Assembly (NCBI RefSeq): GCF_023195885.1
Contig: NZ_JALPKO010000002.1
Location: forward strand, 248,001-312,000
DNA: 64,000 nt
Origin: Methylonatrum kenyense
GTDB taxonomy: Bacteria > Pseudomonadota > Gammaproteobacteria > Nitrococcales > Aquisalimonadaceae
Direction: 5' to 3'
The number at the start of each line of letters is the position of its first letter. Position 1 is the stretch's first letter. The notes beneath the pieces were generated by a model. That model saw only the letters and a program-made list of their open reading frames with translations, had not been told where the DNA came from and ran no database searches. The translations under genes and the position numbers were made by a program. Shown piece after piece: positions 1 through 64,000 of the stretch.

Positions 1-98
1 CCGCCCACCCAGGCAGTGGGCGCCGAGGCCATGGCTCCGTGGCCGGCAAGCAGCAGACCCAGCAGGGTGCCGGGAAGGAACAGGCGAAAGCAGGCCAT
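1..98 (-). CDS. N-terminal fragment of an exported protein (partial)
   Basis: Only the first 32 residues lie in the window; the gene runs off the left edge. They form a typical Sec signal peptide: MACFR, a leucine-rich hydrophobic core, and a probable cleavage site after AMA. An AGGA ribosome-binding site lies about 7 nt before the ATG. The gene is divergent from the lactate permease, so the 99-274 gap may hold promoters for both. The mature protein is not visible, so no function can be given. Confidence 0.6.
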   Translation of the reverse strand, partial: MACFRLFLPGTLLGLLLAGHGAMASAPTAWVG

Positions 99-163
99 GG
101 CATATTCCTGAGGTGACGAAGCTGCGGAAACCATAATACCGAGGTTGAAGGCAGCATCACGCC

Positions 164-177
164 TTGATCTGTATCAA
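164..177. promoter_or_regulatory. FNR/ANR-type binding site upstream of the lactate permease
   Basis: The sequence TTGAT-CTGT-ATCAA matches the FNR/ANR/DNR consensus TTGAT-N4-ATCAA at all ten conserved positions. It is centred at 170.5, about 104 bp before the permease start. A TAGCAT hexamer at 199-204 would put the site near -40 of a transcript starting about 211, the class II activator arrangement. The divergent gene at the left edge could also respond. That oxygen or nitric oxide controls this promoter is an inference from the motif. Confidence 0.6.
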
Positions 178-274
178 TCCACCGATGCGGTTCATGGTTA
201 GCATGGTACGGGTATACACGGAACATCGGACGGGGTCGCGGCATGGCGGCCCCTTATCGATGCAGGGGATAATC

Positions 275-1906
275 ATGGACGTGAATGTTCCGACGGATCT
301 CGGGCACTGGATTGCGGCGCTGGCATCCATTGCCCTCCTGCTATTTCTGCTGGTCGGTCTGCGCTGGAAATCCACCGAGGCAGGCCCGCTGGGCATGTTC
401 GCCGCGGTGCTGATTTCCCTCCTGTTGTTCCAGACTCCACTGGAGACCATCTCGGTGGCCGTGGGCAAGGGGATCTGGGATTCGATCTTCATCCTGTATG
501 TGATCTGGCCGGCCTTGCTGCTGTACGTGGTGGCCGATCGTGCCGGGGCCTTTAATTCCCTGCGCGTCGGCATCGCGCGCTTCAGCAAGAACGATCTGTT
601 TCTGGTGCTGGCCTTCGGCTGGGTGTTTGCCTCGTTCCTGCAGGGGATTGCTGGGTTCGGCGTGCCCATCGCCGTCGTGGCGCCCCTGTTGCTGGCCATC
701 GGGGTCAAGCCGATCTTTGCCGTGGCGATTCCCCTGCTGGGCCATGCCTGGGCCAATATGTTCGGCACCATTGCGGTAAGCTGGCTGGCCACCAATCAGG
801 TGATCGACATCGCCGACCCTCTTGGCACGGCCTGGCAAACGGCGATCCTGCTGTGGATCGTTAACATCGCCGGTGGTCTAGCTATTGCCTGGATGTATGG
901 CCGAGGCCCTGCCATCCGCCATGCTCTGCCGATGATCCTGATCATCTCGCTGATCCATGGCGGCGGCCAACTGGCGCTCGTGTTCTGGAATCCGGTGGTG
1001 TCCAACTTCATCGCCGGCACCATCGCCCTGCTGATGCTCTATCCGTTGTCCACGTGGCGGCGGTACGACCAGCCCCATGCGGAGATGCCGGTCCAGGCCA
1101 TGGCCGAGGGCAGCGAGCGGGTGGCTGCTCAGCGCGAGCAGCGCGGTCACGACCCGGTGATGGGGCTGGGAATGGCCACGTTCCCGTATGTGGTGCTGAC
1201 CGTGGTGACTCTCGGGGCCCTGCTGACGCCCCAGATCGAATCCTTCCTTGGTGCGTTCCGTGCCGGGCTGCCCTTCGCCGAGGTTGGTACCGGCTATCAT
1301 GTGGTGCGGGATGCCACGGATGCCTATGCGCCATTCGCTGTCTTCACCCATCCCGGGACCTTCATCCTGGTGGCGGCAATCATCTCCTGGGTGGTGTACC
1401 GGGCACGAGGCTATTACGGTGCCTGGGCGCGCATCAAGCAGCAGGAGTCCATCTGGAAGGGCGTTACTGATGGCGCATTGCCGGCATCCGTGGCGGTACT
1501 GTCGTTCCTGGCCATGGCCACGGTATTCGACCATTCCGGCCAGACGCAGACCCTGGCACTAGGAATCGCCGGCGCTACGCCAGCGCTGGGCTATGCCTTC
1601 GCCGCCAATTTCATCGGGGTGCTGGGTGCCTTCATGACCTCCAGCAATACTGCGTCCAACGTGCTGTTCTCCGGGCTGCAACAGAATGTGGCACAGCTGC
1701 AGAATATCTCTTCCTCGTCGGTGATCGCGGCACAAAGTGCCGGTGGCGCGCTGGGGAACGCCATCGCTCCGGCCAACGTGGTGCTGGGCACCGGCACCAC
1801 CGGCATCAGCGGCAAGGAGGGGGCAGTGCTGCGCCAGACCTTGCCCTGGTCGATTGCCATCGCCCTGGTGATCGGTCTGGTCACCGTGATCCTGACCACA
1901 TTCTGA
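275..1906 (+). CDS. lctP: L-lactate permease family transporter
   Basis: A 543-residue, very hydrophobic protein with a dozen or more membrane segments, close in length to E. coli LldP (551). It resembles the LctP family (TC 2.A.14), inner-membrane proton symporters for lactate and glycolate. Family-like stretches include FLQGIAGFGVPIAVVAP near residue 120, GHAWANMFGTIAVSW near residue 160, and the C-terminal motifs MTSSNTASNVLF and QSAGGALGNAIAPANV. The ATG at 275 is preferred because AGGGGAT precedes it; the reading frame stays open to 164 but that part is not hydrophobic. A perfect FNR/ANR box lies upstream. The substrate within the family cannot be told from sequence. Confidence 0.88.
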   Translation: MDVNVPTDLGHWIAALASIALLLFLLVGLRWKSTEAGPLGMFAAVLISLLLFQTPLETISVAVGKGIWDSIFILYVIWPALLLYVVADRAGAFNSLRVGIARFSKNDLFLVLAFGWVFASFLQGIAGFGVPIAVVAPLLLAIGVKPIFAVAIPLLGHAWANMFGTIAVSWLATNQVIDIADPLGTAWQTAILLWIVNIAGGLAIAWMYGRGPAIRHALPMILIISLIHGGGQLALVFWNPVVSNFIAGTIALLMLYPLSTWRRYDQPHAEMPVQAMAEGSERVAAQREQRGHDPVMGLGMATFPYVVLTVVTLGALLTPQIESFLGAFRAGLPFAEVGTGYHVVRDATDAYAPFAVFTHPGTFILVAAIISWVVYRARGYYGAWARIKQQESIWKGVTDGALPASVAVLSFLAMATVFDHSGQTQTLALGIAGATPALGYAFAANFIGVLGAFMTSSNTASNVLFSGLQQNVAQLQNISSSSVIAAQSAGGALGNAIAPANVVLGTGTTGISGKEGAVLRQTLPWSIAIALVIGLVTVILTTF

Positions 1907-1913
1907 GGAGCCG

Positions 1914-2108
1914 ATGATGAAACCGAAAACCGCCCTTGGTATTGCGTTTGTTCTGTTTCTGATGGGGTTGCCGCTGATAAGCGGCGGTTCCACCGCCGAT
2001 AGCGCCCTGATGCTCTATCTCGGGTTTGTGCTGGTGCTGGCCGGGGCCGCCCTGCCGCCTGCGATACGCCTGCGTGAGTGGCTGTCGTCCAGCGACGGCG
2101 AATCCTGA
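1914..2108 (+). CDS. small two-helix membrane protein
   Basis: A 64-residue protein starting 7 nt after the permease stop, with GAGGAG before two adjacent ATG codons. It has two predicted transmembrane helices, roughly residues 7-25 and 33-50, and a short charged tail ending DGES. I recognise no family. Its place between the permease and the gamma-glutamyltransferase-like gene suggests cotranscription. It could be a small accessory subunit of the permease, but nothing in the sequence proves this. Two inverted repeats (GCCGC/GCGGC and GGCGG/CCGCC) fall inside it near 1970-1997. Confidence 0.55.
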   Translation: MMKPKTALGIAFVLFLMGLPLISGGSTADSALMLYLGFVLVLAGAALPPAIRLREWLSSSDGES

Positions 2109-2128
2109 ATCGGGAGGGAGGAACCGCC

Positions 2129-3796
2129 ATGACCCATTCCAACGGACCGAGAACCGGACGCCCACCCACCCGCGGTACCCGTGGCATGGTGGCCACACCC
2201 CATGTGCTGGCCAGCGAGGCGGGCCAGCACATGCTGCGGCGCGGGGGCAGCGCCGTGGATGCGGCCATTGCCGCCAATGCGGTGCTTTGTGTGGTGTACC
2301 CGCACATGGCGGGGCTCGGTGGCGACGCTTTCTGGTTGATTGCCGATCCACGGGATGGTTACCGGGTCAGCGCCCTGAATGCCAGTGGCCCGGCCGCCGA
2401 TGGGGCCACCATCGAGTCCTATCGGGAACAGGGGTACAAGGAAGCGATTCCGCCCCGAGGGGCTGCTGGGGCCCTGACCGTCCCCGGTGCCGTGGATGGT
2501 TGGTGGCAGGCCCATCAGCGGCATGGAACGTTACCCTGGGATGTCCTGTTCGCTGACGCCATCCACTATGCGGCAGACGGCTTTCCGGTGGCCAACTCGC
2601 TGGCGGAGTGGACGGTCAAGGACACCGCCCTGCTGCGCGAGTATCCGGCCACTGCGGCACTGTACATGCCTCGGGGGCATGCCCCCCGGGCCGGAGAACG
2701 GTTGACCAGCCCGGCATTGGCGGAATCCTTCCGGCGGCTGGCCGAGCAGGGACCACGGGCGGGGTTCTACGAGGGCGAGTCGGCGGAACGGATCTGCGAT
2801 GCCCTGGCCGGGAAGGGGTCACCCTTGCGCGCGCGGGACTTTGCCGCCTTCCGGGCCGACTGGGTCGAGCCCATTTCCGTGGATTACCGTGGCTTTACTG
2901 CTTACGAGTTTCCGCCCAATACCCAGGGGTTCGCGGCCCTGCAGATACTGAACCTGATGGAGGGCTTCGACCTGCGGGGATTCGGCGACGCCTCGGCGGA
3001 TTATCTGCACCATCTGGCCGAGTCGGTGAAGCTGGCCTTTGCCGATCGCAATGCCTGGCTCACGGACCCCCGCTTCCTGGACATTCCCCTGGACCGTCTG
3101 CTTGACAAGGGCTATGCCGAGCAACGGCGGCAACTGATTGATCCGGAACGGGCCATGGTGATGGAGGAGGTGGCGCCTGGGATCGTTCCCGAAGGGTATT
3201 CCGGGGCAAACGCCGATCCCGGAGGCGACACCTGTTATTTCTGCGCGGTGGACGATGAGGGCTTGGCGGTCTCCGTGATCCAGTCCATCTATCACGATTT
3301 CGGCAGCGTGGAGATAGCGGGGGATACTGGCATCATCCTGCAGAATCGCGGCTCGTTTTTCTCCCTGGATCCCGCGCACCCGAACGCTCTGGCACCCGGC
3401 AAGCGCACCTTCCATACCCTGATTCCAGCCATGCTGTACCGCGAGGGCCGTCCCTATCTTGTGTATGGCTCCATGGGGGGTGAAGGCCAGCCCCAGACCC
3501 ATGCCGCGATGGTGTCGCGGATCGTGGACTTCGGCTACGACGTGCAGCAGGCCATCGAGGCGCCGCGCTGGTTGATGGGGCGGACCTGGGGGACCAAGGT
3601 CCAGGATCTTGCCCTGGAGGGCCGAATCAGTGACCTGGTGGTCAACGAGCTCAAGCGCCGTGGCCAGCCGGTGAAGCCGGTGGAGGACTGGAACGACAAC
3701 ATGGGGCATGCCCAGGCGATCCGCATCGATCCGGAGTCCGGCCTGCTGGAGGGGGGAGCCGATCCCCGGGGTGACGGGGCCGCAATCGGGTACTGA
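2129..3796 (+). CDS. gamma-glutamyltransferase family hydrolase (YwrD-like, cytoplasmic)
   Basis: A 555-residue Ntn-hydrolase of the gamma-glutamyltranspeptidase family, which cleaves or transfers gamma-glutamyl groups from glutathione-like substrates after self-cleavage. The N-terminal part has the family pattern ASEAGQHMLRRGGSAVDAA. The autoprocessing threonine is probably T368 in GGDTCYFCAVDDEG, and GSMGGEGQPQ near residue 450 forms the oxyanion-hole region. There is no signal peptide, unlike E. coli Ggt, so this is nearer the cytoplasmic YwrD type. The ATG at 2129 follows GGGAGGGAGG. It lies downstream of the permease and the small membrane gene on the same strand. The substrate is unknown. 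Confidence 0.85.
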   Translation: MTHSNGPRTGRPPTRGTRGMVATPHVLASEAGQHMLRRGGSAVDAAIAANAVLCVVYPHMAGLGGDAFWLIADPRDGYRVSALNASGPAADGATIESYREQGYKEAIPPRGAAGALTVPGAVDGWWQAHQRHGTLPWDVLFADAIHYAADGFPVANSLAEWTVKDTALLREYPATAALYMPRGHAPRAGERLTSPALAESFRRLAEQGPRAGFYEGESAERICDALAGKGSPLRARDFAAFRADWVEPISVDYRGFTAYEFPPNTQGFAALQILNLMEGFDLRGFGDASADYLHHLAESVKLAFADRNAWLTDPRFLDIPLDRLLDKGYAEQRRQLIDPERAMVMEEVAPGIVPEGYSGANADPGGDTCYFCAVDDEGLAVSVIQSIYHDFGSVEIAGDTGIILQNRGSFFSLDPAHPNALAPGKRTFHTLIPAMLYREGRPYLVYGSMGGEGQPQTHAAMVSRIVDFGYDVQQAIEAPRWLMGRTWGTKVQDLALEGRISDLVVNELKRRGQPVKPVEDWNDNMGHAQAIRIDPESGLLEGGADPRGDGAAIGY

Positions 3797-3817
3797 AGGC
3801 GCCGCCGGTGGTGGCGC

Positions 3818-4276
3818 TCAGTGCACCACCAGGACCGGGCAGTCCGCGTGGTGCAGGACCCGTTGGGTGACGCTGCCCATCAACAGTTCTCCGGCACGGG
3901 ACAGGCCCCGACGCCCCATCACAATCAGGCCATCCGTCTGCCCGGCAACCCGCGCCACCAGAGCAGCGCCGGGCTTGCCGGTGAGAATCTCCTCGTCGAT
4001 GACCAGATCAGTTTCCCCCAGGGCTTGGCGGGCGCCGTCGAAGGCCGCCCGCGCCACTTCTTGGCGCAGTTGTTCGAAGGCCTCGGGCTGAAAATAGCGC
4101 ACCGACCCCTCGTCGGACATGCCGAACATTTCCAGCGGATCATCGGGCAGCGCGAATAGCAGGGTCAGCGGTACCCCCAGCCGTCTGGCCAGCTGGCCCC
4201 CGTAAGCGGCGGCGCGTTTGCCCCCTTCGGAGCCATCTACGGCGACGAACAGGCGATCCGGTGTGGAACGGGTCAT
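3818..4276 (-). CDS. universal stress protein (UspA family)
   Basis: A 152-residue single-domain Usp protein. It starts MTRSTPDRLFVAVDGS and carries the ATP-binding signature G-x2-G-x9-G-S in MGRRGLSRAGELLMGS, followed by QRVLHHADCPVLVV. This points to the ATP-binding subclass. Longer starts are possible in the same frame, but the upstream part would overlap the end of the neighbouring dehydrogenase. It lies 28 bp downstream of that gene on the same strand, so the two are probably one transcript. Confidence 0.88.
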   Translation of the reverse strand: MTRSTPDRLFVAVDGSEGGKRAAAYGGQLARRLGVPLTLLFALPDDPLEMFGMSDEGSVRYFQPEAFEQLRQEVARAAFDGARQALGETDLVIDEEILTGKPGAALVARVAGQTDGLIVMGRRGLSRAGELLMGSVTQRVLHHADCPVLVVH

Positions 4277-4304
4277 GGTTGTGCTCCTGCTTCCGATGCG
4301 CGGA

Positions 4305-5342
4305 TCAGGTGTTCCGGACCCGACGGATGATGGCGTCGGTGTATTCGCGTGTGCTGGCCGAACCGCCCAGATCTCCGGTGCGGACACCCTCATCGTCGAT
4401 GACACGTTCAATCGCGTCCCGCAGCACATCCGCCCGTTGCTGTTCGCCGATGTGGTCGAGCATCATTGCCGCGGCAAGCAGCACAGCCGAGGGGTTGGCA
4501 ATGCCCTTGCCGGCGATATCCGGCGCAGAGCCGTGAACTGCTTCGAAAATGGCCGCATCTGCGCCGATATTGCCGCCAGGCGCCATCCCCAATCCACCTA
4601 CCAGGCCGGCGACCTCATCCGACAGGATGTCGCCGAAAAGATTGGTGGTGAGGATCACGTCGAACTGGGACGGGTTCAGGACCAATTGCATTGCGCAATT
4701 GTCGACGATCTTGTCCTCGACCTCGATCTTGCCCCGATAGCGTTCGGCCACCTCCATCGCGGTATCCAGGAACAAACCAGTGAGCACCTTCAGGATGTTG
4801 GCCTTGTGCACGATCGTGACCTTCTTGCGCCCCTGCTCCAGCGCATACTCGAAGGTCCACTCGGCGATCCGCCGGCAACCCTCCCGGGTATTGAACCCGG
4901 TGCCCTCGGCTACGGCTCGCGGGTCGTCGCCCACCGGAATGTAATGCTCAAAACCGACATAGAAGCCTTCGGTGTTTTCACGCACAAGAATGATGTCGAC
5001 ATTCTCGAAGCGGCCGCCATGCACATAAGTGTGTGCCGGGCGAAGGTTGGCGAACAGCTTGAAGGCCTCCCGCAGCCGTACATTGACGGAGCGGAAACCG
5101 CTGCCGACCGGCGTGGCCAGCGGACCCTTTAGCGCCAGCCGTGTCTTGCGGATGCTGTCCAGCGTGGCCTGCGGCAGAGGGTCCCCGGTCTGTTCGTAGG
5201 CACCGGCCCCGGCCTGCTGGTCGTCCCAGTCAAAGCGTGCGCCAAGGGCATCCAGCACATCCAGTGATGCGTCCATGATCTCGGGGCCTATGCCATCGCC
5301 CCGAAGCAGCGTGGCCGGGATTGCGCGTTCCATCGGTCGCAT
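4305..5342 (-). CDS. NAD-type isocitrate/isopropylmalate dehydrogenase family enzyme
   Basis: A 345-residue beta-decarboxylating dehydrogenase. It starts near TLLRGDGIGPEI and has KGPLATPVGSGFRSVNVRLR for substrate phosphate/carboxylate binding, RENTEGFYVG, the catalytic stretch TIVHKANILK, and DILSDEVAGLVGGLG for metal binding. The cofactor loop HGSAPDIAGKGIANPSA contains the Asp usual for NAD use rather than NADP. The serine in GSGFRSVNVRLR fits isocitrate as substrate better than isopropylmalate. Homoisocitrate or a related malate remains possible. AGGAGG precedes the ATG. uspA lies just downstream. It is not beside leuC/leuD, which argues against LeuB. Confidence 0.82.
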   Translation of the reverse strand: MRPMERAIPATLLRGDGIGPEIMDASLDVLDALGARFDWDDQQAGAGAYEQTGDPLPQATLDSIRKTRLALKGPLATPVGSGFRSVNVRLREAFKLFANLRPAHTYVHGGRFENVDIILVRENTEGFYVGFEHYIPVGDDPRAVAEGTGFNTREGCRRIAEWTFEYALEQGRKKVTIVHKANILKVLTGLFLDTAMEVAERYRGKIEVEDKIVDNCAMQLVLNPSQFDVILTTNLFGDILSDEVAGLVGGLGMAPGGNIGADAAIFEAVHGSAPDIAGKGIANPSAVLLAAAMMLDHIGEQQRADVLRDAIERVIDDEGVRTGDLGGSASTREYTDAIIRRVRNT

Positions 5343-5558
5343 GGCGATTCCTCCTTCGAACGGAATTCGAACATTTCAGCGGCTGTGAGCATCCTACCCG
5401 TTCCGGCCCGGCAGACCCACGCCGGATTTTCGACTGCACTTGCGGAGCCGGGTTGGGTATCGGCCCGGTCACGTCCTGCATCGCACAATCAGGCGGCGTC
5501 GCCGCGAACACGTTGCCACCGGATTGGTCAGAGCATCAGCTGCAATGAGGATCCCGAT

Positions 5559-6380
5559 ATGACCTGGCGCCCGGCCGCGCTCGTTTGCCTGTTGGTCTTG
5601 GTGCTGACCGCCTGCAGTCGGGTGGAACTGGTCTATGAGCATGCCGACTGGCTTGGCGCCCGCCAGATCGCGAACTACCTGGATCTCGATCGGGACCAGC
5701 GTCTGGCATTGCGTGAAGAGCTCCGCAGCTACCGCGAGTTTCACCGCGCACGGCGCCTGCCGGAGCTGATTGCCTGGCTCGAGCAAATGGAATTCGTGCT
5801 GGCGCAGGCAGATCCGAGCGACGATGCCATTGCGATGCTGTTCGATGATGGCGAGGCTTTGTTGCGGCGCAAGGCAGCAGACCTGATTCCCCTTGCCGCG
5901 CGAACCCTAAGGGACCTGGATGCGGAGCAACGGCAGGACCTCGCCGAGCGGCTGGCGGACGGTCGGGAGGAATACGCCGAGGAACGGCAGCCAGAGCGCG
6001 CCGATCGGACGCTGGAGCGCGTGGAGGGCTGGACCGGTGCCCTGGGGCAGGGACAGCGGGCACACCTGGAACGTTGCGGCCGGCGTTTGCCGGACGTCAC
6101 TGACGACTGGCTCAGGTGGCGGGCCGAGCGCGAGCAGGCCTTGTTGACCCTGCTGGATGGTGCACCCGAGCAGCAGGCCGTCGAACAGTTCCTGCACGAC
6201 TGGTGGCTCAACGATGCGGCCCGGGGTGAGGTGCTGGAATCCGCCCGCGCCGAGACGCGTGCCCTCTGGCAGGAGTGCAGCCGCACCTTGCTGGCGACGC
6301 TGACACCCGGGCAACGGCAGTCCGTGCAGTCCCGCCTGGATCGCTACCGGGGCAACTTTCTCAGCCTGACCGCGCGCTGA
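5559..6380 (+). CDS. DUF6279-like lipoprotein
   Basis: A 273-residue protein with a lipoprotein signal: a hydrophobic stretch ending LTAC, with the lipidated Cys at residue 19. The rest is strongly alpha-helical and charged, starting with YEHADWLGARQIANYLDLD. This resembles the DUF6279 family of proteobacterial lipoproteins, whose function is unknown. The ATG at 5559 is chosen because the lipobox then sits at the right distance; a longer frame reaches back to 5385 but has no export signal. It is divergent from the dehydrogenase and converges on the hsp20 pair. Confidence 0.7.
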   Translation: MTWRPAALVCLLVLVLTACSRVELVYEHADWLGARQIANYLDLDRDQRLALREELRSYREFHRARRLPELIAWLEQMEFVLAQADPSDDAIAMLFDDGEALLRRKAADLIPLAARTLRDLDAEQRQDLAERLADGREEYAEERQPERADRTLERVEGWTGALGQGQRAHLERCGRRLPDVTDDWLRWRAEREQALLTLLDGAPEQQAVEQFLHDWWLNDAARGEVLESARAETRALWQECSRTLLATLTPGQRQSVQSRLDRYRGNFLSLTAR

Positions 6381-6406
6381 CGGGCCGGCGGCGTCCCCAC
6401 GATTAG

Positions 6407-6436
6407 AAAAAAACGGGCGCCTCGACGGCGCCCGTT
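6407..6436 (-). terminator. Rho-independent terminator of the hsp20 pair
   Basis: A 10-bp perfect stem (AACGGGCGCC with GGCGCCCGTT) and a 5-nt loop. Read on the minus strand it is followed by a run of seven T. It lies 23 bp beyond the stop of the second hsp20 gene. Confidence 0.85.
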
Positions 6437-6459
6437 CAGTCATCCATGGCCAGCCCGGA

Positions 6460-6873
6460 TCAGGTGGCCTGGATTTCGATGCGGCGTTTCCGGTGGGTGT
6501 CGCGTTTCGGCAGGCGGACGTTCAGCACACCGTGGTGAATCGTTCCCTCGATGCCATCGGTGTCGATTTCGTCGCCCAGCGTGAAATAACGGGCGTAGCG
6601 ACTGCCCCGCAGGTCGGCGTAGCGCGCTGACACGCCCTCCGGCATCTGCACGGCAATCTCGCCCTCGATGGACAGGGTATGATCCTTGACCTCAACCCCC
6701 AGTGATTCCGGCGTCACGCCGGGCATATCCGCCAGGATCGTTACCGCATCATCCTGCTCGAAAATATCCACAGGCGGCACAATGGCGCGATCCCGCCAGC
6801 CCTGTTCGGCCGCCTGATTGGCAGCCCGTTCCGGCTGCAGTTCACGGTTTTCGACACGCTGTACTTCACTCAT
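6460..6873 (-). CDS. Hsp20 small heat-shock protein (second of a tandem pair)
   Basis: A 137-residue alpha-crystallin-domain chaperone that would bind unfolding proteins without ATP. PPVDIFEQDDAVTILADMPGV opens the crystallin domain, and GTIHHGVLNVRLPKR contains the usual G-x-L-x-V/I signature. The ATG at 6873 is chosen because GGGAGGTGA sits about 8 nt before it. An in-frame TTG at 6879 is too close to that site. It is 20 bp downstream of the other hsp20 gene and ends just before a terminator. Confidence 0.9.
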   Translation of the reverse strand: MSEVQRVENRELQPERAANQAAEQGWRDRAIVPPVDIFEQDDAVTILADMPGVTPESLGVEVKDHTLSIEGEIAVQMPEGVSARYADLRGSRYARYFTLGDEIDTDGIEGTIHHGVLNVRLPKRDTHRKRRIEIQAT

Positions 6874-6893
6874 GATCAATCACCTCCCCACGT

Positions 6894-7352
6894 TCAGGCA
6901 GCCTGGATATCGATACGACGCGGCTGAATTTCGGCGCGCTTGTGCAGACTGATGGTCAGCACGCCGTTTTTCAGGCTTGCCTTGACCCGGTCTGCATCAA
7001 CGCCGTCGGGCAACGTAATCGCCCGATTGAACTCGCCGCTGAACCGTTCCCGGCGATACCAGTTGCGGCCCGCCGCTTTCTCGTCGTCGGCCGGATCGGC
7101 CCGTTTGCCACTGAGCATCAGCACGTTGTCCTGAACGCTGATTTCAATGTCCTGCTCCTCGACACCGGGAGCGAACACATAGACGTTGTACGCTTCGTCG
7201 GTTTCGCCGACGTTCAGCAACGGGAAGCTGCCGCGGGGTGCCGAGCGGAGATCGGCGCTGCCCACGTTGTCCCAGTTGCTGTCCATCATGCGAAGCAGAC
7301 GGCCCAGATCACCGAACAGCGGATCGTTTGCCCGCCAGAGATCACGAAACAT
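6894..7352 (-). CDS. Hsp20 small heat-shock protein (first of a tandem pair)
   Basis: A 152-residue small heat-shock protein. The N-terminal arm (MFRDLWRANDPLFGDLGRLL) resembles IbpA/HspA-type arms. The crystallin domain runs from about residue 45 (FPLLNVGETDEAYNVYVFAPGV) to ASLKNGVLTISLHKR. Two ATG codons 6 nt apart are possible (7358 and 7352). The second has better spacing to AGGAGG. A sigma-32-like promoter lies about 60-90 bp upstream. It forms an operon with the second hsp20 gene. Confidence 0.9.
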   Translation of the reverse strand: MFRDLWRANDPLFGDLGRLLRMMDSNWDNVGSADLRSAPRGSFPLLNVGETDEAYNVYVFAPGVEEQDIEISVQDNVLMLSGKRADPADDEKAAGRNWYRRERFSGEFNRAITLPDGVDADRVKASLKNGVLTISLHKRAEIQPRRIDIQAA

Positions 7353-7411
7353 GGTCATTCACCTCCTGAACGATGTCCGGCCCATGCCGGTTTGTCTTCA
7401 TCTCAAACCGG

Positions 7412-7440
7412 AAAATAGGGGCGATGCGGGGCTTTTCAAG
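7412..7440 (-). promoter_or_regulatory. sigma-32 (heat-shock) promoter of the hsp20 operon
   Basis: On the minus strand, CTTGAAA at 7440-7434 matches the sigma-32 -35 consensus exactly. After a 12-nt spacer comes CCCCTATTTT at 7421-7412, close to the CCCCATNT -10 box. The known spacer range is about 11-16 nt. Transcription would start about 50 nt before the first hsp20 start codon. Confidence 0.75.
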
Positions 7441-7548
7441 CTCTCGAAGGTGAAATTTTCAGATCAGTGAAAACAGCAGCTTGCAACCGTCTTGCGGGAC
7501 TTGGAGGTTGTCGATCCATCGTTGTCTCGGCATTGATGCCGGTGCCGT

Positions 7549-8337
7549 TCAGTCGCGCACGAATTTCAGCGTGAAGCGATCGCTTTCTCCGATCGCCGCA
7601 AAGTGATCGGCATCCGCGTCATCCGGTACGCGCGACTGCGGCGGCAGCATCCAGACGCCATCCGGATGGTCGGCGGTATCCTCGGGGTTGGCGTTGATCT
7701 CCGATCGCTCGGCAAGCCGGAACCCGGCGGCCTCCGCAGTCGCAATGACCAGGCTTTCCTTGACGTAACCACTGGCGGCCTCCGGGTCCTGTTCGCAATC
7801 TTCCGGCAGCCGGTGACCGACCACCCCGAATACGCCGCCCGGGCGCAGCATGGTGTGGGCCGCGGCGAAGACATCGTCCAGCTGGCCGTCCCTGAGCCAG
7901 GAGTGGATGTTGCGGAATGTCAGGACACGGTCCGCTTCCCCGAGCGCCACCGCCTCGGCTTGCTCCGGCGGATTGAACGGCGCGATTTCGGCATCCGGGA
8001 ACCGCTCCTTGTAGCCGTCGAGCACGCGTTCGTAGAACGGCGGCAGCGGATCCCGCTGCAGGCTGAAGTGAGCGGCAACAAAACGGCCGTGTTCGGCCAG
8101 GTACGGCTTCAGGATCGCTGTGTACCAGCCATTGCCGGGAAACAGCTCGACCACCGTCTGATCGGCCTCGATGCCGAAAAAGCGCAGTGTCTCGTAGGGG
8201 TTGCGGTAGACGTCCCGGGCCCGCTCCTCGGCTGGACGTGCATCATTATTCACCGCCGACCGCAGCGCGTCGTCCGCACCCGCGACGCCTGTCAAGGGGA
8301 GAATGGCAAGAATCGCGACAAAGATTTTCAAAAACAT
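7549..8337 (-). CDS. exported class I SAM-methyltransferase-like protein
   Basis: A 262-residue protein with a signal peptide (MFLKIFVAILAILPL...GVAGADD). Its Rossmann-like methyltransferase fold has VVELFPGNGWYTAILKPYL at the SAM-binding motif I position and MLRPGGVFGVVGHR at motif IV/V. It resembles the COG4798 group of predicted exported methyltransferases. A methyl donor in the periplasm is not known, so the activity is uncertain. The ATG at 8337 follows GAGGTG; an in-frame GTG at 8349 is also open. It is divergent from the unknown cluster that starts at 8470. Confidence 0.7.
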   Translation of the reverse strand: MFLKIFVAILAILPLTGVAGADDALRSAVNNDARPAEERARDVYRNPYETLRFFGIEADQTVVELFPGNGWYTAILKPYLAEHGRFVAAHFSLQRDPLPPFYERVLDGYKERFPDAEIAPFNPPEQAEAVALGEADRVLTFRNIHSWLRDGQLDDVFAAAHTMLRPGGVFGVVGHRLPEDCEQDPEAASGYVKESLVIATAEAAGFRLAERSEINANPEDTADHPDGVWMLPPQSRVPDDADADHFAAIGESDRFTLKFVRD

Positions 8338-8367
8338 GAAACACCTCACAAAATGACCGACTGAATT

Positions 8368-8395
8368 TTGACACTGCAGAACCGGCCTCTAGAGT
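8368..8395 (+). promoter_or_regulatory. possible sigma-70 promoter for the unknown cluster
   Basis: TTGACA at 8368-8373 and TAGAGT at 8390-8395, separated by 16 nt, lie in the 120-bp divergent gap before the first gene of the cluster. The -35 hexamer is perfect and the -10 matches four of six positions. No stronger candidate was seen in this gap. Confidence 0.4.
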
Positions 8396-8469
8396 CAGAT
8401 TAATGACATTCACTGTGATAAGCAGCTTTCCCGTGCATATTCGGTAACGGCTGCAACCGGGGGCAGGGA

Positions 8470-9546
8470 GTGCCGGCAAGGCAACGCATACGGATTGATT
8501 CGGTGGGAAGCGCCCGCCCTGCGATGGCGGGAGCCCTCGCCAAGGGGCTGGGGTTGGCCCCTGAACGGATCGCAAAGGTGCTCTACCGGGCACCTTCCGT
8601 CCTGGTCGATGACCTGGAGCCCGCGCTGGCAGAGTCGCTTGCAAGCCTGCTGCACGACGCCGGCCTGGTGGTCACCGTCGAGGACGCGACGTTGCCACCA
8701 CCGCCGGCTCCCGAATTGTTCGATCTGGCGCTCCTCCCGCTGGACGTCACACACCTTCCGGAAATCGCCGAGCGGCTCGCAGCTTTCCTTGGAACCGACT
8801 CGCGGCACGCCCTGGAACTCATTTTGACGCCGCCTGGCCTGATCCTGGGTCAGGTCTCGGGGGTGACCGCAGAACGCCTCGAGGCCGAACTGTTGACGCT
8901 ACCGGTGCGTGTGGTCCGTTCGCTGCGGAGCGAGGCCCGGTATTGCCTGGCGGACGCCGGCCTGCCGGAGCCGCAGCGGCAGCAGCTGCTCCGCGTCTGC
9001 GAACCGGTCCCGGCCGGTGTTGCGGGTGTGCTCGCCACGAACCTGACTGCCGATTCCGCGGGGTCACTGGTGCGGCAGCATGCCGCGCGGAGCCGTTTGC
9101 CGATCATCGATCAGGTGTTTACGCAGTTCGAAATCGAACTACTCGAGGCGCCGGCAACGGATGCGGCTGCCGAGCAGCTGGTTGCCCTGTCGGATGTGCC
9201 CCCCCGGGTCGCCGGCCGCGTGCTGGCTGCGTTACCCGTGGTGATCGCGGACAACGTGAGCTGGTCGGAGCTGGCCGATCGGCTCGACGCCCTGGCGCAG
9301 CACGGATTCCGGGCAAGGGCCCGGCTGACCACATTGGATCAGTTCCGTTTACGTCGCATCCAGGCGCCTTCGGAGGTCGACCTGCCGGGCCTGCTGGAGC
9401 GTCTCGGGATCTGCGACGCGGCCTCGGTGCCGGGCGGCGGACCGGTGGACGCGAACGGCAGCTTTCCGGCGCTTCAGGCCCAGTTGCTGTCACGCAGCCT
9501 CCGGGGCGCGGGCTGCGCGGTTGAACTGGAACGGGAGGTTGCATGA
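8470..9546 (+). CDS. protein with repeated L7/L12 C-terminal-like domains
   Basis: A 358-residue protein, first gene of the unknown cluster. At least three segments follow the pattern of the ribosomal L7/L12 C-terminal fold: a strand, a helix with a GLGL-like turn, a short strand, a helix rich in A and E/L, and a strand ending in an AG.V.V-like pattern. They lie near residues 6-70 (GLGLAPERIAKVLYRAP), 85-150 (LGTDSRHALELILTPPG) and 220-290 (DVPPRVAGRVLAALP); a fourth partial copy may end the protein. No signal peptide or membrane segment. The start is a GTG without a well-spaced ribosome-binding site, so it is uncertain. It overlaps the next gene by 4 bp (ATGA), indicating translational coupling. 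The domain assignment comes from pattern only. Confidence 0.65.
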   Translation: MPARQRIRIDSVGSARPAMAGALAKGLGLAPERIAKVLYRAPSVLVDDLEPALAESLASLLHDAGLVVTVEDATLPPPPAPELFDLALLPLDVTHLPEIAERLAAFLGTDSRHALELILTPPGLILGQVSGVTAERLEAELLTLPVRVVRSLRSEARYCLADAGLPEPQRQQLLRVCEPVPAGVAGVLATNLTADSAGSLVRQHAARSRLPIIDQVFTQFEIELLEAPATDAAAEQLVALSDVPPRVAGRVLAALPVVIADNVSWSELADRLDALAQHGFRARARLTTLDQFRLRRIQAPSEVDLPGLLERLGICDAASVPGGGPVDANGSFPALQAQLLSRSLRGAGCAVELEREVA

Positions 9547-10118
9547 GCGATGTCACGCAGCGGCATGCGGCACTCCATCTCGGTGTCGCCGAGCAGGGCA
9601 AGCTGTATGCCCTGGATGGTGCCCACGACGAGGCCTTGCGGCACTACCAGCAGGCCTTGCGCATGGCGGTTGATTCCGGGGCCCCGGAAGTCTTTTTCCG
9701 GCATTACACCCAGTGCGTCATGGAAAGCCTGGAGGCGACCGGGTCCTACGACGGCGTGCAGCGTTATTGCGAGGACGCTGATCGCCATTATCAGGCCCTG
9801 GACAGACAGGGTGCGCTGTTCGCGTTGGATCACGGCTCCATCCTGGAGCGGCTTGGTGTGGTCCAGTTGAAGGCGGGTGAGGTCGATGCGGCACGCGCCA
9901 GCCTGCGTCGGGCGCTTGCTCTTGCCGGTCCGCGGGGACTGCCACTGGCGGCGCAGGTGCTGGGTTGGCTCGACCGGGGCATGACGGTCAGTGATCGGCA
10001 CCTGACCGATGCACAGCGTCGCCACGGCTATTTCGTCGTGACCCGCGAACGGGTCGATCCCGATCGGGCGATTCCGCTGCCCGGCGGTGGGGAGACGGCG
10101 GCGGCAGGGCTGGTTTGA
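9543..10118 (+). CDS. TPR-like helical-repeat protein
   Basis: A 191-residue soluble protein with tetratricopeptide-like helices. YALDGAHDEALRHYQQALRMA near residue 22 is a clear TPR unit, and LGVVQLKAGEVDAARASLRRALALAG near residue 102 is a second. TPR proteins usually act as scaffolds. The last 45 residues (DRHLTDAQRRHGYFVVTRERVDPD) are not TPR-like and unrecognised. The start overlaps the stop of the previous gene, and the next gene follows 13 bp later with a strong ribosome-binding site. Confidence 0.7.
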   Translation: MSDVTQRHAALHLGVAEQGKLYALDGAHDEALRHYQQALRMAVDSGAPEVFFRHYTQCVMESLEATGSYDGVQRYCEDADRHYQALDRQGALFALDHGSILERLGVVQLKAGEVDAARASLRRALALAGPRGLPLAAQVLGWLDRGMTVSDRHLTDAQRRHGYFVVTRERVDPDRAIPLPGGGETAAAGLV

Positions 10119-10131
10119 GCAGGAGGTAGGC

Positions 10132-11886
10132 ATGGCGGATTACGATGACATGACGCCGGGCGAGGTGCTGGCCGATGCCAGTGTCGCGGATTTCATCGCC
10201 TCTCTCGGGCGCGGTATTGCCGAGGCGCAGCAGGATCTTGATCGCAATTCCATCGAGCAGCTGGATTCCTTTACCGAGCGTCTTGACGGCCTCGGAGGCA
10301 AGTCCCTGATGGAACTCGGCTTCAGTCCGGCCTTTTACCATTACCAGCATGCGGATCTGTCCTGCTCGCTGAACATTCGCTTGAAGGTGGAGAAGGAAAC
10401 CGGCTTCGATCTGGGGATTACCGGCGCCTTCGGTCAAACCGATTCGAGTGCCGAGGCGGCGTCGAGCAGCAGCACGGAAACGGCCTCGGGCTCGCGCACC
10501 GAAAGCGCACTGCGAACTGCGGATATCGAGCTGGAGAACGCGTCCGCCGGACGTCTGGAGATCAACGGCAGCAGCTATCAGTCGGACGCCGACGACGGTT
10601 TCATGGACCGGGCCAGCGATCTCGCCGAGCAGCTTCGCTCCGGGGGGCTGGTCGATGCGGTGCAGGTGATCCGCAAGCCCAGCGAATTGTCGATTGAATC
10701 CGAGGCCGATCCTGACCGCGTTGCCATCGGCAGGAACACGGTCGCTTTCGTCGCCCGTGACCACCCAGGCGGCCTGATCCGGCTCGATGCCAACGAGGAA
10801 ACCACGATCAAGCTCGACGGCGAGAACGAGGTCACGGTGTCGGCGAAGGACGATCTGGCGGCCTTTGCCGATGCGGTGGGCGAGGCGATCGAAAACCTGT
10901 CCGGCTACAAGGCCCTGGTGCTGCCGCCGGGGAAAACCTGGTTGTCGGTCGAGTTCAAGCTGGACGGAGCTGATGTTCCCGCCGACGAGCATTCCATGCT
11001 CGATAATGTGGCGTGGTTGCTCAAACAGGTACCGGCGCTGAATCTGCAACTGCTCGGCCATGCCGACCGCACCGGCCACGAGGACTGGAGCAAGGAATAC
11101 AAGCAGTCCTACAACCTGGATCTCTCCAGGCAGCGGGCCGAGGCTGTGGAGGAGGTAATCCGCGCCTTCGGCCCGGACCTCGGGGACAACCGGATCAACA
11201 GCGACGGTGAGGGCGAGGCCCGTGCCGTCGAGCAGGGTAATCCGACCGACCATCAACCGGATCGGGTGGTCGAGATTGCGCCGGCGGATGACGAGGCCGC
11301 CTACATCCTGGTGGAATCAAAGGACGACGCAATCGCTGATGTCTCGCCGGATCGCAAGGACGGCTCCGATGGCAATGGCTGGTTGGGGTTGTTCGCTGCC
11401 AGGTCGCTGAGTGATCTCGACGGTGATACCGTCACCATCGAGGGTGAATCGATTTCCTTGTCCGGGGATAGCGTCGGCGATGCCGAGGACAATTCGCCGG
11501 AGGCCTTCGCCGCCAACCTTGCCACGAAGGTCAATGACGAGGACGACCTCGCTGTCGTTGCCAACGCACGCGGTCGGGTCTGCCACCTGGCTCCGGCCTC
11601 CGATGCCATCCAGCTACATCTGGTCACCAGCTCGAAATCGGATATCCAGATGAGTTCCAGCGAGGGTGTGACGGTCAAGGAGCAGTTCAGCCGGACCAGC
11701 AGCGAGCGCAAGGTGCAGCAGCGCAGCGGCAACCGGACGGTCGCGGTCGGTGCCTCGGTGGACGTGCGCTATTCGCGGCAGTTCGAGCTGGATGTCACTG
11801 GCAATTCCTCAATCACCGCGCGTCTGGTTTCGGTGCCCGCACCTCCGGAGTTTCTCGACACCATGCGCGAGTTTCTGAAGGACTGA
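10132..11886 (+). CDS. cluster-core protein with inserted OmpA-like domain
   Basis: A 584-residue protein, the largest of the cluster. It begins with the core shared by its neighbours: LGRGIAEAQQDLDRNS (residues 25-40) and MELGFSPAFYHY (about 60-71). It ends with the matching core C-half, VDVRYSRQFELDVTGNSSIT then LVSVPAPP (about 541-573). Inserted between are two segments resembling flagellin hook IN motifs (near residues 130-200 and 425-510) and an OmpA-like domain (about 250-385) with LNLQLLGHADRTGHEDW and LSRQRAEAVEEVIRAFG. OmpA-like domains normally bind diaminopimelate in peptidoglycan, but no signal peptide is present. The ATG follows AGGAGG. The insertion arrangement is seen directly; the function is unknown. 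Confidence 0.75.
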   Translation: MADYDDMTPGEVLADASVADFIASLGRGIAEAQQDLDRNSIEQLDSFTERLDGLGGKSLMELGFSPAFYHYQHADLSCSLNIRLKVEKETGFDLGITGAFGQTDSSAEAASSSSTETASGSRTESALRTADIELENASAGRLEINGSSYQSDADDGFMDRASDLAEQLRSGGLVDAVQVIRKPSELSIESEADPDRVAIGRNTVAFVARDHPGGLIRLDANEETTIKLDGENEVTVSAKDDLAAFADAVGEAIENLSGYKALVLPPGKTWLSVEFKLDGADVPADEHSMLDNVAWLLKQVPALNLQLLGHADRTGHEDWSKEYKQSYNLDLSRQRAEAVEEVIRAFGPDLGDNRINSDGEGEARAVEQGNPTDHQPDRVVEIAPADDEAAYILVESKDDAIADVSPDRKDGSDGNGWLGLFAARSLSDLDGDTVTIEGESISLSGDSVGDAEDNSPEAFAANLATKVNDEDDLAVVANARGRVCHLAPASDAIQLHLVTSSKSDIQMSSSEGVTVKEQFSRTSSERKVQQRSGNRTVAVGASVDVRYSRQFELDVTGNSSITARLVSVPAPPEFLDTMREFLKD

Positions 11887-11890
11887 CCTG

Positions 11891-12358
11891 GTGAGCAAGG
11901 CACCCGAAGTCACACGGTCACTGCTGAACGCGCCGCTGCCGCGCGTCATCGAGCGCCTGGGCGCGTCGATTGCCCAGGCGCAGGCCGAGCTTGACGGCAA
12001 CTCCATCGCCATCGCGCGGGAAATGGCTGCCACCAAGGTGGAGTTTGGTGACGGCGACTACACCCTGCTTTCGCTTGGGTTCACGCCCAGTTTTTACGCC
12101 TTCACCGAGGCCCTGGTGGAGGCAAAATTGTCGTTCTCGATGGCGGAAACGCGCCAGACCGGAATCGATGCCGGTGCCGAGGGCGGCGTGGTCGGCGGCG
12201 TCGGGTTTTTCTCTGCGAGCGTCGATGTCTCGTATGCACGCAAGTTCTCGGTGTCCAGCGAGGGCACAAGTTCGATTTCGGCGCGGCTGGTGTCCTTGCC
12301 GCCACCGGAGGCGTTCACCGAAGTGCTGCGCCGGAATCTGGAATCCACGGAGGAATAG
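11891..12358 (+). CDS. cluster-core protein, minimal form
   Basis: A 155-residue protein that looks like the shortest complete version of the shared core. Order: LLNAPLPRVIERLGASIAQ, then AQAELDGNS helix; LLSLGFTPSFYAFTEALVEA; a glycine-rich turn; VDVSYARKFSVSSEGTSSIS; LVSLPPPEAF. GTG start, 4 bp after the stop of the OmpA-containing protein. No signal peptide, membrane segment or cysteine. The helix followed by beta strands recalls the DUF2589 family, a weak resemblance I could not test. A structural subunit role is inferred from the number of paralogues. Confidence 0.7.
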   Translation: MSKAPEVTRSLLNAPLPRVIERLGASIAQAQAELDGNSIAIAREMAATKVEFGDGDYTLLSLGFTPSFYAFTEALVEAKLSFSMAETRQTGIDAGAEGGVVGGVGFFSASVDVSYARKFSVSSEGTSSISARLVSLPPPEAFTEVLRRNLESTEE

Positions 12359-12435
12359 TCGGTTTCAGGCGCAACAGCCGGACCGGAGCCGCGCCGCGGT
12401 AGCTATCCTGCCAACGACTGACGGGGAGAGTCGAC

Positions 12436-13176
12436 ATGACAATAGGTCGCGACCTGCTGAACGTGCCGATGGGGGACATGATTCGCGAGATGGCGTTCGC
12501 CATCTCCGATGCCCAGATCAAGCTGGATGAGGGCTCGATGAAAGTCGCCGAGATGATGGGCGGACGACAAACCGTGCAGACCCGCTCTTCCTTGTTCAAT
12601 CGCAACCCGAAGACCAGCACACGGGATACACGGGTTTTCTTCGGTCATGAATTCATGACCCGAAGTCAGGCGGCCGCGCTGCGGGATACCATCCCCGATT
12701 CGGCCACGGGGGTCGAAAAGCTGCAGCGGGAGATGCTTGATGAGGCGGCCAACGGGGGCAGCGATCAGGATGAGGAGGTGCGGATTCCAAGTCTGGTGTC
12801 GATGCTGGAGCTTGGCTTCTCGCCGACCTTCTATCAGTTCGTTGACACCATCATCGAGGTCAAGATCGCAATCAAGATGACCGAGTCCATCACCGAGGAT
12901 GAATCGGAGACGGAGACCACCGAGGAGTCCGATTCCGAGGGTGGGCATCGCGGGCTTCGCCAGCTGTTCTCCGGCGGCTCCTCCTCACGCAGCAGTACCG
13001 TCGAGACGACCCAGGTCGACGCCAGCTATTCCTCCAAGTACTCCTATTCCGCCGAGGGCTCCAGTCTGTTGCGTACCAAGCTGGTTCCTGTTCCTCCTCC
13101 TGCGGCGCTGGAGGAACGTGTGCAGATGATGATCGAGGCCGAGCGTCGGCACCTGGCGGCCCGGGAAAAGGATTGA
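12436..13176 (+). CDS. cluster-core protein with inserted acidic segment
   Basis: A 246-residue paralogue. The N-terminal helix (LLNVPMGDMIREMAFAISD, then AQIKLDEGS) is followed by an extra stretch of about 70 residues (RSSLFNRNPKTSTRDTRVFF onward) absent from the shortest copy. Next come SMLELGFSPTFYQFVDTIIE, an acidic stretch rich in E, S and T (residues ~153-180), VDASYSSKYSYSAEGSSLLR and LVPVPPPAALEERVQMMIEA. GGGGAGAG precedes the ATG. It is 77 bp after the preceding copy and 49 bp before the next. An 18-bp perfect palindrome lies inside the coding sequence at 12643. Confidence 0.7.
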   Translation: MTIGRDLLNVPMGDMIREMAFAISDAQIKLDEGSMKVAEMMGGRQTVQTRSSLFNRNPKTSTRDTRVFFGHEFMTRSQAAALRDTIPDSATGVEKLQREMLDEAANGGSDQDEEVRIPSLVSMLELGFSPTFYQFVDTIIEVKIAIKMTESITEDESETETTEESDSEGGHRGLRQLFSGGSSSRSSTVETTQVDASYSSKYSYSAEGSSLLRTKLVPVPPPAALEERVQMMIEAERRHLAAREKD

Positions 13177-13225
13177 TGCGCCACCGCACACACTTGGAAC
13201 GTGCCGGCACAGAAGGAGGCAGGCG

Positions 13226-13768
13226 ATGACAGTGGCAACGGATCTCCTGAACGCACCGTTCCCGATGCTGGTACGCAACCTGGGCGTTGGGATTGCCGAG
13301 GCGCAGCTTGAGCTGGACATGGTGTCACTCAAGATCGCCCGCATGATGGCGGGCGAAGACGTCGAGCTGGACGACGAGAACGCGACCACGACATCGAGCA
13401 GCGATGCCGGCTCCCGGCGTGTCGAGTTTTCCGACGGCCAGTCCTATACGCTGCTTGAACTCGGGTTTACGCCGACCTTCTACCAGTTCGTGGACACGGT
13501 GATCGAGCTGAAGCTCTCGATTTCGATGTCGCGGGAAACCGAGCAGAGTCGTCGTAGTGCCCGCCTTTCAGCCGGTGGTGGAGGGATCTCGCTGCCGATT
13601 TTCGCCGCGGGCGGTATCCGCGCCTCGGCGGTCAGCGCCAGCTACTCGAGCAAGTACCAGTACGCGGCCGAGGGCAGTTCGGTGATGCGCACCAAACTGG
13701 TGCCGCTGCCGGCTCCGGCGCTGCTGGAGGAACGTATCCGCCAGATGATTGATGCCCAGGACAGCTGA
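13226..13768 (+). CDS. cluster-core protein, close paralogue of the preceding gene
   Basis: A 180-residue copy of the core: LLNAPFPMLVRNLGVGIAEA and QLELDMVSLKIARMMAG, then LLELGFTPTFYQFVDTVIEL, a serine/glycine-rich turn, VSASYSSKYQYAAEGSSVMR, and LVPLPAPALLEERIRQMID. The last 45 residues are nearly identical in pattern to those of the 12436 gene, so the two arose by a fairly recent duplication. AAGGAGG sits before the ATG. Its stop overlaps the start of the coiled-coil gene (TGATG), so the two are translationally coupled. Confidence 0.72.
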   Translation: MTVATDLLNAPFPMLVRNLGVGIAEAQLELDMVSLKIARMMAGEDVELDDENATTTSSSDAGSRRVEFSDGQSYTLLELGFTPTFYQFVDTVIELKLSISMSRETEQSRRSARLSAGGGGISLPIFAAGGIRASAVSASYSSKYQYAAEGSSVMRTKLVPLPAPALLEERIRQMIDAQDS

Positions 13769-14637
13769 TGGCACCCCGGCACTGGCGCGATTTCGATGAC
13801 GAGCCGCCGGCTGAGGAGTCGGCCGCACCCGAGGTGACGGATCCGGCCCGGGTATCACCGAGGCTTGCGCAGTTGATGGAAGAGCGGCAGGCGCTGGAAA
13901 CCCGCATGCAGCGTCTGAGCGGGCAAACCTCGGAGCATGAGCAACGCGACGCACCACGTTTTCCGGTGACGCCGCTGGCGGAACGCCGGCGCGCCGACAA
14001 TGCCTGGGAGGAGCGGCGCGAACGGCAACGGGATGCCATCCGAAAACGGCGCGAGGAGGTTGAGTCGGCCCGGCGGGAGCCACGATTCGACACCACCAAC
14101 GATGCGCGTTCGGCGCCGGACCTTCCCGGTGAACGGCTGACCGACGGTGCCGCTCGTCTGGCGGACAACGCGGATCGCGGGAGTCAGGTGCTCCAGCGTC
14201 TGGATGAACGGGTTGATCGCGGGCGCCAGAGAGTGCTCCGTGCCAATGCCGAGGGACGTCAGCTGGAACGCCGTCGCCGGAAACTCGGGGAGGTGGGAGT
14301 TGAGTTGCCCGATGAGCTGGAACAGCGGCTCGGCCGCGCCACGCAAATTCTGTCGACAGGGCGGAAACGCCTGGAGCAGGGCAGCGACGCCTGGGCAAGG
14401 GCCCGGGATCGGGTCAGGGAGTTTGGCGACACGGCGTCAATGCTCGCTCGGCGCGCCGAGCGAATACTGGCAGTCAGCGTCGGCAGCGTGGACGAACTTG
14501 GAGCCCGTACGGCACGTCAGCGAGCCACCGCCGCTGCGCGTCGAAAGGCGGAACGCGAAACCGAGCGAAACGACGAAAGACGCCGCCAGCGCGCCCTGGA
14601 GCGGCTGTGGCAAAGACGCCAAGAGGAGATGCATTAG
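13768..14637 (+). CDS. arginine-rich coiled-coil protein
   Basis: A 289-residue, highly charged and largely alpha-helical protein. An acidic N-terminus (FDDEPPAEESAAPEV) is followed by long heptad-like helices rich in R, E, L and A (residues ~30-100 and ~120-230), and a basic C-terminus (KAERETERNDERRRQRALER). No cysteine, signal peptide or membrane segment. I recognise no family. It is coupled to the core paralogue before it and lies 2 bp from the next gene, so it is an integral member of the cluster. A rod or spacer role is an inference from the coiled coil. Confidence 0.65.
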   Translation: MAPRHWRDFDDEPPAEESAAPEVTDPARVSPRLAQLMEERQALETRMQRLSGQTSEHEQRDAPRFPVTPLAERRRADNAWEERRERQRDAIRKRREEVESARREPRFDTTNDARSAPDLPGERLTDGAARLADNADRGSQVLQRLDERVDRGRQRVLRANAEGRQLERRRRKLGEVGVELPDELEQRLGRATQILSTGRKRLEQGSDAWARARDRVREFGDTASMLARRAERILAVSVGSVDELGARTARQRATAAARRKAERETERNDERRRQRALERLWQRRQEEMH

Positions 14638-14639
14638 CG

Positions 14640-15353
14640 ATGAGTGCGCCGCACCGGCAGGTGGCTGGGACCCTTGAGGAAATTCTTGTCGCCATGGCGG
14701 ATGGCCTGCGCGAGGCCCAGGAGGCCCTCAACGAGGTGCCTCCCATCGACGCGTTTGGCCGGCCCAGCAGCACTTACCATCTGCCTTACCTGGATTTCGC
14801 GATCAAGGTCGTCGCCGAAACCAGCAAGGCGGACGACGAGTCCGCCGAGGCATCCATGCCGCAGGTGCGCCTGGCGTCGCTTCGACGGCCCAAACCAGCC
14901 GAATTGCGATTCAATACCAACCTGTTGCAGTTGCCCGCCGATGAAACCTCTAGTCTGGAAGTGACCAGCACATTGTCTGGCCGTTTTGTGTCCGTGCCCC
15001 CCGGTGAGGGAATGCCCCTTGTTCGCTTGCAGGCGAGTGCGACGAAGGGGGATGGTGCCCGGGAGCATCACATCGAGGTGGTTGTGAGCAACAGTGCAGG
15101 GGAGAGGCTTGATGATGTCGACGTCGAGTTCAATCTGGACCTCGCGGCCGGCAAGGCCCTGAGCAAGGCGGATGGTATCGATATCGAGGAGAAAAAGCCG
15201 GCCACGAAGCTGGCCTCCGGTGTGGTTGCCACCGATGATGATGGGGTCGCCCGTAACAGGCTGACATTCTCGCCGGCAGAACCCAGGGACGCCACCTTTG
15301 TTGTGGCAATCAACGTCGGTGCCGTGTCTACCAACCTGACCGTGACGGTTTAA
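14640..15353 (+). CDS. degenerate core protein with an Ig-like (Big-1-like) domain
   Basis: A 237-residue protein. Residues 1-125 keep traces of the shared core: a helix ILVAMADGLREAQEAL, a strand YHLPYLDFAIKVVAE, and TSTLSGRFVSVPPGEG at the place of the core C-terminal strand. Residues 125-237 (LVRLQASATKGDGAREHHIE to VGAVSTNLTVTV) look like an invasin/Big-1-type immunoglobulin domain with the typical ATDDDGVARNRLTFSP segment. No signal peptide. It starts 2 bp after the coiled-coil gene and ends 3 bp before the next, so it is cotranscribed. Confidence 0.65.
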   Translation: MSAPHRQVAGTLEEILVAMADGLREAQEALNEVPPIDAFGRPSSTYHLPYLDFAIKVVAETSKADDESAEASMPQVRLASLRRPKPAELRFNTNLLQLPADETSSLEVTSTLSGRFVSVPPGEGMPLVRLQASATKGDGAREHHIEVVVSNSAGERLDDVDVEFNLDLAAGKALSKADGIDIEEKKPATKLASGVVATDDDGVARNRLTFSPAEPRDATFVVAINVGAVSTNLTVTV

Positions 15354-15356
15354 ACC

Positions 15357-16406
15357 ATGCAGGCTCGGATTCGAGGCAGAATTCTTACCGCAGGAGGCGA
15401 TCCAGCCCGGGGTGCCGTGATCGCTGTTGAAATGCAGGCGCGCGAGACCCGTGGCGTCGCGTCCATTGGCGAAACACGAAGCGACCGTGACGGGCGGTTC
15501 ATTGTTGAGGGCGACATTCCGGATCTGCGTGAGCCCCCGAACCTGCGTTTGCGCATACGTGTCGGCGAGCAAACGCGGGTGGTGACCGGTGACCCCGAGA
15601 TCAATTTCAATCCGCGGGACGGACGCCTTGCCGTGGATTACGGTGACGTCGAGCTCGAGGCTCCGGAGGAGCCCGAGGACGACGATAGCGATGGGGACGA
15701 TGAGCCCAGGAGGCCGGATGTTGGCCCCGGGTTCGACCCGATCGAGGCCGTTTCCAGCGAGCGCATCGGGCAGATTATCGATGAAACCTATATGAAGGAC
15801 GTGGTCCGGCTGCAGGCGGATTTGCGTCTTCGTGATGACCAGATCGCCAGTCTTCGTGAGCAGCTTGGCGAGCTTGAGCTGGACCGGGACAAGCACCGGG
15901 AGGAGTTGGCCGGCGCGAAGGATGAGGTCAGGACCCTGCGCGATCAGATAGGCGGCGAGATCGAGGTCGAAAGCCTGTACGCCAACATCGGCCGCCAGCT
16001 TCAGCAGGCCCGGCGGCACCTGGCCGAGGACGGTATTCCCTATCGGCTCGGCAAGGTTTCGCTGTCGGTGAAGACCTTGGTCGGCGATGGTGGTAACAAG
16101 CTGTTCATGCCGAATCTGGCCGATTTCCCCCGGGTTGCCTCGGGCGCCCTCGCCGATATGACCTTCGAGTTCCAGCCCATGGGCGAGGACGAAGCCGGGG
16201 CACGTGTCGCCGTCCCGGACTTCTCCGGTCTGACGGAAACTGCGGCACGCCGCCTGGCAAAGGCTCAGGGGCTGCGTCTTGAGGTGGCCTACGAGGCACG
16301 TGGTGACCGCGATGTGGGCGCGGGTCAGGCCTTCAAGCAGACGCCGTCCAGGGACGCACGGGTGGTTTCCGGTGCCTCGGTAATCGTCGTGTTCGCCCAA
16401 AACTGA
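15357..16406 (+). CDS. multidomain protein: Cna-B/CarboxypepD-reg-like, coiled coil, PASTA
   Basis: A 349-residue protein. Residues 1-95 resemble a carboxypeptidase-regulatory/Cna-B beta sandwich (ARIRGRILTAGGDPARGAVI, then SDRDGRFIVEGDIPDL). An acidic linker follows (EEPEDDDSDGDDEP). A coiled coil spans about 145-200 (LQADLRLRDDQIASLREQLG). A helix-plus-strand segment at about 205-270 (LYANIGRQLQQARRHLAEDG) may be a degenerate cluster core. The C-terminal 65 residues form a PASTA domain: VAVPDFSGLTETAARRLAKA, GLRLEVAYEA and FKQTPSRDARVVSGASVIVV. PASTA domains usually bind peptidoglycan or beta-lactams in Gram-positive kinases. No signal peptide or membrane segment is present. Confidence 0.7.
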   Translation: MQARIRGRILTAGGDPARGAVIAVEMQARETRGVASIGETRSDRDGRFIVEGDIPDLREPPNLRLRIRVGEQTRVVTGDPEINFNPRDGRLAVDYGDVELEAPEEPEDDDSDGDDEPRRPDVGPGFDPIEAVSSERIGQIIDETYMKDVVRLQADLRLRDDQIASLREQLGELELDRDKHREELAGAKDEVRTLRDQIGGEIEVESLYANIGRQLQQARRHLAEDGIPYRLGKVSLSVKTLVGDGGNKLFMPNLADFPRVASGALADMTFEFQPMGEDEAGARVAVPDFSGLTETAARRLAKAQGLRLEVAYEARGDRDVGAGQAFKQTPSRDARVVSGASVIVVFAQN

Positions 16407-16417
16407 GGAGACGTTTC

Positions 16418-17089
16418 ATGCCCAGACGTTTCGATACCCTGGTCGATGATGTCGTGGCCTCGCCGCTCGGCAAGGTCATTTCCGCTGTTGGCGAGGGTGT
16501 CGCCGATGCCCAGCGCGAGCTCGATCAGGCATCACTGGCACAGACGCTGGAAATTTATGGTGGCGGTGACGGTGAGGCGCTGGAGCTTTTGCGGCAGATC
16601 GGCTATCAGCCGACGTTTTATGCGCTGCCCGAGACCACCGGCGAGGTGAAGGTGTCGCTGAATCTCGGTGGCGGCAAGACCGGCAACGGTGGGCCCGGCG
16701 AATCGGCTAACCGGATTCCCCAGTTGCCGGGGTTTTCGGCCAGGGTACCGAGCAGGCCTTTGACGCTCTATGCCACGCCGGTCAACGCTTCGGTCTCCAA
16801 TCGCTACAGCTATTCAGCCAATGTGGCTGCGACCCTGAGCTTCAAGATCGTCCCGGTGCCGCCGCCGAGCGGTTCGGAGAGCCTGCGCGCGGTTCCGGCA
16901 TTCGTTGACATGACGGTGCGGAAAGCTCGTGAAATCGCCGTTAGTCTCGGACTGCGCATTGCCTTTCTGCGAGACGGTAAAACCATAGAGGAACCGGACG
17001 GGAAGACCGGCATCGAGGCACAGCGTCCGGCCGCCGGCGAAATTATCGAGGTTGGGGATCGCATCGAACTCGAACTCGCCGCTGAGTAG
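16418..17089 (+). CDS. cluster-core protein fused to a PASTA-like domain
   Basis: A 223-residue protein. Residues 1-150 are the shared core: VISAVGEGVADAQRELDQAS, IGYQPTFYALPETTGEV, a glycine- and proline-rich middle, VSNRYSYSANVAATLSF and IVPVPPP. Residues 155-223 form a PASTA-like domain: VPAFVDMTVRKAREIAVSLG, GLRIAFLRDGK, and IEAQRPAAGEIIEVGDRIEL. It thus links the core family with the PASTA protein encoded just before it. GAGGAG lies 7 nt before the ATG. The gene is 63 bp upstream of the amidase-CobU fusion. No export signal. Confidence 0.72.
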   Translation: MPRRFDTLVDDVVASPLGKVISAVGEGVADAQRELDQASLAQTLEIYGGGDGEALELLRQIGYQPTFYALPETTGEVKVSLNLGGGKTGNGGPGESANRIPQLPGFSARVPSRPLTLYATPVNASVSNRYSYSANVAATLSFKIVPVPPPSGSESLRAVPAFVDMTVRKAREIAVSLGLRIAFLRDGKTIEEPDGKTGIEAQRPAAGEIIEVGDRIELELAAE

Positions 17090-17152
17090 GGATGCACCGA
17101 TCCGTTCCCGCGTTCGCGGTAGCTTTCGCGTTATTCTCCGAGAGGCCCAGGA

Positions 17153-18190
17153 ATGCGCAGCATCGAATACATCATCATTCACGCCGCAGACACCCCGCCC
17201 GATATGGATGTCGGCGTCGAGGAAATCCGTGACTGGCATGTCAACGGCAATGGCTGGCGGGACATTGGTTATCATTGGGTCATACGCCGGGATGGAAGCG
17301 TTGAGGCGGGACGGGACGAATCCGAAACCGGTGCCCACGTCGCCGGCCACAATGCCAATTCGATCGGTGTCTGCCTGGTCGGTGGTCGTGGGCCGGATGG
17401 TGGCGACGATTGCAATTACACGGCCGCGCAATGGCGGGCGCTGGAGCAGCTGGTCGGCGAGATCAGCGAGCGGTATCCCGACGCCAGGGTCAGGGGGCAT
17501 CGGGACTTCAGTGACAAGGCCTGTCCCTGCTTCGACGCTGCTTCCTGGTGGGGCGCGCGTTCCGATTCGGAGCAGTCCGCTGCGGATGACAACACCAGCG
17601 AAACTGAGGAGGCAGCGCCGCCCGAGGCCGGTGCCAGTCTGCTGCTAGGTGGCGTGCGCTCCGGCAAATCCGCCTGGGCACAGCGACTGGCCAGTCGTTC
17701 CGGTCAGACCGTTCGTGTCATTGCCACGGCGACTGCCGAGGACGAGGAAATGGAAGCCCGGATCGCGCGCCATCGGGCCGATCGTCCGGACGACTGGACC
17801 GTGATCGAGGAGCCGACGAAGCTGGCCGAGGCAGTGCGGGACGCGGCTGGCAGTGGGGATTGTCTGCTGGTCGATTGCCTGAGCCTCTGGCTGAGCAATC
17901 TGCTCGGGTCTGATGGTGGCAAGGAGACCAGGGAGCTCGATTCGTCATTCGACGATTTCTGCGAAGCCCTGGAGGCGTATTCCGGTCCGGTCATCATCGT
18001 CAGCAATGAAGTTGGGCTGGGCGGGATTGAAACGAACGATCTGGCACGTCGTTATGCCGACGAACTGGGGCGACTTAACCAGCGCGTTGCCTCCCGCTGC
18101 CGGCAGGTCTATCTGGCGGTGGCCGGCAGGTTGCTGGCGGTGAAGGGTGATCCGCCCAGCGGTGATTCACTGCATGCCGGTGAGGACTAG
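17153..18190 (+). CDS. cobU: fusion of N-acetylmuramoyl-L-alanine amidase (T7 lysozyme type) and CobU
   Basis: One 345-residue frame with two complete enzymes. Residues 1-130 are an Amidase_2/PGRP domain that cuts the muramoyl-alanine bond of peptidoglycan. H10, Y40, H116, K122 and C124 match the zinc ligands and catalytic residues of T7 lysozyme, with its exact H-x5-K-x-C spacing. Residues 137-160 are an acidic linker. Residues 162-345 are CobU, adenosylcobinamide kinase/guanylyltransferase: P-loop GGVRSGKS, the HRADRP motif, LLVDCLSLWLSNLL and VSNEVGLGG. No ATG, GTG or TTG start lies in frame near the CobU boundary, but a GAGGAGG sequence sits at 17606-17612. No signal peptide. The stop overlaps convergent cobS by 24 bp. 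It is the only CobU seen here. Confidence 0.85.
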   Translation: MRSIEYIIIHAADTPPDMDVGVEEIRDWHVNGNGWRDIGYHWVIRRDGSVEAGRDESETGAHVAGHNANSIGVCLVGGRGPDGGDDCNYTAAQWRALEQLVGEISERYPDARVRGHRDFSDKACPCFDAASWWGARSDSEQSAADDNTSETEEAAPPEAGASLLLGGVRSGKSAWAQRLASRSGQTVRVIATATAEDEEMEARIARHRADRPDDWTVIEEPTKLAEAVRDAAGSGDCLLVDCLSLWLSNLLGSDGGKETRELDSSFDDFCEALEAYSGPVIIVSNEVGLGGIETNDLARRYADELGRLNQRVASRCRQVYLAVAGRLLAVKGDPPSGDSLHAGED

Positions 18191-18934
18191 GACCGCCGCC
18201 AGCAGTGCAACGCATTCGGTGATCTCGGTGAGCGCACCGGCGGCATCCCCGGTGAAGCCGCCGAGCCAGCCCTGCAGATAGCGCCCGAACAGCAGGAATG
18301 TTGCAAGTGCCGAGATAATCATTGCGATGCCGGCAAAGCCGGCGACAAGCGCGCAGAGCGCGGCACAGACCAGCAGCACGCCGCGTCCCGGATGATGTGG
18401 CGGCGCCTCGCCAGCGGCCGCACCGAGACCACCGGGGCGAAGGTACGGCAGCGACAGGAACAGGCCGGTGCAGGCCGCACGTGCGATGACCGGAACCACG
18501 GGCAAAACGACAAGCGCGTACCAGCCGTAACCCAGCATTGCGGAAAGCAGCACCACCTTCAGTAGCAGCGCCAGCACGATCGCCGCGGCACCGGCCGGAC
18601 CGCAGGCTGGATCCCGCATGATGTCCAGTGCACGTTCCCGTTCACCCTGGCTGCCTAGCCAGGCATCGGCGGTGTCCGCCAGCCCGTCGAGGTGCAGGGC
18701 GCCAGTGAACCAGACCCATAGCGTAACCAGGACGGCGGCGGTCACCAGCGGATCAACGCCGATGGCCTGTAACGGCAGGGCGGAAAGCGCAAGCGCCAGG
18801 CCCAGCAGCAGACCGACCACCGGATACCAGAGCACCGATCGTGCCTGTTCTGAGGCGGTGATGATGCCCGGGAGTCGCACCGGCAGACGGCTCAGCAGGG
18901 CCAGTGCGATACCGAACTCGCGCCGGGCGCTCAC
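18167..18934 (-). CDS. cobS: adenosylcobinamide-GDP ribazoletransferase (cobalamin synthase)
   Basis: A 255-residue inner-membrane protein that joins adenosylcobinamide-GDP to alpha-ribazole or its phosphate, the last assembly step of cobalamin. The CobS signature is clear: WFTGALHLDGLADTADAWLG near residue 75, then RDPACGPAGAAAI. About six hydrophobic segments follow. Its start overlaps the stop of the cobC-like gene (4 bp), and its stop overlaps the convergent amidase-CobU gene by 24 bp. Order on this strand is cobT, cobC-like, cobS. Confidence 0.93.
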   Translation of the reverse strand: MSARREFGIALALLSRLPVRLPGIITASEQARSVLWYPVVGLLLGLALALSALPLQAIGVDPLVTAAVLVTLWVWFTGALHLDGLADTADAWLGSQGERERALDIMRDPACGPAGAAAIVLALLLKVVLLSAMLGYGWYALVVLPVVPVIARAACTGLFLSLPYLRPGGLGAAAGEAPPHHPGRGVLLVCAALCALVAGFAGIAMIISALATFLLFGRYLQGWLGGFTGDAAGALTEITECVALLAAVLVLTGMQ

Positions 18935-19557
18935 TCGGGACCGCCATGCATCAGCAGGCAGCGCAGTCGCCCATGGGGCGTGTCATCGACCCGGATCCGG
19001 CTACGGCAGGCGTAGGGCACCTGCAGCCTGGCCATCATCGTCTGCGGCGGCGTTTCCAGCACATGGGCCATGGTCATGCGGATCACCCCGCCATGGCAGA
19101 CCAGCAGGATGCGCTGGCCGCGCAGGCGTTCGATCCATCGATCCCAGGCGGCTGCGACGCGCCGGCCGAAGGCGCCGACGTTTTCGCCACCCGGTGGCGG
19201 GTTGTTCAGTCCGTCCGCCCAGAATGCGGCTAGGGCGTCGGCTTCGGTCTCGGCGATCTGCTCCATGGTCCGGCCTTCCCAGTCGCCGAAATGGATCTCG
19301 GCGAAGTCCGGCTCAATGTGCAGCGGGATATCCCGGGCCGCACTCAGTTCCTCGGCAAAGGCCCGGCAACGCCGCAGTGGCGAACTGATGATGCTGTCCC
19401 AGTGATCGTCCTGCTGGACGGCCCGCCGCATCTGTTGCCAGCCCCGGCCGCTCAGCGGATCGTCCTGCTGTCCCCGGTAGCGCCGCCCACCCTCCGGTTC
19501 GCCATGCCGCAGCAGGTCGATCCAGGTCGGCGTCTCGTCGTTGCTTGGATAGGCCAT
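18931..19557 (-). CDS. cobC: histidine phosphatase family protein, probable alpha-ribazole phosphatase
   Basis: A 208-residue phosphoglycerate-mutase-like phosphatase. The catalytic RHGE motif is in WIDLLRHGEPEGGRRYRG near residue 15; SSPLRRCRAFAEELS, FGDWEGRTMEQI and LLVCHGGVIRM complete the family pattern. Placed between cobT and cobS, it most likely removes phosphate from alpha-ribazole-5-phosphate or adenosylcobalamin phosphate. The ATG at 19557 gives a start close to the motif; the longer frame runs into cobT. The cobC symbol rests on family and context; this family is broad. Confidence 0.8.
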   Translation of the reverse strand: MAYPSNDETPTWIDLLRHGEPEGGRRYRGQQDDPLSGRGWQQMRRAVQQDDHWDSIISSPLRRCRAFAEELSAARDIPLHIEPDFAEIHFGDWEGRTMEQIAETEADALAAFWADGLNNPPPGGENVGAFGRRVAAAWDRWIERLRGQRILLVCHGGVIRMTMAHVLETPPQTMMARLQVPYACRSRIRVDDTPHGRLRCLLMHGGPE

Positions 19558-19570
19558 CCGTCCTCGTTCC

Positions 19571-20620
19571 TTACTCTTTGGCCACGTCCGCCTCGGCGAA
19601 CGTGGCCATCTCATTATGCAGCGCACAGGCAGCCCGAAGCAGGGGCAGGGTCACCGCCGCGCCGCTGCCTTCACCGAGCCGCATGTCCAGGTCCAGCAGC
19701 GGCTCTGCATCCAGTGCGTCCAGCAGGCGGGCATGGCCCGCTTCGCTGGAGCGGTGACTGAAATGCAGCCACTCCCTCAAACCGGGATTCAGGCGCAGGG
19801 CTGCCAGGGCCGCTGTTGTGGCGATAAAGCCGTCGACCAGGACCGGTATGCGGTGCCCCGCCGCCCGCAACATGGCACCGGCCAGAGCGGCGATCTCGAA
19901 GCCACCCAGGGAAGCGAGCACGGCCAGCGGCTCCCGCGATGCGCCGTGGCGCGCGAGACCGGCTGCGATTGCGCGCCTTTTTCGCGCCAGCCCCGCATCG
20001 TCAACGCCGGTGCCGCGGCCGCTCAAGTCTGCCGGATCCGCCGCCAGCAGCGCACAGGCCACTGCCGCAGCGCTGGTGGTATTGCCGATGCCCATTTCGC
20101 CGCCAATGAAAAGCTCCGAGCCGGCGCCGGCCGCCCGATCCGCCGCCGCCGCACCATGCTGCATGGCCTGCTGGCATTGCTCGGCGCTCATCGCGGGCTG
20201 ACGCGCCAGATTCGCCGTGCCGGCCGCGATCCGCGCGGTCTCCACGCCGGGCAGGCCAGGCAGAGCAGTGGTCGTGCCCAGGTCCACCACCTCCAGCGCG
20301 CAGTTCCATGTCCGGGCCAGTACATTGATTGCGCCGCCGCCGTGGGAAAAATTCCGGATCATCTGCGCGGTCACTTCCTGTGGAAAGGCTGATACGCCCT
20401 CGGCACAGACACCGTGATCCGCTGCAAACACGCTGATCCAGACCTGGTCCACGGCGGGTCGAAGGCGTCCCTGCTGCGCCGCCAGGCGAACGGCCAGCGT
20501 CTCCAGTCGGCCCAAGGAGCCGGGCGGTTTTGTCAGGCTGTCCTGACGGGCCCTGGCGGCTTCGGCAATGCGTTGATCCGGGCGCGGCAATGGGCCGGAC
20601 CAGGGGCTCGCGACCGCCAT
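19571..20620 (-). CDS. cobT: nicotinate-nucleotide-dimethylbenzimidazole phosphoribosyltransferase
   Basis: A 349-residue CobT, which makes alpha-ribazole phosphate from nicotinate mononucleotide and dimethylbenzimidazole. Recognised by [15 protein letters not shown] (residues 29-43), [33 protein letters not shown] and the C-terminal [14 protein letters not shown] with the catalytic glutamate. Its length equals the usual 340-360. It is the first gene of the minus-strand operon cobT-cobC-cobS and is divergent from cbiB, with a 112-bp shared gap. Confidence 0.94.
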
Positions 20621-20711
20621 GAGATAACCTCGCGACTGTGGAAAGCGCAGATGCTCCGACGCGTCCGGTCGCCTGTCAACCGACAGACTGGCGGTTCACA
20701 GCATGCCGGCC

Positions 20712-20741
20712 TGCGGTCATGATGCGGGCATCATGACCGCA
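20712..20741. repeat. perfect inverted repeat covering the cbiB start codon
   Basis: Two 14-nt arms (TGCGGTCATGATGC and its exact complement) are separated by GG. The right arm contains the cbiB ATG at 20733. Such an RNA hairpin would bury the start codon; as DNA it could be a dimeric operator. A second start-codon palindrome occurs at cobQ. Confidence 0.75.
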
Positions 20742-21662
20742 TTGACCTGTCTGCTTGCCCTGCTGCTGGACTGTAGTCTTGGCGAACCGCGGCGCGGGCA
20801 CCCATTGGTGCTGTTCGGCCGACTGGCCGATGGGCTGGAGCACCGCCTGAACCGGGTACGGGGCGGTCGCTGGGCCGGTTTGCTCGCGCTACTGCTGCTG
20901 GTCGCGCCGACGGTGTTGATTGCGGCACTGGCAAGCCGCTTGCTGTCCGGCGTCTGGTTATTCGCGGTTGAATTGGTCGTGCTGTACCTGGCAATCGGCT
21001 GGCGTAGCCTGCAACTGCACGCCCAGGCCGTGGCCAGGCCGTTGGTCGTCGGTGACCTGTCAGCGGCCCGACGTGCCGTCGCCCTGCTGGTGTCGCGCGA
21101 CACTGAGTCGCTGGACGAATCCGGAGTGGCAACGGCGGCCACGGAATCGGTGCTGGAGAACGGGGCTGACGCGGTAACCGCAAGCCTGTTCTGGTACGTG
21201 GTGGCCGGTCTGCCGGGCGTTGTTCTGCACCGTCTGGTCAACACGCTGGATGCCATGTGGGGGTACAGGACGCAGCGCTTTCTTCGCTTTGGCTGGGCCG
21301 CCGCGCGGCTTGATGATGTCCTGAACTGGGTGCCCGCAAGACTGACCGCACTGAGCTATGCGCTGGTGGGAAGGACCCGACCGGCGCTGCGCTGCTGGCG
21401 CCGGCAGGCCGGGATCTGGGACAGTCCCAATGCCGGGCCCGTGATGGCGGCCGGTGCCGGCGCGCTCGGCCTGCGCCTCGGTGGCGCCGCCCGCTATCAC
21501 GGTGCCTGGCGGCAACGGCCACTGCTTGGCGAGGGTATGGCCGCAGACGCCGGCAGTGTCGACCGGGCACTCGGCTTGCTGCAGCGCAGCCTGTTGCTCT
21601 GGTTGCTGGCAATTGCCGTTGTCTCCGTTCTCACGGGATGGTTGCTCGATGGCGCAGACTGA
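20733..21662 (+). CDS. cbiB: adenosylcobinamide-phosphate synthase
   Basis: A 309-residue inner-membrane CbiB/CobD-type protein that attaches aminopropanol phosphate to adenosylcobyric acid. Motifs: [19 protein letters not shown] at the N-terminus, [20 protein letters not shown] near residue 125, [21 protein letters not shown], and [11 protein letters not shown]. Several transmembrane helices. The ATG at 20733 is inside a perfect inverted repeat, with no clear ribosome-binding site before it. The end overlaps the next gene, cobD, by 14 bp. Confidence 0.92.
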
Positions 21663-22650
21663 ACTGGAGCATGGCGGACGGTTGCGGGCGGCGGCCCGGC
21701 GTTACGGGATTGCCCCGAATTGCTGGCTCGATCTCTCCACCGGCATCAATCCGCACCCCTGGCCACGGCCGTCGATTCCGGATGGGGTCTGGCAATGTCT
21801 GCCGGATGATGAGGACGGTCTGATCCCCGGACTGCGGAGGACCCTCGACCTTGGCGCCGAGGTGGGCATCACGCCGTTGGCCGGCAGTCAGGCGGCGATC
21901 CGGCTCATACCCCGGCTGCGCCACCCCTGCCGTGTCGCCGTGCCGGCCCCCGGCTATGCGGAGCATGGCCTTGCGTGGAAGGCCGCGGGTCATGAGGTCA
22001 CGGTGGTCAGCGCCGATACCATCGAGCAGCGGTTGCCCGAGGTGGATGTGCTGGTCTGGATTCAGCCGAACAACCCGACCGGCGAGATCATTCCGCCCGA
22101 ACGGCTGCTGCAATGGCATCGTCAACTGGTGGCACGCGACGGCTGGTTGCTGGTCGACGAGGCCTTTATCGACGTTGCGCCGGAGGCCTCGCTGCAGACG
22201 GCGCTGGGCCGTCCGGGCCTGCTGGTACTGCGCTCACTGGGCAAGTTTTTCGGTCTGGCCGGAGTCCGCGCCGGCCTGCTGCTGGGCGATGCAGGCCTCT
22301 GCCGGGCCCTCGCCCTCGACCTGGGGCCCTGGGCGGTCAGTGGTCCGGCCCGTTATCTGCTGGGCCGGGCGCTGGCGGACCGGGCCTGGCAGGAGCCGAT
22401 GCGGCGGCGCCTGCGCATTGCATCCGCACGGTTGCAGGACCTGCTCGCGCAGAAGCTCGGTGTCGCGACCCATGGTACGGATCTGTTCCGCTACTGGCCT
22501 GAGCCCCGCGCGGCGGAAATCCAGGATGCCTTGGGCCGGGAGGCAATCCTGGTGCGCCGGTTCGAACACCCGTCGGCACTGCGTATCGGGCTGCCGGCAA
22601 CGGAGGTTGGCTGGGCGCGCCTGGCGGACGCCCTTGAGGCCCTGCGTTGA
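21649..22650 (+). CDS. cobD: threonine-phosphate decarboxylase (PLP enzyme)
   Basis: A 333-residue class I/II aminotransferase-fold enzyme that makes (R)-1-amino-2-propanol phosphate for the nucleotide loop. The N-terminus has [20 protein letters not shown] and [11 protein letters not shown], typical of CobD/Cob[14 protein letters not shown] and [13 protein letters not shown] precede the PLP lysine in [36 protein letters not shown] is near the end. The start ATG is inside the end of cbiB, so the two are coupled. Its product feeds directly into CbiB. Named CobC in the Pseudomonas scheme. Confidence 0.92.
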
Positions 22651-22679
22651 CCCCTTTGCCGGCCCCTGCTAGCTTTTGT

Positions 22680-22888
22680 AGCGCTCAAGGTGACCCATGC
22701 GTGTTCCACCGCATGGGCTGAAACGGGAAGTCGGTGCTGTGCCAGCTTCAACTGCTGCACGATTCCGACGCTGCCCCCGCAACGGTGATCGAGTGTACGG
22801 CGATTCGCAGGCCACTGGACGTTAGTCCGGGAAGGTGATCGTCGAGGATCAATGATCCGACTCGTCAGCCCGGAGACCGGCCTTGTGG
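22680..22888 (+). ncRNA. cobalamin riboswitch (AdoCbl type)
   Basis: Conserved blocks in order: AAGGTGACC near 22688; GGGAAGTCGGTGC at 22723; the B12 box GCTGCCCCCGCAACGGTGA at 22770; GCCACTGG at 22811; GGGAAGGTGATC at 22830; and AGCCCGGAGACCGGCC at 22868. It lies about 150 nt before the btuB start. It should lower expression of btuB and the following transport genes when adenosylcobalamin is plentiful. Whether control is at transcription or translation cannot be told. Confidence 0.92.
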
Positions 22889-23036
22889 CATTGACCGAGC
22901 GTTGCGGTGGGCGACGCGAAGGCATGCCCAGGCTCCCGTCACCGTGACCCGTCCTGCGTGTCTGCTTTCGCTGCTCCCAACCGCACGCCATAAAAATCAA
23001 CCGTCGTGCGGGTTGGCACGACCAGGGAGCAATAGC

Positions 23037-24851
23037 ATGCAAGGGGACATTCTGCCTCGGCTCGCCGGGGCAGCGGCATTTGCCGTGCCGTTCACACTAG
23101 CCGCGGAAACGACCACCGATCAGCCAATGCTGGCTGCAGCAAGTATCAATCCCATTGTTGTAACGCCGACATTGACCGCGCGTACCGTCGATGAAACGTT
23201 GTCCAGCGTCACGGTCATCGATCGCGAACGCATTGATCGCCAGCAGCCGCGGGAGCTCTCGGATCTGCTTCGCGGCCAGGCCGGACTCGATCTCACCACC
23301 AACGGCGCCTTCGGCAAGAACACCAGTGTTTTCACCCGCGGAACCGGTTCCGAGTCCACGGTGCTGCTGATCGATGGCATCCGCATGAACTCGGCCACGG
23401 GCGGCGCGCCGGCCTGGCAGTTCCTGCCGCCGCAATTGCTGGATCGGGTGGAGGTGGTACGCGGTCCGCGTTCCAGCATCTACGGCTCGGATGCGGTCGG
23501 CGGTGTGGTCCAGGCCTTCACGCCGGAAGGCGACGGCGAGCCGGCACCCTGGGTGCAGATCGGTGGTGGCTCGTTCCGGCAGCAGGAGGTCGGTGCCGGC
23601 GTGTCCGGCAGTGAGGGAAATACCCGCTACAGCATCGCGCATAATTATTTCGAGACCGATGGCATCAGGATTCGCCGGGGCGACGAGCGTAAGGGCTTCC
23701 GAAACAATGCCACGGTCGGACGCCTGTCCCACGGCTTCGAGGCGGGGCCGGAGCTCGGCCTGACCGGGTTCCGCAGCAGCGGCACCACCGAGTTCGACGG
23801 AGGCCGGACCGAATACCGGCTGCAGGCACTCGGCGCCCGCGCGGCGGTGCCGGTGACCGCTTGGTGGGATGCACTGCTGACGCTGAGTGAATCCCGTGAC
23901 GAAGCCGATACCGAAGATGATTTCGGCACCAGTCGGTTCGACACCAAACGGCGTGAGGCGCGCGTGCAGAACAATCTTTATCTGGACCGCCACGAGCTGG
24001 TGCTCGGTGGTGACTTCCGCCGTGACATGGTGGACAGCACCACCGACTTCGACGAGCGACGCCGGGACAACACCGGGGCCTTCGCCCAGTTGTTCGTTGA
24101 TGGCGGCGATCTGGACATCCAGCTCGCCGGTCGCTGGGACGACAACGATGCCTTTGGCGAGGAGACCACCGGCTCCGTCGCCGCCGGTTACCAGTTCGAT
24201 CAGCGCCACCGCGCGCGCGCCAGTTTCGGCACCGCCTTCCGCGCACCGACCTTCAACGATTTGTTCTTTCCAGGCTTCGGTAACCCGGATCTGAGCCCCG
24301 AACGCTCGCGCTCCACCGAGCTGGGTTTCCGCGCGTCGCAGGCGGGCTGGTTTTGGGACCTTTCCGTTTACCAGACGGACGTGCGTAACCTGATCGTGTT
24401 CGACTCGGTCTCATTCCGGCCGGAGAACGTGGACCGTGCGAGGATCCGCGGCGCCGAATTGGCCGCCGGCGGCGTGATCGACGACTGGACGCTGCAGGGT
24501 TCCGTCTCGGTGACCGACCCCCGCGACCGGGAAACCCGGAATCGCATCCGGCGGCGGTCCACCCACAGTCTGCGCCTGGAGGCCGATCGCCAGCTGGGTA
24601 ACGTCTCGCTGGGGGCCACGGCCCTGTACCAGGGAGACCGGTATGACGACGCCGGCAATACGGACCGTTTGTCCGGATTCGCATTGTTCAATGCGCGTGC
24701 GTCCTGGGAGTTTGCCGAAAACTGGAGTACCCGGCTCACGGTCGACAACGTGCTGGACCGCGATTATGCGGTGGCCCGTTTCAGTGACGGCGAGCCGTAC
24801 CAGCAGGCTGGCCGCAGTGCCTTCCTGAGCGTGCGGTATGGGCATCGCTGA
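23037..24851 (+). CDS. btuB: TonB-dependent vitamin B12 receptor
   Basis: A 604-residue outer-membrane beta barrel for corrinoid uptake. Signal peptide MQGDILPRLAGAAAFAVPFT, then NPIVVTPTLTARTVDETLSS as the TonB-box region, the plug (LSDLLRGQAGLDLTTNGAFG, VLLIDGIRMNSATGG, LDRVEVVRGPRSSIYGSDAV) and barrel strands ending FLSVRYGHR with aromatic-containing terminus. BtuB is typically 590-620 residues. The ATG at 23037 follows AGGGAG; an open frame upstream lies within the riboswitch. Regulated by the riboswitch and followed by btuF with a 14-bp overlap. Confidence 0.93.
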   Translation: MQGDILPRLAGAAAFAVPFTLAAETTTDQPMLAAASINPIVVTPTLTARTVDETLSSVTVIDRERIDRQQPRELSDLLRGQAGLDLTTNGAFGKNTSVFTRGTGSESTVLLIDGIRMNSATGGAPAWQFLPPQLLDRVEVVRGPRSSIYGSDAVGGVVQAFTPEGDGEPAPWVQIGGGSFRQQEVGAGVSGSEGNTRYSIAHNYFETDGIRIRRGDERKGFRNNATVGRLSHGFEAGPELGLTGFRSSGTTEFDGGRTEYRLQALGARAAVPVTAWWDALLTLSESRDEADTEDDFGTSRFDTKRREARVQNNLYLDRHELVLGGDFRRDMVDSTTDFDERRRDNTGAFAQLFVDGGDLDIQLAGRWDDNDAFGEETTGSVAAGYQFDQRHRARASFGTAFRAPTFNDLFFPGFGNPDLSPERSRSTELGFRASQAGWFWDLSVYQTDVRNLIVFDSVSFRPENVDRARIRGAELAAGGVIDDWTLQGSVSVTDPRDRETRNRIRRRSTHSLRLEADRQLGNVSLGATALYQGDRYDDAGNTDRLSGFALFNARASWEFAENWSTRLTVDNVLDRDYAVARFSDGEPYQQAGRSAFLSVRYGHR

Positions 24852-25761
24852 TCGCCGTAACGCCGTCAGGGTGGCAGGCACGCCGACGTTGCTCGTCGGC
24901 GTGCTCCTGCTGCTTGGCGTCGTCGGTGTCCAGGCGGAAGACAGGTTCTGCGTTACCGATGACAGGCAGCGTGAGGTCTGTCTTTCCCAGCCAGCCGAGC
25001 GGATCATTGCGCTGTCGCCGGGCGTCACTGAGTTGCTATTTGCCGCCGGCGCGGGTGACCGCATCAGCGGTGCGGTTCGCTACAGTGATTATCCCGAGGC
25101 GGCGAACGACCTGCCGCGCGTGGGCAATCACACGCGGGTCGACATGGAGACGGTGCTTGCCATGGAGCCGGACCTGATCGTGGCCTGGGTCAGCGGCAAT
25201 CCGGCGGAGCAGCTCGAGCGGCTGGAGCAACTTGGACTCACGGTCTACTACAGTGAGGTGCGGGATTTCGAGGATGTGGCCGCCAGCATTCGGCGATTCG
25301 GCCGGTTGGCGGGTACCTCCGCCGAAGCGGAGCAGGCGGCCGCCGGATTCACTGCCGATATTTCCCGCCTGGAGCAAACCTACGGTGATCGTGACCCGGT
25401 GCGGCTGTTCTACCAGATCTGGGATGACCCGCTGATGACCATCAACGATACCCATCTGATCAGCCAGATCATCGGCCTTTGCGGCGGCGAGAACGTGTTT
25501 GGTGACCTGGACCGCATGGTCCCGCGGCTGGATCGGGAATCGGTCCTGGCCGCACGGCCGGAGGCCATTGCCGCCGGCGGCATGGGCGAGGGCAACGAGA
25601 GCTGGCTCGAGCCCTGGAAGCAGTTCGATCAACTCCCCGCCACCGGCCGCGGCAACCTGTTTTTCGTGCCGCCTTCGACCATCCAGCGGCCGACGCCGCG
25701 GGTCATCGAAGGCGCGGAAATCCTCTGTGAACACCTGGAGGCGGCCCGTGGCCGGCGCTGA
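24838..25761 (+). CDS. btuF: cobalamin ABC transporter periplasmic binding protein
   Basis: A 307-residue exported protein with an N-terminal hydrophobic signal (TLLVGVLLLLGVVGVQAED). It has the BtuF/TroA-type fold: RIIALSPGVTELLFAAGAGD, AVRYSDYPEAANDLPRVGNH, VLAMEPDLIVAWVSGNP, and LISQIIGLCGGENVFGDL. Four cysteines are present (at CVTDD, VCLSQ, GLCGG and LCEHL). It would pass corrinoids from BtuB to BtuCD. The start overlaps btuB and the end overlaps btuC, so btuBFCD is translationally chained. Confidence 0.92.
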   Translation: MGIADRRNAVRVAGTPTLLVGVLLLLGVVGVQAEDRFCVTDDRQREVCLSQPAERIIALSPGVTELLFAAGAGDRISGAVRYSDYPEAANDLPRVGNHTRVDMETVLAMEPDLIVAWVSGNPAEQLERLEQLGLTVYYSEVRDFEDVAASIRRFGRLAGTSAEAEQAAAGFTADISRLEQTYGDRDPVRLFYQIWDDPLMTINDTHLISQIIGLCGGENVFGDLDRMVPRLDRESVLAARPEAIAAGGMGEGNESWLEPWKQFDQLPATGRGNLFFVPPSTIQRPTPRVIEGAEILCEHLEAARGRR

Positions 25762-26776
25762 ACAGCCGCTGTCCGCTGGCGCCGCGGCCCAGGTTGCGGT
25801 GCCGGGTCTGGCCCGGGTCTGGCCGTCGCTGCTGGTGCTCTCAGTGCTGTCGGTGCTGACCCTGCTGCTGGCGCTGTCCATTGGCAGCGTGCATGTGCCG
25901 CTGTCGGGGTTGCTGGCCCTGTTCGGTTCCAATGCCGATCCGCTGCATCAGACGCTAGTCATTGAACTGCGCCTGCCGCGTGCGCTGGCGGCCTTCGGCA
26001 CCGGCGGCCTGCTGGCGGTGGCGGGTGCGTTGATGCAGGTGCTGCTGCGCAATCCGCTGGCCGATCCCTACGTATTGGGTTTGTCGGGTGGCGCTGCGGT
26101 TGGCGCCCTCGGCGCGATGCTGCTGGGCCTGGGCGCCCTGGCGGTGTCCGGGTCGGCATTCGTCGGTGCCCTGGTGTCCACGGTGCTGGTGTTCGGCCTG
26201 GCCCACGGCACCGGCTCCTGGACACCGACCCGACTGCTGCTGACCGGGGTCGTGGTCGCCGCCGGCTGGGGCGCGGTGATTACCTTCATGCTGGTAATCG
26301 GCCCCACCGAGCGCCTGCCGGGGATGCTCTACTGGCTGATGGGCGACCTGGCCTATGCGCGGTCGCCCTGGCCCGCATTGTCGATGCTGGCGCTGGCCTG
26401 CCTGGTGCTCGCGCCTCTGGGCCGCAGCCTGAACGTGCTGGCGCGCGGACCATTGCAGGCAGCGACGCTCGGGGTGGCGGTGCGGCCACTGGAATGGACC
26501 GTGTTTCTTGCCGCCAGTCTGCTCACCTCGGTGGCGGTCATTACCGCCGGAACCATCGGCTTTGTCGGACTGGTGGTGCCGCATATGTTGCGGCTGGTAT
26601 TCGGTGCCGACCAGCGCCTGATCCTGCCGGCCTCGGCCCTGGCCGGTGGCAGCCTGCTGGTGCTGGCAGATATCGGCGCACGTACCCTGATGGCCCCGGA
26701 GCAGTTGCCGGTTGGCGTGATCACCGCCCTGCTCGGCGTGCCGACATTTCTCTACCTGTTGTACCGCAGTCGCTGA
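25748..26776 (+). CDS. btuC: cobalamin ABC transporter permease
   Basis: A 342-residue FecCD-family inner-membrane permease with about ten helices. Signatures: LRLPRALAAFGTGGLLAVAG, MQVLLRNPLADPYVLGLSGG, and GTIGFVGLVVPHMLR near the C-terminus, which contacts the ATPase. The GTG start at 25748 is preferred because GGAGG sits 7 nt upstream; the frame is open further back inside btuF. The stop overlaps the btuD start (TGATG). Confidence 0.92.
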   Translation: MAGAEQPLSAGAAAQVAVPGLARVWPSLLVLSVLSVLTLLLALSIGSVHVPLSGLLALFGSNADPLHQTLVIELRLPRALAAFGTGGLLAVAGALMQVLLRNPLADPYVLGLSGGAAVGALGAMLLGLGALAVSGSAFVGALVSTVLVFGLAHGTGSWTPTRLLLTGVVVAAGWGAVITFMLVIGPTERLPGMLYWLMGDLAYARSPWPALSMLALACLVLAPLGRSLNVLARGPLQAATLGVAVRPLEWTVFLAASLLTSVAVITAGTIGFVGLVVPHMLRLVFGADQRLILPASALAGGSLLVLADIGARTLMAPEQLPVGVITALLGVPTFLYLLYRSR

Positions 26777-27606
26777 TGAGCACGCTGCGCGCCCGCCATC
26801 TGGTCATCGACATCCCCGACCGCGGTGATGGTACGCCACTGGATCTGGATATTGCGCCCGGCGAGGTCTGGGGCGTGCTCGGTCCGAACGGTGCCGGCAA
26901 GACCACCTTGCTGCACACGCTTGCCGGTCTGCGCCCGCCGCGTCGTGGCGAGGTCTTGCTGGATGACCGGCCGCTGAGCGGATTGCGGCGTCGGACGATT
27001 GCCCGGCAGATCGCCGTGGTGTTTCAGGAACGCCAGGACGGCTTTCCGGCCACGGTGCTGGAGACCGCGCTGATCGGCCGCCATCCGTTTCTCTCGGCCT
27101 TGCAAATGGAGACCGCCGAAGACGTCGACCTTGCCCGACGGTCGCTGGCGGAAATGGAGCTCGAGGGCTACGAGGCGCGTGCCGTGTCGACCCTGTCCGG
27201 TGGCGAACGGCAGCGGCTCGCGGTGGCCACGGCCCTGGCACAGCAGCCCCGGATATGGCTCGCCGACGAACCGAGCAATCATCTGGACCTGCGGCACCAG
27301 GTGGCGGTCATGCGCTTGCTGCGGGACCAGGCCGTCCGTGGCTGTTCCGTCTTTCTCTGCCTGCACGACATCAACCTGGCGGCACGCTGGTGCGATCGGA
27401 TCCTGTTGCTCTATCCGGATGGCGCTGCCTGCTGGGGCGACACCGGGCGCATGCTGGTGCCGTCCGCGCTGGAGCAGCTCTACGGCCAGAAGCTCATTGC
27501 GACACAGCTCGATGGCGCGCCGGTATTCGTGCCCAGCGTCGCCGACACCAGGGCAGCGGCTGCCGTGCCCGGTGCCGGAAATCCATCCCAACCCCATGAC
27601 GGATGA
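26776..27606 (+). CDS. btuD: cobalamin ABC transporter ATP-binding protein
   Basis: A 276-residue ATPase of the FepC/BtuD class. Walker A GPNGAGKTT (near residue 37), Q-loop VVFQERQDGF, signature LSGGERQRLAVA, Walker B IWLADEPSNHLD, and H-loop LCLHDINLAARWC are all present. Coupled to btuC by overlapping stop and start codons. The distal part after SALEQLYGQ is alanine- and glycine-rich and poorly conserved. Confidence 0.92.
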   Translation: MSTLRARHLVIDIPDRGDGTPLDLDIAPGEVWGVLGPNGAGKTTLLHTLAGLRPPRRGEVLLDDRPLSGLRRRTIARQIAVVFQERQDGFPATVLETALIGRHPFLSALQMETAEDVDLARRSLAEMELEGYEARAVSTLSGGERQRLAVATALAQQPRIWLADEPSNHLDLRHQVAVMRLLRDQAVRGCSVFLCLHDINLAARWCDRILLLYPDGAACWGDTGRMLVPSALEQLYGQKLIATQLDGAPVFVPSVADTRAAAAVPGAGNPSQPHDG

Positions 27607-27616
27607 GAGTGTGACT

Positions 27617-28933
27617 ATGCGTGAAAGCCCCGATTGCGGCACAGCTCCGGCCGCATTGATCACGGCGCCGGCCTCCGGTCAGGGCAAGTCCATGATCACC
27701 GCCGCGCTGGCCCGCCTGCACCGCAATCGCGGGCGACGGGTCAGGGTGTTCAAGCACGGCCCGGACTTTCTGGATCCGATGGTGCTGGAACGCGCCTCCG
27801 GTTCGCCGACCTACCAACTGCATCCCTGGATGACCGGCGAGGCGGAATGCCGCTGGCGCCTGGCGCAGGCGGCAGGCGACGCGGATCTGATCCTGCTGGA
27901 GGGCTCCATGGGCCTGTTCGATGGTGACCCGAGCAGCGGCGATCTGGCCGCTCTGGCCGGCATTCCGGCGGTGCCGGTCATCGATGCCTCCGGCATGGCG
28001 CAGACCTTTGCCGCGGTTGCCCTGGGCCTCGCCCGCTACCGCGACGATGTGCAGGTGGAGGCGGTGATTGCGAACCGCATCGGCAGCCCGGGACACGGCC
28101 GAATCCTGGCCGACTGCCTGCCGTCGGGAATCCGCCTGCTTGGCGCCGTGCCGCGCAGCGCTGCCCTGTCCATCCCTGATCGCCACCTGGGTATCGTGCA
28201 GGCAGAGGAAATCGATGATCTGGACGCGAAGCTGGATACCGCGGCGCTGGTGCTTGAGGAGGCCGGCCTCGACGCGCTGCCGGACCTGGTAGCTTTCGAT
28301 GCAGTGCCACCACCGGCGGTGCCGGAGTTGCTGAACGGCGTTCGCATCGGGGTGGCCCGCGACCGGGCCTTCGCGTTCATCTACCGTGCCAATCTGGACC
28401 TGCTGGCCGCGATGGGTGCCGAGCTACGTTTCTTCTCGCCGCTTGCCGACAGCGATTTGCCGGCGGTGGATGCTCTCTGGCTCCCCGGGGGCTATCCGGA
28501 ACTGCATGCCGGGCGTCTGGCGGCGAACCGCCCTATGCGCGAAGCGATCCGGACACATCATGCGGCGGGCAAGCCGATCCTCGCCGAGTGTGGGGGCATG
28601 ATGGCCTGCATGGAGTCGCTGGTGGACGGCGATGGCCAGCGCCATCCGATGGCCGGCCTGCTACCCGGCGAGACGGTCATGGCCGGGCGGCTCACCGGGC
28701 TCGGCCTGCAATCCGTCGAGCTGCCCGGCGGAACGCTGCGTGGCCACACCTTCCACCATTCGCGGCTGATGACGCCCTGCGAACCGGTTGGTCATACCGT
28801 TCGCCAACGCGGTGGCACCCCCGGCGAGGCGGTTTTCCGTGACCGTGGTCTGACCGCCAGCTACTTCCACGCCTATTTCCCGTCGTCGCCGCAGGCGACG
28901 GCGCAACTCTTCAACCCCCGGGAGGCGGCATGA
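27617..28933 (+). CDS. cbiA: cobyrinate a,c-diamide synthase
   Basis: A 438-residue enzyme (CobB in the aerobic naming) that amidates the a and c carboxylates of cobyrinic or hydrogenobyrinic acid using glutamine and ATP. N-terminal ATP domain: LITAPASGQGKSMITAALAR and FKHGPDFLDPMVLERASG. C-terminal class I-like glutaminase: WLPGGYPELHAGRLAANR, the catalytic Cys in ILAECGGMMACMESL, and GHTFHHSRL. An ATG at 27596 is also in frame and overlaps btuD; the ATG at 27617 has the slightly better GAGAG spacing. The end overlaps cobO by 4 bp. Confidence 0.9.
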   Translation: MRESPDCGTAPAALITAPASGQGKSMITAALARLHRNRGRRVRVFKHGPDFLDPMVLERASGSPTYQLHPWMTGEAECRWRLAQAAGDADLILLEGSMGLFDGDPSSGDLAALAGIPAVPVIDASGMAQTFAAVALGLARYRDDVQVEAVIANRIGSPGHGRILADCLPSGIRLLGAVPRSAALSIPDRHLGIVQAEEIDDLDAKLDTAALVLEEAGLDALPDLVAFDAVPPPAVPELLNGVRIGVARDRAFAFIYRANLDLLAAMGAELRFFSPLADSDLPAVDALWLPGGYPELHAGRLAANRPMREAIRTHHAAGKPILAECGGMMACMESLVDGDGQRHPMAGLLPGETVMAGRLTGLGLQSVELPGGTLRGHTFHHSRLMTPCEPVGHTVRQRGGTPGEAVFRDRGLTASYFHAYFPSSPQATAQLFNPREAA

Positions 28934-29544
28934 GTAGAACCGACGCACCGACGCTGGAGGAAAAGCATCGCGCGCGTATGCAGCGGCGCAAGCAGGTGGT
29001 GGACGAGCGCATTCAGCGCGCCCAGCAGGAACGCGGCGTGCTGCTGGTGCTCACGGGCCCCGGCAAGGGCAAGAGCAGTTCCGGCTTCGGCATGGTGGCC
29101 AGAGCGCTGGGACACGGCATGCGCGTCGGTGTCGTGCAGTTCATCAAGGGCCGATTCAGCACCGGTGAAGAGGCGTTCTTCCGCGATCTGGACGGTGTCG
29201 ATTACCACGTCATGGGCGAGGGCTTCACCTGGGAGACGCAGGACCGCGAGCGGGATATCCGGGCCGCCGAGGTGGCCTGGCAGCGCGCCTTGGGCATGCT
29301 GCGGGATCCGGTCTGTGACATGGTCCTGCTGGACGAGCTGAACATCGCGCTCAAGCATCGCTACCTGGATCTGGCGCAGGTGCTGGAGGACTTGGCCGCA
29401 CGCCCGCCGATGCAGCACGTGATCGTCACCGGTCGCAACGCACCACCGGCACTGGTCGAGGTGGCGGATACCGTGACCGAGATGAAGCTGACGAAGCACG
29501 CGTTTCAGGCCGGGGTGAAGGCGCAGAAGGGGATTGAGTTGTGA
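28930..29544 (+). CDS. cobO: corrinoid adenosyltransferase (CobA/CobO/BtuR type)
   Basis: A 204-residue ATP:cob(I)alamin adenosyltransferase that forms the carbon-cobalt bond. P-loop LTGPGKGKSSSGFGMVARAL near residue 42, then VGVVQFIKGRFSTGEEAFF, GEGFTWETQDRERDI, DMVLLDELNIALKHRYLD and VIVTGRNAPPALVEVADTVT match the family throughout. Overlaps the cbiA stop (ATGA). It is the last gene of the btuB-cobO run; an inverted-repeat element separates it from cobQ. Confidence 0.93.
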   Translation: MSRTDAPTLEEKHRARMQRRKQVVDERIQRAQQERGVLLVLTGPGKGKSSSGFGMVARALGHGMRVGVVQFIKGRFSTGEEAFFRDLDGVDYHVMGEGFTWETQDRERDIRAAEVAWQRALGMLRDPVCDMVLLDELNIALKHRYLDLAQVLEDLAARPPMQHVIVTGRNAPPALVEVADTVTEMKLTKHAFQAGVKAQKGIEL

Positions 29545-29552
29545 GGGGAGGA

Positions 29553-29653
29553 GTGTTCAGTTTTCAGTTTTCAGTTTTCAGACGGAGGTTTTCCGCGGCG
29601 TCGGAGGATGCCTTTGGCGCCTCTCTGAACACTGAAAACTGCTACCTGAAAAC
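29553..29653. repeat. TTTTCAG inverted-repeat element (copy 1)
   Basis: The left arm (29553-29582) is GTGTTCAG followed by three TTTTCAG units. The right arm (29624-29653) is built of the complementary units TGAACAC, TGAAAACTG and TGAAAACT. The 41-bp middle is unrelated to the middle of copy 2 near 52607. It lies in the cobO-cobQ gap. No transposase or coding potential. Confidence 0.7.
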
Positions 29654-29655
29654 TC

Positions 29656-29689
29656 CACCATCAGGTGGGCCATGGCCCACCTGATGGTG
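29656..29689. repeat. 34-bp perfect palindrome centred on the cobQ start codon
   Basis: Each 17-nt half is the exact complement of the other, with no loop; the centre is between 29672 and 29673, inside the cobQ ATG. It covers the AGGTGGG ribosome-binding site and the first six codons. It starts three bases after the TTTTCAG element. As RNA the start would be sequestered; as DNA it is a possible operator. Confidence 0.8.
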
Positions 29690-31138
29690 CAAGGCACCAC
29701 CTCCGATGCCGGCAAGAGCACGGTGGTGGCTGCCTTGTGCCGCTGGCTGTACCGGCAGGGCGTGCGGGTGGCGCCGTTCAAGCCGCAGAACATGGCGCTG
29801 AACAGCGCGGTCACGGCCGACGGCGGCGAGATTGGTCGCTCGACCGCGCTGCAGGCCCTGGCCTGTGGGCTGGAGCCGCACTCGGACATGAATCCCCTGT
29901 TGCTCAAGCCGCAGTCCGATACCGGCGCGCAGGTGATCGTCCGCGGGCAGGTGTTCGGCAATCTGTCGGCCGGCGATTATCACAGTTACAAGCGCGAGGC
30001 CCGTGCAGCCGTTCTTGCTGCCTGGGAGGCACTGCGGGCGCGGTTCGACGTGGTGATCGTCGAGGGTGCGGGCAGTCCCGCGGAGATTAACCTTCGGGCC
30101 AACGACCTGGCCAACATGGGCTTTGCCGAGGCCGCGGATCTGCCGGTCTGGCTGGTGGCCGACATTGATCGCGGCGGTGTGTTCGCGCAGCTTGTCGGCA
30201 CGCTGGAATTGCTGACGCCGCCGGAGCGCGCGCGTATCCAGGGTGTGCTGGTCAACCGCTTTCGCGGTGATGCCGCAATCCTGCAGCCGGGGCTGGACTG
30301 GTTCAGCGCCCGCAGCGGTGTGCCGGTGCACGGCGTGTTGCCGTATCTGCAGGGCCTGTTGCTGGATGCCGAGGACAGCATCAGCCTGCAGGGCCGGCAG
30401 GCCGCCGAGTCCGTGTTTCGCGTCGCCGTGCCGGCACTGCCGCGAATCAGCAACCACACCGATTTCGACCCGTTGCGCCTGCATCCGGACGTTGACCTGC
30501 AACTGGTTGGCCCCGGACGGCCGATACCGCCGGCAGACCTGGTTATCCTGCCGGGCAGCAAGAGTACCCGCAGTGACCTGGACTGGCTGCGCAGGCAGGG
30601 CTGGGAGACCGCTTTGCGGCGCCATCTGCGCTATGGCGGCCAGGTGCTGGGTATCTGCGGGGGGTTGCAGATGCTCGGTACAGCCATTCATGACCCGAAT
30701 GGTCTCGAGGGTGACGCTGGCAGCACGCCGGGGCTTGGTTTGTTGGGGATTGAAACCCGGCTGGTGCCTGGCAAGCAGTTGCGGCGGGCCGGCGGCCACC
30801 TGCTGCCCGAGCAGGTGCCGGTGGAGGGGTATGAAATCCATAATGGCGTCAGTTCTGGTCCCGGTCTGGCCAGGCCGATGCTGCGCCTGGACGGCAGGGA
30901 TGACGGTGCGTGCAGCGAGGACGGACAGGTGCAGGGCTGCTACCTGCACGGTCTATTCGAGCAGCCGGAGGCGCTGCATGCCTTGTTGCGGCGGTTCGGC
31001 TGGCAGGGCGGGCGGCGGGTGGATTACCGCGCGCATCGGCTCGCCGAGCTAGATCGTCTGGCGGATATGCTGCAGTCCCGGCTGGTTCCCGAGGTGCTCG
31101 ACGGCCTGCTCGAATCGGCGCTGCATACGGCTCGCTGA
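29672..31138 (+). CDS. cobQ: cobyric acid synthase
   Basis: A 488-residue CobQ/CbiP that amidates the b, d, e and g side chains of adenosylcobyrinate a,c-diamide. N-terminal: [53 protein letters not shown], and [20 protein letters not shown]-terminal glutaminase: [20 protein letters not shown] and the Cys in [12 protein letters not shown]; the catalytic His is probably in [11 protein letters not shown]. Length is normal (480-510). The start codon is the centre of a 34-bp palindrome. It works between CbiA and CbiB in the same pathway. Confidence 0.94.
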
Positions 31139-31234
31139 ACCCGGCCACGAAGCCCCGCAATCCGGCCACCATTGCGACTGCAGCATGCTTCGGCACACAA
31201 TGCGGTGTTAATGTCTCTTGGGAAACATTGATTT

Positions 31235-31511
31235 AAGGAAACGCTGATTTATTCGCACGACTGCGTTGGCGTCCGCATTTTTCTCCGAGGCAAGGTGCGC
31301 CGCGCCGGGCCGCAGTCGTTCTGCGATCAAGCGGCGCAACACAGCATTCGGGGAAAATGCGGCCCAAGTCGAAGACCCCGGCCGGTTTTGACCCCTGGCG
31401 GCGTTGCGCCACCGGCCCGGTAGCGACGGCTCCCGAACCGGCACCGCGCCTTGCCAGATGACCAAAACCGGTCTCGGGCGCAGACGCGGGAATACATCAG
31501 CGTTTCCTTAA
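31235..31511. repeat. GGAAACACTG-type inverted-repeat element, long copy
   Basis: About 277 bp. The left end AAGGAAACGCTGATTTATTC is matched by the right end reading GAATACATCAGCGTTTCCTT. A second partial left end (GGGAAACATTGATTTAA) lies just outside at 31220. Inside, a block CGACTGCGTTGGCGTCCGC and then CCGAGGCAAGG is shared with the copies at 34383 and 57867. No coding capacity; it looks like a MITE-like or REP-type element. Confidence 0.75.
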
Positions 31512-31896
31512 TTGCCCGTTTCGGGTTGCGGCGGATTCTCCCGAGGCAAGGCGCAGCGTCGGGGTTCATTCCGCCTTGGGACAACGTCAGGCTGTAGCCG
31601 GGAGAGATGCGGCTCGAGCCGGGCCGAGAGGCGAATTGTTGCTGCTGGCTGTATTACGCCGACGGTCTGATTGTTCGGACTATCGAACTGATACCGCGGC
31701 GTGCCCGGTGGTCGGAGCAGTTGTCGGGCGTTGATGCGGGACGAATCGGCGTTTCCTGGGGATTGTCCGGCATCGGAGCGTTTCCGCATCTGCCGGCAGG
31801 CCAGTCAATAAGAAAGACGGTGCGGGATCAAGGGGCGGCCGCCCGCGCGGCGGCCATGCAACGCTCCCAGTGCCGCAGACATCGGAGACCGGATCT
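31512..31896. other. non-coding gap with a decayed repeat fragment
   Basis: No supported gene. Near 31530-31570, GGCGGATTCTCCCGAGGCAAGG resembles the inner block of the adjacent repeat element, suggesting a decayed copy. Short frames here have neither ribosome-binding sites nor recognisable products. The promoter of the stator-like pair must lie in the right part, but I could not place it. Confidence 0.5.
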
Positions 31897-33054
31897 GTGA
31901 GAAACCCGACCCGCGTACTGTTCTGGATCGCGTTCTTCCTGACGGCGGTCGGCGCTGTAACGGCGCTGCTGTTCGCGCCGTTGCAAAACGCCTTCATGCA
32001 GAATCCCGTTTTCAACGGGCTGATTATCAGTGTGTTGCTGATCGGTATCCTGGTGAATGTGCGGCAGGTACTGATTCTCGGCCCTGACGCCTCGTGGATT
32101 CGATCCTACCGCGCCAGCCGGGTCACGCCGAAAGTGCCATCGAGCGGCGTCATCGGGCCGTTGATCCGCCTGCTGACCAACCGCAAGGACGATCGCCTGA
32201 GTTTCTCGGCGCAGAGCCTGCGGGCGCTGCTTGACAGTATCCGCTCCCGGCTCGACGAGTCGCGCGAGGTGTCCCGCTACATCATCGGGCTGCTGATTTT
32301 CCTCGGCCTGCTCGGCACCTTCTGGGGGCTGCTGGATACGCTGGCGTCCATTGGCCGGGTGATCAGTGGCCTGACCGTGACTGGTGAAGATGCGGCCGGT
32401 GTGTTCAGCGAGCTGCGTAGTGGTCTGCAGGAGCCCCTTGCCGGCATGGGAACTGCCTTCAGTTCTTCGCTTTTCGGTCTCGCCGGTGCGCTGGTGCTGG
32501 GTTTCGTTGATCTGCAGACCAGTCATGCACAGAACCGCTTCTACAATGACCTTGAGGAATGGCTGTCGGCGCTGACGCACTACTCGTCCGGCGGTGGCAT
32601 TGCGACCGGGGATGGCGAATCCGCCTCGGTGCCCACCTACATCCAGGCGCTGCTGGAGCAGACCGCTGACAGCCTGGACAAGCTGCAGCGCAGCCTGGCT
32701 CGGTCCGAAGAGGAACGCCGCAGCGCTGATCAGAGTCTGACCACCATGAGCGAGCAGGTTGCAACCCTGGCCGAGCAGATGCGCAGTGAGCAACGCATGA
32801 TGCTGAATCTGACCAAGAGCCAGATGGAGCTGCAGCCGGTGCTGAACCGGCTTGCCGACTCGGTATCCGATCGGCAGGGAGACGAGCAGGCACTGTTTTC
32901 CAACCTGCAGCAGTTGAACCAGAATCTCGGTCGGACGCTGGATACGCTGCAAAGTGATCGTCATGCGGTGGCGGAAACGCTGCGCAGCGAAATCCGTCTG
33001 CTTGCCCGGACGCTGGCGCGGGACAGTGGTCGCGACCTCGACGGCGGACGGTAA
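31897..33054 (+). CDS. MotA/TolQ/ExbB-like proton channel protein
   Basis: A 385-residue membrane protein. Hydrophobic helices lie near residues 6-25 and 35-55, followed by a cytoplasmic stretch. The MotA/TolQ/ExbB channel core is seen as YIIGLLIFLGLLGTFWGLLD (about 127) and GMGTAFSSSLFGLAGALVLG (about 184). The last 160 residues form a long charged coiled coil, extending into the cytoplasm by analogy. GTG at 31897 is preferred because GGAG lies 9 nt upstream; an in-frame GTG at 31870 lacks a site. It pairs with the MotB/OmpA-like gene 6 bp downstream. Partner proteins of Zorya were not found. Confidence 0.8.
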   Translation: MRNPTRVLFWIAFFLTAVGAVTALLFAPLQNAFMQNPVFNGLIISVLLIGILVNVRQVLILGPDASWIRSYRASRVTPKVPSSGVIGPLIRLLTNRKDDRLSFSAQSLRALLDSIRSRLDESREVSRYIIGLLIFLGLLGTFWGLLDTLASIGRVISGLTVTGEDAAGVFSELRSGLQEPLAGMGTAFSSSLFGLAGALVLGFVDLQTSHAQNRFYNDLEEWLSALTHYSSGGGIATGDGESASVPTYIQALLEQTADSLDKLQRSLARSEEERRSADQSLTTMSEQVATLAEQMRSEQRMMLNLTKSQMELQPVLNRLADSVSDRQGDEQALFSNLQQLNQNLGRTLDTLQSDRHAVAETLRSEIRLLARTLARDSGRDLDGGR

Positions 33055-33060
33055 GGCCCG

Positions 33061-34383
33061 GTGTTTTCCTCATCCAGACGCACACGCAGCGGTACCGATA
33101 TCTGGCCTGGCTATGTGGACGTGCTGGCCACGTTGTTGATGCTGTTCGTCTTCGTGCTGACGCTGTTCATGGTCGCGCAATTCGTGTTAACCGACGCCCT
33201 GAGTGGTCGTGACCGGGCATTGGAGCGGCTTGAAACACAATTGGCCGAACTGGGCGAGAGCCTGTCCATGGCCCGTGCCGAGCGCGACAGCCTGGCGGCC
33301 GAACTCGATGTCACGTTGTCGGAACGTGATGATCTGAGGGATCAGTTGTCCGATGCGTTGACGGATTCGGAACGACTGATGTCCGAGCTGGAAGCGGCCG
33401 GCGACACCATGGATGAGCAGCGCCGGGAATTGGCGAGCTTGCAGCAGGATATCGATGCCCTGCGCGAACTGCGGGCCGAACTCGAAGGTGAAATCGCCGA
33501 CATGGCGGACATGCTCGCTGCGCGCGACGAAACCCTGGCCCAGCGCGATGAGGAACTGGAGGACGTGCGCCGCGAACTCGGGGCCGAGCGTGATCGCAGC
33601 ATGGCGCTGGAAGCTGAGCTGGCGGACGAGGAGGAGCGCACCCGCCTGGCACAACGCGAGATCGAGGACCGCGAGACCCGGGTACGCGATCTGCAGGCCC
33701 TGACCGAGGAGCAGCGGCGGGCGCTTGAGGAAGAACAGGAGTTGTCCGAGGCGCAGATTGCCCGGATTGATCGCCTGAATCGCCAGGTTACGGCGCTTCG
33801 CGAGCAGTTACGGCGGGTCGCCGGTGCGCTGGAACTGTCGCAGGAGGAAGTCGCCGAGCGGGATGTACGGATCGAGGAGCTGGGGCGCGAACTGAATCTG
33901 GCGCTGGTCGACGAAGTCCGCGAGCTCAGCCGTTATCGTTCCGAGTTCTTCGGCCGCCTCCGGGAAATCCTCGGTGATCGGGACGACATCCAGATCGTCG
34001 GTGACCGTTTCCGTTTCCAGTCCGAGTTGTTCTTCGACACGGCGGAGGCAGAGATCGGCGAAGAGGGGCGCTCGCAACTGGATGATGTGGCGCGCACCAT
34101 GCTCGAGATTGCCGAGGAAATCGATGACAACGATATCCCGTGGATTCTTCAGGTTGAGGGGCATACGGATCGACGGCAGATTCGCACTGCGGAGTTCCCG
34201 TCCAACTGGCAGTTATCCACGGCGCGGGCGCAGTCCATTGTCGATTACCTGATTGACCGGGGAGTGCCGCCGGAGCGTCTCAGTGCGACCGGCTTTGCCG
34301 AGTTCCATCCGGTGGACGAGGGCGATGACGCCGAGGCCCTGAGCCGCAATCGACGGATCGAGATGCGCATCACTTCCCGCTAG
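33061..34383 (+). CDS. MotB/OmpA-like peptidoglycan-anchored partner with long coiled coil
   Basis: A 440-residue protein. One transmembrane helix at about residues 17-42 (WPGYVDVLATLLMLFVFVLT) carries an aspartate at the position of the proton-binding Asp of MotB. A periplasmic coiled coil of roughly 220 residues follows, rich in E, L, R and D. The C-terminal OmpA-like domain runs from about residue 310: LFFDTAEAEIGEEGRSQLDD, LQVEGHTDRRQI and LSTARAQSIVDYLIDRGVPP, then NRRIEMRI. With the preceding gene it forms a stator-like unit that could couple proton flow to force across the envelope. GTG start. What it drives is unknown. Confidence 0.82.
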   Translation: MFSSSRRTRSGTDIWPGYVDVLATLLMLFVFVLTLFMVAQFVLTDALSGRDRALERLETQLAELGESLSMARAERDSLAAELDVTLSERDDLRDQLSDALTDSERLMSELEAAGDTMDEQRRELASLQQDIDALRELRAELEGEIADMADMLAARDETLAQRDEELEDVRRELGAERDRSMALEAELADEEERTRLAQREIEDRETRVRDLQALTEEQRRALEEEQELSEAQIARIDRLNRQVTALREQLRRVAGALELSQEEVAERDVRIEELGRELNLALVDEVRELSRYRSEFFGRLREILGDRDDIQIVGDRFRFQSELFFDTAEAEIGEEGRSQLDDVARTMLEIAEEIDDNDIPWILQVEGHTDRRQIRTAEFPSNWQLSTARAQSIVDYLIDRGVPPERLSATGFAEFHPVDEGDDAEALSRNRRIEMRITSR

Positions 34384-34529
34384 GGAAACACTGATTTATT
34401 CACACGACTGCGTTGGTGTCTGCATTTTTTCCGAGGCAAGGCGCGTCGCGCAGTGCCGCAGTCATTCTGCGGACAAGCAGTGCAACGCAGCGATCGGGCG
34501 CAGACGCGGGAATAAATTCAGTGTTCCCT
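34383..34529. repeat. GGAAACACTG-type inverted-repeat element, short copy
   Basis: About 147 bp, ends GGGAAACACTGATTTATTC and GGGAATAAATTCAGTGTTCCC in inverted orientation. It begins on the last base of the stop codon of the MotB/OmpA-like gene (TAG then GGAAAC). Inner blocks match the 31235 and 57867 copies. The rest of the gap to aroQ (34530-34690) shows nothing further that I recognise. Confidence 0.75.
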
Positions 34530-34690
34530 GGTGCCAGCCCAGCCCTTCCCCCCGGCTCAGATTCAGCACAATGTTGTGGCCATCTTGCCGGGAACGTCGG
34601 AAAAAAGGTGCCCAACTGTGGACATGGCGATGTCCTTCGAAGACAATTGGTCCACCGCGACGGATGCGCTGACCCCGGAAATAATCAGCT

Positions 34691-35134
34691 ATGCCACAGG
34701 TCCTGATTCTCCACGGACCCAATTTGAATCTCTTGGGCAGCCGAGAGCCCGAGGTCTACGGACGGCAATCGCTGGATGATATCAACACCGAGTGCCAGCG
34801 TTACGGGCAGGGGCTGGGGCTGGACGTCAGCACGTTCCAGAGCAACAGCGAAGGCACCCTTGTGGATCGGATCCAGCAGGCGGCCGTCGACCGCGTTGAA
34901 TGGATCATCATCAACCCGGCGGCCTATACGCATACCAGTGTTGCGCTGCGTGACGCACTGCTTGGAACGGCAATCCCGTTCATCGAAGTACATCTCTCCA
35001 ATGTTCACGCGCGCGAAGGATTTCGGCACAACTCCTATTTCTCGGATCGGGCCGTTGGTGTGATCTGCGGCTTTGGCGCTCAGGGTTACCGGATGGCCCT
35101 CGATGCTGCCGCCCTGCAACTGAAAACGGATTAG
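34691..35134 (+). CDS. aroQ: type II 3-dehydroquinate dehydratase
   Basis: A 147-residue shikimate-pathway enzyme. The signature [20 protein letters not shown] opens the protein, with the catalytic Tyr probably in [22 protein letters not shown] and [20 protein letters not shown] supply the substrate- and His-containing motifs, and [11 protein letters not shown] the third. It sits directly before accB-accC, the common gammaproteobacterial order aroQ-accB-accC. Confidence 0.95.
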
Positions 35135-35148
35135 AGGATCGGCATTTC

Positions 35149-35619
35149 ATGGACATTCGCAAGATCAAACGTCTCATCGAGTTGCTGGAAGAGTCCGGTA
35201 TTAACGAGATCGAGATTCGCGAAGGTGAGGAGTCCGTGCGCATCAATCGCGGGGCGCCCCCAGCCGCTCCTGCGCCCGCGGCCCAGCAATACACCGTCTC
35301 GCCCAGCGCGGATGCCGTGCCGGCGGCCGTCGAGCGTCCAGCGACGGATGAGGACGCCGCGGACGCGGCCGGTGCCATACCCGATGGGCACCTGGTGCGC
35401 TCGCCGATGGTCGGCACTTTCTATCGGGCTCCCGCGCCAGGGGCCAAGGCTTTTGTCGAGGTCGGCCAGAGCGTTCGCGAGGGGGATACGCTGTGCATCG
35501 TCGAGGCGATGAAAATGCTGAACCAGATCGAGGCGGACAAGGACGGCACGGTGGCCGCCATCCTGCTCGAGGATGGGCAGCCGGTGGAATACGATCAGCC
35601 GTTGATCGTGATTCAGTAG
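35149..35619 (+). CDS. accB: biotin carboxyl carrier protein of acetyl-CoA carboxylase
   Basis: A 156-residue BCCP. N-terminal helix [20 protein letters not shown], an Ala/Pro-rich linker (about residues 37-75), and the biotinyl domain with the lysine in [16 protein letters not shown]. The protein feeds carboxybiotin to the transferase for fatty-acid synthesis. 14 bp after aroQ and 21 bp before accC. Confidence 0.95.
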
Positions 35620-35640
35620 CCCGCAGATACGGATCAAACC

Positions 35641-36990
35641 ATGCTGGAAAAAGTACTCATCGCCAACCGGGGCGAGATAGCTTTGCGCATCCTGCGGGCC
35701 TGTCGGGAGCTGGGCATCCGCACGGTCGCCGTCCACTCGGTAGCCGATCGGGACCTCAAGCATGTCCGGCTCGCGGATGAGACCGTTTGCATTGGCCCGG
35801 CGGCCTCGGCCGATAGCTACCTGAATATCCCGGCCATTATCAGTGCGGCGGAATTGACCGGTGCCGATGCGATTCACCCCGGCTACGGGTTCCTCTCGGA
35901 GAATGCGGATTTTGCCGAGCGCGTGGAAAGCTCCGGCTTCATCTTCATCGGCCCGACCGCACAGACAATCCGTACCATGGGCGACAAGGTGGCCGCCATT
36001 GCCGGAATGAAATCCGCCGGCATTCCCTGTGTGCCCGGCTCTGATGGGCCGCTGGGCCAGGACGATGCCCGCAATCTGGAGCTCGCCCGCGAGATCGGTT
36101 ACCCGGTCATCATCAAGGCAGCGGGTGGCGGCGGCGGGCGCGGCATGCGTACCGTGCACAAGGAAGCGGATCTATTGGGTGCCATCTCGGTGACCCGGAA
36201 CGAAGCCCGCTCCGCCTTCGGCAACGCCATGGTCTACATGGAGAAATTCCTCGTTAATCCGCGGCACATCGAGATCCAGGTGTTGGCGGATACGCAGGGC
36301 AATGCCATTCATCTTGGTGAGCGGGATTGCTCGATGCAGCGCCGCCACCAGAAGGTCGTCGAGGAATCGCCGGCGCCGGGTATCACCGAGGAACAGCGGC
36401 GTTTCATCGGTGAACGCTGCGCCGAGGCTTGCCGTACGCTGGCTTATCGGGGCGCGGGAACCTTCGAGTTTCTTTACGAGGATGGCGAGTTTTACTTCAT
36501 CGAGATGAATACGCGGATTCAGGTCGAGCATCCGGTTACCGAACTGGTGACCGGGGTTGACCTGGTCAAGGAGCAGTTACGTATCGCAGCGGGTGAACCG
36601 CTTCGCTACCGGCAGGCGGATATCCGTATCCGCGGACACGCCATCGAATGCCGGCTGAACGCCGAGGATCCAGTCAAGTTCGTTCCATCACCCGGGAAGA
36701 TTACGCAGTACCATGCGCCCGGTGGTCCGGGAATTCGTGTGGATACGCATGTCTATAGCGGCTATGCGGTGCCGCCGTATTACGATTCGATGATCGGCAA
36801 ATTGATCGCCTGGGGTGAAGACCGGGAGTCGGCAATCGCCCGAATGCGGACCGCCTTGTCGGAGATCGTCATCGGCGGCATCAAGACAAACATCCCACTG
36901 CAGCAGGATATCCTGGCAGACCCCAGGTTTCATGCCAGCGGTACCAATATCCACTATCTGGAACAACGGCTGAAAGCCGAATCCCAGTGA
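35641..36990 (+). CDS. accC: biotin carboxylase subunit of acetyl-CoA carboxylase
   Basis: A 449-residue ATP-grasp enzyme. [20 protein letters not shown] starts it; [15 protein letters not shown], the glycine-rich loop [33 protein letters not shown] and [16 protein letters not shown] are diagnostic of biotin carboxylase. Length equals E. coli AccC. Forms an operon with aroQ and accB. Confidence 0.96.
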
Positions 36991-37013
36991 CAAGACTGGA
37001 CTGGAGAGCCTCT

Positions 37014-37586
37014 ATGTTTCGTCGTCTCGCGCTAAGCCTTTCGCTCACAACGCTGGTTGCTGGCGCCGCCGGTGCCACCGATCTGGAGTTGATGGTCAGC
37101 GACAAGATGGGCGAGCTGACCCTCGCCCATACCCAGCTTCGGGATCAGGGGCAGAACCTGCGCTTTGGCGCTGGCGTGTTGTACAACGAGGACAGCGACC
37201 TGATGGGAAATGCCTTCCTGCAGATCTCCAACCGGGGGCAGGAGCGCTGGCAACCCCTGACCTTCGGGATCGGTGGCAAGGTCTACGGCGGCGAACTGGA
37301 TCGGCCCGACGAGAGTGTTGCGGCGCTGGCACTGGGCGGTGACATCGGCGTCGGCATTCCGGCTCAGGTTCCACTGGCCGTGGTGTTTACCGGCTACATA
37401 TCACCCAACGTCACCACCTCGGGCGATACCGATCGGCTGACCGAGTTGATGGTCCGGCTTGAGGGTGAGATTACTCGGGGTGCCCACGTTTTCGCCGGCT
37501 ACCGGCAGTTCAAGGCCCGCTCCAGCGATTTTCGCAATGTCCGCCTGGACGATGGCGTGCATGCTGGCGTGCGTCTGAGCTTCTGA
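37014..37586 (+). CDS. YfaZ-family outer-membrane protein
   Basis: A 190-residue exported protein: signal peptide MFRRLALSLSLTTLVAGAAG, then amphipathic beta strands with alternating hydrophobic residues, ending in a C-terminal VRLSF (terminal phenylalanine, typical of beta-barrel insertion). LRFGAGVLYNEDSDLMGNAF and FTGYISPNVTTS resemble YfaZ, a small barrel of unknown role. The ATG at 37014 begins the signal peptide. It follows accC by 23 bp. Confidence 0.75.
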   Translation: MFRRLALSLSLTTLVAGAAGATDLELMVSDKMGELTLAHTQLRDQGQNLRFGAGVLYNEDSDLMGNAFLQISNRGQERWQPLTFGIGGKVYGGELDRPDESVAALALGGDIGVGIPAQVPLAVVFTGYISPNVTTSGDTDRLTELMVRLEGEITRGAHVFAGYRQFKARSSDFRNVRLDDGVHAGVRLSF

Positions 37587-37613
37587 AGCGGTGGCCGGCA
37601 GTCGACGCTCCGG

Positions 37614-38408
37614 CTACAGGGCGTCGAACAGCAGACGAATGGCCATTAGTGCCAGCAGTACGGCGAACAGCCGGCGTAGCAGGGTCGCTGGCAGCCGGTA
37701 GGCGAGCATGGCGCCGACGGGCGCCAGCAGAGTGCTGGTGATCGCGACAGCGAGGACCGCCGGCCAGAACACGTAGCCGCTGGTCCAGTTCGGCAAATCG
37801 GCATGATTCCAGCCGCTAATCATGAATCCGATCGTGCCGGCCAGGGCAATCGGCAGGCCGCAGGCTGCCGAGGTGCCTACCGCCTCGCGCATGGCCACGC
37901 CGCATTTCGCCAGGAAAGGCACGGTCAACGAACCGCCACCGATTCCAACCAGTGCCGAGAGCAGGCCGATACCGCTGCCGACCAGGCTCATACCGGCACG
38001 CCCCGGCAGGGTCAGGGCGCGGCGAATCTCTCCGGCGAAGCCCATTCGCAAGGCAGTGATGGCGAGAAATGTGGCAAAGATTATGCGCAGCGCTTCGCCG
38101 CTGATCCATGCGGCAAGCAGCGCGCCTGCAAGCGCGCCGACCACGATTCCGGGAACCAGCGACAGGGCGAGCTCCCAGCGCACACCGCCGCGACGGGCGT
38201 GTGCCCTGATCGAGGCGATTGAAGTCGTCACGATGATCGCCAGCGAACTGGCCACGGCCATGTGCATGCTGACCGAATCGGCGATGCCCTGGAGGGTGAA
38301 CACCAGCAACAGAATCGGCACGATGATGACGCCGCCGCCCAGGCCGAACAGGCCGGACAGAATGCCCGCGGCAATGCCGGCAGCAAGGTAGAGCAACACG
38401 AAACTCAT
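37614..38408 (-). CDS. TauE/SafE-family sulfite/organosulfur exporter-like permease
   Basis: A 264-residue membrane protein with about eight helices in two repeats. Each repeat has a glycine-rich turn: GILSGLFGLGGGVIIVPILL near residue 16 and LLSALVGIGGGSLTVPFLA near residue 155, the family hallmark. Members move sulfite, taurine-derived anions or other small anions; the substrate is not deducible. Converges on the YfaZ-like gene. Confidence 0.85.
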   Translation of the reverse strand: MSFVLLYLAAGIAAGILSGLFGLGGGVIIVPILLLVFTLQGIADSVSMHMAVASSLAIIVTTSIASIRAHARRGGVRWELALSLVPGIVVGALAGALLAAWISGEALRIIFATFLAITALRMGFAGEIRRALTLPGRAGMSLVGSGIGLLSALVGIGGGSLTVPFLAKCGVAMREAVGTSAACGLPIALAGTIGFMISGWNHADLPNWTSGYVFWPAVLAVAITSTLLAPVGAMLAYRLPATLLRRLFAVLLALMAIRLLFDAL

Positions 38409-38625
38409 TGACCTGATGACCAAGTGGCGAGCAGGGAAGCCGGAGACGGTAGCGCAGTTGACTCGTGCTGTCAGGTTGCAGCCCTCGGGTGTTGTGCTGC
38501 AGCAATCTGTTCCTTCCAATGACCAGTCAGCCGGTGCTGTCGCCACCGCCGTGAGGAATTCGCGAGGTGCCCGGGGCTGGCCCAAGGCAGTACACTATCG
38601 GTATGCGTGACAGGAGGAGCACCGT

Positions 38626-39588
38626 ATGACGGTTCGACGAGTCTGCATTCTCGGAGGCAGCGGCTTCATCGGCCGCCATCTCGTCAATCGACTGCAGGCG
38701 CACGGCATCAACAGCCGCGTGTTGACCCGGTACCGGGAAGGCTGCCGCCACCTTCTGGTGGTCCCGGGACTCGAATTGCAGCAGGTCGATGTCGAGGATG
38801 GTGGCGCGCTGGAGCAGGCCATTGCCGGATGCGATGCCGTGATCAACCTGGTCGGCATTCTCAACGAAAAGGGCGACGATGGCAGTGGCTTTCGGCGGGT
38901 CCATCTGGATCTGACCCGGCGTCTGGTGGAGGCCTGCGGACGGGTCGGCATTCACCGCCTGCTGCAGATGAGTGCGCTTGGCGCGAACGCCAAGCTGGGT
39001 CCGAGCCACTACCAGCGAAGCAAGGGAGAGGCCGAGAACCTGGCGCTGGAGGCCAATGGCAAGAATCTCGCGGTCACCGTGTTCCGGCCCTCGGTCGTGT
39101 TCGGCCCGGGCGACAGCTTCTTCAACCGCTTTGCGAGGCTGTTGCGAATGGGGCCGGTGTTCCCGGTGCCCACGCCAAGCAGCCGTTTCGCGCCGGTCTA
39201 CGTGGGAGATGTGACCGAGGCGATGGCGGTCTGCCTGGAGCGCGAGGAGACCTACGGCCGCAGTTACGACCTGTGTGGGCCGAAGACCTACAGCATGCGG
39301 GAACTGGTCGAGTACACAGCCCGTACCGCGGGCTTGCGCCGCTTGATCATCGGTTGCAGTGATCGCCTGTCGCGGCTGCAGGCGCGAGTGCTGCAGCGGC
39401 TTCCGGGAAAACCCTACTCGATGGACAATTTCCGCTCGTCTCAGATCGACAATGTCTGCAGCCGTGGCAACGGGCTTGATGAGCTTGATATTCAGCCAAC
39501 CGCGATCGAGGCGGTGGTGCCGGGATACCTCTCCGATACGAGCCAGCGCATGCGTTACAACCGGTTCCGCCAGACCGCCCGGCGCTGA
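38626..39588 (+). CDS. NAD(P)-binding protein related to complex I NDUFA9 (atypical SDR)
   Basis: A 320-residue Rossmann protein. VCILGGSGFIGRHLVNRLQA carries the GxxGxxG nucleotide motif; CDAVINLVGILNEKG and LLQMSALGANAKLGPSHYQR follow, as in NDUFA9-like epimerases. The YxxxK is present as YQRSK. Bacterial relatives are often annotated as complex I NDUFA9 subunit family proteins, though the window has no complex I genes. GGAGGAG precedes the ATG. Divergent from the TauE gene and followed by cca. Confidence 0.8.
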   Translation: MTVRRVCILGGSGFIGRHLVNRLQAHGINSRVLTRYREGCRHLLVVPGLELQQVDVEDGGALEQAIAGCDAVINLVGILNEKGDDGSGFRRVHLDLTRRLVEACGRVGIHRLLQMSALGANAKLGPSHYQRSKGEAENLALEANGKNLAVTVFRPSVVFGPGDSFFNRFARLLRMGPVFPVPTPSSRFAPVYVGDVTEAMAVCLEREETYGRSYDLCGPKTYSMRELVEYTARTAGLRRLIIGCSDRLSRLQARVLQRLPGKPYSMDNFRSSQIDNVCSRGNGLDELDIQPTAIEAVVPGYLSDTSQRMRYNRFRQTARR

Positions 39589-39776
39589 CTGTTCAGGCAG
39601 GCGCCGATCCATTCACATGCACCATTGAGCCCGGGTATCTCGGTGCTCCGGGCCCGGTGTTCACGGTGAGACATTGAGTTGATGCAGCGCAACACTCTGT
39701 CTGACTATTTGCACATTCCGCTCAGTATGTTGCACTGCGCAAACCTGCTCCCGGCACTGTTGCCGCGGAGGCACTC

Positions 39777-41003
39777 GTGACCAGTAGCGACGAGCGGCTG
39801 AGCGGCCTCGAAGTCTATCTGGTGGGCGGTGCGGTGCGTGACCGCCTGCTCGGGCGCCCGGTTACCGAACGTGACTGGGTAGTCGTCGGAGCCACCCCGG
39901 AATCTATGCTCGATCGCGGGTTTCGCCCTGTTGGCCGGGATTTCCCGGTGTTCCTGCATCCGGACAGCCATGAGGAATACGCGCTCGCCCGAACCGAGCG
40001 CAAGACAGGGCCGGGCTACCATGGGTTTACCGTCCATGCGGCCCCCCAGGTGACTCTGGAGCAGGACCTGCAGCGGCGGGACCTGACAGTTAACGCGATG
40101 GCGCAGACACCGGATGGGCAATTGGTCGATCCCATGGGCGGTCGCGAGGATCTGCTGCAGCGGACCTTGCGCCACGTCTCCGAAGCTTTCGCCGAGGATC
40201 CGGTGCGTATCCTTCGGCTTGCCCGCTTCACCGCTCGCTATGCGCCGCTCGGTTTTCGGCCGGCGAACGAAACCATGCGCCTTTGCTGCCAGATGGTGTC
40301 CAGCGGCGAAGTCGATAACCTGGTGCCCGAGCGGGTCTGGCAGGAATGGTCCCGAGCCTTGATGGAGTCGTGTCCACAGGCGTTCCTGCAGGTGCTGAAG
40401 GACTGCGGCGCGCTGCACCGGCTGGCGCCGGCCCTGGCGAATCTGCTGGAGACGGATGCCGGCGAACGAGCCCTGGGGGCACTGACTGAGGCCTGCCACC
40501 GGCAGATGCCGCTGGCGGTGCGTTTCGCGGTCCTGACCGCCGACCTGTGTCGAGAGCAGGAACCGACGACAGCCGGCAACGCCCTACAGGCACTCTGTCA
40601 GCGCTATCGTGTTCCGCAGCCCTGCGCAGAGCTGGCGCAGCGCCTGGGCCGGTGGCACGACACCTTCGAGCGAGCCCCCGAGGCCGGCGCGGAACCGATG
40701 CTGTCACTGCTCGAGGCGGTTGACGGGTTTCGCCAGGGCGAGCGCTTCGATACTTTTCTGCTGGCGGCGCAATGTCGATCGGCGGCTGCGGGCGACGAGG
40801 GGGTTCGGCGTGGCGAGCGGGCTGCCGGATTGCTGCAGCGGGCGCGCGATGCGGCGGCCCCGGTGACCGGCGCACCGTTCGCTGCCGAGGGGCTCAGCGG
40901 GCCGGCAATTGGGCAGGCAGTACGGAAAGAGCGGCTTCGACGCATTGAGGACGTTGTGGCTGATCACCGGAACCAGGCCGGCGCCGTCCCGGGCAAACAC
41001 TGA
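39777..41003 (+). CDS. cca: CCA-adding tRNA nucleotidyltransferase with a degenerate HD region
   Basis: A 408-residue bacterial class II CCA enzyme that adds or repairs tRNA 3' CCA. Head and neck motifs are intact: [20 protein letters not shown] with [54 protein letters not shown] and [18 protein letters not shown]. coli Cca has a C-terminal HD phosphohydrolase domain. Here the matching place reads [14 protein letters not shown], so the His-Asp pair is missing. GTG start with CGGAGG upstream. Confidence 0.92.
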
Positions 41004-41017
41004 CGGTGTCCGTGTGT

Positions 41018-42088
41018 CTAACCGTTGACCACCTGCAGCCGGCTGTCATCGGCTCCCATCAGGTTGAACAGCCGCACCGGCTCGGCGAAGCCGCGAATCT
41101 TGACGTAACGGCCGTTGCGGAAGCCGAAGCCCCGGACCGCATGCAAGGCCTGTTCGATGTCCTTGGAAACAACAATATCCATTGATGCGGCATGGCCGCA
41201 GAGTCGGGCCGCGAGATTCACCGTTCTGCCGATTACCGTGTAATCCAGATGGCTGCCGGAGCCGATGTTGCCGGCGACCACCGGACCGCGATGAATACCG
41301 ATGCCCAGGGGCATGCAACCGCTGGACGATCGGGCCGCCAGTTTCCGCGTCTGCGCCATGATGTCCAGGGCGCAGCGGCAGGCCGCCTGCATCATGTCGC
41401 GGGCGTCGAACACGGCCATGATGCCATCGCCGCTGAACTTGTCGACATAACCGCCGTGCGCATACACCGCCTCGACCTGCGCACCGAGCTGAAAACTCAG
41501 GTTCGCGAACAATTCGTCCGCCGGCATGCTCTCGGACTTGAAGGTGAAGTCGCGAATGTCGGAAAACAGGATGCAGACATCCTGCTCCCGGGGGGCGCCG
41601 GGCTGCTCCGCCTGCAGGATTTGCTGAAGCCGGGGTGAGACGTAGCGGGACAGGCTGTGGCGCACGCGTTCGAGGTCGTGCGCCGACTGTGCCTTGCGCA
41701 GCAGGTTTTCCAGTCGGGCGCGAAAGACAACAGACTCCAGTGGCTTGCGCAGGACGTCATCACAACCGGCCGCGAACGCGCGGCGCCAAGTGTCGCAATC
41801 CGCCGCCAATGTGGCAATGACAATGGGAGTAAAAGCGTGTCCCGGCTGGGATCGCAGTTCGGTGCACAGGGCGATGCCATCACCGCCACAATCTTCCAGG
41901 TCGATCAGGATTGCATCCACGTCCCGTTGTCGAACCAGCCTGGTCGCCGTCGGACCATCTTCGGCAACCAGCATCTGTTGACCATCCAGCGACAGTACCG
42001 TCTTCGCGATGGTCAGCGCTTCACCCCGTGCACCGACCACCAGAATCGGCCGCCCGGCTTTCCCGTGACTGTCGATCGCCATTTTCAT
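41018..42088 (-). CDS. receiver-domain adenylate/guanylate cyclase
   Basis: A 356-residue protein. Residues ~12-125 are a response-regulator receiver: the Asp in AILIDLEDCGGDG and LRKPL are kept, but the usual acidic pair at the N-terminus is replaced by VVGARG. A short helix (HDLERVRHSLSRYVSP) leads to a class III cyclase domain (~165-340): VCILFSDIRDFTFKSESM, YVDKFSGDGIMAVF and HRGPVVAGNIGSGSHLDYTV. Metal-binding Asp residues are present at SDIRD and GDGI. It probably makes cAMP. Three close start codons exist (42094, 42088, 42082). Confidence 0.85.
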   Translation of the reverse strand: MKMAIDSHGKAGRPILVVGARGEALTIAKTVLSLDGQQMLVAEDGPTATRLVRQRDVDAILIDLEDCGGDGIALCTELRSQPGHAFTPIVIATLAADCDTWRRAFAAGCDDVLRKPLESVVFRARLENLLRKAQSAHDLERVRHSLSRYVSPRLQQILQAEQPGAPREQDVCILFSDIRDFTFKSESMPADELFANLSFQLGAQVEAVYAHGGYVDKFSGDGIMAVFDARDMMQAACRCALDIMAQTRKLAARSSSGCMPLGIGIHRGPVVAGNIGSGSHLDYTVIGRTVNLAARLCGHAASMDIVVSKDIEQALHAVRGFGFRNGRYVKIRGFAEPVRLFNLMGADDSRLQVVNG

Positions 42089-42287
42089 GCCCACCTGTAT
42101 CGCGAACCGCCGGCTTGTCGCTGCGTGTTATCGATAGCTCACCCATGCGGTGCAGCGGCAGTTCCTTTTGTTATCGGCATACCTGTTGTTGGCCTTGAAT
42201 ATGCCCGTTGGCGTTGTGTGCGTGGGTGACATCCTGCCGTGGCAGCAACCTGTCGCCAATTGCGCACACTTCACCTTAACTTTCGTA

Positions 42288-43493
42288 CTACAGCTTTTTT
42301 AGGTGGTTGTAAAGCTGGAAGCCGGGAACCGGGGCCGGGAAATTGCGTCCCAGGGCAAGCGCCTGGAAGCGCTCGCCCATCTCGCTCGGCAGCATCAGGG
42401 CCTTGGCCTGCTGCGTCAGGGCGACTTGGGAGGAGGATGACGGGGGGCGGCAAGCCAGCAGTTCGGTCAGGCCGGAGGCCATCAGGAAATGCGATTGCGG
42501 TGCGTAACCGAGCACATCCAGCCCGGCCGCATCGGCCGCCAGCGCAACCGCGGTGAAGTCAACCGAGGCGGTCAAGTCCTGTAAGCCGGGTAGCAGCAGC
42601 CAGTCATCATGGGCGCGATGCCGGTAATGGCAACGCAGGGTCCCCATCCGGCGTTCCGGGTGATAGTAGGCCGAGCGCGTGTAACCGTAATCGATGAACA
42701 GCATCAGACCACGCTGCAATGAGGTCGACAGGGCGCTAATCCAGGGCCTCAGGTCGGGGCAGAGTTCCGAGACATAGCCAGGCTCCAGCCTCCGGCCCAG
42801 GTCGTCCTCGAGTTGTTCCACCTGCGCCGCAAGCCTTGCCGGCGCGGCGCGACATGCTTCCCCGAAGGAATCGCCGGCGCGGCGGACACCGAGTTGTTGC
42901 ACACCGGACGCCTCGCGGCGAAACCGTTCCACCGGCAGGGCATCGAGTACTTCGTTGGCGAGGATCAGGCCGTTGATCGGCGAATCCGGCAGACGGTCCA
43001 GCCATTGGACGCGCGCCCGAACCTCGTCAGGCAGAACGCTGAGGGTCTGCGCCTGCTCCTCGCGCAGTGTGCCGCTCCGGTCCAGCATCAGGTAGCGTGC
43101 CGGCAGCGTCTCATCCTGTTGCATGGCCCGCAGGATGTCGCGGGCCAGCATTCCGCGACCGGGACCGAGTTCAAGGATCGTATCGCCGGCACAGGCCGCC
43201 AGGCTGTCGCCGCATTGGCGGGCCAGCGTCCGGCCGAACAGCGGGGAAACCTCCGGTGCGGTGACGAAATCGCCCGCAGCGCCGAACCGGGTGGCACCGG
43301 CGCTGTAGTAGCCGAGGCCCGGGCTGTAGAGCACGTGTTCCATCCAATCGCGGAATGACATCCAGTTGCCGTTTTCCGCCAAAGCGTCGGCCAGCGTCTT
43401 GCAAAGCCGCTCACTGTGGGCGGCCGCGCTGTCGTCGGGGGTTGGCCAGCCGGCGGGCAGTGTCCCCGGTGACGGCTCAGCGCGCGTCGTCAT
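42288..43493 (-). CDS. SAM-dependent methyltransferase, MidA/NDUFAF7 family
   Basis: A 401-residue COG1565 protein. WMSFRDWMEHVLYSPGLGYY and SAGATRFGAAGDFVTAPEVS, then SAM motif ILELGPGRGMLARDILRAM, LILANEVLDALPVERF, and LFIDYGYTRSAYYHPER are the family hallmarks. Mitochondrial NDUFAF7 methylates an arginine of complex I; bacterial targets are not settled. The ATG at 43493 overlaps the end of folK by 17 bp; longer starts would lie inside folK. Order folB-folK-midA on the minus strand. Confidence 0.85.
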   Translation of the reverse strand: MTTRAEPSPGTLPAGWPTPDDSAAAHSERLCKTLADALAENGNWMSFRDWMEHVLYSPGLGYYSAGATRFGAAGDFVTAPEVSPLFGRTLARQCGDSLAACAGDTILELGPGRGMLARDILRAMQQDETLPARYLMLDRSGTLREEQAQTLSVLPDEVRARVQWLDRLPDSPINGLILANEVLDALPVERFRREASGVQQLGVRRAGDSFGEACRAAPARLAAQVEQLEDDLGRRLEPGYVSELCPDLRPWISALSTSLQRGLMLFIDYGYTRSAYYHPERRMGTLRCHYRHRAHDDWLLLPGLQDLTASVDFTAVALAADAAGLDVLGYAPQSHFLMASGLTELLACRPPSSSSQVALTQQAKALMLPSEMGERFQALALGRNFPAPVPGFQLYNHLKKL

Positions 43494-43992
43494 CGGCCTC
43501 CTCCAGTTCGATGGCCCGCATCGGCTGGCCTGTGGCGTCGAATTCCTGCCAGAGATCCCGGTACCGGCGCTGCAATACCGGGTGCAACGCGTCGGGCGCC
43601 AGTTCCGCAAGTGGCCGCAGGACAAACGCGTAGCGGGTTATCTCGTCGCGTGGGATCTCCAGTCGGCCCCGGCGAATGCGCTGGTCGCCGTAAACGAGGA
43701 TGTCCAGATCCAGCGTGCGCGCGCTGAACTTGCCCTGATCCCGCACGCGGCCCTGTTCAGATTCCAGCCGCTGCAGCCGTGCCGACAGTTCGTCAGCCGA
43801 CAGCGTGGTGGTAAAGCCAACCACCAGGTTGAGGAAGTCTTCGCCGGCAAAGCCGATGGCGCGGCTGCGGTAGACCGGAGAGACCTGGAGCGGGCCAAAT
43901 TCCTCGTGCAGGGCGGCCAGGCTCGCCCTGACGTTGCTGACCGGCCGCAGGTTGCTGCCGATGCTGACAAAGACCTGGACCGCACTGGTCAT
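43477..43992 (-). CDS. folK: 6-hydroxymethyl-7,8-dihydropterin pyrophosphokinase
   Basis: A 171-residue folate-pathway kinase. VFVSIGSNLRPVSNVRASLA opens it; FLNLVVGFTTTLSADEL and the HPPK signature KFSARTLDLDILVYG follow. PRDEITRYAFVLRPLAEL forms the C-terminal motif. It overlaps folB by 4 bp and the MidA-like gene by 17 bp. FolB supplies its substrate. The acidic end EEADDDAR is not conserved. Confidence 0.93.
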   Translation of the reverse strand: MTSAVQVFVSIGSNLRPVSNVRASLAALHEEFGPLQVSPVYRSRAIGFAGEDFLNLVVGFTTTLSADELSARLQRLESEQGRVRDQGKFSARTLDLDILVYGDQRIRRGRLEIPRDEITRYAFVLRPLAELAPDALHPVLQRRYRDLWQEFDATGQPMRAIELEEADDDAR

Positions 43993-44342
43993 CGCTGGCC
44001 CCGCTCGATAATCACGGCGACGTGCTGCGCACCGCCAACCGCTCCCGGCTTGCGCAATTCAAGCCGCAGCCAGGCAACGCCGAATTCGTCACGAATCGCG
44101 GCCACCACACGCTCGGCCAGGGTCTCGATCAGCGCGTATCGGCTGCTCGCGACCAAAGCCCGGATGCGTTCCGAGATGGCTGCATAATCCAGCGTTCGAC
44201 CCAGGTCATCATCGTTGGCCGCCGGGCGAATATCCGTCCCCATGTCCAGATCAAACACCAACGGCTGCCGGATACGCTGTTCCCAGGCGTGGACGCCAAT
44301 GACTGCCTCCACGCGCAGCGCGCTGATGCGCACGATATCCAT
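43989..44342 (-). CDS. folB: dihydroneopterin aldolase
   Basis: A 117-residue FolB: VRISALRVEAVIGVHAWEQR with the catalytic-region Glu, VFDLDMGTDIRPAANDDDLG, LDYAAISERIRALV, and YALIETLAERVVAAI with the substrate-binding Glu; the conserved lysine is in LELRKPGAV. The ATG at 44342 matches the family start. Next gene, folK, overlaps by 4 bp. Confidence 0.93.
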   Translation of the reverse strand: MDIVRISALRVEAVIGVHAWEQRIRQPLVFDLDMGTDIRPAANDDDLGRTLDYAAISERIRALVASSRYALIETLAERVVAAIRDEFGVAWLRLELRKPGAVGGAQHVAVIIERGQR

Positions 44343-44451
44343 GATTCGCTCCTGCGATACGCCGACCGGTCGTCGATGATAGCGGCAGCGCGGGCGTGCC
44401 GGCCAGACGCCGGGCTTGACCGTGCCGGATGCCGCCCGTTCAATACCGCGC

Positions 44452-45045
44452 ATGGTTATCGCCGTCCTGCTCATGCTGCTCGCCTACCTGTTCGGATCCG
44501 TCTCCAGCGCGGTACTGGTTTGCCGCGCCCTGCGGCTGCCGGATCCGAGGACCAGCGGTTCGCTCAATCCCGGGGCCACCAATGTGCTCCGTATCGGCGG
44601 CCGTCCGGCGGCGGCCATGACACTGGCCGGAGATTTCCTGAAGGGCGTTTTGCCGGTTTCCCTGGTTCTGGGTTTCGGCGGGACGCCGGTGCTGGCGGCG
44701 GCGGTTGGCGTCGCAGCCTTTCTTGGCCATCTGTTTCCGGTGTTCTTCGGTTTCCGCGGTGGCAAGGGGATTGCCACCGGCCTCGGTGTCCTGCTGGCTT
44801 GGTCCTGGACGGCATTTCTCGGCACGGTCGGGGTCTGGCTGCTCGTGGCCCTGGTGTTCCGTTACTCGTCCCTGGCCGGCATGAGTTCCTTCGTCGCCGC
44901 GTCGATCTGGCTGCTGGTTCTTGGCGAGCCGCTGCCGATGATCGCCGGCATGCTGATCATCGCCGCTGCAACGCTCTGGCGTCATCAGGGCAACATCCGC
45001 AACCTGCTCGATGGCACCGAGAAGAAACTGGGGGAGAGGTCCTGA
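44452..45045 (+). CDS. plsY: acyl-phosphate:glycerol-3-phosphate acyltransferase
   Basis: A 197-residue membrane protein making lysophosphatidate. [28 protein letters not shown] and GDFLKGVLP give motif 1; [20 protein letters not shown] gives motif 2; SSLAGMSS lies in motif 3. About five helices. The ATG at 44452 begins the first helix. Divergent from folB and 13 bp before tsaD. Confidence 0.92.
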
Positions 45046-45058
45046 CCTCGGTCCGAAA

Positions 45059-46081
45059 ATGCTGATTCTCGGTGTCGAGACGTCCTGCGACGAAACCGGC
45101 CTCGCGCTTTACGACAGTGCCGGGGGCCTGCTCTCGCACGTGTTGCACAGTCAGGTCGATCTGCATGCCCTGCATGGTGGGGTCGTGCCGGAGCTTGCCT
45201 CCCGGGATCACATCCGCCGGGTGATACCGCTGCTGGACCAGCTGCTGCAGCAGACTGACCGCCGGACTGCGGAGATCGACGGGATTGCCTACACACGGGG
45301 TCCCGGGCTTGCCGGGGCGCTGCTGGTGGGCGCCGGCGTTGCACGATCACTGGCCTGGGCCCTGGACCGGCCCGCACTGGGCATTCACCATATGGAAGCC
45401 CATCTGCTGGCCCCCCTGCTGGAGCCGGAGCCGCCGGCGTTCCCTTTCGTCGCGCTGCTGGTGTCCGGCGGTCACACCATGCTGGTCCAGGTGGCCGGTG
45501 TTGGCCGTTACCGGCTGCTGGGCGAATCGGTGGACGACGCTGCCGGGGAAGCCTTCGACAAGACGGCAAAGCTGCTGGGCCTGGGATACCCGGGCGGTCC
45601 GGCGCTGGAACGGCTGGCACGGCAGGGTCGCCAGGGCGTGTTTCGGCTGCCGCGGCCGATGACCGACAGGCCCGGGCTGGATTTCAGCTTCAGTGGCCTG
45701 AAAACGCAGGCGCGAAACCTGATTCGCCGGCATGAAGGCACCGAGGATGCGGCGGCGGATATTGCCCACGCCTTTCAGGAGGCGGTAGCCGATACGCTGG
45801 CGATCAAATGTCGCCGCGCGCTGACCGACACCGGTGCCGGGCGCCTGGTGGTCTCCGGCGGTGTCAGCGCCAATGGCGTGATCCGGACTCGCCTGGACGA
45901 TATGGCCCGGGCTGCAAACGCAGAGGTGTACTATCCGCGGCTGGACCTTTGCACCGACAACGGTGCCATGGTCGCCTATGCGGGTTGGTGCCGAATGCAG
46001 GTCGGAGAGTGTGACGGACTGGACTTCGATGTGCGGCCGCGCTGGTCGCTGGCAAGTCTGCAGCCGCCAGCTGCGGACTAG
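45059..46081 (+). CDS. tsaD: tRNA N6-adenosine threonylcarbamoyltransferase
   Basis: A 340-residue TsaD (Kae1/YgjD) that adds threonylcarbamoyl to A37 of ANN-decoding tRNAs with TsaB, TsaE and Tsa[49 protein letters not shown] and the iron-binding [11 protein letters not shown] motif are present, followed by LVSGGHTML and [12 protein letters not shown]. The stop codon TAG is directly followed by GGAAACACTG, a repeat end. Divergent partners of the macromolecular synthesis operon often adjoin it; here tsaD reads towards rpsU. Confidence 0.94.
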
Positions 46082-46100
46082 GGAAACACTGAATTTTACA
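46081..46100. repeat. solo end of the GGAAACACTG repeat family
   Basis: GGGAAACACTGAATTTTACA begins at the last base of the tsaD stop codon, as in the copy after the MotB/OmpA-like gene. No right end or inner blocks follow, so it is a remnant. It lies immediately upstream of the proposed rpsU promoter. Confidence 0.5.
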
Positions 46101-46102
46101 AG

Positions 46103-46131
46103 TTGTATTCCGCGTGTGGCACGCATAGAAT
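46103..46131 (+). promoter_or_regulatory. probable sigma-70 promoter of rpsU
   Basis: TTGTAT at 46103-46108 and TAGAAT at 46126-46131, with a 17-nt spacer. The -10 matches five of six positions and the spacer is ideal; the -35 is weak. It is about 70 bp before the rpsU ATG. Confidence 0.5.
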
Positions 46132-46207
46132 CATGCGCCCTTGCGGGACAGGTGTGCGTGTGGCTGCCTGCTTTTCGGTTTTCGACAGACTTAGGTGAAT
46201 CGACTAT

Positions 46208-46423
46208 ATGCCCAACGTGAAAGTGCGAGAAAACGAGCATTTTGAAGTCGCTCTGCGGCGCTTCAAGCGCTCCTGTGAAAAGGCCGGGGTGCTGTCGGAA
46301 GTGCGGCGCCGCGAGCATTATGAAAAGCCCACCCAGGTTCGGAAGCGCAAGGCGGCGGCGGCCGTCAAGCGTCATCTGAAGCGACTCTCCCGCGAACAGC
46401 AGCGTAGCGTCCGACTCTACTGA
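46208..46423 (+). CDS. rpsU: 30S ribosomal protein S21
   Basis: A 71-residue basic protein, the usual length. [20 protein letters not shown] and [19 protein letters not shown] match S21 closely; the end is lysine/arginine-rich. It is the first gene of the macromolecular synthesis operon (rpsU-yqeY-dnaG-rpoD). Confidence 0.97.
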
Positions 46424-46446
46424 AGCGCGGTTCGGGGGCAACCAGC

Positions 46447-46902
46447 ATGCGTCAGGATAGTGCCCTGCTCGCGCGGCTGCAGGATGAGATCAAGCAGGCA
46501 ATGCGTGCCGGCGACAAGCGCCGCCTGGGTCTCCTCAGGCTGGTGTCCGCAGCCGTCAAGCAGCGCGAGGTCGATGAGCGGATTTCCCTGAGCGACGACG
46601 ATGTGGTCGCCCTGCTCAGCAAGCAGGTCAAGCAGCGTCAGGAGTCGATCGCGCAGTATGAGTCTGCCGGCCGGGATGATCTTGCGGAGCAGGAGCGCTA
46701 CGAGATTACCGTGCTGCAGGAATTCCTGCCGCAGCCCCTGGACGATGCGGAAATCGATCGACTGGTAGATGCCGCGATAACGCAGACTGCCGCTGAATCG
46801 ATGCGCGACATGGGCAAGGTAATGGGCGTGCTGCGCCCGCAAGTGCAGGGCCGTGCCGACATGGCCGCGGTCAGCGCCCGGATCAAGACCCGTCTGCAGT
46901 AG
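46447..46902 (+). CDS. yqeY: GatB/YqeY domain protein
   Basis: A 151-residue protein starting LLARLQDEIKQAMRAGDKRR and LGLLRLVSAAVKQREVDER, then QRQESIAQYESAGRDDLAEQ and LQEFLPQPLDDAEI: the YqeY family, related to the tRNA-binding tail of GatB. Function not firmly known. It sits between rpsU and dnaG, as in many non-enteric gammaproteobacteria. Confidence 0.93.
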   Translation: MRQDSALLARLQDEIKQAMRAGDKRRLGLLRLVSAAVKQREVDERISLSDDDVVALLSKQVKQRQESIAQYESAGRDDLAEQERYEITVLQEFLPQPLDDAEIDRLVDAAITQTAAESMRDMGKVMGVLRPQVQGRADMAAVSARIKTRLQ

Positions 46903-47015
46903 TATCGAACCGTTTCCCGCCGGCGTCCCGAGTTCGGCGATCGCCAGGGCTGTCTGCGATACTTGAGTGTTCAGGCGAATGTTGGCTGCCCCCTGTGATG
47001 GCAGGTGCTGAGCGC

Positions 47016-48755
47016 ATGGCGGGACGAATCCCCGACGCATTCATTGATGACCTTCTGGCCCGGACGGATATCGTCGAGTTGGTCGCGGCCCGGGTTAAGC
47101 TGCGACGAAGTGGCAGCAATCATCACGGCCTCTGCCCGTTTCACAACGAAAAGACACCGTCCTTCACGGTCAGCGCCGACAAGCAGTTCTATCACTGCTT
47201 TGGCTGTGGCGCGCACGGCACCGCCATCCGTTTCCTGATGGAGTACGACCGGCTGTCATTCCCGGAGGCGGTGGAGCTGCTTTCCCGACAGGCCGGCATG
47301 GAGATCCCGCGTGAGGCCCGCGCAGCGGCGCCCTCGCCGGAAACCGCGACCCTGTATCCGCTGCTGGAGCGGGCGGCGGACTGTTACCGGGACTGGCTGC
47401 GGCGGCATGCCGGACGAGAACGTGCGGTCGATTACCTGCGCAAGCGTGGCCTGAGCGGCGAAATCGCCGCGCGATACGGCATTGGGCTTGCGCCACCGGG
47501 CTGGGACAATCTGCTGGGCGCGCTTGGTGATGCTGAGTCGCTGGTCCGTGCCGGCCTGGCGATCCGTAACGAACAGGGTCGGGTCTACGACCGGTTTCGC
47601 GACCGCATCATGTTCCCGATCCGCGACCGACGCGGTCGAACCGTGGGCTTCGGCGGCCGTGTGCTGGACCAGCAGGAGCCCAAGTACCTGAATTCGCCGG
47701 AGACCCCGGTGTTTCAGAAGGGGCGGGAACTCTACGGGCTTTACGAGTGCCTCGAGCAGCAGCGCAAGCCGACGGAGATCATCGTCGTCGAGGGCTACAT
47801 GGACGTGGTGGCGCTGGCTCAGCATGGAGTACCCAACGCGGTTGCGACACTCGGGACGGCCACCACGGGCACGCACCTGGAGCGGATATTTCAGGTTTGC
47901 CGGGATGTGGTGTTCTGTTTCGATGGTGACCGCGCCGGGCGTGAGGCTGCCTGGCGGGCGCTGGAAAACGCCCTTGCCGTGATGCGCGACGATCGGCAGG
48001 CCCGGTTCCTGTTTCTGCCTGACGGCGAAGACCCGGACAGCCTGATACGCGAGCGCGGCGAGGCGGGGTTCCGCGCCCTGCTGGCCGAGGCGGAACCGTT
48101 GTCGGAGTTCCTGTTTCGCGAGCTGTCGACGGATGCCGACCTGCGCACGATGGACGGCCGGGCCAGGCTGGCAGAGCGCGGCGCGCCGCTGCTGGCCCGG
48201 GTGCCTGCGGGTGTTTTCCGGGATCTGCTGGTTGACGAACTGGCGCGTCGGGCGGGCGTTGACCGCGAGCATGTGCTGGCGACCATGGAGGGCCGTGAGA
48301 CGCCCGCACGGCAGGCGCGCCCCTCAGCAAAGCAGCCGTTGAATCTGCCGCAGCGTCGCACGACCGTCCGACTGGCGGTGGCGCTGCTGTTGCAGCGGCC
48401 TGCGTTGGCGGCACTGGCCGGCGACCCGGCGCGCCTCGCCCGGTTGTCGCTGCCTGGCGTGCCCCTGTTGGTGCAGCTGCTTGAATTGCTGCGCGACGAA
48501 CCGCATCTCTCTACAGGCGCAATACTGGAGCGATTCTCCGGAGACAGTCACGAGACGGCATTGTGGAAGCTGGCGGCCTGGGACCACATGGTCCCCGGCG
48601 ATGGGATCGAGGAAGAGTTCACCGACAGCATTCGGCGGCTGGAAACGTTGCTAGCGGCCGAGCGCTTGCAATACTTACATGAGCGTTTGCAAGACGAAGG
48701 CTTGTCGGAGGATGAGCATGCGGAATGGTTAAGTCTGCTGCGAAGCCGCCGATAG
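47016..48755 (+). CDS. dnaG: DNA primase
   Basis: A 579-residue primase that makes RNA primers for replication. Zinc motif C-x2-H-x17-C-x2-C in CPFHNEKTPSFT and YHCFGCGAHG; RNA polymerase domain with KYLNSPETPVFQKGRELYGL; toprim residues in IIVVEGYMDVVALAQHGV and FCFDGDRAGREAAWRALENA; a C-terminal helicase-binding region from about residue 440. The ATG at 47016 aligns with the normal start MAGRIPDAFIDDLL; earlier ATG/GTG codons at 46995-46998 are in frame. Confidence 0.95.
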   Translation: MAGRIPDAFIDDLLARTDIVELVAARVKLRRSGSNHHGLCPFHNEKTPSFTVSADKQFYHCFGCGAHGTAIRFLMEYDRLSFPEAVELLSRQAGMEIPREARAAAPSPETATLYPLLERAADCYRDWLRRHAGRERAVDYLRKRGLSGEIAARYGIGLAPPGWDNLLGALGDAESLVRAGLAIRNEQGRVYDRFRDRIMFPIRDRRGRTVGFGGRVLDQQEPKYLNSPETPVFQKGRELYGLYECLEQQRKPTEIIVVEGYMDVVALAQHGVPNAVATLGTATTGTHLERIFQVCRDVVFCFDGDRAGREAAWRALENALAVMRDDRQARFLFLPDGEDPDSLIRERGEAGFRALLAEAEPLSEFLFRELSTDADLRTMDGRARLAERGAPLLARVPAGVFRDLLVDELARRAGVDREHVLATMEGRETPARQARPSAKQPLNLPQRRTTVRLAVALLLQRPALAALAGDPARLARLSLPGVPLLVQLLELLRDEPHLSTGAILERFSGDSHETALWKLAAWDHMVPGDGIEEEFTDSIRRLETLLAAERLQYLHERLQDEGLSEDEHAEWLSLLRSRR

Positions 48756-48775
48756 CTTGTGCAATGCGGCACTCC

Positions 48776-48804
48776 CTGGCATTCGACCAGACCCACGCTA
48801 TAAT
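48776..48804 (+). promoter_or_regulatory. internal sigma-70 promoter of rpoD
   Basis: CTGGCA at 48776-48781, 17-nt spacer, and a perfect TATAAT at 48799-48804, in the 109-bp gap between dnaG and rpoD. It would give rpoD its own transcript besides readthrough from rpsU. Confidence 0.65.
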
Positions 48805-48864
48805 TGCCGGTTTATTTGAATTCAGTTCACCATTCACCGACCTCCAGGCGGGCAGCGATCGGCT

Positions 48865-50676
<1,812 letters not shown>

Positions 50677-50689
50677 AGCCGGACAATGT

Positions 50690-50725
50690 AAGGCCCCGTA
50701 ACGAGGCATCGTTGCGGGGCCTTTT
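50690..50725 (+). terminator. Rho-independent terminator of rpoD
   Basis: Stem AAGGCCCCGTAACGA against TCGTTGCGGGGCCTT with one mismatch and a GGCA loop, followed by TTTT. It ends the rpsU-rpoD operon; the convergent hydrolase gene stops just beyond it. Confidence 0.85.
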
Positions 50726-50744
50726 CGTGGGTGGCCGGCTGCCG

Positions 50745-51713
50745 TCAACGGATGCCCGAGCGACGGAGTGTCGGTTCACCGGCCATCTGCTCGCGCAGCC
50801 GCACCTGCTCCATGACACTCTGGATGCCATCGATCACGGAATCCGGCTGTTCCAGATGGATATGATGGCCGCTGCCTGGCACGATGCGCAGCTCGCCCAT
50901 CGGTGCGCGCGCCGCCAGATCCTCGTGCAATTCGCGCCACAGCGCCTCCATGATCATGCCGCGTTCGTTCTGGGGCCAGGCATTCGAGCCTCGGCTCAGG
51001 ATGATTATGGGTACATCGGGGAGCTCCGGTGCGGATGCTACCTGGGCGGCACTGGTGCGAAAGCCGAGCAATTCATTACGGGTCGTCGAAATCCGGAGGT
51101 CGGTAATCAGCAGCCGTTTCGCCGTGCTCACCCATTCCTCGGGGAGGTTCGGCGGCAGTTCCGGCCGGTAGAAGACCTGTCCGCGCTCGTTGCTCGGTGC
51201 GATGTTGACTCCGCTTTCCTCATAGAAGCGCAGGATCTGCTCCTCGTGGGACGGGTCAACCAGCACCATGCCCGCGACCTTGGCGGGATACCGGCGCGCG
51301 AAGATGCGCAGCGTATAGGCACTGAAGGAATGGCCGACCAGGACGAAGGGGCCGCGTTCAACGCTGTTATTGAGCAGCCGGTGCAGATCACTGGCCATCC
51401 GGCCCGCCGTGCGGGGGCCTACCGGCGCATCGCTCCAGCCCAGGCCGCCGCGATCGTAGCTGCAGACCCGCGTCGACTCGGCGAGCTTGCCCTGGACCCG
51501 CACCCATTCCAGCGAGTCGCCGCCGAGGCCCGCGTCAAGGATGACAGTGGGTTGCCCGCTGCCCTGGCAGTGCAGATGCATGCGGTGTTCGCCGGACAGT
51601 GTCGGCAGCAGGACGCCTGGCGCGGGGATGTTGGTGCCATGCACGGTGCCGTGCATGAGAACGCCCGCAATAAGGGCGGCGGCGGAAGACAGTGACAAGA
51701 GACACGATCGCAT
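50745..51713 (-). CDS. exported alpha/beta hydrolase
   Basis: A 322-residue serine hydrolase with a signal peptide (MRSCLLSLSSAAALIAGVLM). VILDAGLGGDSLEWVRVQGK gives the oxyanion region, FVLVGHSFSAYTLRIFARRY the nucleophile serine in GHSFS, and LRIVPGSGHHIHLEQPD the catalytic histidine. The acid may be in VLVDPSHEEQI or later. Substrate unknown; likely an esterase or lipase-like enzyme in the periplasm. GGGAGG lies 8 nt before the ATG. Confidence 0.85.
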   Translation of the reverse strand: MRSCLLSLSSAAALIAGVLMHGTVHGTNIPAPGVLLPTLSGEHRMHLHCQGSGQPTVILDAGLGGDSLEWVRVQGKLAESTRVCSYDRGGLGWSDAPVGPRTAGRMASDLHRLLNNSVERGPFVLVGHSFSAYTLRIFARRYPAKVAGMVLVDPSHEEQILRFYEESGVNIAPSNERGQVFYRPELPPNLPEEWVSTAKRLLITDLRISTTRNELLGFRTSAAQVASAPELPDVPIIILSRGSNAWPQNERGMIMEALWRELHEDLAARAPMGELRIVPGSGHHIHLEQPDSVIDGIQSVMEQVRLREQMAGEPTLRRSGIR

Positions 51714-51834
51714 TGACGCGACCTCCCTGGTGCATTGTTGCACGGAAGCTGACTGTCCCCCTATCGCAGTTTGCAACGAACTTCAGACTGCGTCCAGTAT
51801 GCTTCGCTTCGCGAAAGACAGAGGATCATCGAGC

Positions 51835-52599
51835 ATGGAACAGACGGACAGGCGGCTGCTTGGGCAGATCGCCGTGGTGACCGGCGGCAACCGGGGTATC
51901 GGTGCCGCCGTGGCGCGGGGGCTGGCGGCGGCCGGCGCCGACGTGGCCATCACCTACCACCGATCAGTTGACGATGCCGAGACTGTGCAACGGGCCATTC
52001 AGGCCCTGGGGCGACGCAGTCTTGCAAAGCCCATTGATGTCTCGAGGCCGGAGCAGCTGACCGCGCTGGCGGAGGCGACCCGGGCCGAGTTCGGGCAGCC
52101 CACGATCTGGGTCAACCTGGCCGGTGCGGACATCCTGACCGGCGACTTCGCTCGGCAATCCGACGAGGAGAAGTTGCAGCGGCTTGTGGCCGTCGACCTG
52201 CTGGGGACCGTGCACGGGTCGTGGGTAGCCGCGGACAATCTGAGCGACGGGGGCGTGATCATCAATACATCCTGGGATCTGGCACTGCGCGGCATGGCCG
52301 GGCGCGAGGCCGAGATGTTCGGTGCGGTAAAGGGCGGCGTTACCGGGTTCAGCCTCAGCCTGGCCCGTTCACTGGCGCCCGGCCAGCGCGTGAACGTTAT
52401 CGCCCCGGGGTGGATCGAGACCGCCTTCGCGCAGAAGGATTTGTCGGCGGATGCCTACGAGGAAATTGCGCAGCGGATGCCGATGAAGCGTTTCGGCCAC
52501 GGCGATGATGTCGCCGAGGCGGTCATCTACCTGGCCAGTCCGGCGGCATCCTACATCACCGGTCAGGTGTTGATGATCAATGGGGGGTTAACGAGTTAG
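51835..52599 (+). CDS. SDR-family oxidoreductase lacking the catalytic tyrosine
   Basis: A 254-residue classical-length SDR. The NAD(P) motif is VVTGGNRGIGAAVARGLAAA, followed by WVNLAGADI and NVIAPGWIETAF. At the active site, where FabG has YxxxK, the sequence is MFGAVKGG: lysine kept but tyrosine replaced by Phe. The region before it is NTSWDLALRGMAGREAE. It may bind a cofactor without normal dehydrogenase chemistry, or belong to a subfamily with a different acid. Divergent from the hydrolase; followed by an inverted-repeat element. Confidence 0.85.
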   Translation: MEQTDRRLLGQIAVVTGGNRGIGAAVARGLAAAGADVAITYHRSVDDAETVQRAIQALGRRSLAKPIDVSRPEQLTALAEATRAEFGQPTIWVNLAGADILTGDFARQSDEEKLQRLVAVDLLGTVHGSWVAADNLSDGGVIINTSWDLALRGMAGREAEMFGAVKGGVTGFSLSLARSLAPGQRVNVIAPGWIETAFAQKDLSADAYEEIAQRMPMKRFGHGDDVAEAVIYLASPAASYITGQVLMINGGLTS

Positions 52600-52606
52600 A
52601 AACAAA

Positions 52607-52710
52607 GTTTTCAGTGGTTCAGTTTTCAGTGTTCAGACGTTGCAGGCCCGCAACGTTGATGCCGAAGTCGTTTGGTTTGTCTGAACACTGAACCACTGAA
52701 AACTGAACAC
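52607..52710. repeat. TTTTCAG inverted-repeat element (copy 2)
   Basis: The left arm (52607-52638) holds TTTTCAG, GGTTCAG, TTTTCAG and GTTCAGAC. The right arm (52679-52710) is its near-perfect complement, starting GTCTGAACACTGAACC. The 40-bp middle includes a small hairpin (CGTTGC/GCAACG). Units match copy 1 at 29553, the middle does not. It lies directly after the SDR stop. Confidence 0.75.
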
Positions 52711-52720
52711 TTGCGCTAAA

Positions 52721-52754
52721 AAACCCCGATCGCCGTACAAGCCGAGCGGGGTTT
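52721..52754 (-). terminator. terminator downstream of the beta-propeller gene
   Basis: AAACCCCG pairs with CGGGGTTT around an 18-nt inner region; read on the minus strand the stem is followed by a T-rich run. It is 38 bp past the stop of the minus-strand beta-propeller gene. Confidence 0.65.
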
Positions 52755-52791
52755 CGAAGGCGTTTACAGCAGGGGCTGCACCCCACGCGCC

Positions 52792-53793
52792 TTACCGCGG
52801 CGCCATTTCCTTCTCGATCTTGTAGTCGTGGAAAATCACGCCCCAGGGTGAATCACCGACCGGGATGTCCTTGATCACCTCCAGCGTCTCGGTGTCGATG
52901 ATCGAGACATCATCGCTCTCGCCATTGGCCACCGCGAGCAGGCTGCGGTCGCGGTTCATCGCCAGGCCCCAGGGCCGGTCACCGACATCGATCAGGTCGA
53001 CTTCTTCCAGGGTCTCCGCATCCAGCACGGCGACCGTGTTGTCGCGCCCCAGCGAGACAAAGACCAGCGATTCGTCGGCATTCAGACGTACGTCCTTGGG
53101 CCGGGCGCGGCGCTGGCTGAAGCGATGGTTCTTGACGATGTCCCGTGCCTCGATGTCGATGATGTTGATCTCACCGGCGACCTCCGAGGTCACGTAGAGA
53201 TACTTGCCATCGGCGGTCACGGTCAGCTCGCGCGGCCTTGTACCGACCAGGATGTTCGCCACCACATCGTGGTCCGGCCAGGTGATCAGGTGCACCATGT
53301 GGCTGGATTCGCTGACCACGGCGATGATGCTGCCGTCCGGCGTCGATACCACGCCTTCGGGCTCGAGGCCGACATCGATGCCGCCCTTGAGCTCGCCAGC
53401 CTCCGGGTCGACCTGCATCAACTGGGCGGTGGCCTCGTTCGAGACGTATATGTGCCCGGTTTCCGGGTGCACGGTAAATGCCTCCGGATCGTCACCACCC
53501 GGAATCGTCTCGATCAGCTCCATTTCGTAAGGATCGATTATCGCGATCAGATCGGAAATGCCGAGCGCCACGTAGAGTTTCGTGCCGTCGCGGGAGAAAC
53601 CCATATCCCGCGGCCGCTCACCACCGATCTCGTCAATCACCTTGATCACTTCCCAGGTTTCCGGGTCGATCACCGAGACGGTGTGATCCCATTCGTTGGA
53701 CACGAACAGGCGGCCGGTGAGCTCGTCGGCCGCCACCGGGACCATTGCGCCAAGGTAGAGGCCCAATGCCAGGCACCAGTGCTTGATTCTCAT
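52792..53793 (-). CDS. PQQ-dependent catabolism-associated beta-propeller protein
   Basis: A 333-residue exported protein: signal peptide MRIKHWCLALGLYLGAMVPV then AADE. It has about seven YVTN/YncE-like repeats, such as LFVSNEWDHTVSVIDPETWE, LYVALGISDLIAIIDP, IYVSNEATAQLMQVDP, LYVTSEVAGEINIIDI and VFVSLGRDNTVAVLDAETLE, forming a propeller. It resembles the TIGR03866 group found with PQQ-dependent alcohol oxidation. Role unproven; the gene follows the PQQ-system binding protein, 55 bp away, on the same strand. Confidence 0.85.
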   Translation of the reverse strand: MRIKHWCLALGLYLGAMVPVAADELTGRLFVSNEWDHTVSVIDPETWEVIKVIDEIGGERPRDMGFSRDGTKLYVALGISDLIAIIDPYEMELIETIPGGDDPEAFTVHPETGHIYVSNEATAQLMQVDPEAGELKGGIDVGLEPEGVVSTPDGSIIAVVSESSHMVHLITWPDHDVVANILVGTRPRELTVTADGKYLYVTSEVAGEINIIDIEARDIVKNHRFSQRRARPKDVRLNADESLVFVSLGRDNTVAVLDAETLEEVDLIDVGDRPWGLAMNRDRSLLAVANGESDDVSIIDTETLEVIKDIPVGDSPWGVIFHDYKIEKEMAPR

Positions 53794-53848
53794 ATCAGAT
53801 CATCCTCCAGTCGGCTTGCGAGTTGTTGTCTCGCTTTCGGCCAATGCG

Positions 53849-54652
53849 TCAATCCGCGCAGGAAATATTGCCCAGGGTGTCCAGATCGTCCGGGTCGACG
53901 ACACCGTCCACCGGTGCCTCGCCGATGACGCTGTCATCTTGCACGATCCACAGTGGTTGTCTGAGCTGGCCGTTTTCACGGAAGCTCAGGGGTTGCCCCT
54001 TGGACGCGTCAAAGCTCTCGAGATCCTTCAGATGCTGGATCAGGGTGTCGGCTTCGCGGCTCGCGGTCCGGGTTACACCGTCGCCTACCATGCGTAACGC
54101 GACGAATGCCGTCCAGGCGCGTTCCGTCATCGGCTCGTCGTAGGCTTCAACGAAGCGGCCGTTCAGGTCACCGGAGGAGTAGCGGCGGAACGCGTGGTGG
54201 TGCGCAACGGCCGCGATATCGTGGTCATCGGCCTGCTGATGCCACTGCTCCAGCGCATCCTGGCGCATGCTCGCGCTCGGCATGATGCTGAACAGGTTGT
54301 CACGGCAGGCCTCTCGCAGCGCGTCATCATCGGAACCGGTATTGAATACCGCCAATGCGGGGAAGCCGTCCGCCACGGACCCGGCGTCGTCACCATCGCT
54401 GGTTACGACAACGGCGATTGCGTCGTCGGCGATATCGTCGTGGCTCGCGACCACGTCCAGCGAAAATTCGTAGCCAAGAAAGCCTCCGGCCCGGTTGATT
54501 TCTTCCAGACCCATTTCGGCGCCCTTGTAGGCATCGCTTCCGTCCTCGCCGATGAAGGCGATGGAGACAATTTCATCTGCGACGCTGGCTGAAACCAGGC
54601 CCATGCCGATCAGTCCTGCCAGCAGCGGCGCCGCGTAGCGCGTTCGATTCAT
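53849..54652 (-). CDS. periplasmic binding protein of a PQQ-alcohol-dehydrogenase-associated system
   Basis: A 267-residue protein with a signal peptide (MNRTRYAAPLLAGLIGMGLV). EIVSIAFIGEDGSDAYKGAE and MGLEEINRAGGFLGYEFSLD resemble branched-chain amino-acid type I binding proteins, shortened as in the TIGR03863 PQQ-dependent alcohol dehydrogenase system. No ABC transporter permease or ATPase is beside it. The ATG at 54652 gives a proper signal; GGGAGGAG lies upstream. Cotranscribed with the beta-propeller gene. Confidence 0.75.
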   Translation of the reverse strand: MNRTRYAAPLLAGLIGMGLVSASVADEIVSIAFIGEDGSDAYKGAEMGLEEINRAGGFLGYEFSLDVVASHDDIADDAIAVVVTSDGDDAGSVADGFPALAVFNTGSDDDALREACRDNLFSIMPSASMRQDALEQWHQQADDHDIAAVAHHHAFRRYSSGDLNGRFVEAYDEPMTERAWTAFVALRMVGDGVTRTASREADTLIQHLKDLESFDASKGQPLSFRENGQLRQPLWIVQDDSVIGEAPVDGVVDPDDLDTLGNISCAD

Positions 54653-55019
54653 CAATGCTCCTCCCTGTCGGGCCATCTCTGGCCGCATTGTTCTTTCTGC
54701 CGCCCAGCATCACACCACGTATCTGTATGGCGCGTGAATGGGGAACGCTGTATCCGAGACTGAATGAGTCGTTGATTCAGCCGCAAGGGGAAAACTTCCC
54801 GCTGTGTGTGTTCACATCCTTGGACGCACTGTGCCACCTTCGGTTCACTCGGCTCGCTGCCCGGCTTCGGCAGCCCCTTTGCGCCATCGGCGCCAGCCGC
54901 GGGCTTGCAAGCGGTAGTGCACTGATGTTCTCCTTATCGGCTCGCTGGCACGTCCATTGCTACTGGTGTGGACTTGAAATGCCATAACAACGTTAACTTT
55001 TCTGGGGGACATTCACGGC
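54653..55019. other. divergent gap between the PQQ binding protein and mtdB
   Basis: No gene is supported. A plus-strand frame at 54655-54987 has no ribosome-binding site, no recognisable domain and unusual residue use, and is judged spurious. The region must hold divergent promoters. GGGGGAC about 12 nt before the mtdB GTG is a possible ribosome-binding site; no convincing -35/-10 pair was found. Confidence 0.5.
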
Positions 55020-55928
55020 GTGAGTGACAAGCCGACGATTTTGCACATGCTTGATCCGAACCCTCGGGTCAGCCCATTTGATGTCAACATGGCGGTCGAC
55101 GCCGGATTCCAGCACATCATTCCCTACACCAACGTCGGGATGGAAGAAGTGCTGGGTTTGACGCAGGACGCTATTTTTTCGCGTGGTCCGAGCGGTGTGA
55201 AGGCCACAGGGCTGTTCATTGGTGGTCGCGACCCCTGGCTCGCGCTGGACATGGTCGAGGAAGCCCGCAAGTCGATGGTTCCGCCGTTTGAAATGGCGGT
55301 CTTTGCCGACCCGTCGGGTGGTTTCACGACAGCGGCCGGCCTGGTTGCCGTGGTTATCGAGCAGATGAGGGAGGCTGGCCTGGATGGCGGTCTGGACGGC
55401 ACGAAGGTTGCAATTTTCGGTGGTACCGGGCCGGTCGGCCTCGTCTCGGCGGTATTGGCCGCGGACGCCGGCGCCGAGGTGGTCGTGGTTAGTCATCGCT
55501 CCGCGGAGGCTGCGGCCAAGCACACCGCCGTAATCAAGGAACGTTATGGTATCGACACGGTTCCTGGTGACGGCTCCAGTGAGTCCAGTCGCGCGGAAAT
55601 CCTCAAGGACGTGCATGCGGTGATGAGCACGGCCAAGGCCGGCATTCAGATTCTCAGCAACAAGGAACTTTGCGCGGCGCCGGAATTGCTGGTCGCCGCC
55701 GATGTAAACGCTGTGCCGCCGCTGGGCCTTGAGGGCGTTGGCGTGTCGGATAGAGGCAACATTCTGGAAGGCACCGCTCGAGGTGCCCGTGGTGTGGGCG
55801 CTCTCGCGGTCGGTGACGTGAAATATCGGACGCAGAACCGACTCTTTCAGGATATGCTGGCGGGCGATGGAACACTCGATCTCGAGTTCCGGGCCGCCAT
55901 GAAACGGGCAATGGAGTTGCTCGGATAA
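55020..55928 (+). CDS. mtdB: methylene-tetrahydromethanopterin dehydrogenase
   Basis: A 302-residue enzyme oxidising methylene-H4MPT to methenyl-H4MPT with NAD(P). ILHMLDPNPRVSPFDVNMAV and GFQHIIPYTNVGMEEVLGL start it, the Rossmann motif is VAIFGGTGPVGLVSAVLAAD, and VAADVNAVPPLGLEGVGV lies near the end, all typical of MtdB rather than short FolD. It acts directly after Fae, encoded 160 bp downstream. GTG start. Confidence 0.92.
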   Translation: MSDKPTILHMLDPNPRVSPFDVNMAVDAGFQHIIPYTNVGMEEVLGLTQDAIFSRGPSGVKATGLFIGGRDPWLALDMVEEARKSMVPPFEMAVFADPSGGFTTAAGLVAVVIEQMREAGLDGGLDGTKVAIFGGTGPVGLVSAVLAADAGAEVVVVSHRSAEAAAKHTAVIKERYGIDTVPGDGSSESSRAEILKDVHAVMSTAKAGIQILSNKELCAAPELLVAADVNAVPPLGLEGVGVSDRGNILEGTARGARGVGALAVGDVKYRTQNRLFQDMLAGDGTLDLEFRAAMKRAMELLG

Positions 55929-56088
55929 GAAGCGCCACCAGGCTTGCCTGGGTGAGCGGCGCCGCACGGCGACGCCTGACCTGAAGGATGACGAGTCGCC
56001 GGGCAACTGAAGTCCAAGAAGGAGGGTCAGGATTGTGGGAATTTTCAATCTCTTTAAATCGCAAGAGCAAGCGCAAGGAGTAAGTAAA

Positions 56089-56601
56089 ATGGCACGAATC
56101 AACAGCATGCGTGTTGGTGAAGCATTGGTTGGTGACGGCGCGGAAGTCGCGCACATCGACCTGATCATCGGTCCGCGCGGTAGCACCGCCGAATCCGCGT
56201 TCACGAATTCCCTGACCAACAACAAGGACGGTTTCACCTCCCTGCTGGCTGTGGTCGCCCCGAACCTGATGTGCAAGCCGGCCACCGTGATGTTCAACAA
56301 GGTGACCATCAAGAACGGCACTCAGGCGGCCCAGATGTTTGGTCCGGCCCAGCGCGGCGTGGCAATGGCGGTTGCCGATTGTGTCGAGGACGGCACCATC
56401 TCCCAGGACGAGGCCGATGACCTGTTTATCTGCGTCGGCGTGTTCATCCATTGGGAAGCCAAGGATGATGCCAAGATCCAGGACTACAACTACGAAGCGA
56501 CCAAGATGTCGATCAAGCGTGCGGTGAAGAACGAGCCGTCCGCCGCAGAAGTCGTTTCCCAGAAGGGCAAGGCTTCGCATCCGTTTGCTGCCCACGACTG
56601 A
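56089..56601 (+). CDS. fae: formaldehyde-activating enzyme
   Basis: A 170-residue Fae, which condenses formaldehyde with tetrahydromethanopterin. [20 protein letters not shown] and [15 protein letters not shown] contain the conserved catalytic His. [20 protein letters not shown] and [19 protein letters not shown] follow. The ATG at 56089 fits the family N-terminus and has AAGGAG. An in-frame GTG at 56035 with AAGGAGG would add 18 residues. With mtdB and xoxF this defines the methylotrophic route. Confidence 0.95.
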
Positions 56602-56625
56602 TACACGTCGGATCAGCATGCACTA

Positions 56626-56660
56626 AAAAGGCCGCCATCCCGACGGGATGGCGGCCTTTT
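56626..56660. terminator. bidirectional terminator between fae and the cytochrome b operon
   Basis: A stem of 16 bp (AAAAGGCCGCCATCCC with its complement) and loop GAC; T runs flank it on both strands. It serves convergent fae (plus) and the DUF2380-like gene (minus). Confidence 0.9.
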
Positions 56661-56686
56661 CTGATGGCGGTACGAAAACCTGGGAG

Positions 56687-57211
56687 CTACCTGTCGGCTT
56701 CCTCCGGGGCAGGCCAGTCCATGTCGCGATGGATCGCGATGCGGCCCCGGCGCCAGGATTCGTCGGTGTTGCCGGCAATTCGTACCGATCTGACGCCGAC
56801 CGGTTCGCCGGTTTCCGTGTTCCGTATCTCGACGCGAAGCGACATGATCAACTCGCTCATTTTGTCCGCCACCGGCATGATCACCCGGTCCGCCCCCAGA
56901 TCCCTGCCGATCCGGGCCTGGCAGCTGTCGCAACTGTTGATTCGCCGACCGCCCACGTGCTGTTTCGTCAGCGCCTGCAGATCGGCGTGGTCAACCAGTT
57001 CGTAGTTATCGGAGCGCTCCAGCGCATGCCGCAATTCCGAGGAGAACCGTTCCAACCGTGCCTGCTCGTGCTCGGTGATCGGCTGCTCGACACTGCCGAA
57101 GGTCATGGAGGCATCCAGCACGGCAATCTTTGTCGGTTCCGCGGCTGTGGCGCTTGTCGCCCAGGCCAGGCTCAGGGCGGCCAGCAAGCCGCCGATCCAT
57201 TGTCTTTTCAC
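56687..57211 (-). CDS. exported DUF2380-like protein
   Basis: A 174-residue protein with signal peptide MKRQWIGGLLAALSLAWATS, cleaved near ATAAEP. KIAVLDASMTFGSVEQPI and a C-terminal stretch VEIRNTETGEPVGVRSVRIA, NTDESWRRGRIA resemble DUF2380, often found in methylotrophy and PQQ-dehydrogenase regions. CDSC provides two cysteines. GTG start overlaps the cytochrome b stop (GTGA). Function unknown. Confidence 0.75.
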   Translation of the reverse strand: MKRQWIGGLLAALSLAWATSATAAEPTKIAVLDASMTFGSVEQPITEHEQARLERFSSELRHALERSDNYELVDHADLQALTKQHVGGRRINSCDSCQARIGRDLGADRVIMPVADKMSELIMSLRVEIRNTETGEPVGVRSVRIAGNTDESWRRGRIAIHRDMDWPAPEEADR

Positions 57212-57777
57212 TCTTTCTTCTCCTCCGCCCTGCCGGGCAACATACGCTGGAAGACGGTATCACGTTTGATGATCAGGTGGCGCAACGCAGCAGCCGCGTG
57301 CATCAGCACCAGGAACGCAAGGAAATAGGCGGAGCCCACATGAATGAAGGCGAAGATATCGTTCGCCAGTTCGTTTTCGCCGCCCCACTTGCCCAAGTCG
57401 ATGGGGATCCACCAGAAATAGGTAGGGTATCCTGTGAACGAGGTGGTGAAAAAGCCGCTGATCGGCATCACCGCCATCATGATGTAGAGCACGCGATGGC
57501 TGACGGCCGCCGCGCGGCGCTCCCAGTCTGGTGTCTCAGGGGGCAGCGGCGGAGCCGGGTGGCGGATACGCCACCAGACCCGCAGCAGCAACAGCAGGCC
57601 GACGGTCAGTCCGATGTTCTTGTGATGCCGGAAAAACCAGGCTCGGGTGTCGTCGAACGGCAGGTCCACCATGTAAACACCCATGGCGAAGGCGACCATG
57701 ATCATCAACGCCATCAACCAGTGGAGACTCATCGCGAGCCGGGTGTACCGTTTGCCGGTGTTTGCTTCCTGCGCCAT
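57208..57777 (-). CDS. cytochrome b561-family di-heme protein
   Basis: A 189-residue inner-membrane protein with four helices. Likely heme-ligand histidines are in LAMSLHWLMALMI, WFFRHHKNIGLTVG, VSHRVLYIMMAVMPISGFF and FIHVGSAYFLAFLVLMHAAA. It resembles CybB-type quinol oxidoreductases. It could hand electrons between the quinone pool and periplasmic carriers in methanol oxidation; this is inference from location. The ATG at 57777 follows GAGGA. Confidence 0.82.
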   Translation of the reverse strand: MAQEANTGKRYTRLAMSLHWLMALMIMVAFAMGVYMVDLPFDDTRAWFFRHHKNIGLTVGLLLLLRVWWRIRHPAPPLPPETPDWERRAAAVSHRVLYIMMAVMPISGFFTTSFTGYPTYFWWIPIDLGKWGGENELANDIFAFIHVGSAYFLAFLVLMHAAAALRHLIIKRDTVFQRMLPGRAEEKKE

Positions 57778-57866
57778 AACGATCCTCGTTGTCCCTGCCA
57801 TGCCGCCCCGAGTCTGCGGAGTTGGCATGAATCGTACATGAACACTCTGCTCGGCGTTTTCTGTTG

Positions 57867-58053
57867 AGGAAACACTGATTTATCCCCGCGTCTGCGTCCG
57901 AGGCCGGTTTTGGCCCCTCGGGTTGGGCCGCATTTTCCCCGATTGCTGCGTTGCGCTGCTTGACCGCAGAATGACTGCGGCGCTGCGCAGCGCGCCTTGC
58001 CTCGGAAAAAATGCGGACTCCTACGCAGGCGTGCGAATAGATCAGTGTTTCCT
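57867..58053. repeat. GGAAACACTG-type inverted-repeat element, medium copy
   Basis: 187 bp. Ends AGGAAACACTGATTTAT and ATAGATCAGTGTTTCCT are inverted with one mismatch. Inner blocks TGACCGCAGAATGACTGC and CGCCTTGCCTCGGAAAAAAT match the complement of blocks in the other copies, so the inside is inverted relative to them. No coding capacity. Confidence 0.75.
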
Positions 58054-58427
58054 TAGTTGCTTTTCCGACTTCGTGGACAATGGTGTGTTCCGGGAAAATC
58101 TCCCGACTGGCGGATTTCGCCCCGATTCTGGCCGAATCCCGGCGAACCGTCCGCTGATAACCGGCTTTGAACGAACAAGGGCACGTTTTCCCGGTCGGGC
58201 GGGGAGCATTTGGCGCAGGTTTGTTGTCATATTGCGCGACGATGGTCTGACCGGTGAAACAATGGCCTGCCTCTGGCGCTGCGTGACCAGATTGCCGGAC
58301 AGCTTTCGATTTCACGAGCGGGTGGATATAAAGGTGTCCGCTCGGATTCGGTTCGGAGAGGAGGGAGGAGTGCCGTCCGCTGCGGTCGGGTATCCTCCGA
58401 ATAATCATTTCGAGAGTGGAGTGAACA
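58054..58427. other. non-coding gap before the small exported protein
   Basis: No gene is supported; a frame at 57923-58510 runs through the repeat and has no ribosome-binding site or recognisable product. TTTCGA at 58304 and TATAAA at 58327, 17 nt apart, could be the promoter of the 58428 gene. The stretch from 58061 to 58290 shows nothing I recognise. Confidence 0.4.
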
Positions 58428-58823
58428 ATGAAGCGATTCAGTCTTGTCGCATTGCTTATGGCATCCCTGGGGTTTGCTGCAACGGCGCTGGCCGAAAACG
58501 AGGCACATGATTACCCGACCATTGACCGCTATCAGTGGATTGAGGAGTGCATGTATTTTCAGGGCGAACGCAATTTCGAGACGCTGTATGCGTGTGCCTG
58601 CGCCATCGACGTGATTGCGGAGCATATGCCGCATGAAAAGTTCGTGCAGGCGGACACGGCGGAAAAGGCGGCAACCGTTTCCGGTGAGTCCGGCGAGTAT
58701 CTGCGGGAACCGGCTCGCAACATCCAGGAACTGCGGCTTGCCTATGGCGAGGCAAAAAACGAGGCCGACAAGCGGTGCTTCGTGCGGCCGAACCGGCTGC
58801 GAAACATCTGGCCGGAGTTTTAA
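58428..58823 (+). CDS. small exported cysteine-containing protein
   Basis: A 131-residue protein with signal peptide MKRFSLVALLMASLGFAATA and cleavage near ALAEN. The mature part has four cysteines (ECMYFQ, YACACAID, KRCFV) that could form two disulfides, and is otherwise helical and charged. I recognise no family. Its place just before xoxF and after the cytochrome b operon suggests a periplasmic accessory to methanol oxidation, but this is inference. GAGTGGAG precedes the ATG. Confidence 0.65.
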   Translation: MKRFSLVALLMASLGFAATALAENEAHDYPTIDRYQWIEECMYFQGERNFETLYACACAIDVIAEHMPHEKFVQADTAEKAATVSGESGEYLREPARNIQELRLAYGEAKNEADKRCFVRPNRLRNIWPEF

Positions 58824-59301
58824 GCCTAATACCTGTCCCGGGTCTGTCCGGACCCGGGATATTGCCCCCTGCCTGCCCTCGGTTTTCCTCGCCTAATACT
58901 TTGGTTGTAACCCTTCCGTCGATCGTCCATTTCCCGATCGAATGCCGCTGTCCACGGCGGTTTCCTCCCAGTCGCTGCCGTCCGTCGAAGAGTGCGCAAC
59001 GGTTTGTGACAGAAACGACGCACCGTTCTAACGGTGTTGAACACTCGAATCTGCGGCGCCGGTTGGTCGATTCCCCACGAGCACAGGCGAGATGCCGCTC
59101 AAGACAAGGTCTTGCGACACTTCCTGCTCAAGGGCATGGGATTGGCCTGCATTTTGAATGCCTTCTACCGCGGTGGATTCCGATCGCCACCGCCCGAGTG
59201 ACTGTGTCCTTGGGTGAAATCTGATCGGATCTGTCTTGCGGTACCGGCAACCCCCAAGCGCCGGGCGCCGTCACACAAAACACTAGGAGGGGGAGAAGAA
59301 G
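58824..59301. other. long xoxF upstream region
   Basis: 478 bp with no supported gene. At 58836-58857, CCCGGGTC and GACCCGGG form a hairpin that may end the preceding transcript, though no T run follows. A promoter-like pair with an inverted repeat at 59004-59035 is listed separately. AGGAGGGGGAG precedes the xoxF start. The length suggests a regulated promoter and a long leader. Confidence 0.5.
59004..59035 (+). promoter_or_regulatory. putative xoxF promoter with inverted repeat over the -10
   Basis: TTGTGA at 59004-59009, a 17-nt spacer, and TCTAAC at 59027-59032. The -10 is overlapped by ACCGT-TCTA-ACGGT, a perfect 5-bp inverted repeat at 59022-59035 that could bind a regulator. Both hexamers match only four of six positions, so this is tentative. 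The leader would be about 260 nt. Confidence 0.3.
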
Positions 59302-61119
59302 ATGACTCCGACGAGACTTTCTCGTACGACCCTGGCCTTTATGGCTTCTGCGTCCATGGGCGCAATGATGCTGTCCGGTGGTGCGATGGCCAACCAGAGC
59401 GTGTTGGACCGCATCGATACCAACGTCAACCACGCGATCACCGGTGGTAACTACGAGCAGCACCGCTTCAGCGAGATGGACCAGATAAACCGGGACAATG
59501 TGCATCGCCTGGTGCCGGCCTGGACCTTCTCCACCGGCGTGCTGCGTGGCCACGAAGGTGAGCCGCTGGTCGTCGACGGCATCATGTATGTGCATACGCC
59601 GTTCCCGAACAACGTCTACGCCATCGACCTGGATACCCGGGAGATTGTCTGGGCCTATGAGCCGAGCCAGGATTCCAACGTCATTGGCGTGATGTGCTGT
59701 GACACCGTCTATCGTGGCCTAGCCTACGGCGACGGCAAGATCTTCCTGCAGCAGGCGGACACCACCCTGGTCGCCCTGGACGCCAAGTCCGGTGAAGAGC
59801 AGTGGTCGGTGAAAAACGGTGATCCGGCCGTCGGTGAAACCAACACCAACGCCCCGCTGGTTGCTGGCGACAAGGTCGTCACCGGCATCTCCGGTGGTGA
59901 GTTCGGTGTGCGCGGTTTCGCGATCGCCTACAACATCGAAGACGGTTCGGTGGCCTGGAAGGGCTACAGCACTGGTCCAGACGATGAAATGATCGTCGAC
60001 CCGGACTCCACCACCCACATGATGGAGCCGATCGGCGCCAACACCGGCCTGGATTCCTGGGAAGGTGACGAGTGGACCCGCGGTGGCGGTACCACCTGGG
60101 GCTGGTTCTCCTATGACAAGGACCTGAACCTGGTCTACTACGGGACCGGTAACCCGGGCACCTGGAACCCGGAACAGCGCCCGGGCGACAACAAGTGGTC
60201 CATGACCATCTTCGCTCGTGACCTGGACACCGGTGAAACCAAGTGGGTCTACCAGAAAACCCCGTGGGACCAGTGGGACTACGACGGTGTTAACGAAAAC
60301 ATCCTCGTCGACATCGAGATCGACGGTGAAGAGCGCAAGGTCATGGTCAACTTCGACCGTAACGGCTTCGCCTACACCCTGGATCGTGAAACCGGTGAGC
60401 TTCTCGTCGCCGAGAAGTACGATGACACCGTGAACTGGGCCACCCACGTCGACATGGAAACCGGCCGTCCGCAGGTTGTGGACGAGTACGCTCCTGGCGT
60501 CCAGGGTGCTGACGTGAACACCACCGGCATCTGCCCGGCGGCTCTGGGCTACAAGGACCAGCAGCCGGCCTCGTTCAGCCGTGACACCGGCCTGTTCTAC
60601 GTGCCGACCAACCACATCTGCATGGACTACGAGCCGTACGAAGTGTCCTATGTGGCCGGTCAGCCGTATGTCGGTGCAACCCTGAGCATGTACCCGACTC
60701 CGGATTCCTTCGGCGGCATGGGCAAGTTCATTGCCTGGGACGCCGCCAAGGGTGAAGTGGTCTGGGAGCAGGAAGAAGCCTTCGCTGTCTGGTCGGGTGC
60801 GCTGACCACGGCCGGTGGCCTGGCTTTCCACGGGACCCTTGAGGGCTACATCCGTGCCCGTGACAAGGACACCGGTGAAGAGCTGTGGAGCTTCCGTACC
60901 CCGTCCGGCATCATCGGCAACGTGTTCACCTACGAGCATGACGACAAGCAGTATGTCGGTGTGCTGTCGGGCATCGGTGGCTGGGCCGGTATCGGCATGG
61001 CTGCTGGCCTGGAAGGTGATTCCGAAGGCCTGGGTGCTGTGGGTGCCTTCCGTGGTCTCTACGACCACACCCGTCTGGGTGGCACTCTGACCGTGTTTGC
61101 ACTGCCTGACTTCGATTAA
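59302..61119 (+). CDS. xoxF: lanthanide-dependent methanol dehydrogenase
   Basis: A 605-residue PQQ quinoprotein of the periplasm: signal ending GGAMANQS, eight-bladed propeller with tryptophan-docking motifs, adjacent cysteines in [17 protein letters not shown] that stack on PQQ, and [20 protein letters not shown]. In [13 protein letters not shown]326 is the expected catalytic Asp and D328 the extra Asp that marks lanthanide-binding XoxF; calcium-type MxaF has Ala there. It oxidises methanol to formaldehyde or formate. AGGAGG lies upstream, and a strong terminator follows. Codon use is notably uniform, suggesting high expression. Confidence 0.96.
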
Positions 61120-61145
61120 TCGATAACAGGTAAGGCACACAGTCG

Positions 61146-61177
61146 GGCCGGTCGCATTGCGACCGGCCTTTTTTTTT
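61146..61177 (+). terminator. Rho-independent terminator after xoxF
   Basis: Perfect 10-bp stem (GGCCGGTCGC with GCGACCGGCC), loop ATT, followed by nine T. It separates xoxF from the cytochrome c gene, so partial readthrough or a separate promoter is needed for the next genes. Confidence 0.92.
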
Positions 61178-61287
61178 GTCGCGAAAGTGAATAAAAAGAA
61201 GAGTCCCCGTTGCAGGCCTTCCCGTTGGTCCGCCGGGCACGTGATCGGGTTTGATCCCGGATGACCTTGGATGTGGAGATGAAAAGA

Positions 61288-61893
61288 ATGAAAAGCGATA
61301 CGAATGCCCTCCGTTCGAGCGGCATGAGGTTCTGGCTTGTTCTGCTGATCGCCATGGTGGGTGGCGCCATGGTGCTGACCGGTTGCGGCGACAGCTCTGT
61401 CGAACAGGAGGAGGTTGTCGAGGAACTGGATGATGTCGAGGATGCCGCGAACAATGACGATGAGGCGCTGTCTGAAGAAGCGGATACCGAGGAGCTTGAT
61501 GAGGCAGCTGAAATCGACGCTGAGACCGAAGCGGACCGCGATCTTTATACGGTGGTTTGCGAGACGGATGCCGACGGACGTCGTGTCAGTTGCGCTGTCG
61601 ATCAGGACACCTTTATTGGCTGGCGTTCGGTGGGCAGCAATTGCGCTGTCTGCCACGGTCAGGAAGCGGCCGGGTCATCGTTTGCGCCGAACCTGATCCG
61701 GCGTGTGAACGAGATTTCGGAGGAGCAGTTTTTCGAAGTACTCAAGAATGGGGTCCAGACCGAAGGCAGCGCGATGCCCGGCTTCGGTGACAACCCCAAC
61801 GTCTGGCCCCGGCGGGAAGCGATTTACGCCTACCTGAAGGCCCGTGCCAACGGGGATCTCCCGGCGGGCCGTCCGGAGCGACTGCAGGACTAG
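61288..61893 (+). CDS. c-type cytochrome (XoxG-like) with acidic lipoprotein-type N-terminus
   Basis: A 201-residue single-heme cytochrome c. Heme motif CAVCH in VGSNCAVCHGQEAAGSSFAP and the Met ligand probably in GSAMPGFGDNPNVWP. The hydrophobic N-terminus ends VLTGCGDS, a lipobox-like sequence. A stretch of about 55 residues rich in E and D (VEQEEVVEELDDVEDAANND onward) precedes the heme domain. It likely accepts electrons from XoxF. The start is uncertain among ATG codons at 61261, 61279 and 61288; the last has GGAG at 9 nt. Confidence 0.85.
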   Translation: MKSDTNALRSSGMRFWLVLLIAMVGGAMVLTGCGDSSVEQEEVVEELDDVEDAANNDDEALSEEADTEELDEAAEIDAETEADRDLYTVVCETDADGRRVSCAVDQDTFIGWRSVGSNCAVCHGQEAAGSSFAPNLIRRVNEISEEQFFEVLKNGVQTEGSAMPGFGDNPNVWPRREAIYAYLKARANGDLPAGRPERLQD

Positions 61894-61926
61894 AACGCCC
61901 GTCCCCCGGGATTGGCGAAAACGAAA

Positions 61927-61949
61927 ACGGGCGGCGGTTGACCGCCCGT
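61927..61949 (+). other. intercistronic hairpin between cytochrome c and xoxJ
   Basis: ACGGGCGG pairs with CCGCCCGT around a 7-nt loop. No T run follows, so it is more likely an mRNA-stabilising or processing hairpin than a terminator. It ends 23 nt before the xoxJ ATG. Confidence 0.4.
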
Positions 61950-61972
61950 GTTCTATGGTGAGGAGTTACAGA

Positions 61973-62884
61973 ATGTTGTTGTTATCGGTCAATTGGATCC
62001 GGCGTGCCGGGCTTGCCATGCTGCCTGCCGCCACGCTGCTGCTGGCTGCGCCAGCGGCCATCGCCGACGATATGTTTACCCGGGACCACGGTGGCCCGCC
62101 GGAGGAGCGTGGTGCTCTGCGCATCTGTGCCGATCCGAACAACATGCCGTTTTCGGGTGCTGGCGGTGAGGGCTTCGAGAACAGGATGGCCGAATTGTTC
62201 GGTGAGTCGCTGGACCTGCCGGTCGAGTTCTTCTGGCTACCCCAGCGGTTTGGTTATATTCGCGCCACGCTGCGCAGCTGGGTCGACGAGGAACGTCGTT
62301 ATCGCTGTGACATCATGATGGGTGTGCCGCAGGAGGCATCAGGGCTAAGCACCACGACGCCTTACTATTACACAACCCATATGCTGGTCTTCAAGAAGGA
62401 CCACCCGGTCTTCAGCGAATACGAACAGGCCAACGATCTCCTTGCCAAGGGTATTCCCGCCGATACCAAAATCGGCGTGTTCGATCGCTCGCCGGCCAAT
62501 GAATGGATGATCCGCAATGGCATGCGGAACAACATCAAGGGCTACATCATGGCGGACGGCGACATCGGTTTCTATCCCGGCAAGGTTATCGAGGGTGACT
62601 TGGCCGAGGGCAATATCGATGCTGCGATCATCTGGGGTCCCATCGCCGGTTATTACGCGAACAAGGTCACCGAGGAGACGGGGCAGGAAATTGCCATGCT
62701 GCCGATGGAGTCCGACGTGCGGGCCCAATTCGACTTCGGCGTCTCGGTGGGCGTGCGTGCCGGCGACCACGAACTGATGCGGCCACTGCAGGTGGCGCTG
62801 CGTGAAAACGAGGACGAGATCAAGGCCTTGCTCGACGAGTATCACGTGCCGCAGGTTGATCGCCCGGAACGGCGTCGGCGTTAA
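61973..62884 (+). CDS. xoxJ: XoxJ/MoxJ-like periplasmic binding protein
   Basis: A 303-residue exported protein with signal MLLLSVNWIRRAGLAMLPAA. ALRICADPNNMPFSGAGGEG and FENRMAELFGESLDLPVEFF, then RCDIMMGVPQEASGLSTTTP and YYYTTHMLVFKK follow the quinoprotein-associated family 3 binding proteins (MoxJ/XoxJ), thought to help mature or activate the dehydrogenase. The ATG at 61973 has GAGGAG. The stop TAA runs into a repeat end (TAAGGAAACACTG). Confidence 0.88.
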   Translation: MLLLSVNWIRRAGLAMLPAATLLLAAPAAIADDMFTRDHGGPPEERGALRICADPNNMPFSGAGGEGFENRMAELFGESLDLPVEFFWLPQRFGYIRATLRSWVDEERRYRCDIMMGVPQEASGLSTTTPYYYTTHMLVFKKDHPVFSEYEQANDLLAKGIPADTKIGVFDRSPANEWMIRNGMRNNIKGYIMADGDIGFYPGKVIEGDLAEGNIDAAIIWGPIAGYYANKVTEETGQEIAMLPMESDVRAQFDFGVSVGVRAGDHELMRPLQVALRENEDEIKALLDEYHVPQVDRPERRRR

Positions 62885-62923
62885 GGAAACACTGAATTAT
62901 TCGCGCGCCTGCGTTGGAGTCCG
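62883..62923. repeat. left-end fragment of the GGAAACACTG repeat family
   Basis: AAGGAAACACTGAATTATTC is followed by GCGCGCCTGCGTTGGAGTCC, matching the first 40 bp of the 31235 copy. It overlaps the xoxJ stop codon. No right end is found downstream, so the copy is truncated. Confidence 0.65.
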
Positions 62924-63018
62924 AAATCAATGTCTTTGGTGGTAACGGGTGGAGTGGCATGGCCACTCCCGCCCGAGTCTTTTTGTCGACAATAATTTCG
63001 CGTTTGGAGGAGCCCCCC

Positions 63019-63711
63019 GTGAAACCCTTATCATTACTGGCAACGCTGACCCTTGGTCTGAGCATGGCGGCGACAACGGCTTATGCCGATAACCGGGATG
63101 AGTTTTCCAAGGCCAATCAGCTGCTTTTCCTGACGCCGCATATGGATGCGCTTGACGAATCCGGAATCGATGTCCGCTATCGGTATGAGCGGTCCGGTAC
63201 GCACCAGGAGCCGGACGACGTCTTCTCGGATCACATCACCCTGACCATCACCGACGTGCTGGATGACAGCTTCCGCGCCGGTGAGGTGGAGTTCCTGACC
63301 GGTGAGCGGCAGCGGCCTTTCCCGGGGTTCCGGCAGGCACGAGGCAACCCGGTCCTGGCCGGATTTCTGCAGCATGACGTGCATCGCATGGGCCTCGCCT
63401 CAAGTGCTCCGGTCCGGTATTTCCAGGATCGGATCAAGATAAAGCTGGAAGAAGAACCGGTCATGGAGGAAGTCAGCTTCGAATTCGACGGTGAGGAGTT
63501 CGACGGCCACCGCATTACCGTGACGCCGTACGCCGATGATTCGGATCGCAGCCGGTATGACCGGGAGTTCTGGGAAAAGTACTACGTCTTTACGGTTTCG
63601 GAAGAGCTGCCGGGCTTCATTTATCAGCTCGAGGCGGTTGCACCGAATTCCAATGGAGAAGAGCCGTACTACAAGGATGTCCTGACCCTGGAATCGATCG
63701 AGCGGCCGTAG
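63019..63711 (+). CDS. unknown exported protein downstream of xoxJ
   Basis: A 230-residue protein with a signal peptide (MKPLSLLATLTLGLSMAATT then AYAD). The mature part is mainly beta, acidic and without cysteine: YRYERSGTHQEPDDVFSDHI, DHITLTITDVLDDSFRAGEV, DRIKIKLEEEPVMEEVSFEF and ELPGFIYQLEAVAPNSNGEE. I recognise no family. GTG at 63019 is chosen because GGAGGAG precedes it and the signal starts there; the frame is open to 62914. Location suggests a link with methanol oxidation. Confidence 0.65.
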   Translation: MKPLSLLATLTLGLSMAATTAYADNRDEFSKANQLLFLTPHMDALDESGIDVRYRYERSGTHQEPDDVFSDHITLTITDVLDDSFRAGEVEFLTGERQRPFPGFRQARGNPVLAGFLQHDVHRMGLASSAPVRYFQDRIKIKLEEEPVMEEVSFEFDGEEFDGHRITVTPYADDSDRSRYDREFWEKYYVFTVSEELPGFIYQLEAVAPNSNGEEPYYKDVLTLESIERP

Positions 63712-63747
63712 GCAAGAGCAGGCCGGCATCGCATCAATCGACCCGGC

Positions 63748-63781
63748 AGGCCGCCGATGTATCAGTCATCGGCGGCCTTTT
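63748..63781. terminator. terminator at the end of the methylotrophy block
   Basis: AGGCCGCCGATG pairs perfectly with CATCGGCGGCCT around a 7-nt loop, followed by TTTT on the plus strand. It overlaps the last codons of the convergent minus-strand gene, so it can serve both. Confidence 0.8.
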
Positions 63782-64000
63782 CCTTGCTGCTGCTCCGCTT
63801 TCGCCGGGCCTTCATGGTCGGCCCAGGGTTGCGATGCACCAGCTTGTCCTCCGGCGGTGGATCAACCAGCGCACCCCAACGGAGTTCCTCGTCCTGGACG
63901 TAGCGCTTGCCAAGCTGTAGCGCGATCTGCGCGCGCGCCAGTTCCACGCCCAGGTAAAAGGCATGGCCACCATCCTCCTCCACGCCCAGGTGGGGAAACA
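63762..64000 (-). CDS. C-terminus of a probable dihydropteroate-synthase-like protein (partial)
   Basis: The last 78 residues of a gene running off the right edge. [20 protein letters not shown] and [19 protein letters not shown] resemble the end of the DUF6513/DHPS-like proteins linked to tetrahydromethanopterin biosynthesis in methylotrophs, recalled from memory. The last 20 residues are lysine/arginine-rich ([17 protein letters not shown]). The frame is open to the edge, so the start is not in the window. Confidence 0.55.

What the first reader, a model, noticed from the sequence alone, without database searches (positions are those of the whole stretch)
17153..18190. Cell-wall amidase fused in frame to the cobalamin enzyme CobU
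A complete T7-lysozyme-type amidase (H10, Y40, H116, K122, C124 with the T7 spacing) is joined by a 25-residue acidic linker to a complete CobU. I know of no such fusion. It sits exactly at the border of the unknown cluster and the cobalamin genes, so the cluster's last enzyme and the first cobalamin gene appear to have merged.
Basis: seen in the sequence. Interest (0 to 1): 0.82.

Follow-up and report, generated by a model that had tools for sequence, protein, structure and literature searches.

The report
Phage-type amidase fused to vitamin-B12 enzyme
One gene encodes a phage-style cell-wall-cutting enzyme joined to the vitamin B12 enzyme CobU; three related species share it and both halves are under selection, so it is a real gene fusion and not a sequencing error, though what the joining does is unknown.

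Summary
ORF 17153-18190 (+), 345 aa, joins a T7-lysozyme-type zinc amidase (about residues 1-133) to a complete CobU (about 162-333) with no stop. It is not an assembly error: two congeneric MAGs carry the same full-length fusion (78% and 66% identity) in full synteny. Both domains are under purifying selection (dN/dS about 0.08-0.14 and 0.16-0.35); the linker evolves fast, with indels only in whole codons. It is the only CobU found in the genome.

In six other genomes of the family cobU is a stand-alone gene, convergent with cobS, and the fused CobU groups with these in a tree. So the resident cobU was captured by the last gene of a neighbouring genus-restricted cluster (OmpA/PASTA proteins). 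The amidase is of phage-endolysin type.

No canonical start in the window's linker would let CobU be made alone, so its expression probably depends on the amidase start site. A separate AmpD-CobU fusion occurs in one distant gammaproteobacterium, where ampD-(ampE)-cobU neighbourhoods recur.

Most likely: a neighbour-gene fusion, fixed in one genus, in which each domain keeps its ordinary activity. Coupled function is possible but unshown. New domain architecture of two known enzymes.

The parts
17153..18190 (+). amidase-CobU fusion gene, 345 aa
   Evidence: orthologues in G002 and G001
17153..17551 (+). T7-lysozyme-type zinc amidase domain (residues 1-133; H10, Y40, H116, K122, C124)
   Evidence: Amidase_2 4.8e-18; phrog_822 5.3e-63; T7 lysozyme 4.5e-41; dN/dS 0.08-0.14
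17552..17635 (+). linker (about residues 134-161), predicted disordered, variable between species, no ATG/GTG/TTG codon in frame
   Evidence: alignment; pLDDT <50 for 134-159; start-codon scan
17636..18151 (+). CobU domain (about residues 162-333; P-loop 166-173, His207)
   Evidence: CobU 6.7e-56 and NF004469 177.9 bits against cut-off 161; alignment to 1c9k
18167..18934 (-). cobS, convergent with and overlapping the 3' end of the fusion gene by 24 bp
   Evidence: ORF list; synteny
18931..20620 (-). cobC-like phosphatase and cobT
   Evidence: ORF list; same order in family relatives
16418..17089 (+). last gene of the upstream cluster before the fusion: genus-restricted paralogue with a C-terminal PASTA domain
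   Evidence: PASTA 6.3e-08
10132..17089 (+). genus-restricted cluster (OmpA-containing protein, small paralogues, PASTA proteins, coiled-coil and Ig-like proteins) ending in the fusion gene

Best explanation
A genuine neighbour-gene fusion. A gene cluster found only in this genus, whose last gene is a phage-endolysin-type zinc amidase, came to lie directly upstream of the resident cobU. Loss of the amidase stop and of the cobU start, with the former tail and spacer becoming a flexible linker, joined the two before the three species diverged. The product is most likely one cytoplasmic protein, as no signal peptide is evident. Its CobU half carries out the only AdoCbi kinase / AdoCbi-P guanylyltransferase step of the cobalamin pathway. 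Its amidase half keeps the N-acetylmuramoyl-L-alanine amidase chemistry and probably serves the OmpA/PASTA cluster. Shown: the fused frame, its conservation, selection on both halves, the stand-alone cobU at the same place in the family, and the phage-type kinship of the amidase. Inferred: that the full-length protein is made, that both activities persist, and that CobU expression now follows the cluster's transcription and the amidase ribosome-binding site.
For: Full-length orthologues without stops in two congeneric MAGs, in full synteny. Purifying selection on both halves, with linker indels in whole codons. It is the only CobU match in the genome. cobU stands alone at the same place in G010, G007, G004, G011, G012 and G009, in G010 beginning with Met just before the P-loop. 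The fused CobU groups inside the family clade (99/95), and the fused clade has 100/99 support. The nearest amidases are phage endolysins; the closest ends near the residue where the linker starts. No in-frame ATG, GTG or TTG in the window's linker. The predicted model shows two domains with a disordered linker.
Against: No transcript or protein data. G002 has an in-frame GTG with a weak Shine-Dalgarno match in its linker, and CTG codons precede the P-loop in the window, so separate initiation of CobU is not excluded. G003, of the same genus and 86% complete, shows neither the fusion, the cluster nor cobT, so the genus is not uniform or that assembly is incomplete. The fused CobU clade has a long stem (0.73), which could mean changed or relaxed function.
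Confidence: 0.78

Rival explanations
1. The fusion is an assembly or sequencing artefact: a missed stop or frameshift between two separate genes.
For: Two of the three genomes are MAGs; reads could not be inspected.
Against: Three genomes with 66-78% protein identity show the same open join with different linker sequences and lengths. Both domains are under purifying selection.
Confidence: 0.02
2. The gene is fused but the protein is processed or re-initiated, so CobU and the amidase act as separate proteins.
For: The linker is long, disordered and poorly conserved, which suits proteolysis. G002 has a GTG with GGAG six bases upstream.
Against: The window has no ATG/GTG/TTG in the linker. No start site is conserved across the three species.
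Confidence: 0.15
3. The two activities are functionally coupled: the amidase recruits CobU to the cell wall or to cluster proteins, or acts on a corrinoid or murein-derived amide connected with cobinamide salvage.
For: An independent amidase-CobU fusion exists in G087 (AmpD-CobU). ampD-(ampE)-cobU neighbourhoods recur, with an ATGA stop/start overlap in G289. The window's fusion has persisted across three species.
Against: The amidase is a close relative of phage endolysins with all catalytic residues, so peptidoglycan is the likely substrate. It has no match to CbiZ. The G087 fusion is explained by gene order alone and is known from one genome, with an internal ATG and an upstream GGAG.
Confidence: 0.1
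4. The amidase half is a passenger that only supplies a start codon and ribosome-binding site for CobU.
For: Its phage-type kinship and the position of the fusion.
Against: The amidase is more constrained than CobU (dN/dS 0.08-0.14), with all catalytic residues invariant.
Confidence: 0.07

Closest known systems
T7 lysozyme (gp3.5; N-acetylmuramoyl-L-alanine amidase, Amidase_2)
   Same: Same domain, all five zinc/catalytic residues, 48% identity in the structure match, no evident signal peptide.
   Different: Stand-alone phage protein of about 150 aa; here it is chromosomal and fused to CobU.
CobU (AdoCbi kinase / AdoCbi-P guanylyltransferase)
   Same: Full domain, P-loop and guanylylation histidine, above the NCBIfam equivalog cut-off, next to cobS/cobC/cobT.
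   Different: Normally about 170-200 aa on its own; here it lacks its own start and carries an N-terminal amidase.
AmpD-CobU fusion of G087 (found here, locus L037)
   Same: Amidase of the same Pfam superfamily N-terminal to CobU, beside cobT-cobC-cobS.
   Different: The amidase is AmpD (290.5 bits against cut-off 143), there is almost no linker, an internal ATG with an upstream GGAG is kept, and only one genome has it; it fits an ampD-cobU neighbourhood, so it is independent.
BluB/CobT2 fusion of Propionibacterium freudenreichii (PMC4657239, title and abstract only)
   Same: A natural fusion involving a late cobamide enzyme.
   Different: Both partners belong to the same pathway; here the partner is a cell-wall enzyme.

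Membership tests
T7-lysozyme-type zinc amidase (Amidase_2, PF01510) | Zinc ligands and catalytic residues H17, Y46, H122, K128, C130 | tested here: met
   H10, Y40, H116, K122, C124 align and are invariant in three species
T7-lysozyme-type zinc amidase (Amidase_2, PF01510) | Profile score above curated cut-off | tested here: met
   66.2 bits against 26
T7-lysozyme-type zinc amidase (Amidase_2, PF01510) | Hydrolysis of the MurNAc-L-Ala bond | not testable with these tools
   needs an enzyme assay
CobU (PF02283, NF004469) | P-loop GGxRSGKS and guanylylated histidine | tested here: met
   GGVRSGKS 166-173; H207 aligns with His46 of 1c9k
CobU (PF02283, NF004469) | Equivalog score above curated cut-off | tested here: met
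   177.9 bits against cut-off 161
CobU (PF02283, NF004469) | Kinase and guanylyltransferase activity | not testable with these tools
   needs complementation or an enzyme assay
AmpD (1,6-anhydroMurNAc amidase, NF008758) | Equivalog score above curated cut-off | tested here: not met
   23.8 bits against 143; the genome has a separate AmpD-like match at C27:50106-50645
CbiZ adenosylcobinamide amidohydrolase | Profile match to CbiZ | tested here: not met
   no such match among the Pfam and NCBIfam families listed

The most novel reading that the evidence does not exclude
Peptidoglycan-amidase and CobU activities are functionally linked. The two independent fusions and the recurring ampD-(ampE)-cobU neighbourhoods would then reflect a real connection between murein turnover and cobinamide salvage, for example co-regulation or holding CobU at the cell wall.
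Probability: 0.08. Interest if true: 0.75.

Novelty: new variant of a known kind. Interest (0 to 1): 0.45.

Why it matters
Fusions of cofactor enzymes usually join steps of one pathway. This one joins a phage-type lytic enzyme to a B12 enzyme and has been kept under selection in at least three species. It is a clean case of a newcomer gene capturing a resident gene at a cluster border, with the unfused state still visible in the same family. It is also a caution for annotation, because a one-name label would hide one of the two enzymes. If the activities were coupled, it would tie cell-wall turnover to cobamide salvage.

Tried and rejected
Assembly error: rejected by the congeners. The apparent viral fusion L141 (query 1-214) is a stand-alone 135-aa lysin, so the extended match is chance. 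Apparent N-terminal extensions in G226, G089 and G011 showed no amidase. Structure prediction of the cluster paralogue was unusable (pLDDT 42) and was not searched. The genome-contig scan used narrow patterns and returned only the two congeners, so it does not bound the distribution. G003 was uninformative, lacking cobT and the cluster as well. Papers on AmpD-CobU or amidase-cobinamide fusions: none found in the held library, which lacks most subscription journals.

Full report
Observation. The ORF at 17153-18190 (+) is open for 345 codons. It holds Amidase_2 (2-125, E 4.8e-18) and CobU (163-328, E 6.7e-56), both above the curated cut-offs. The second part carries the P-loop and a histidine (207) that aligns with His46 of Salmonella CobU, and it passes the CobU equivalog cut-off. 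A model from a three-sequence alignment has modest confidence (mean pLDDT 60), with a disordered stretch at 134-159. Foldseek finds CobU structures and T7 lysozyme as separate matches.

It is not an artefact. Two genomes of the same genus, MAGs labelled Ectothiorhodospiraceae bacterium (SKGQ01000037.1 and PXAT01000191.1), encode the full fusion with 78% and 66% identity and no stop. Synteny is complete from the upstream cluster to the cobalamin genes, as far as the contigs reach. Pairwise dN/dS is 0.08-0.14 for the amidase and 0.16-0.35 for CobU. In the linker non-synonymous change is several times higher (pN 0.39-0.47) and synonymous sites are near saturation. Linker length differs only by whole codons.

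How it arose. In six other genomes of the family, cobU is a stand-alone gene at the same place: convergent with cobS-cobC-cobT, and next to cbiB-cobD-btuB where the contig reaches that far. In G010 it starts with Met a few residues before the P-loop, downstream of a gene that looks like a betaine-type binding protein. A CobU tree puts the fused domains inside the family clade (99/95), as a clade of their own (100/99) with a long stem of 0.73. The cluster upstream (10132-17089) has paralogues found in no other genus searched (3 of 95 relatives, all of this genus; only the window's own among 349 genomes of the phylum; none in viral contigs). The amidase is of phage type: phrog_822 (E 5.3e-63), best phage record 56% identical, best viral contig 62% identical, with a lysin ending close to where the linker begins here. 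So the cluster's last gene captured the resident cobU. The order of events is inference.

How it most likely works. The fused CobU is the only CobU match in the genome, beside cobS, cobC, cobT, cbiB and cobD, so it most likely does the ordinary AdoCbi kinase / guanylyltransferase step. The window's linker has no in-frame ATG, GTG or TTG before the P-loop, so CobU is probably made only as part of the fusion. The one cobalamin riboswitch found in the window lies at 22671-22899, before btuB and not before the fusion, so cobU expression probably follows the cluster. The amidase is strongly constrained, so it probably keeps peptidoglycan hydrolysis; where it acts is unknown. These last steps are inference.

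A second, independent case. G087 encodes AmpD fused in frame to CobU (L037:8222-9445; NCBIfam AmpD 290.5 bits, CobU 216.9 bits). It is the only genome of its family held. Its junction is short and keeps an ATG with an upstream GGAG, and a stop in another frame lies close by in the printed sequence, so a small indel or assembly error could produce it; it is weaker evidence. Other genomes of the class show a likely source: ampD, an AmpE-like gene, cobU and cobT in a row in G086, and ampD overlapping cobU by ATGA in G289. In 369 genomes of the class searched with the window protein, the only matches spanning both domains were the window's own and that of G087 (G226 has an N-terminal extension without an amidase).

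Verdict. A real, conserved gene fusion with a new domain architecture of two known enzymes. The coincidence that two amidase subfamilies have been joined to CobU is worth noting, but gene order explains the second case without a functional link.

Noticed in passing
window 10132-17089: Family of at least five paralogous proteins found only in this genus; in one (10132-11886) an OmpA domain lies between the two ends of the paralogue. Three of them are 92-96% identical between species, far above their neighbours. No signal peptides are evident.
   Followed up: partly
L037:8222-9445 (-): AmpD fused in frame to CobU in a distant gammaproteobacterium, upstream of cobT-cobC-cobS.
   Followed up: yes
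L133:1224-2290 (+): ampD and cobU overlap by ATGA, suggesting translational coupling.
   Followed up: yes
L020:93-2025 (+): ampD, an AmpE/CbiB-like gene and cobU in a row, followed by cobT.
   Followed up: yes
window 22671-22899 (+): Cobalamin riboswitch before btuB (111.1 bits); the only Rfam match in the window.
   Followed up: no
window 18167-18190: The fusion gene and cobS overlap tail to tail by 24 bp.
   Followed up: no
plasmid records H18, H20, H22 (no window coordinates): In Thermus plasmid records the CobU match lies under a feature annotated 'cobyric acid synthase'; a misannotation or another fusion.
   Followed up: no
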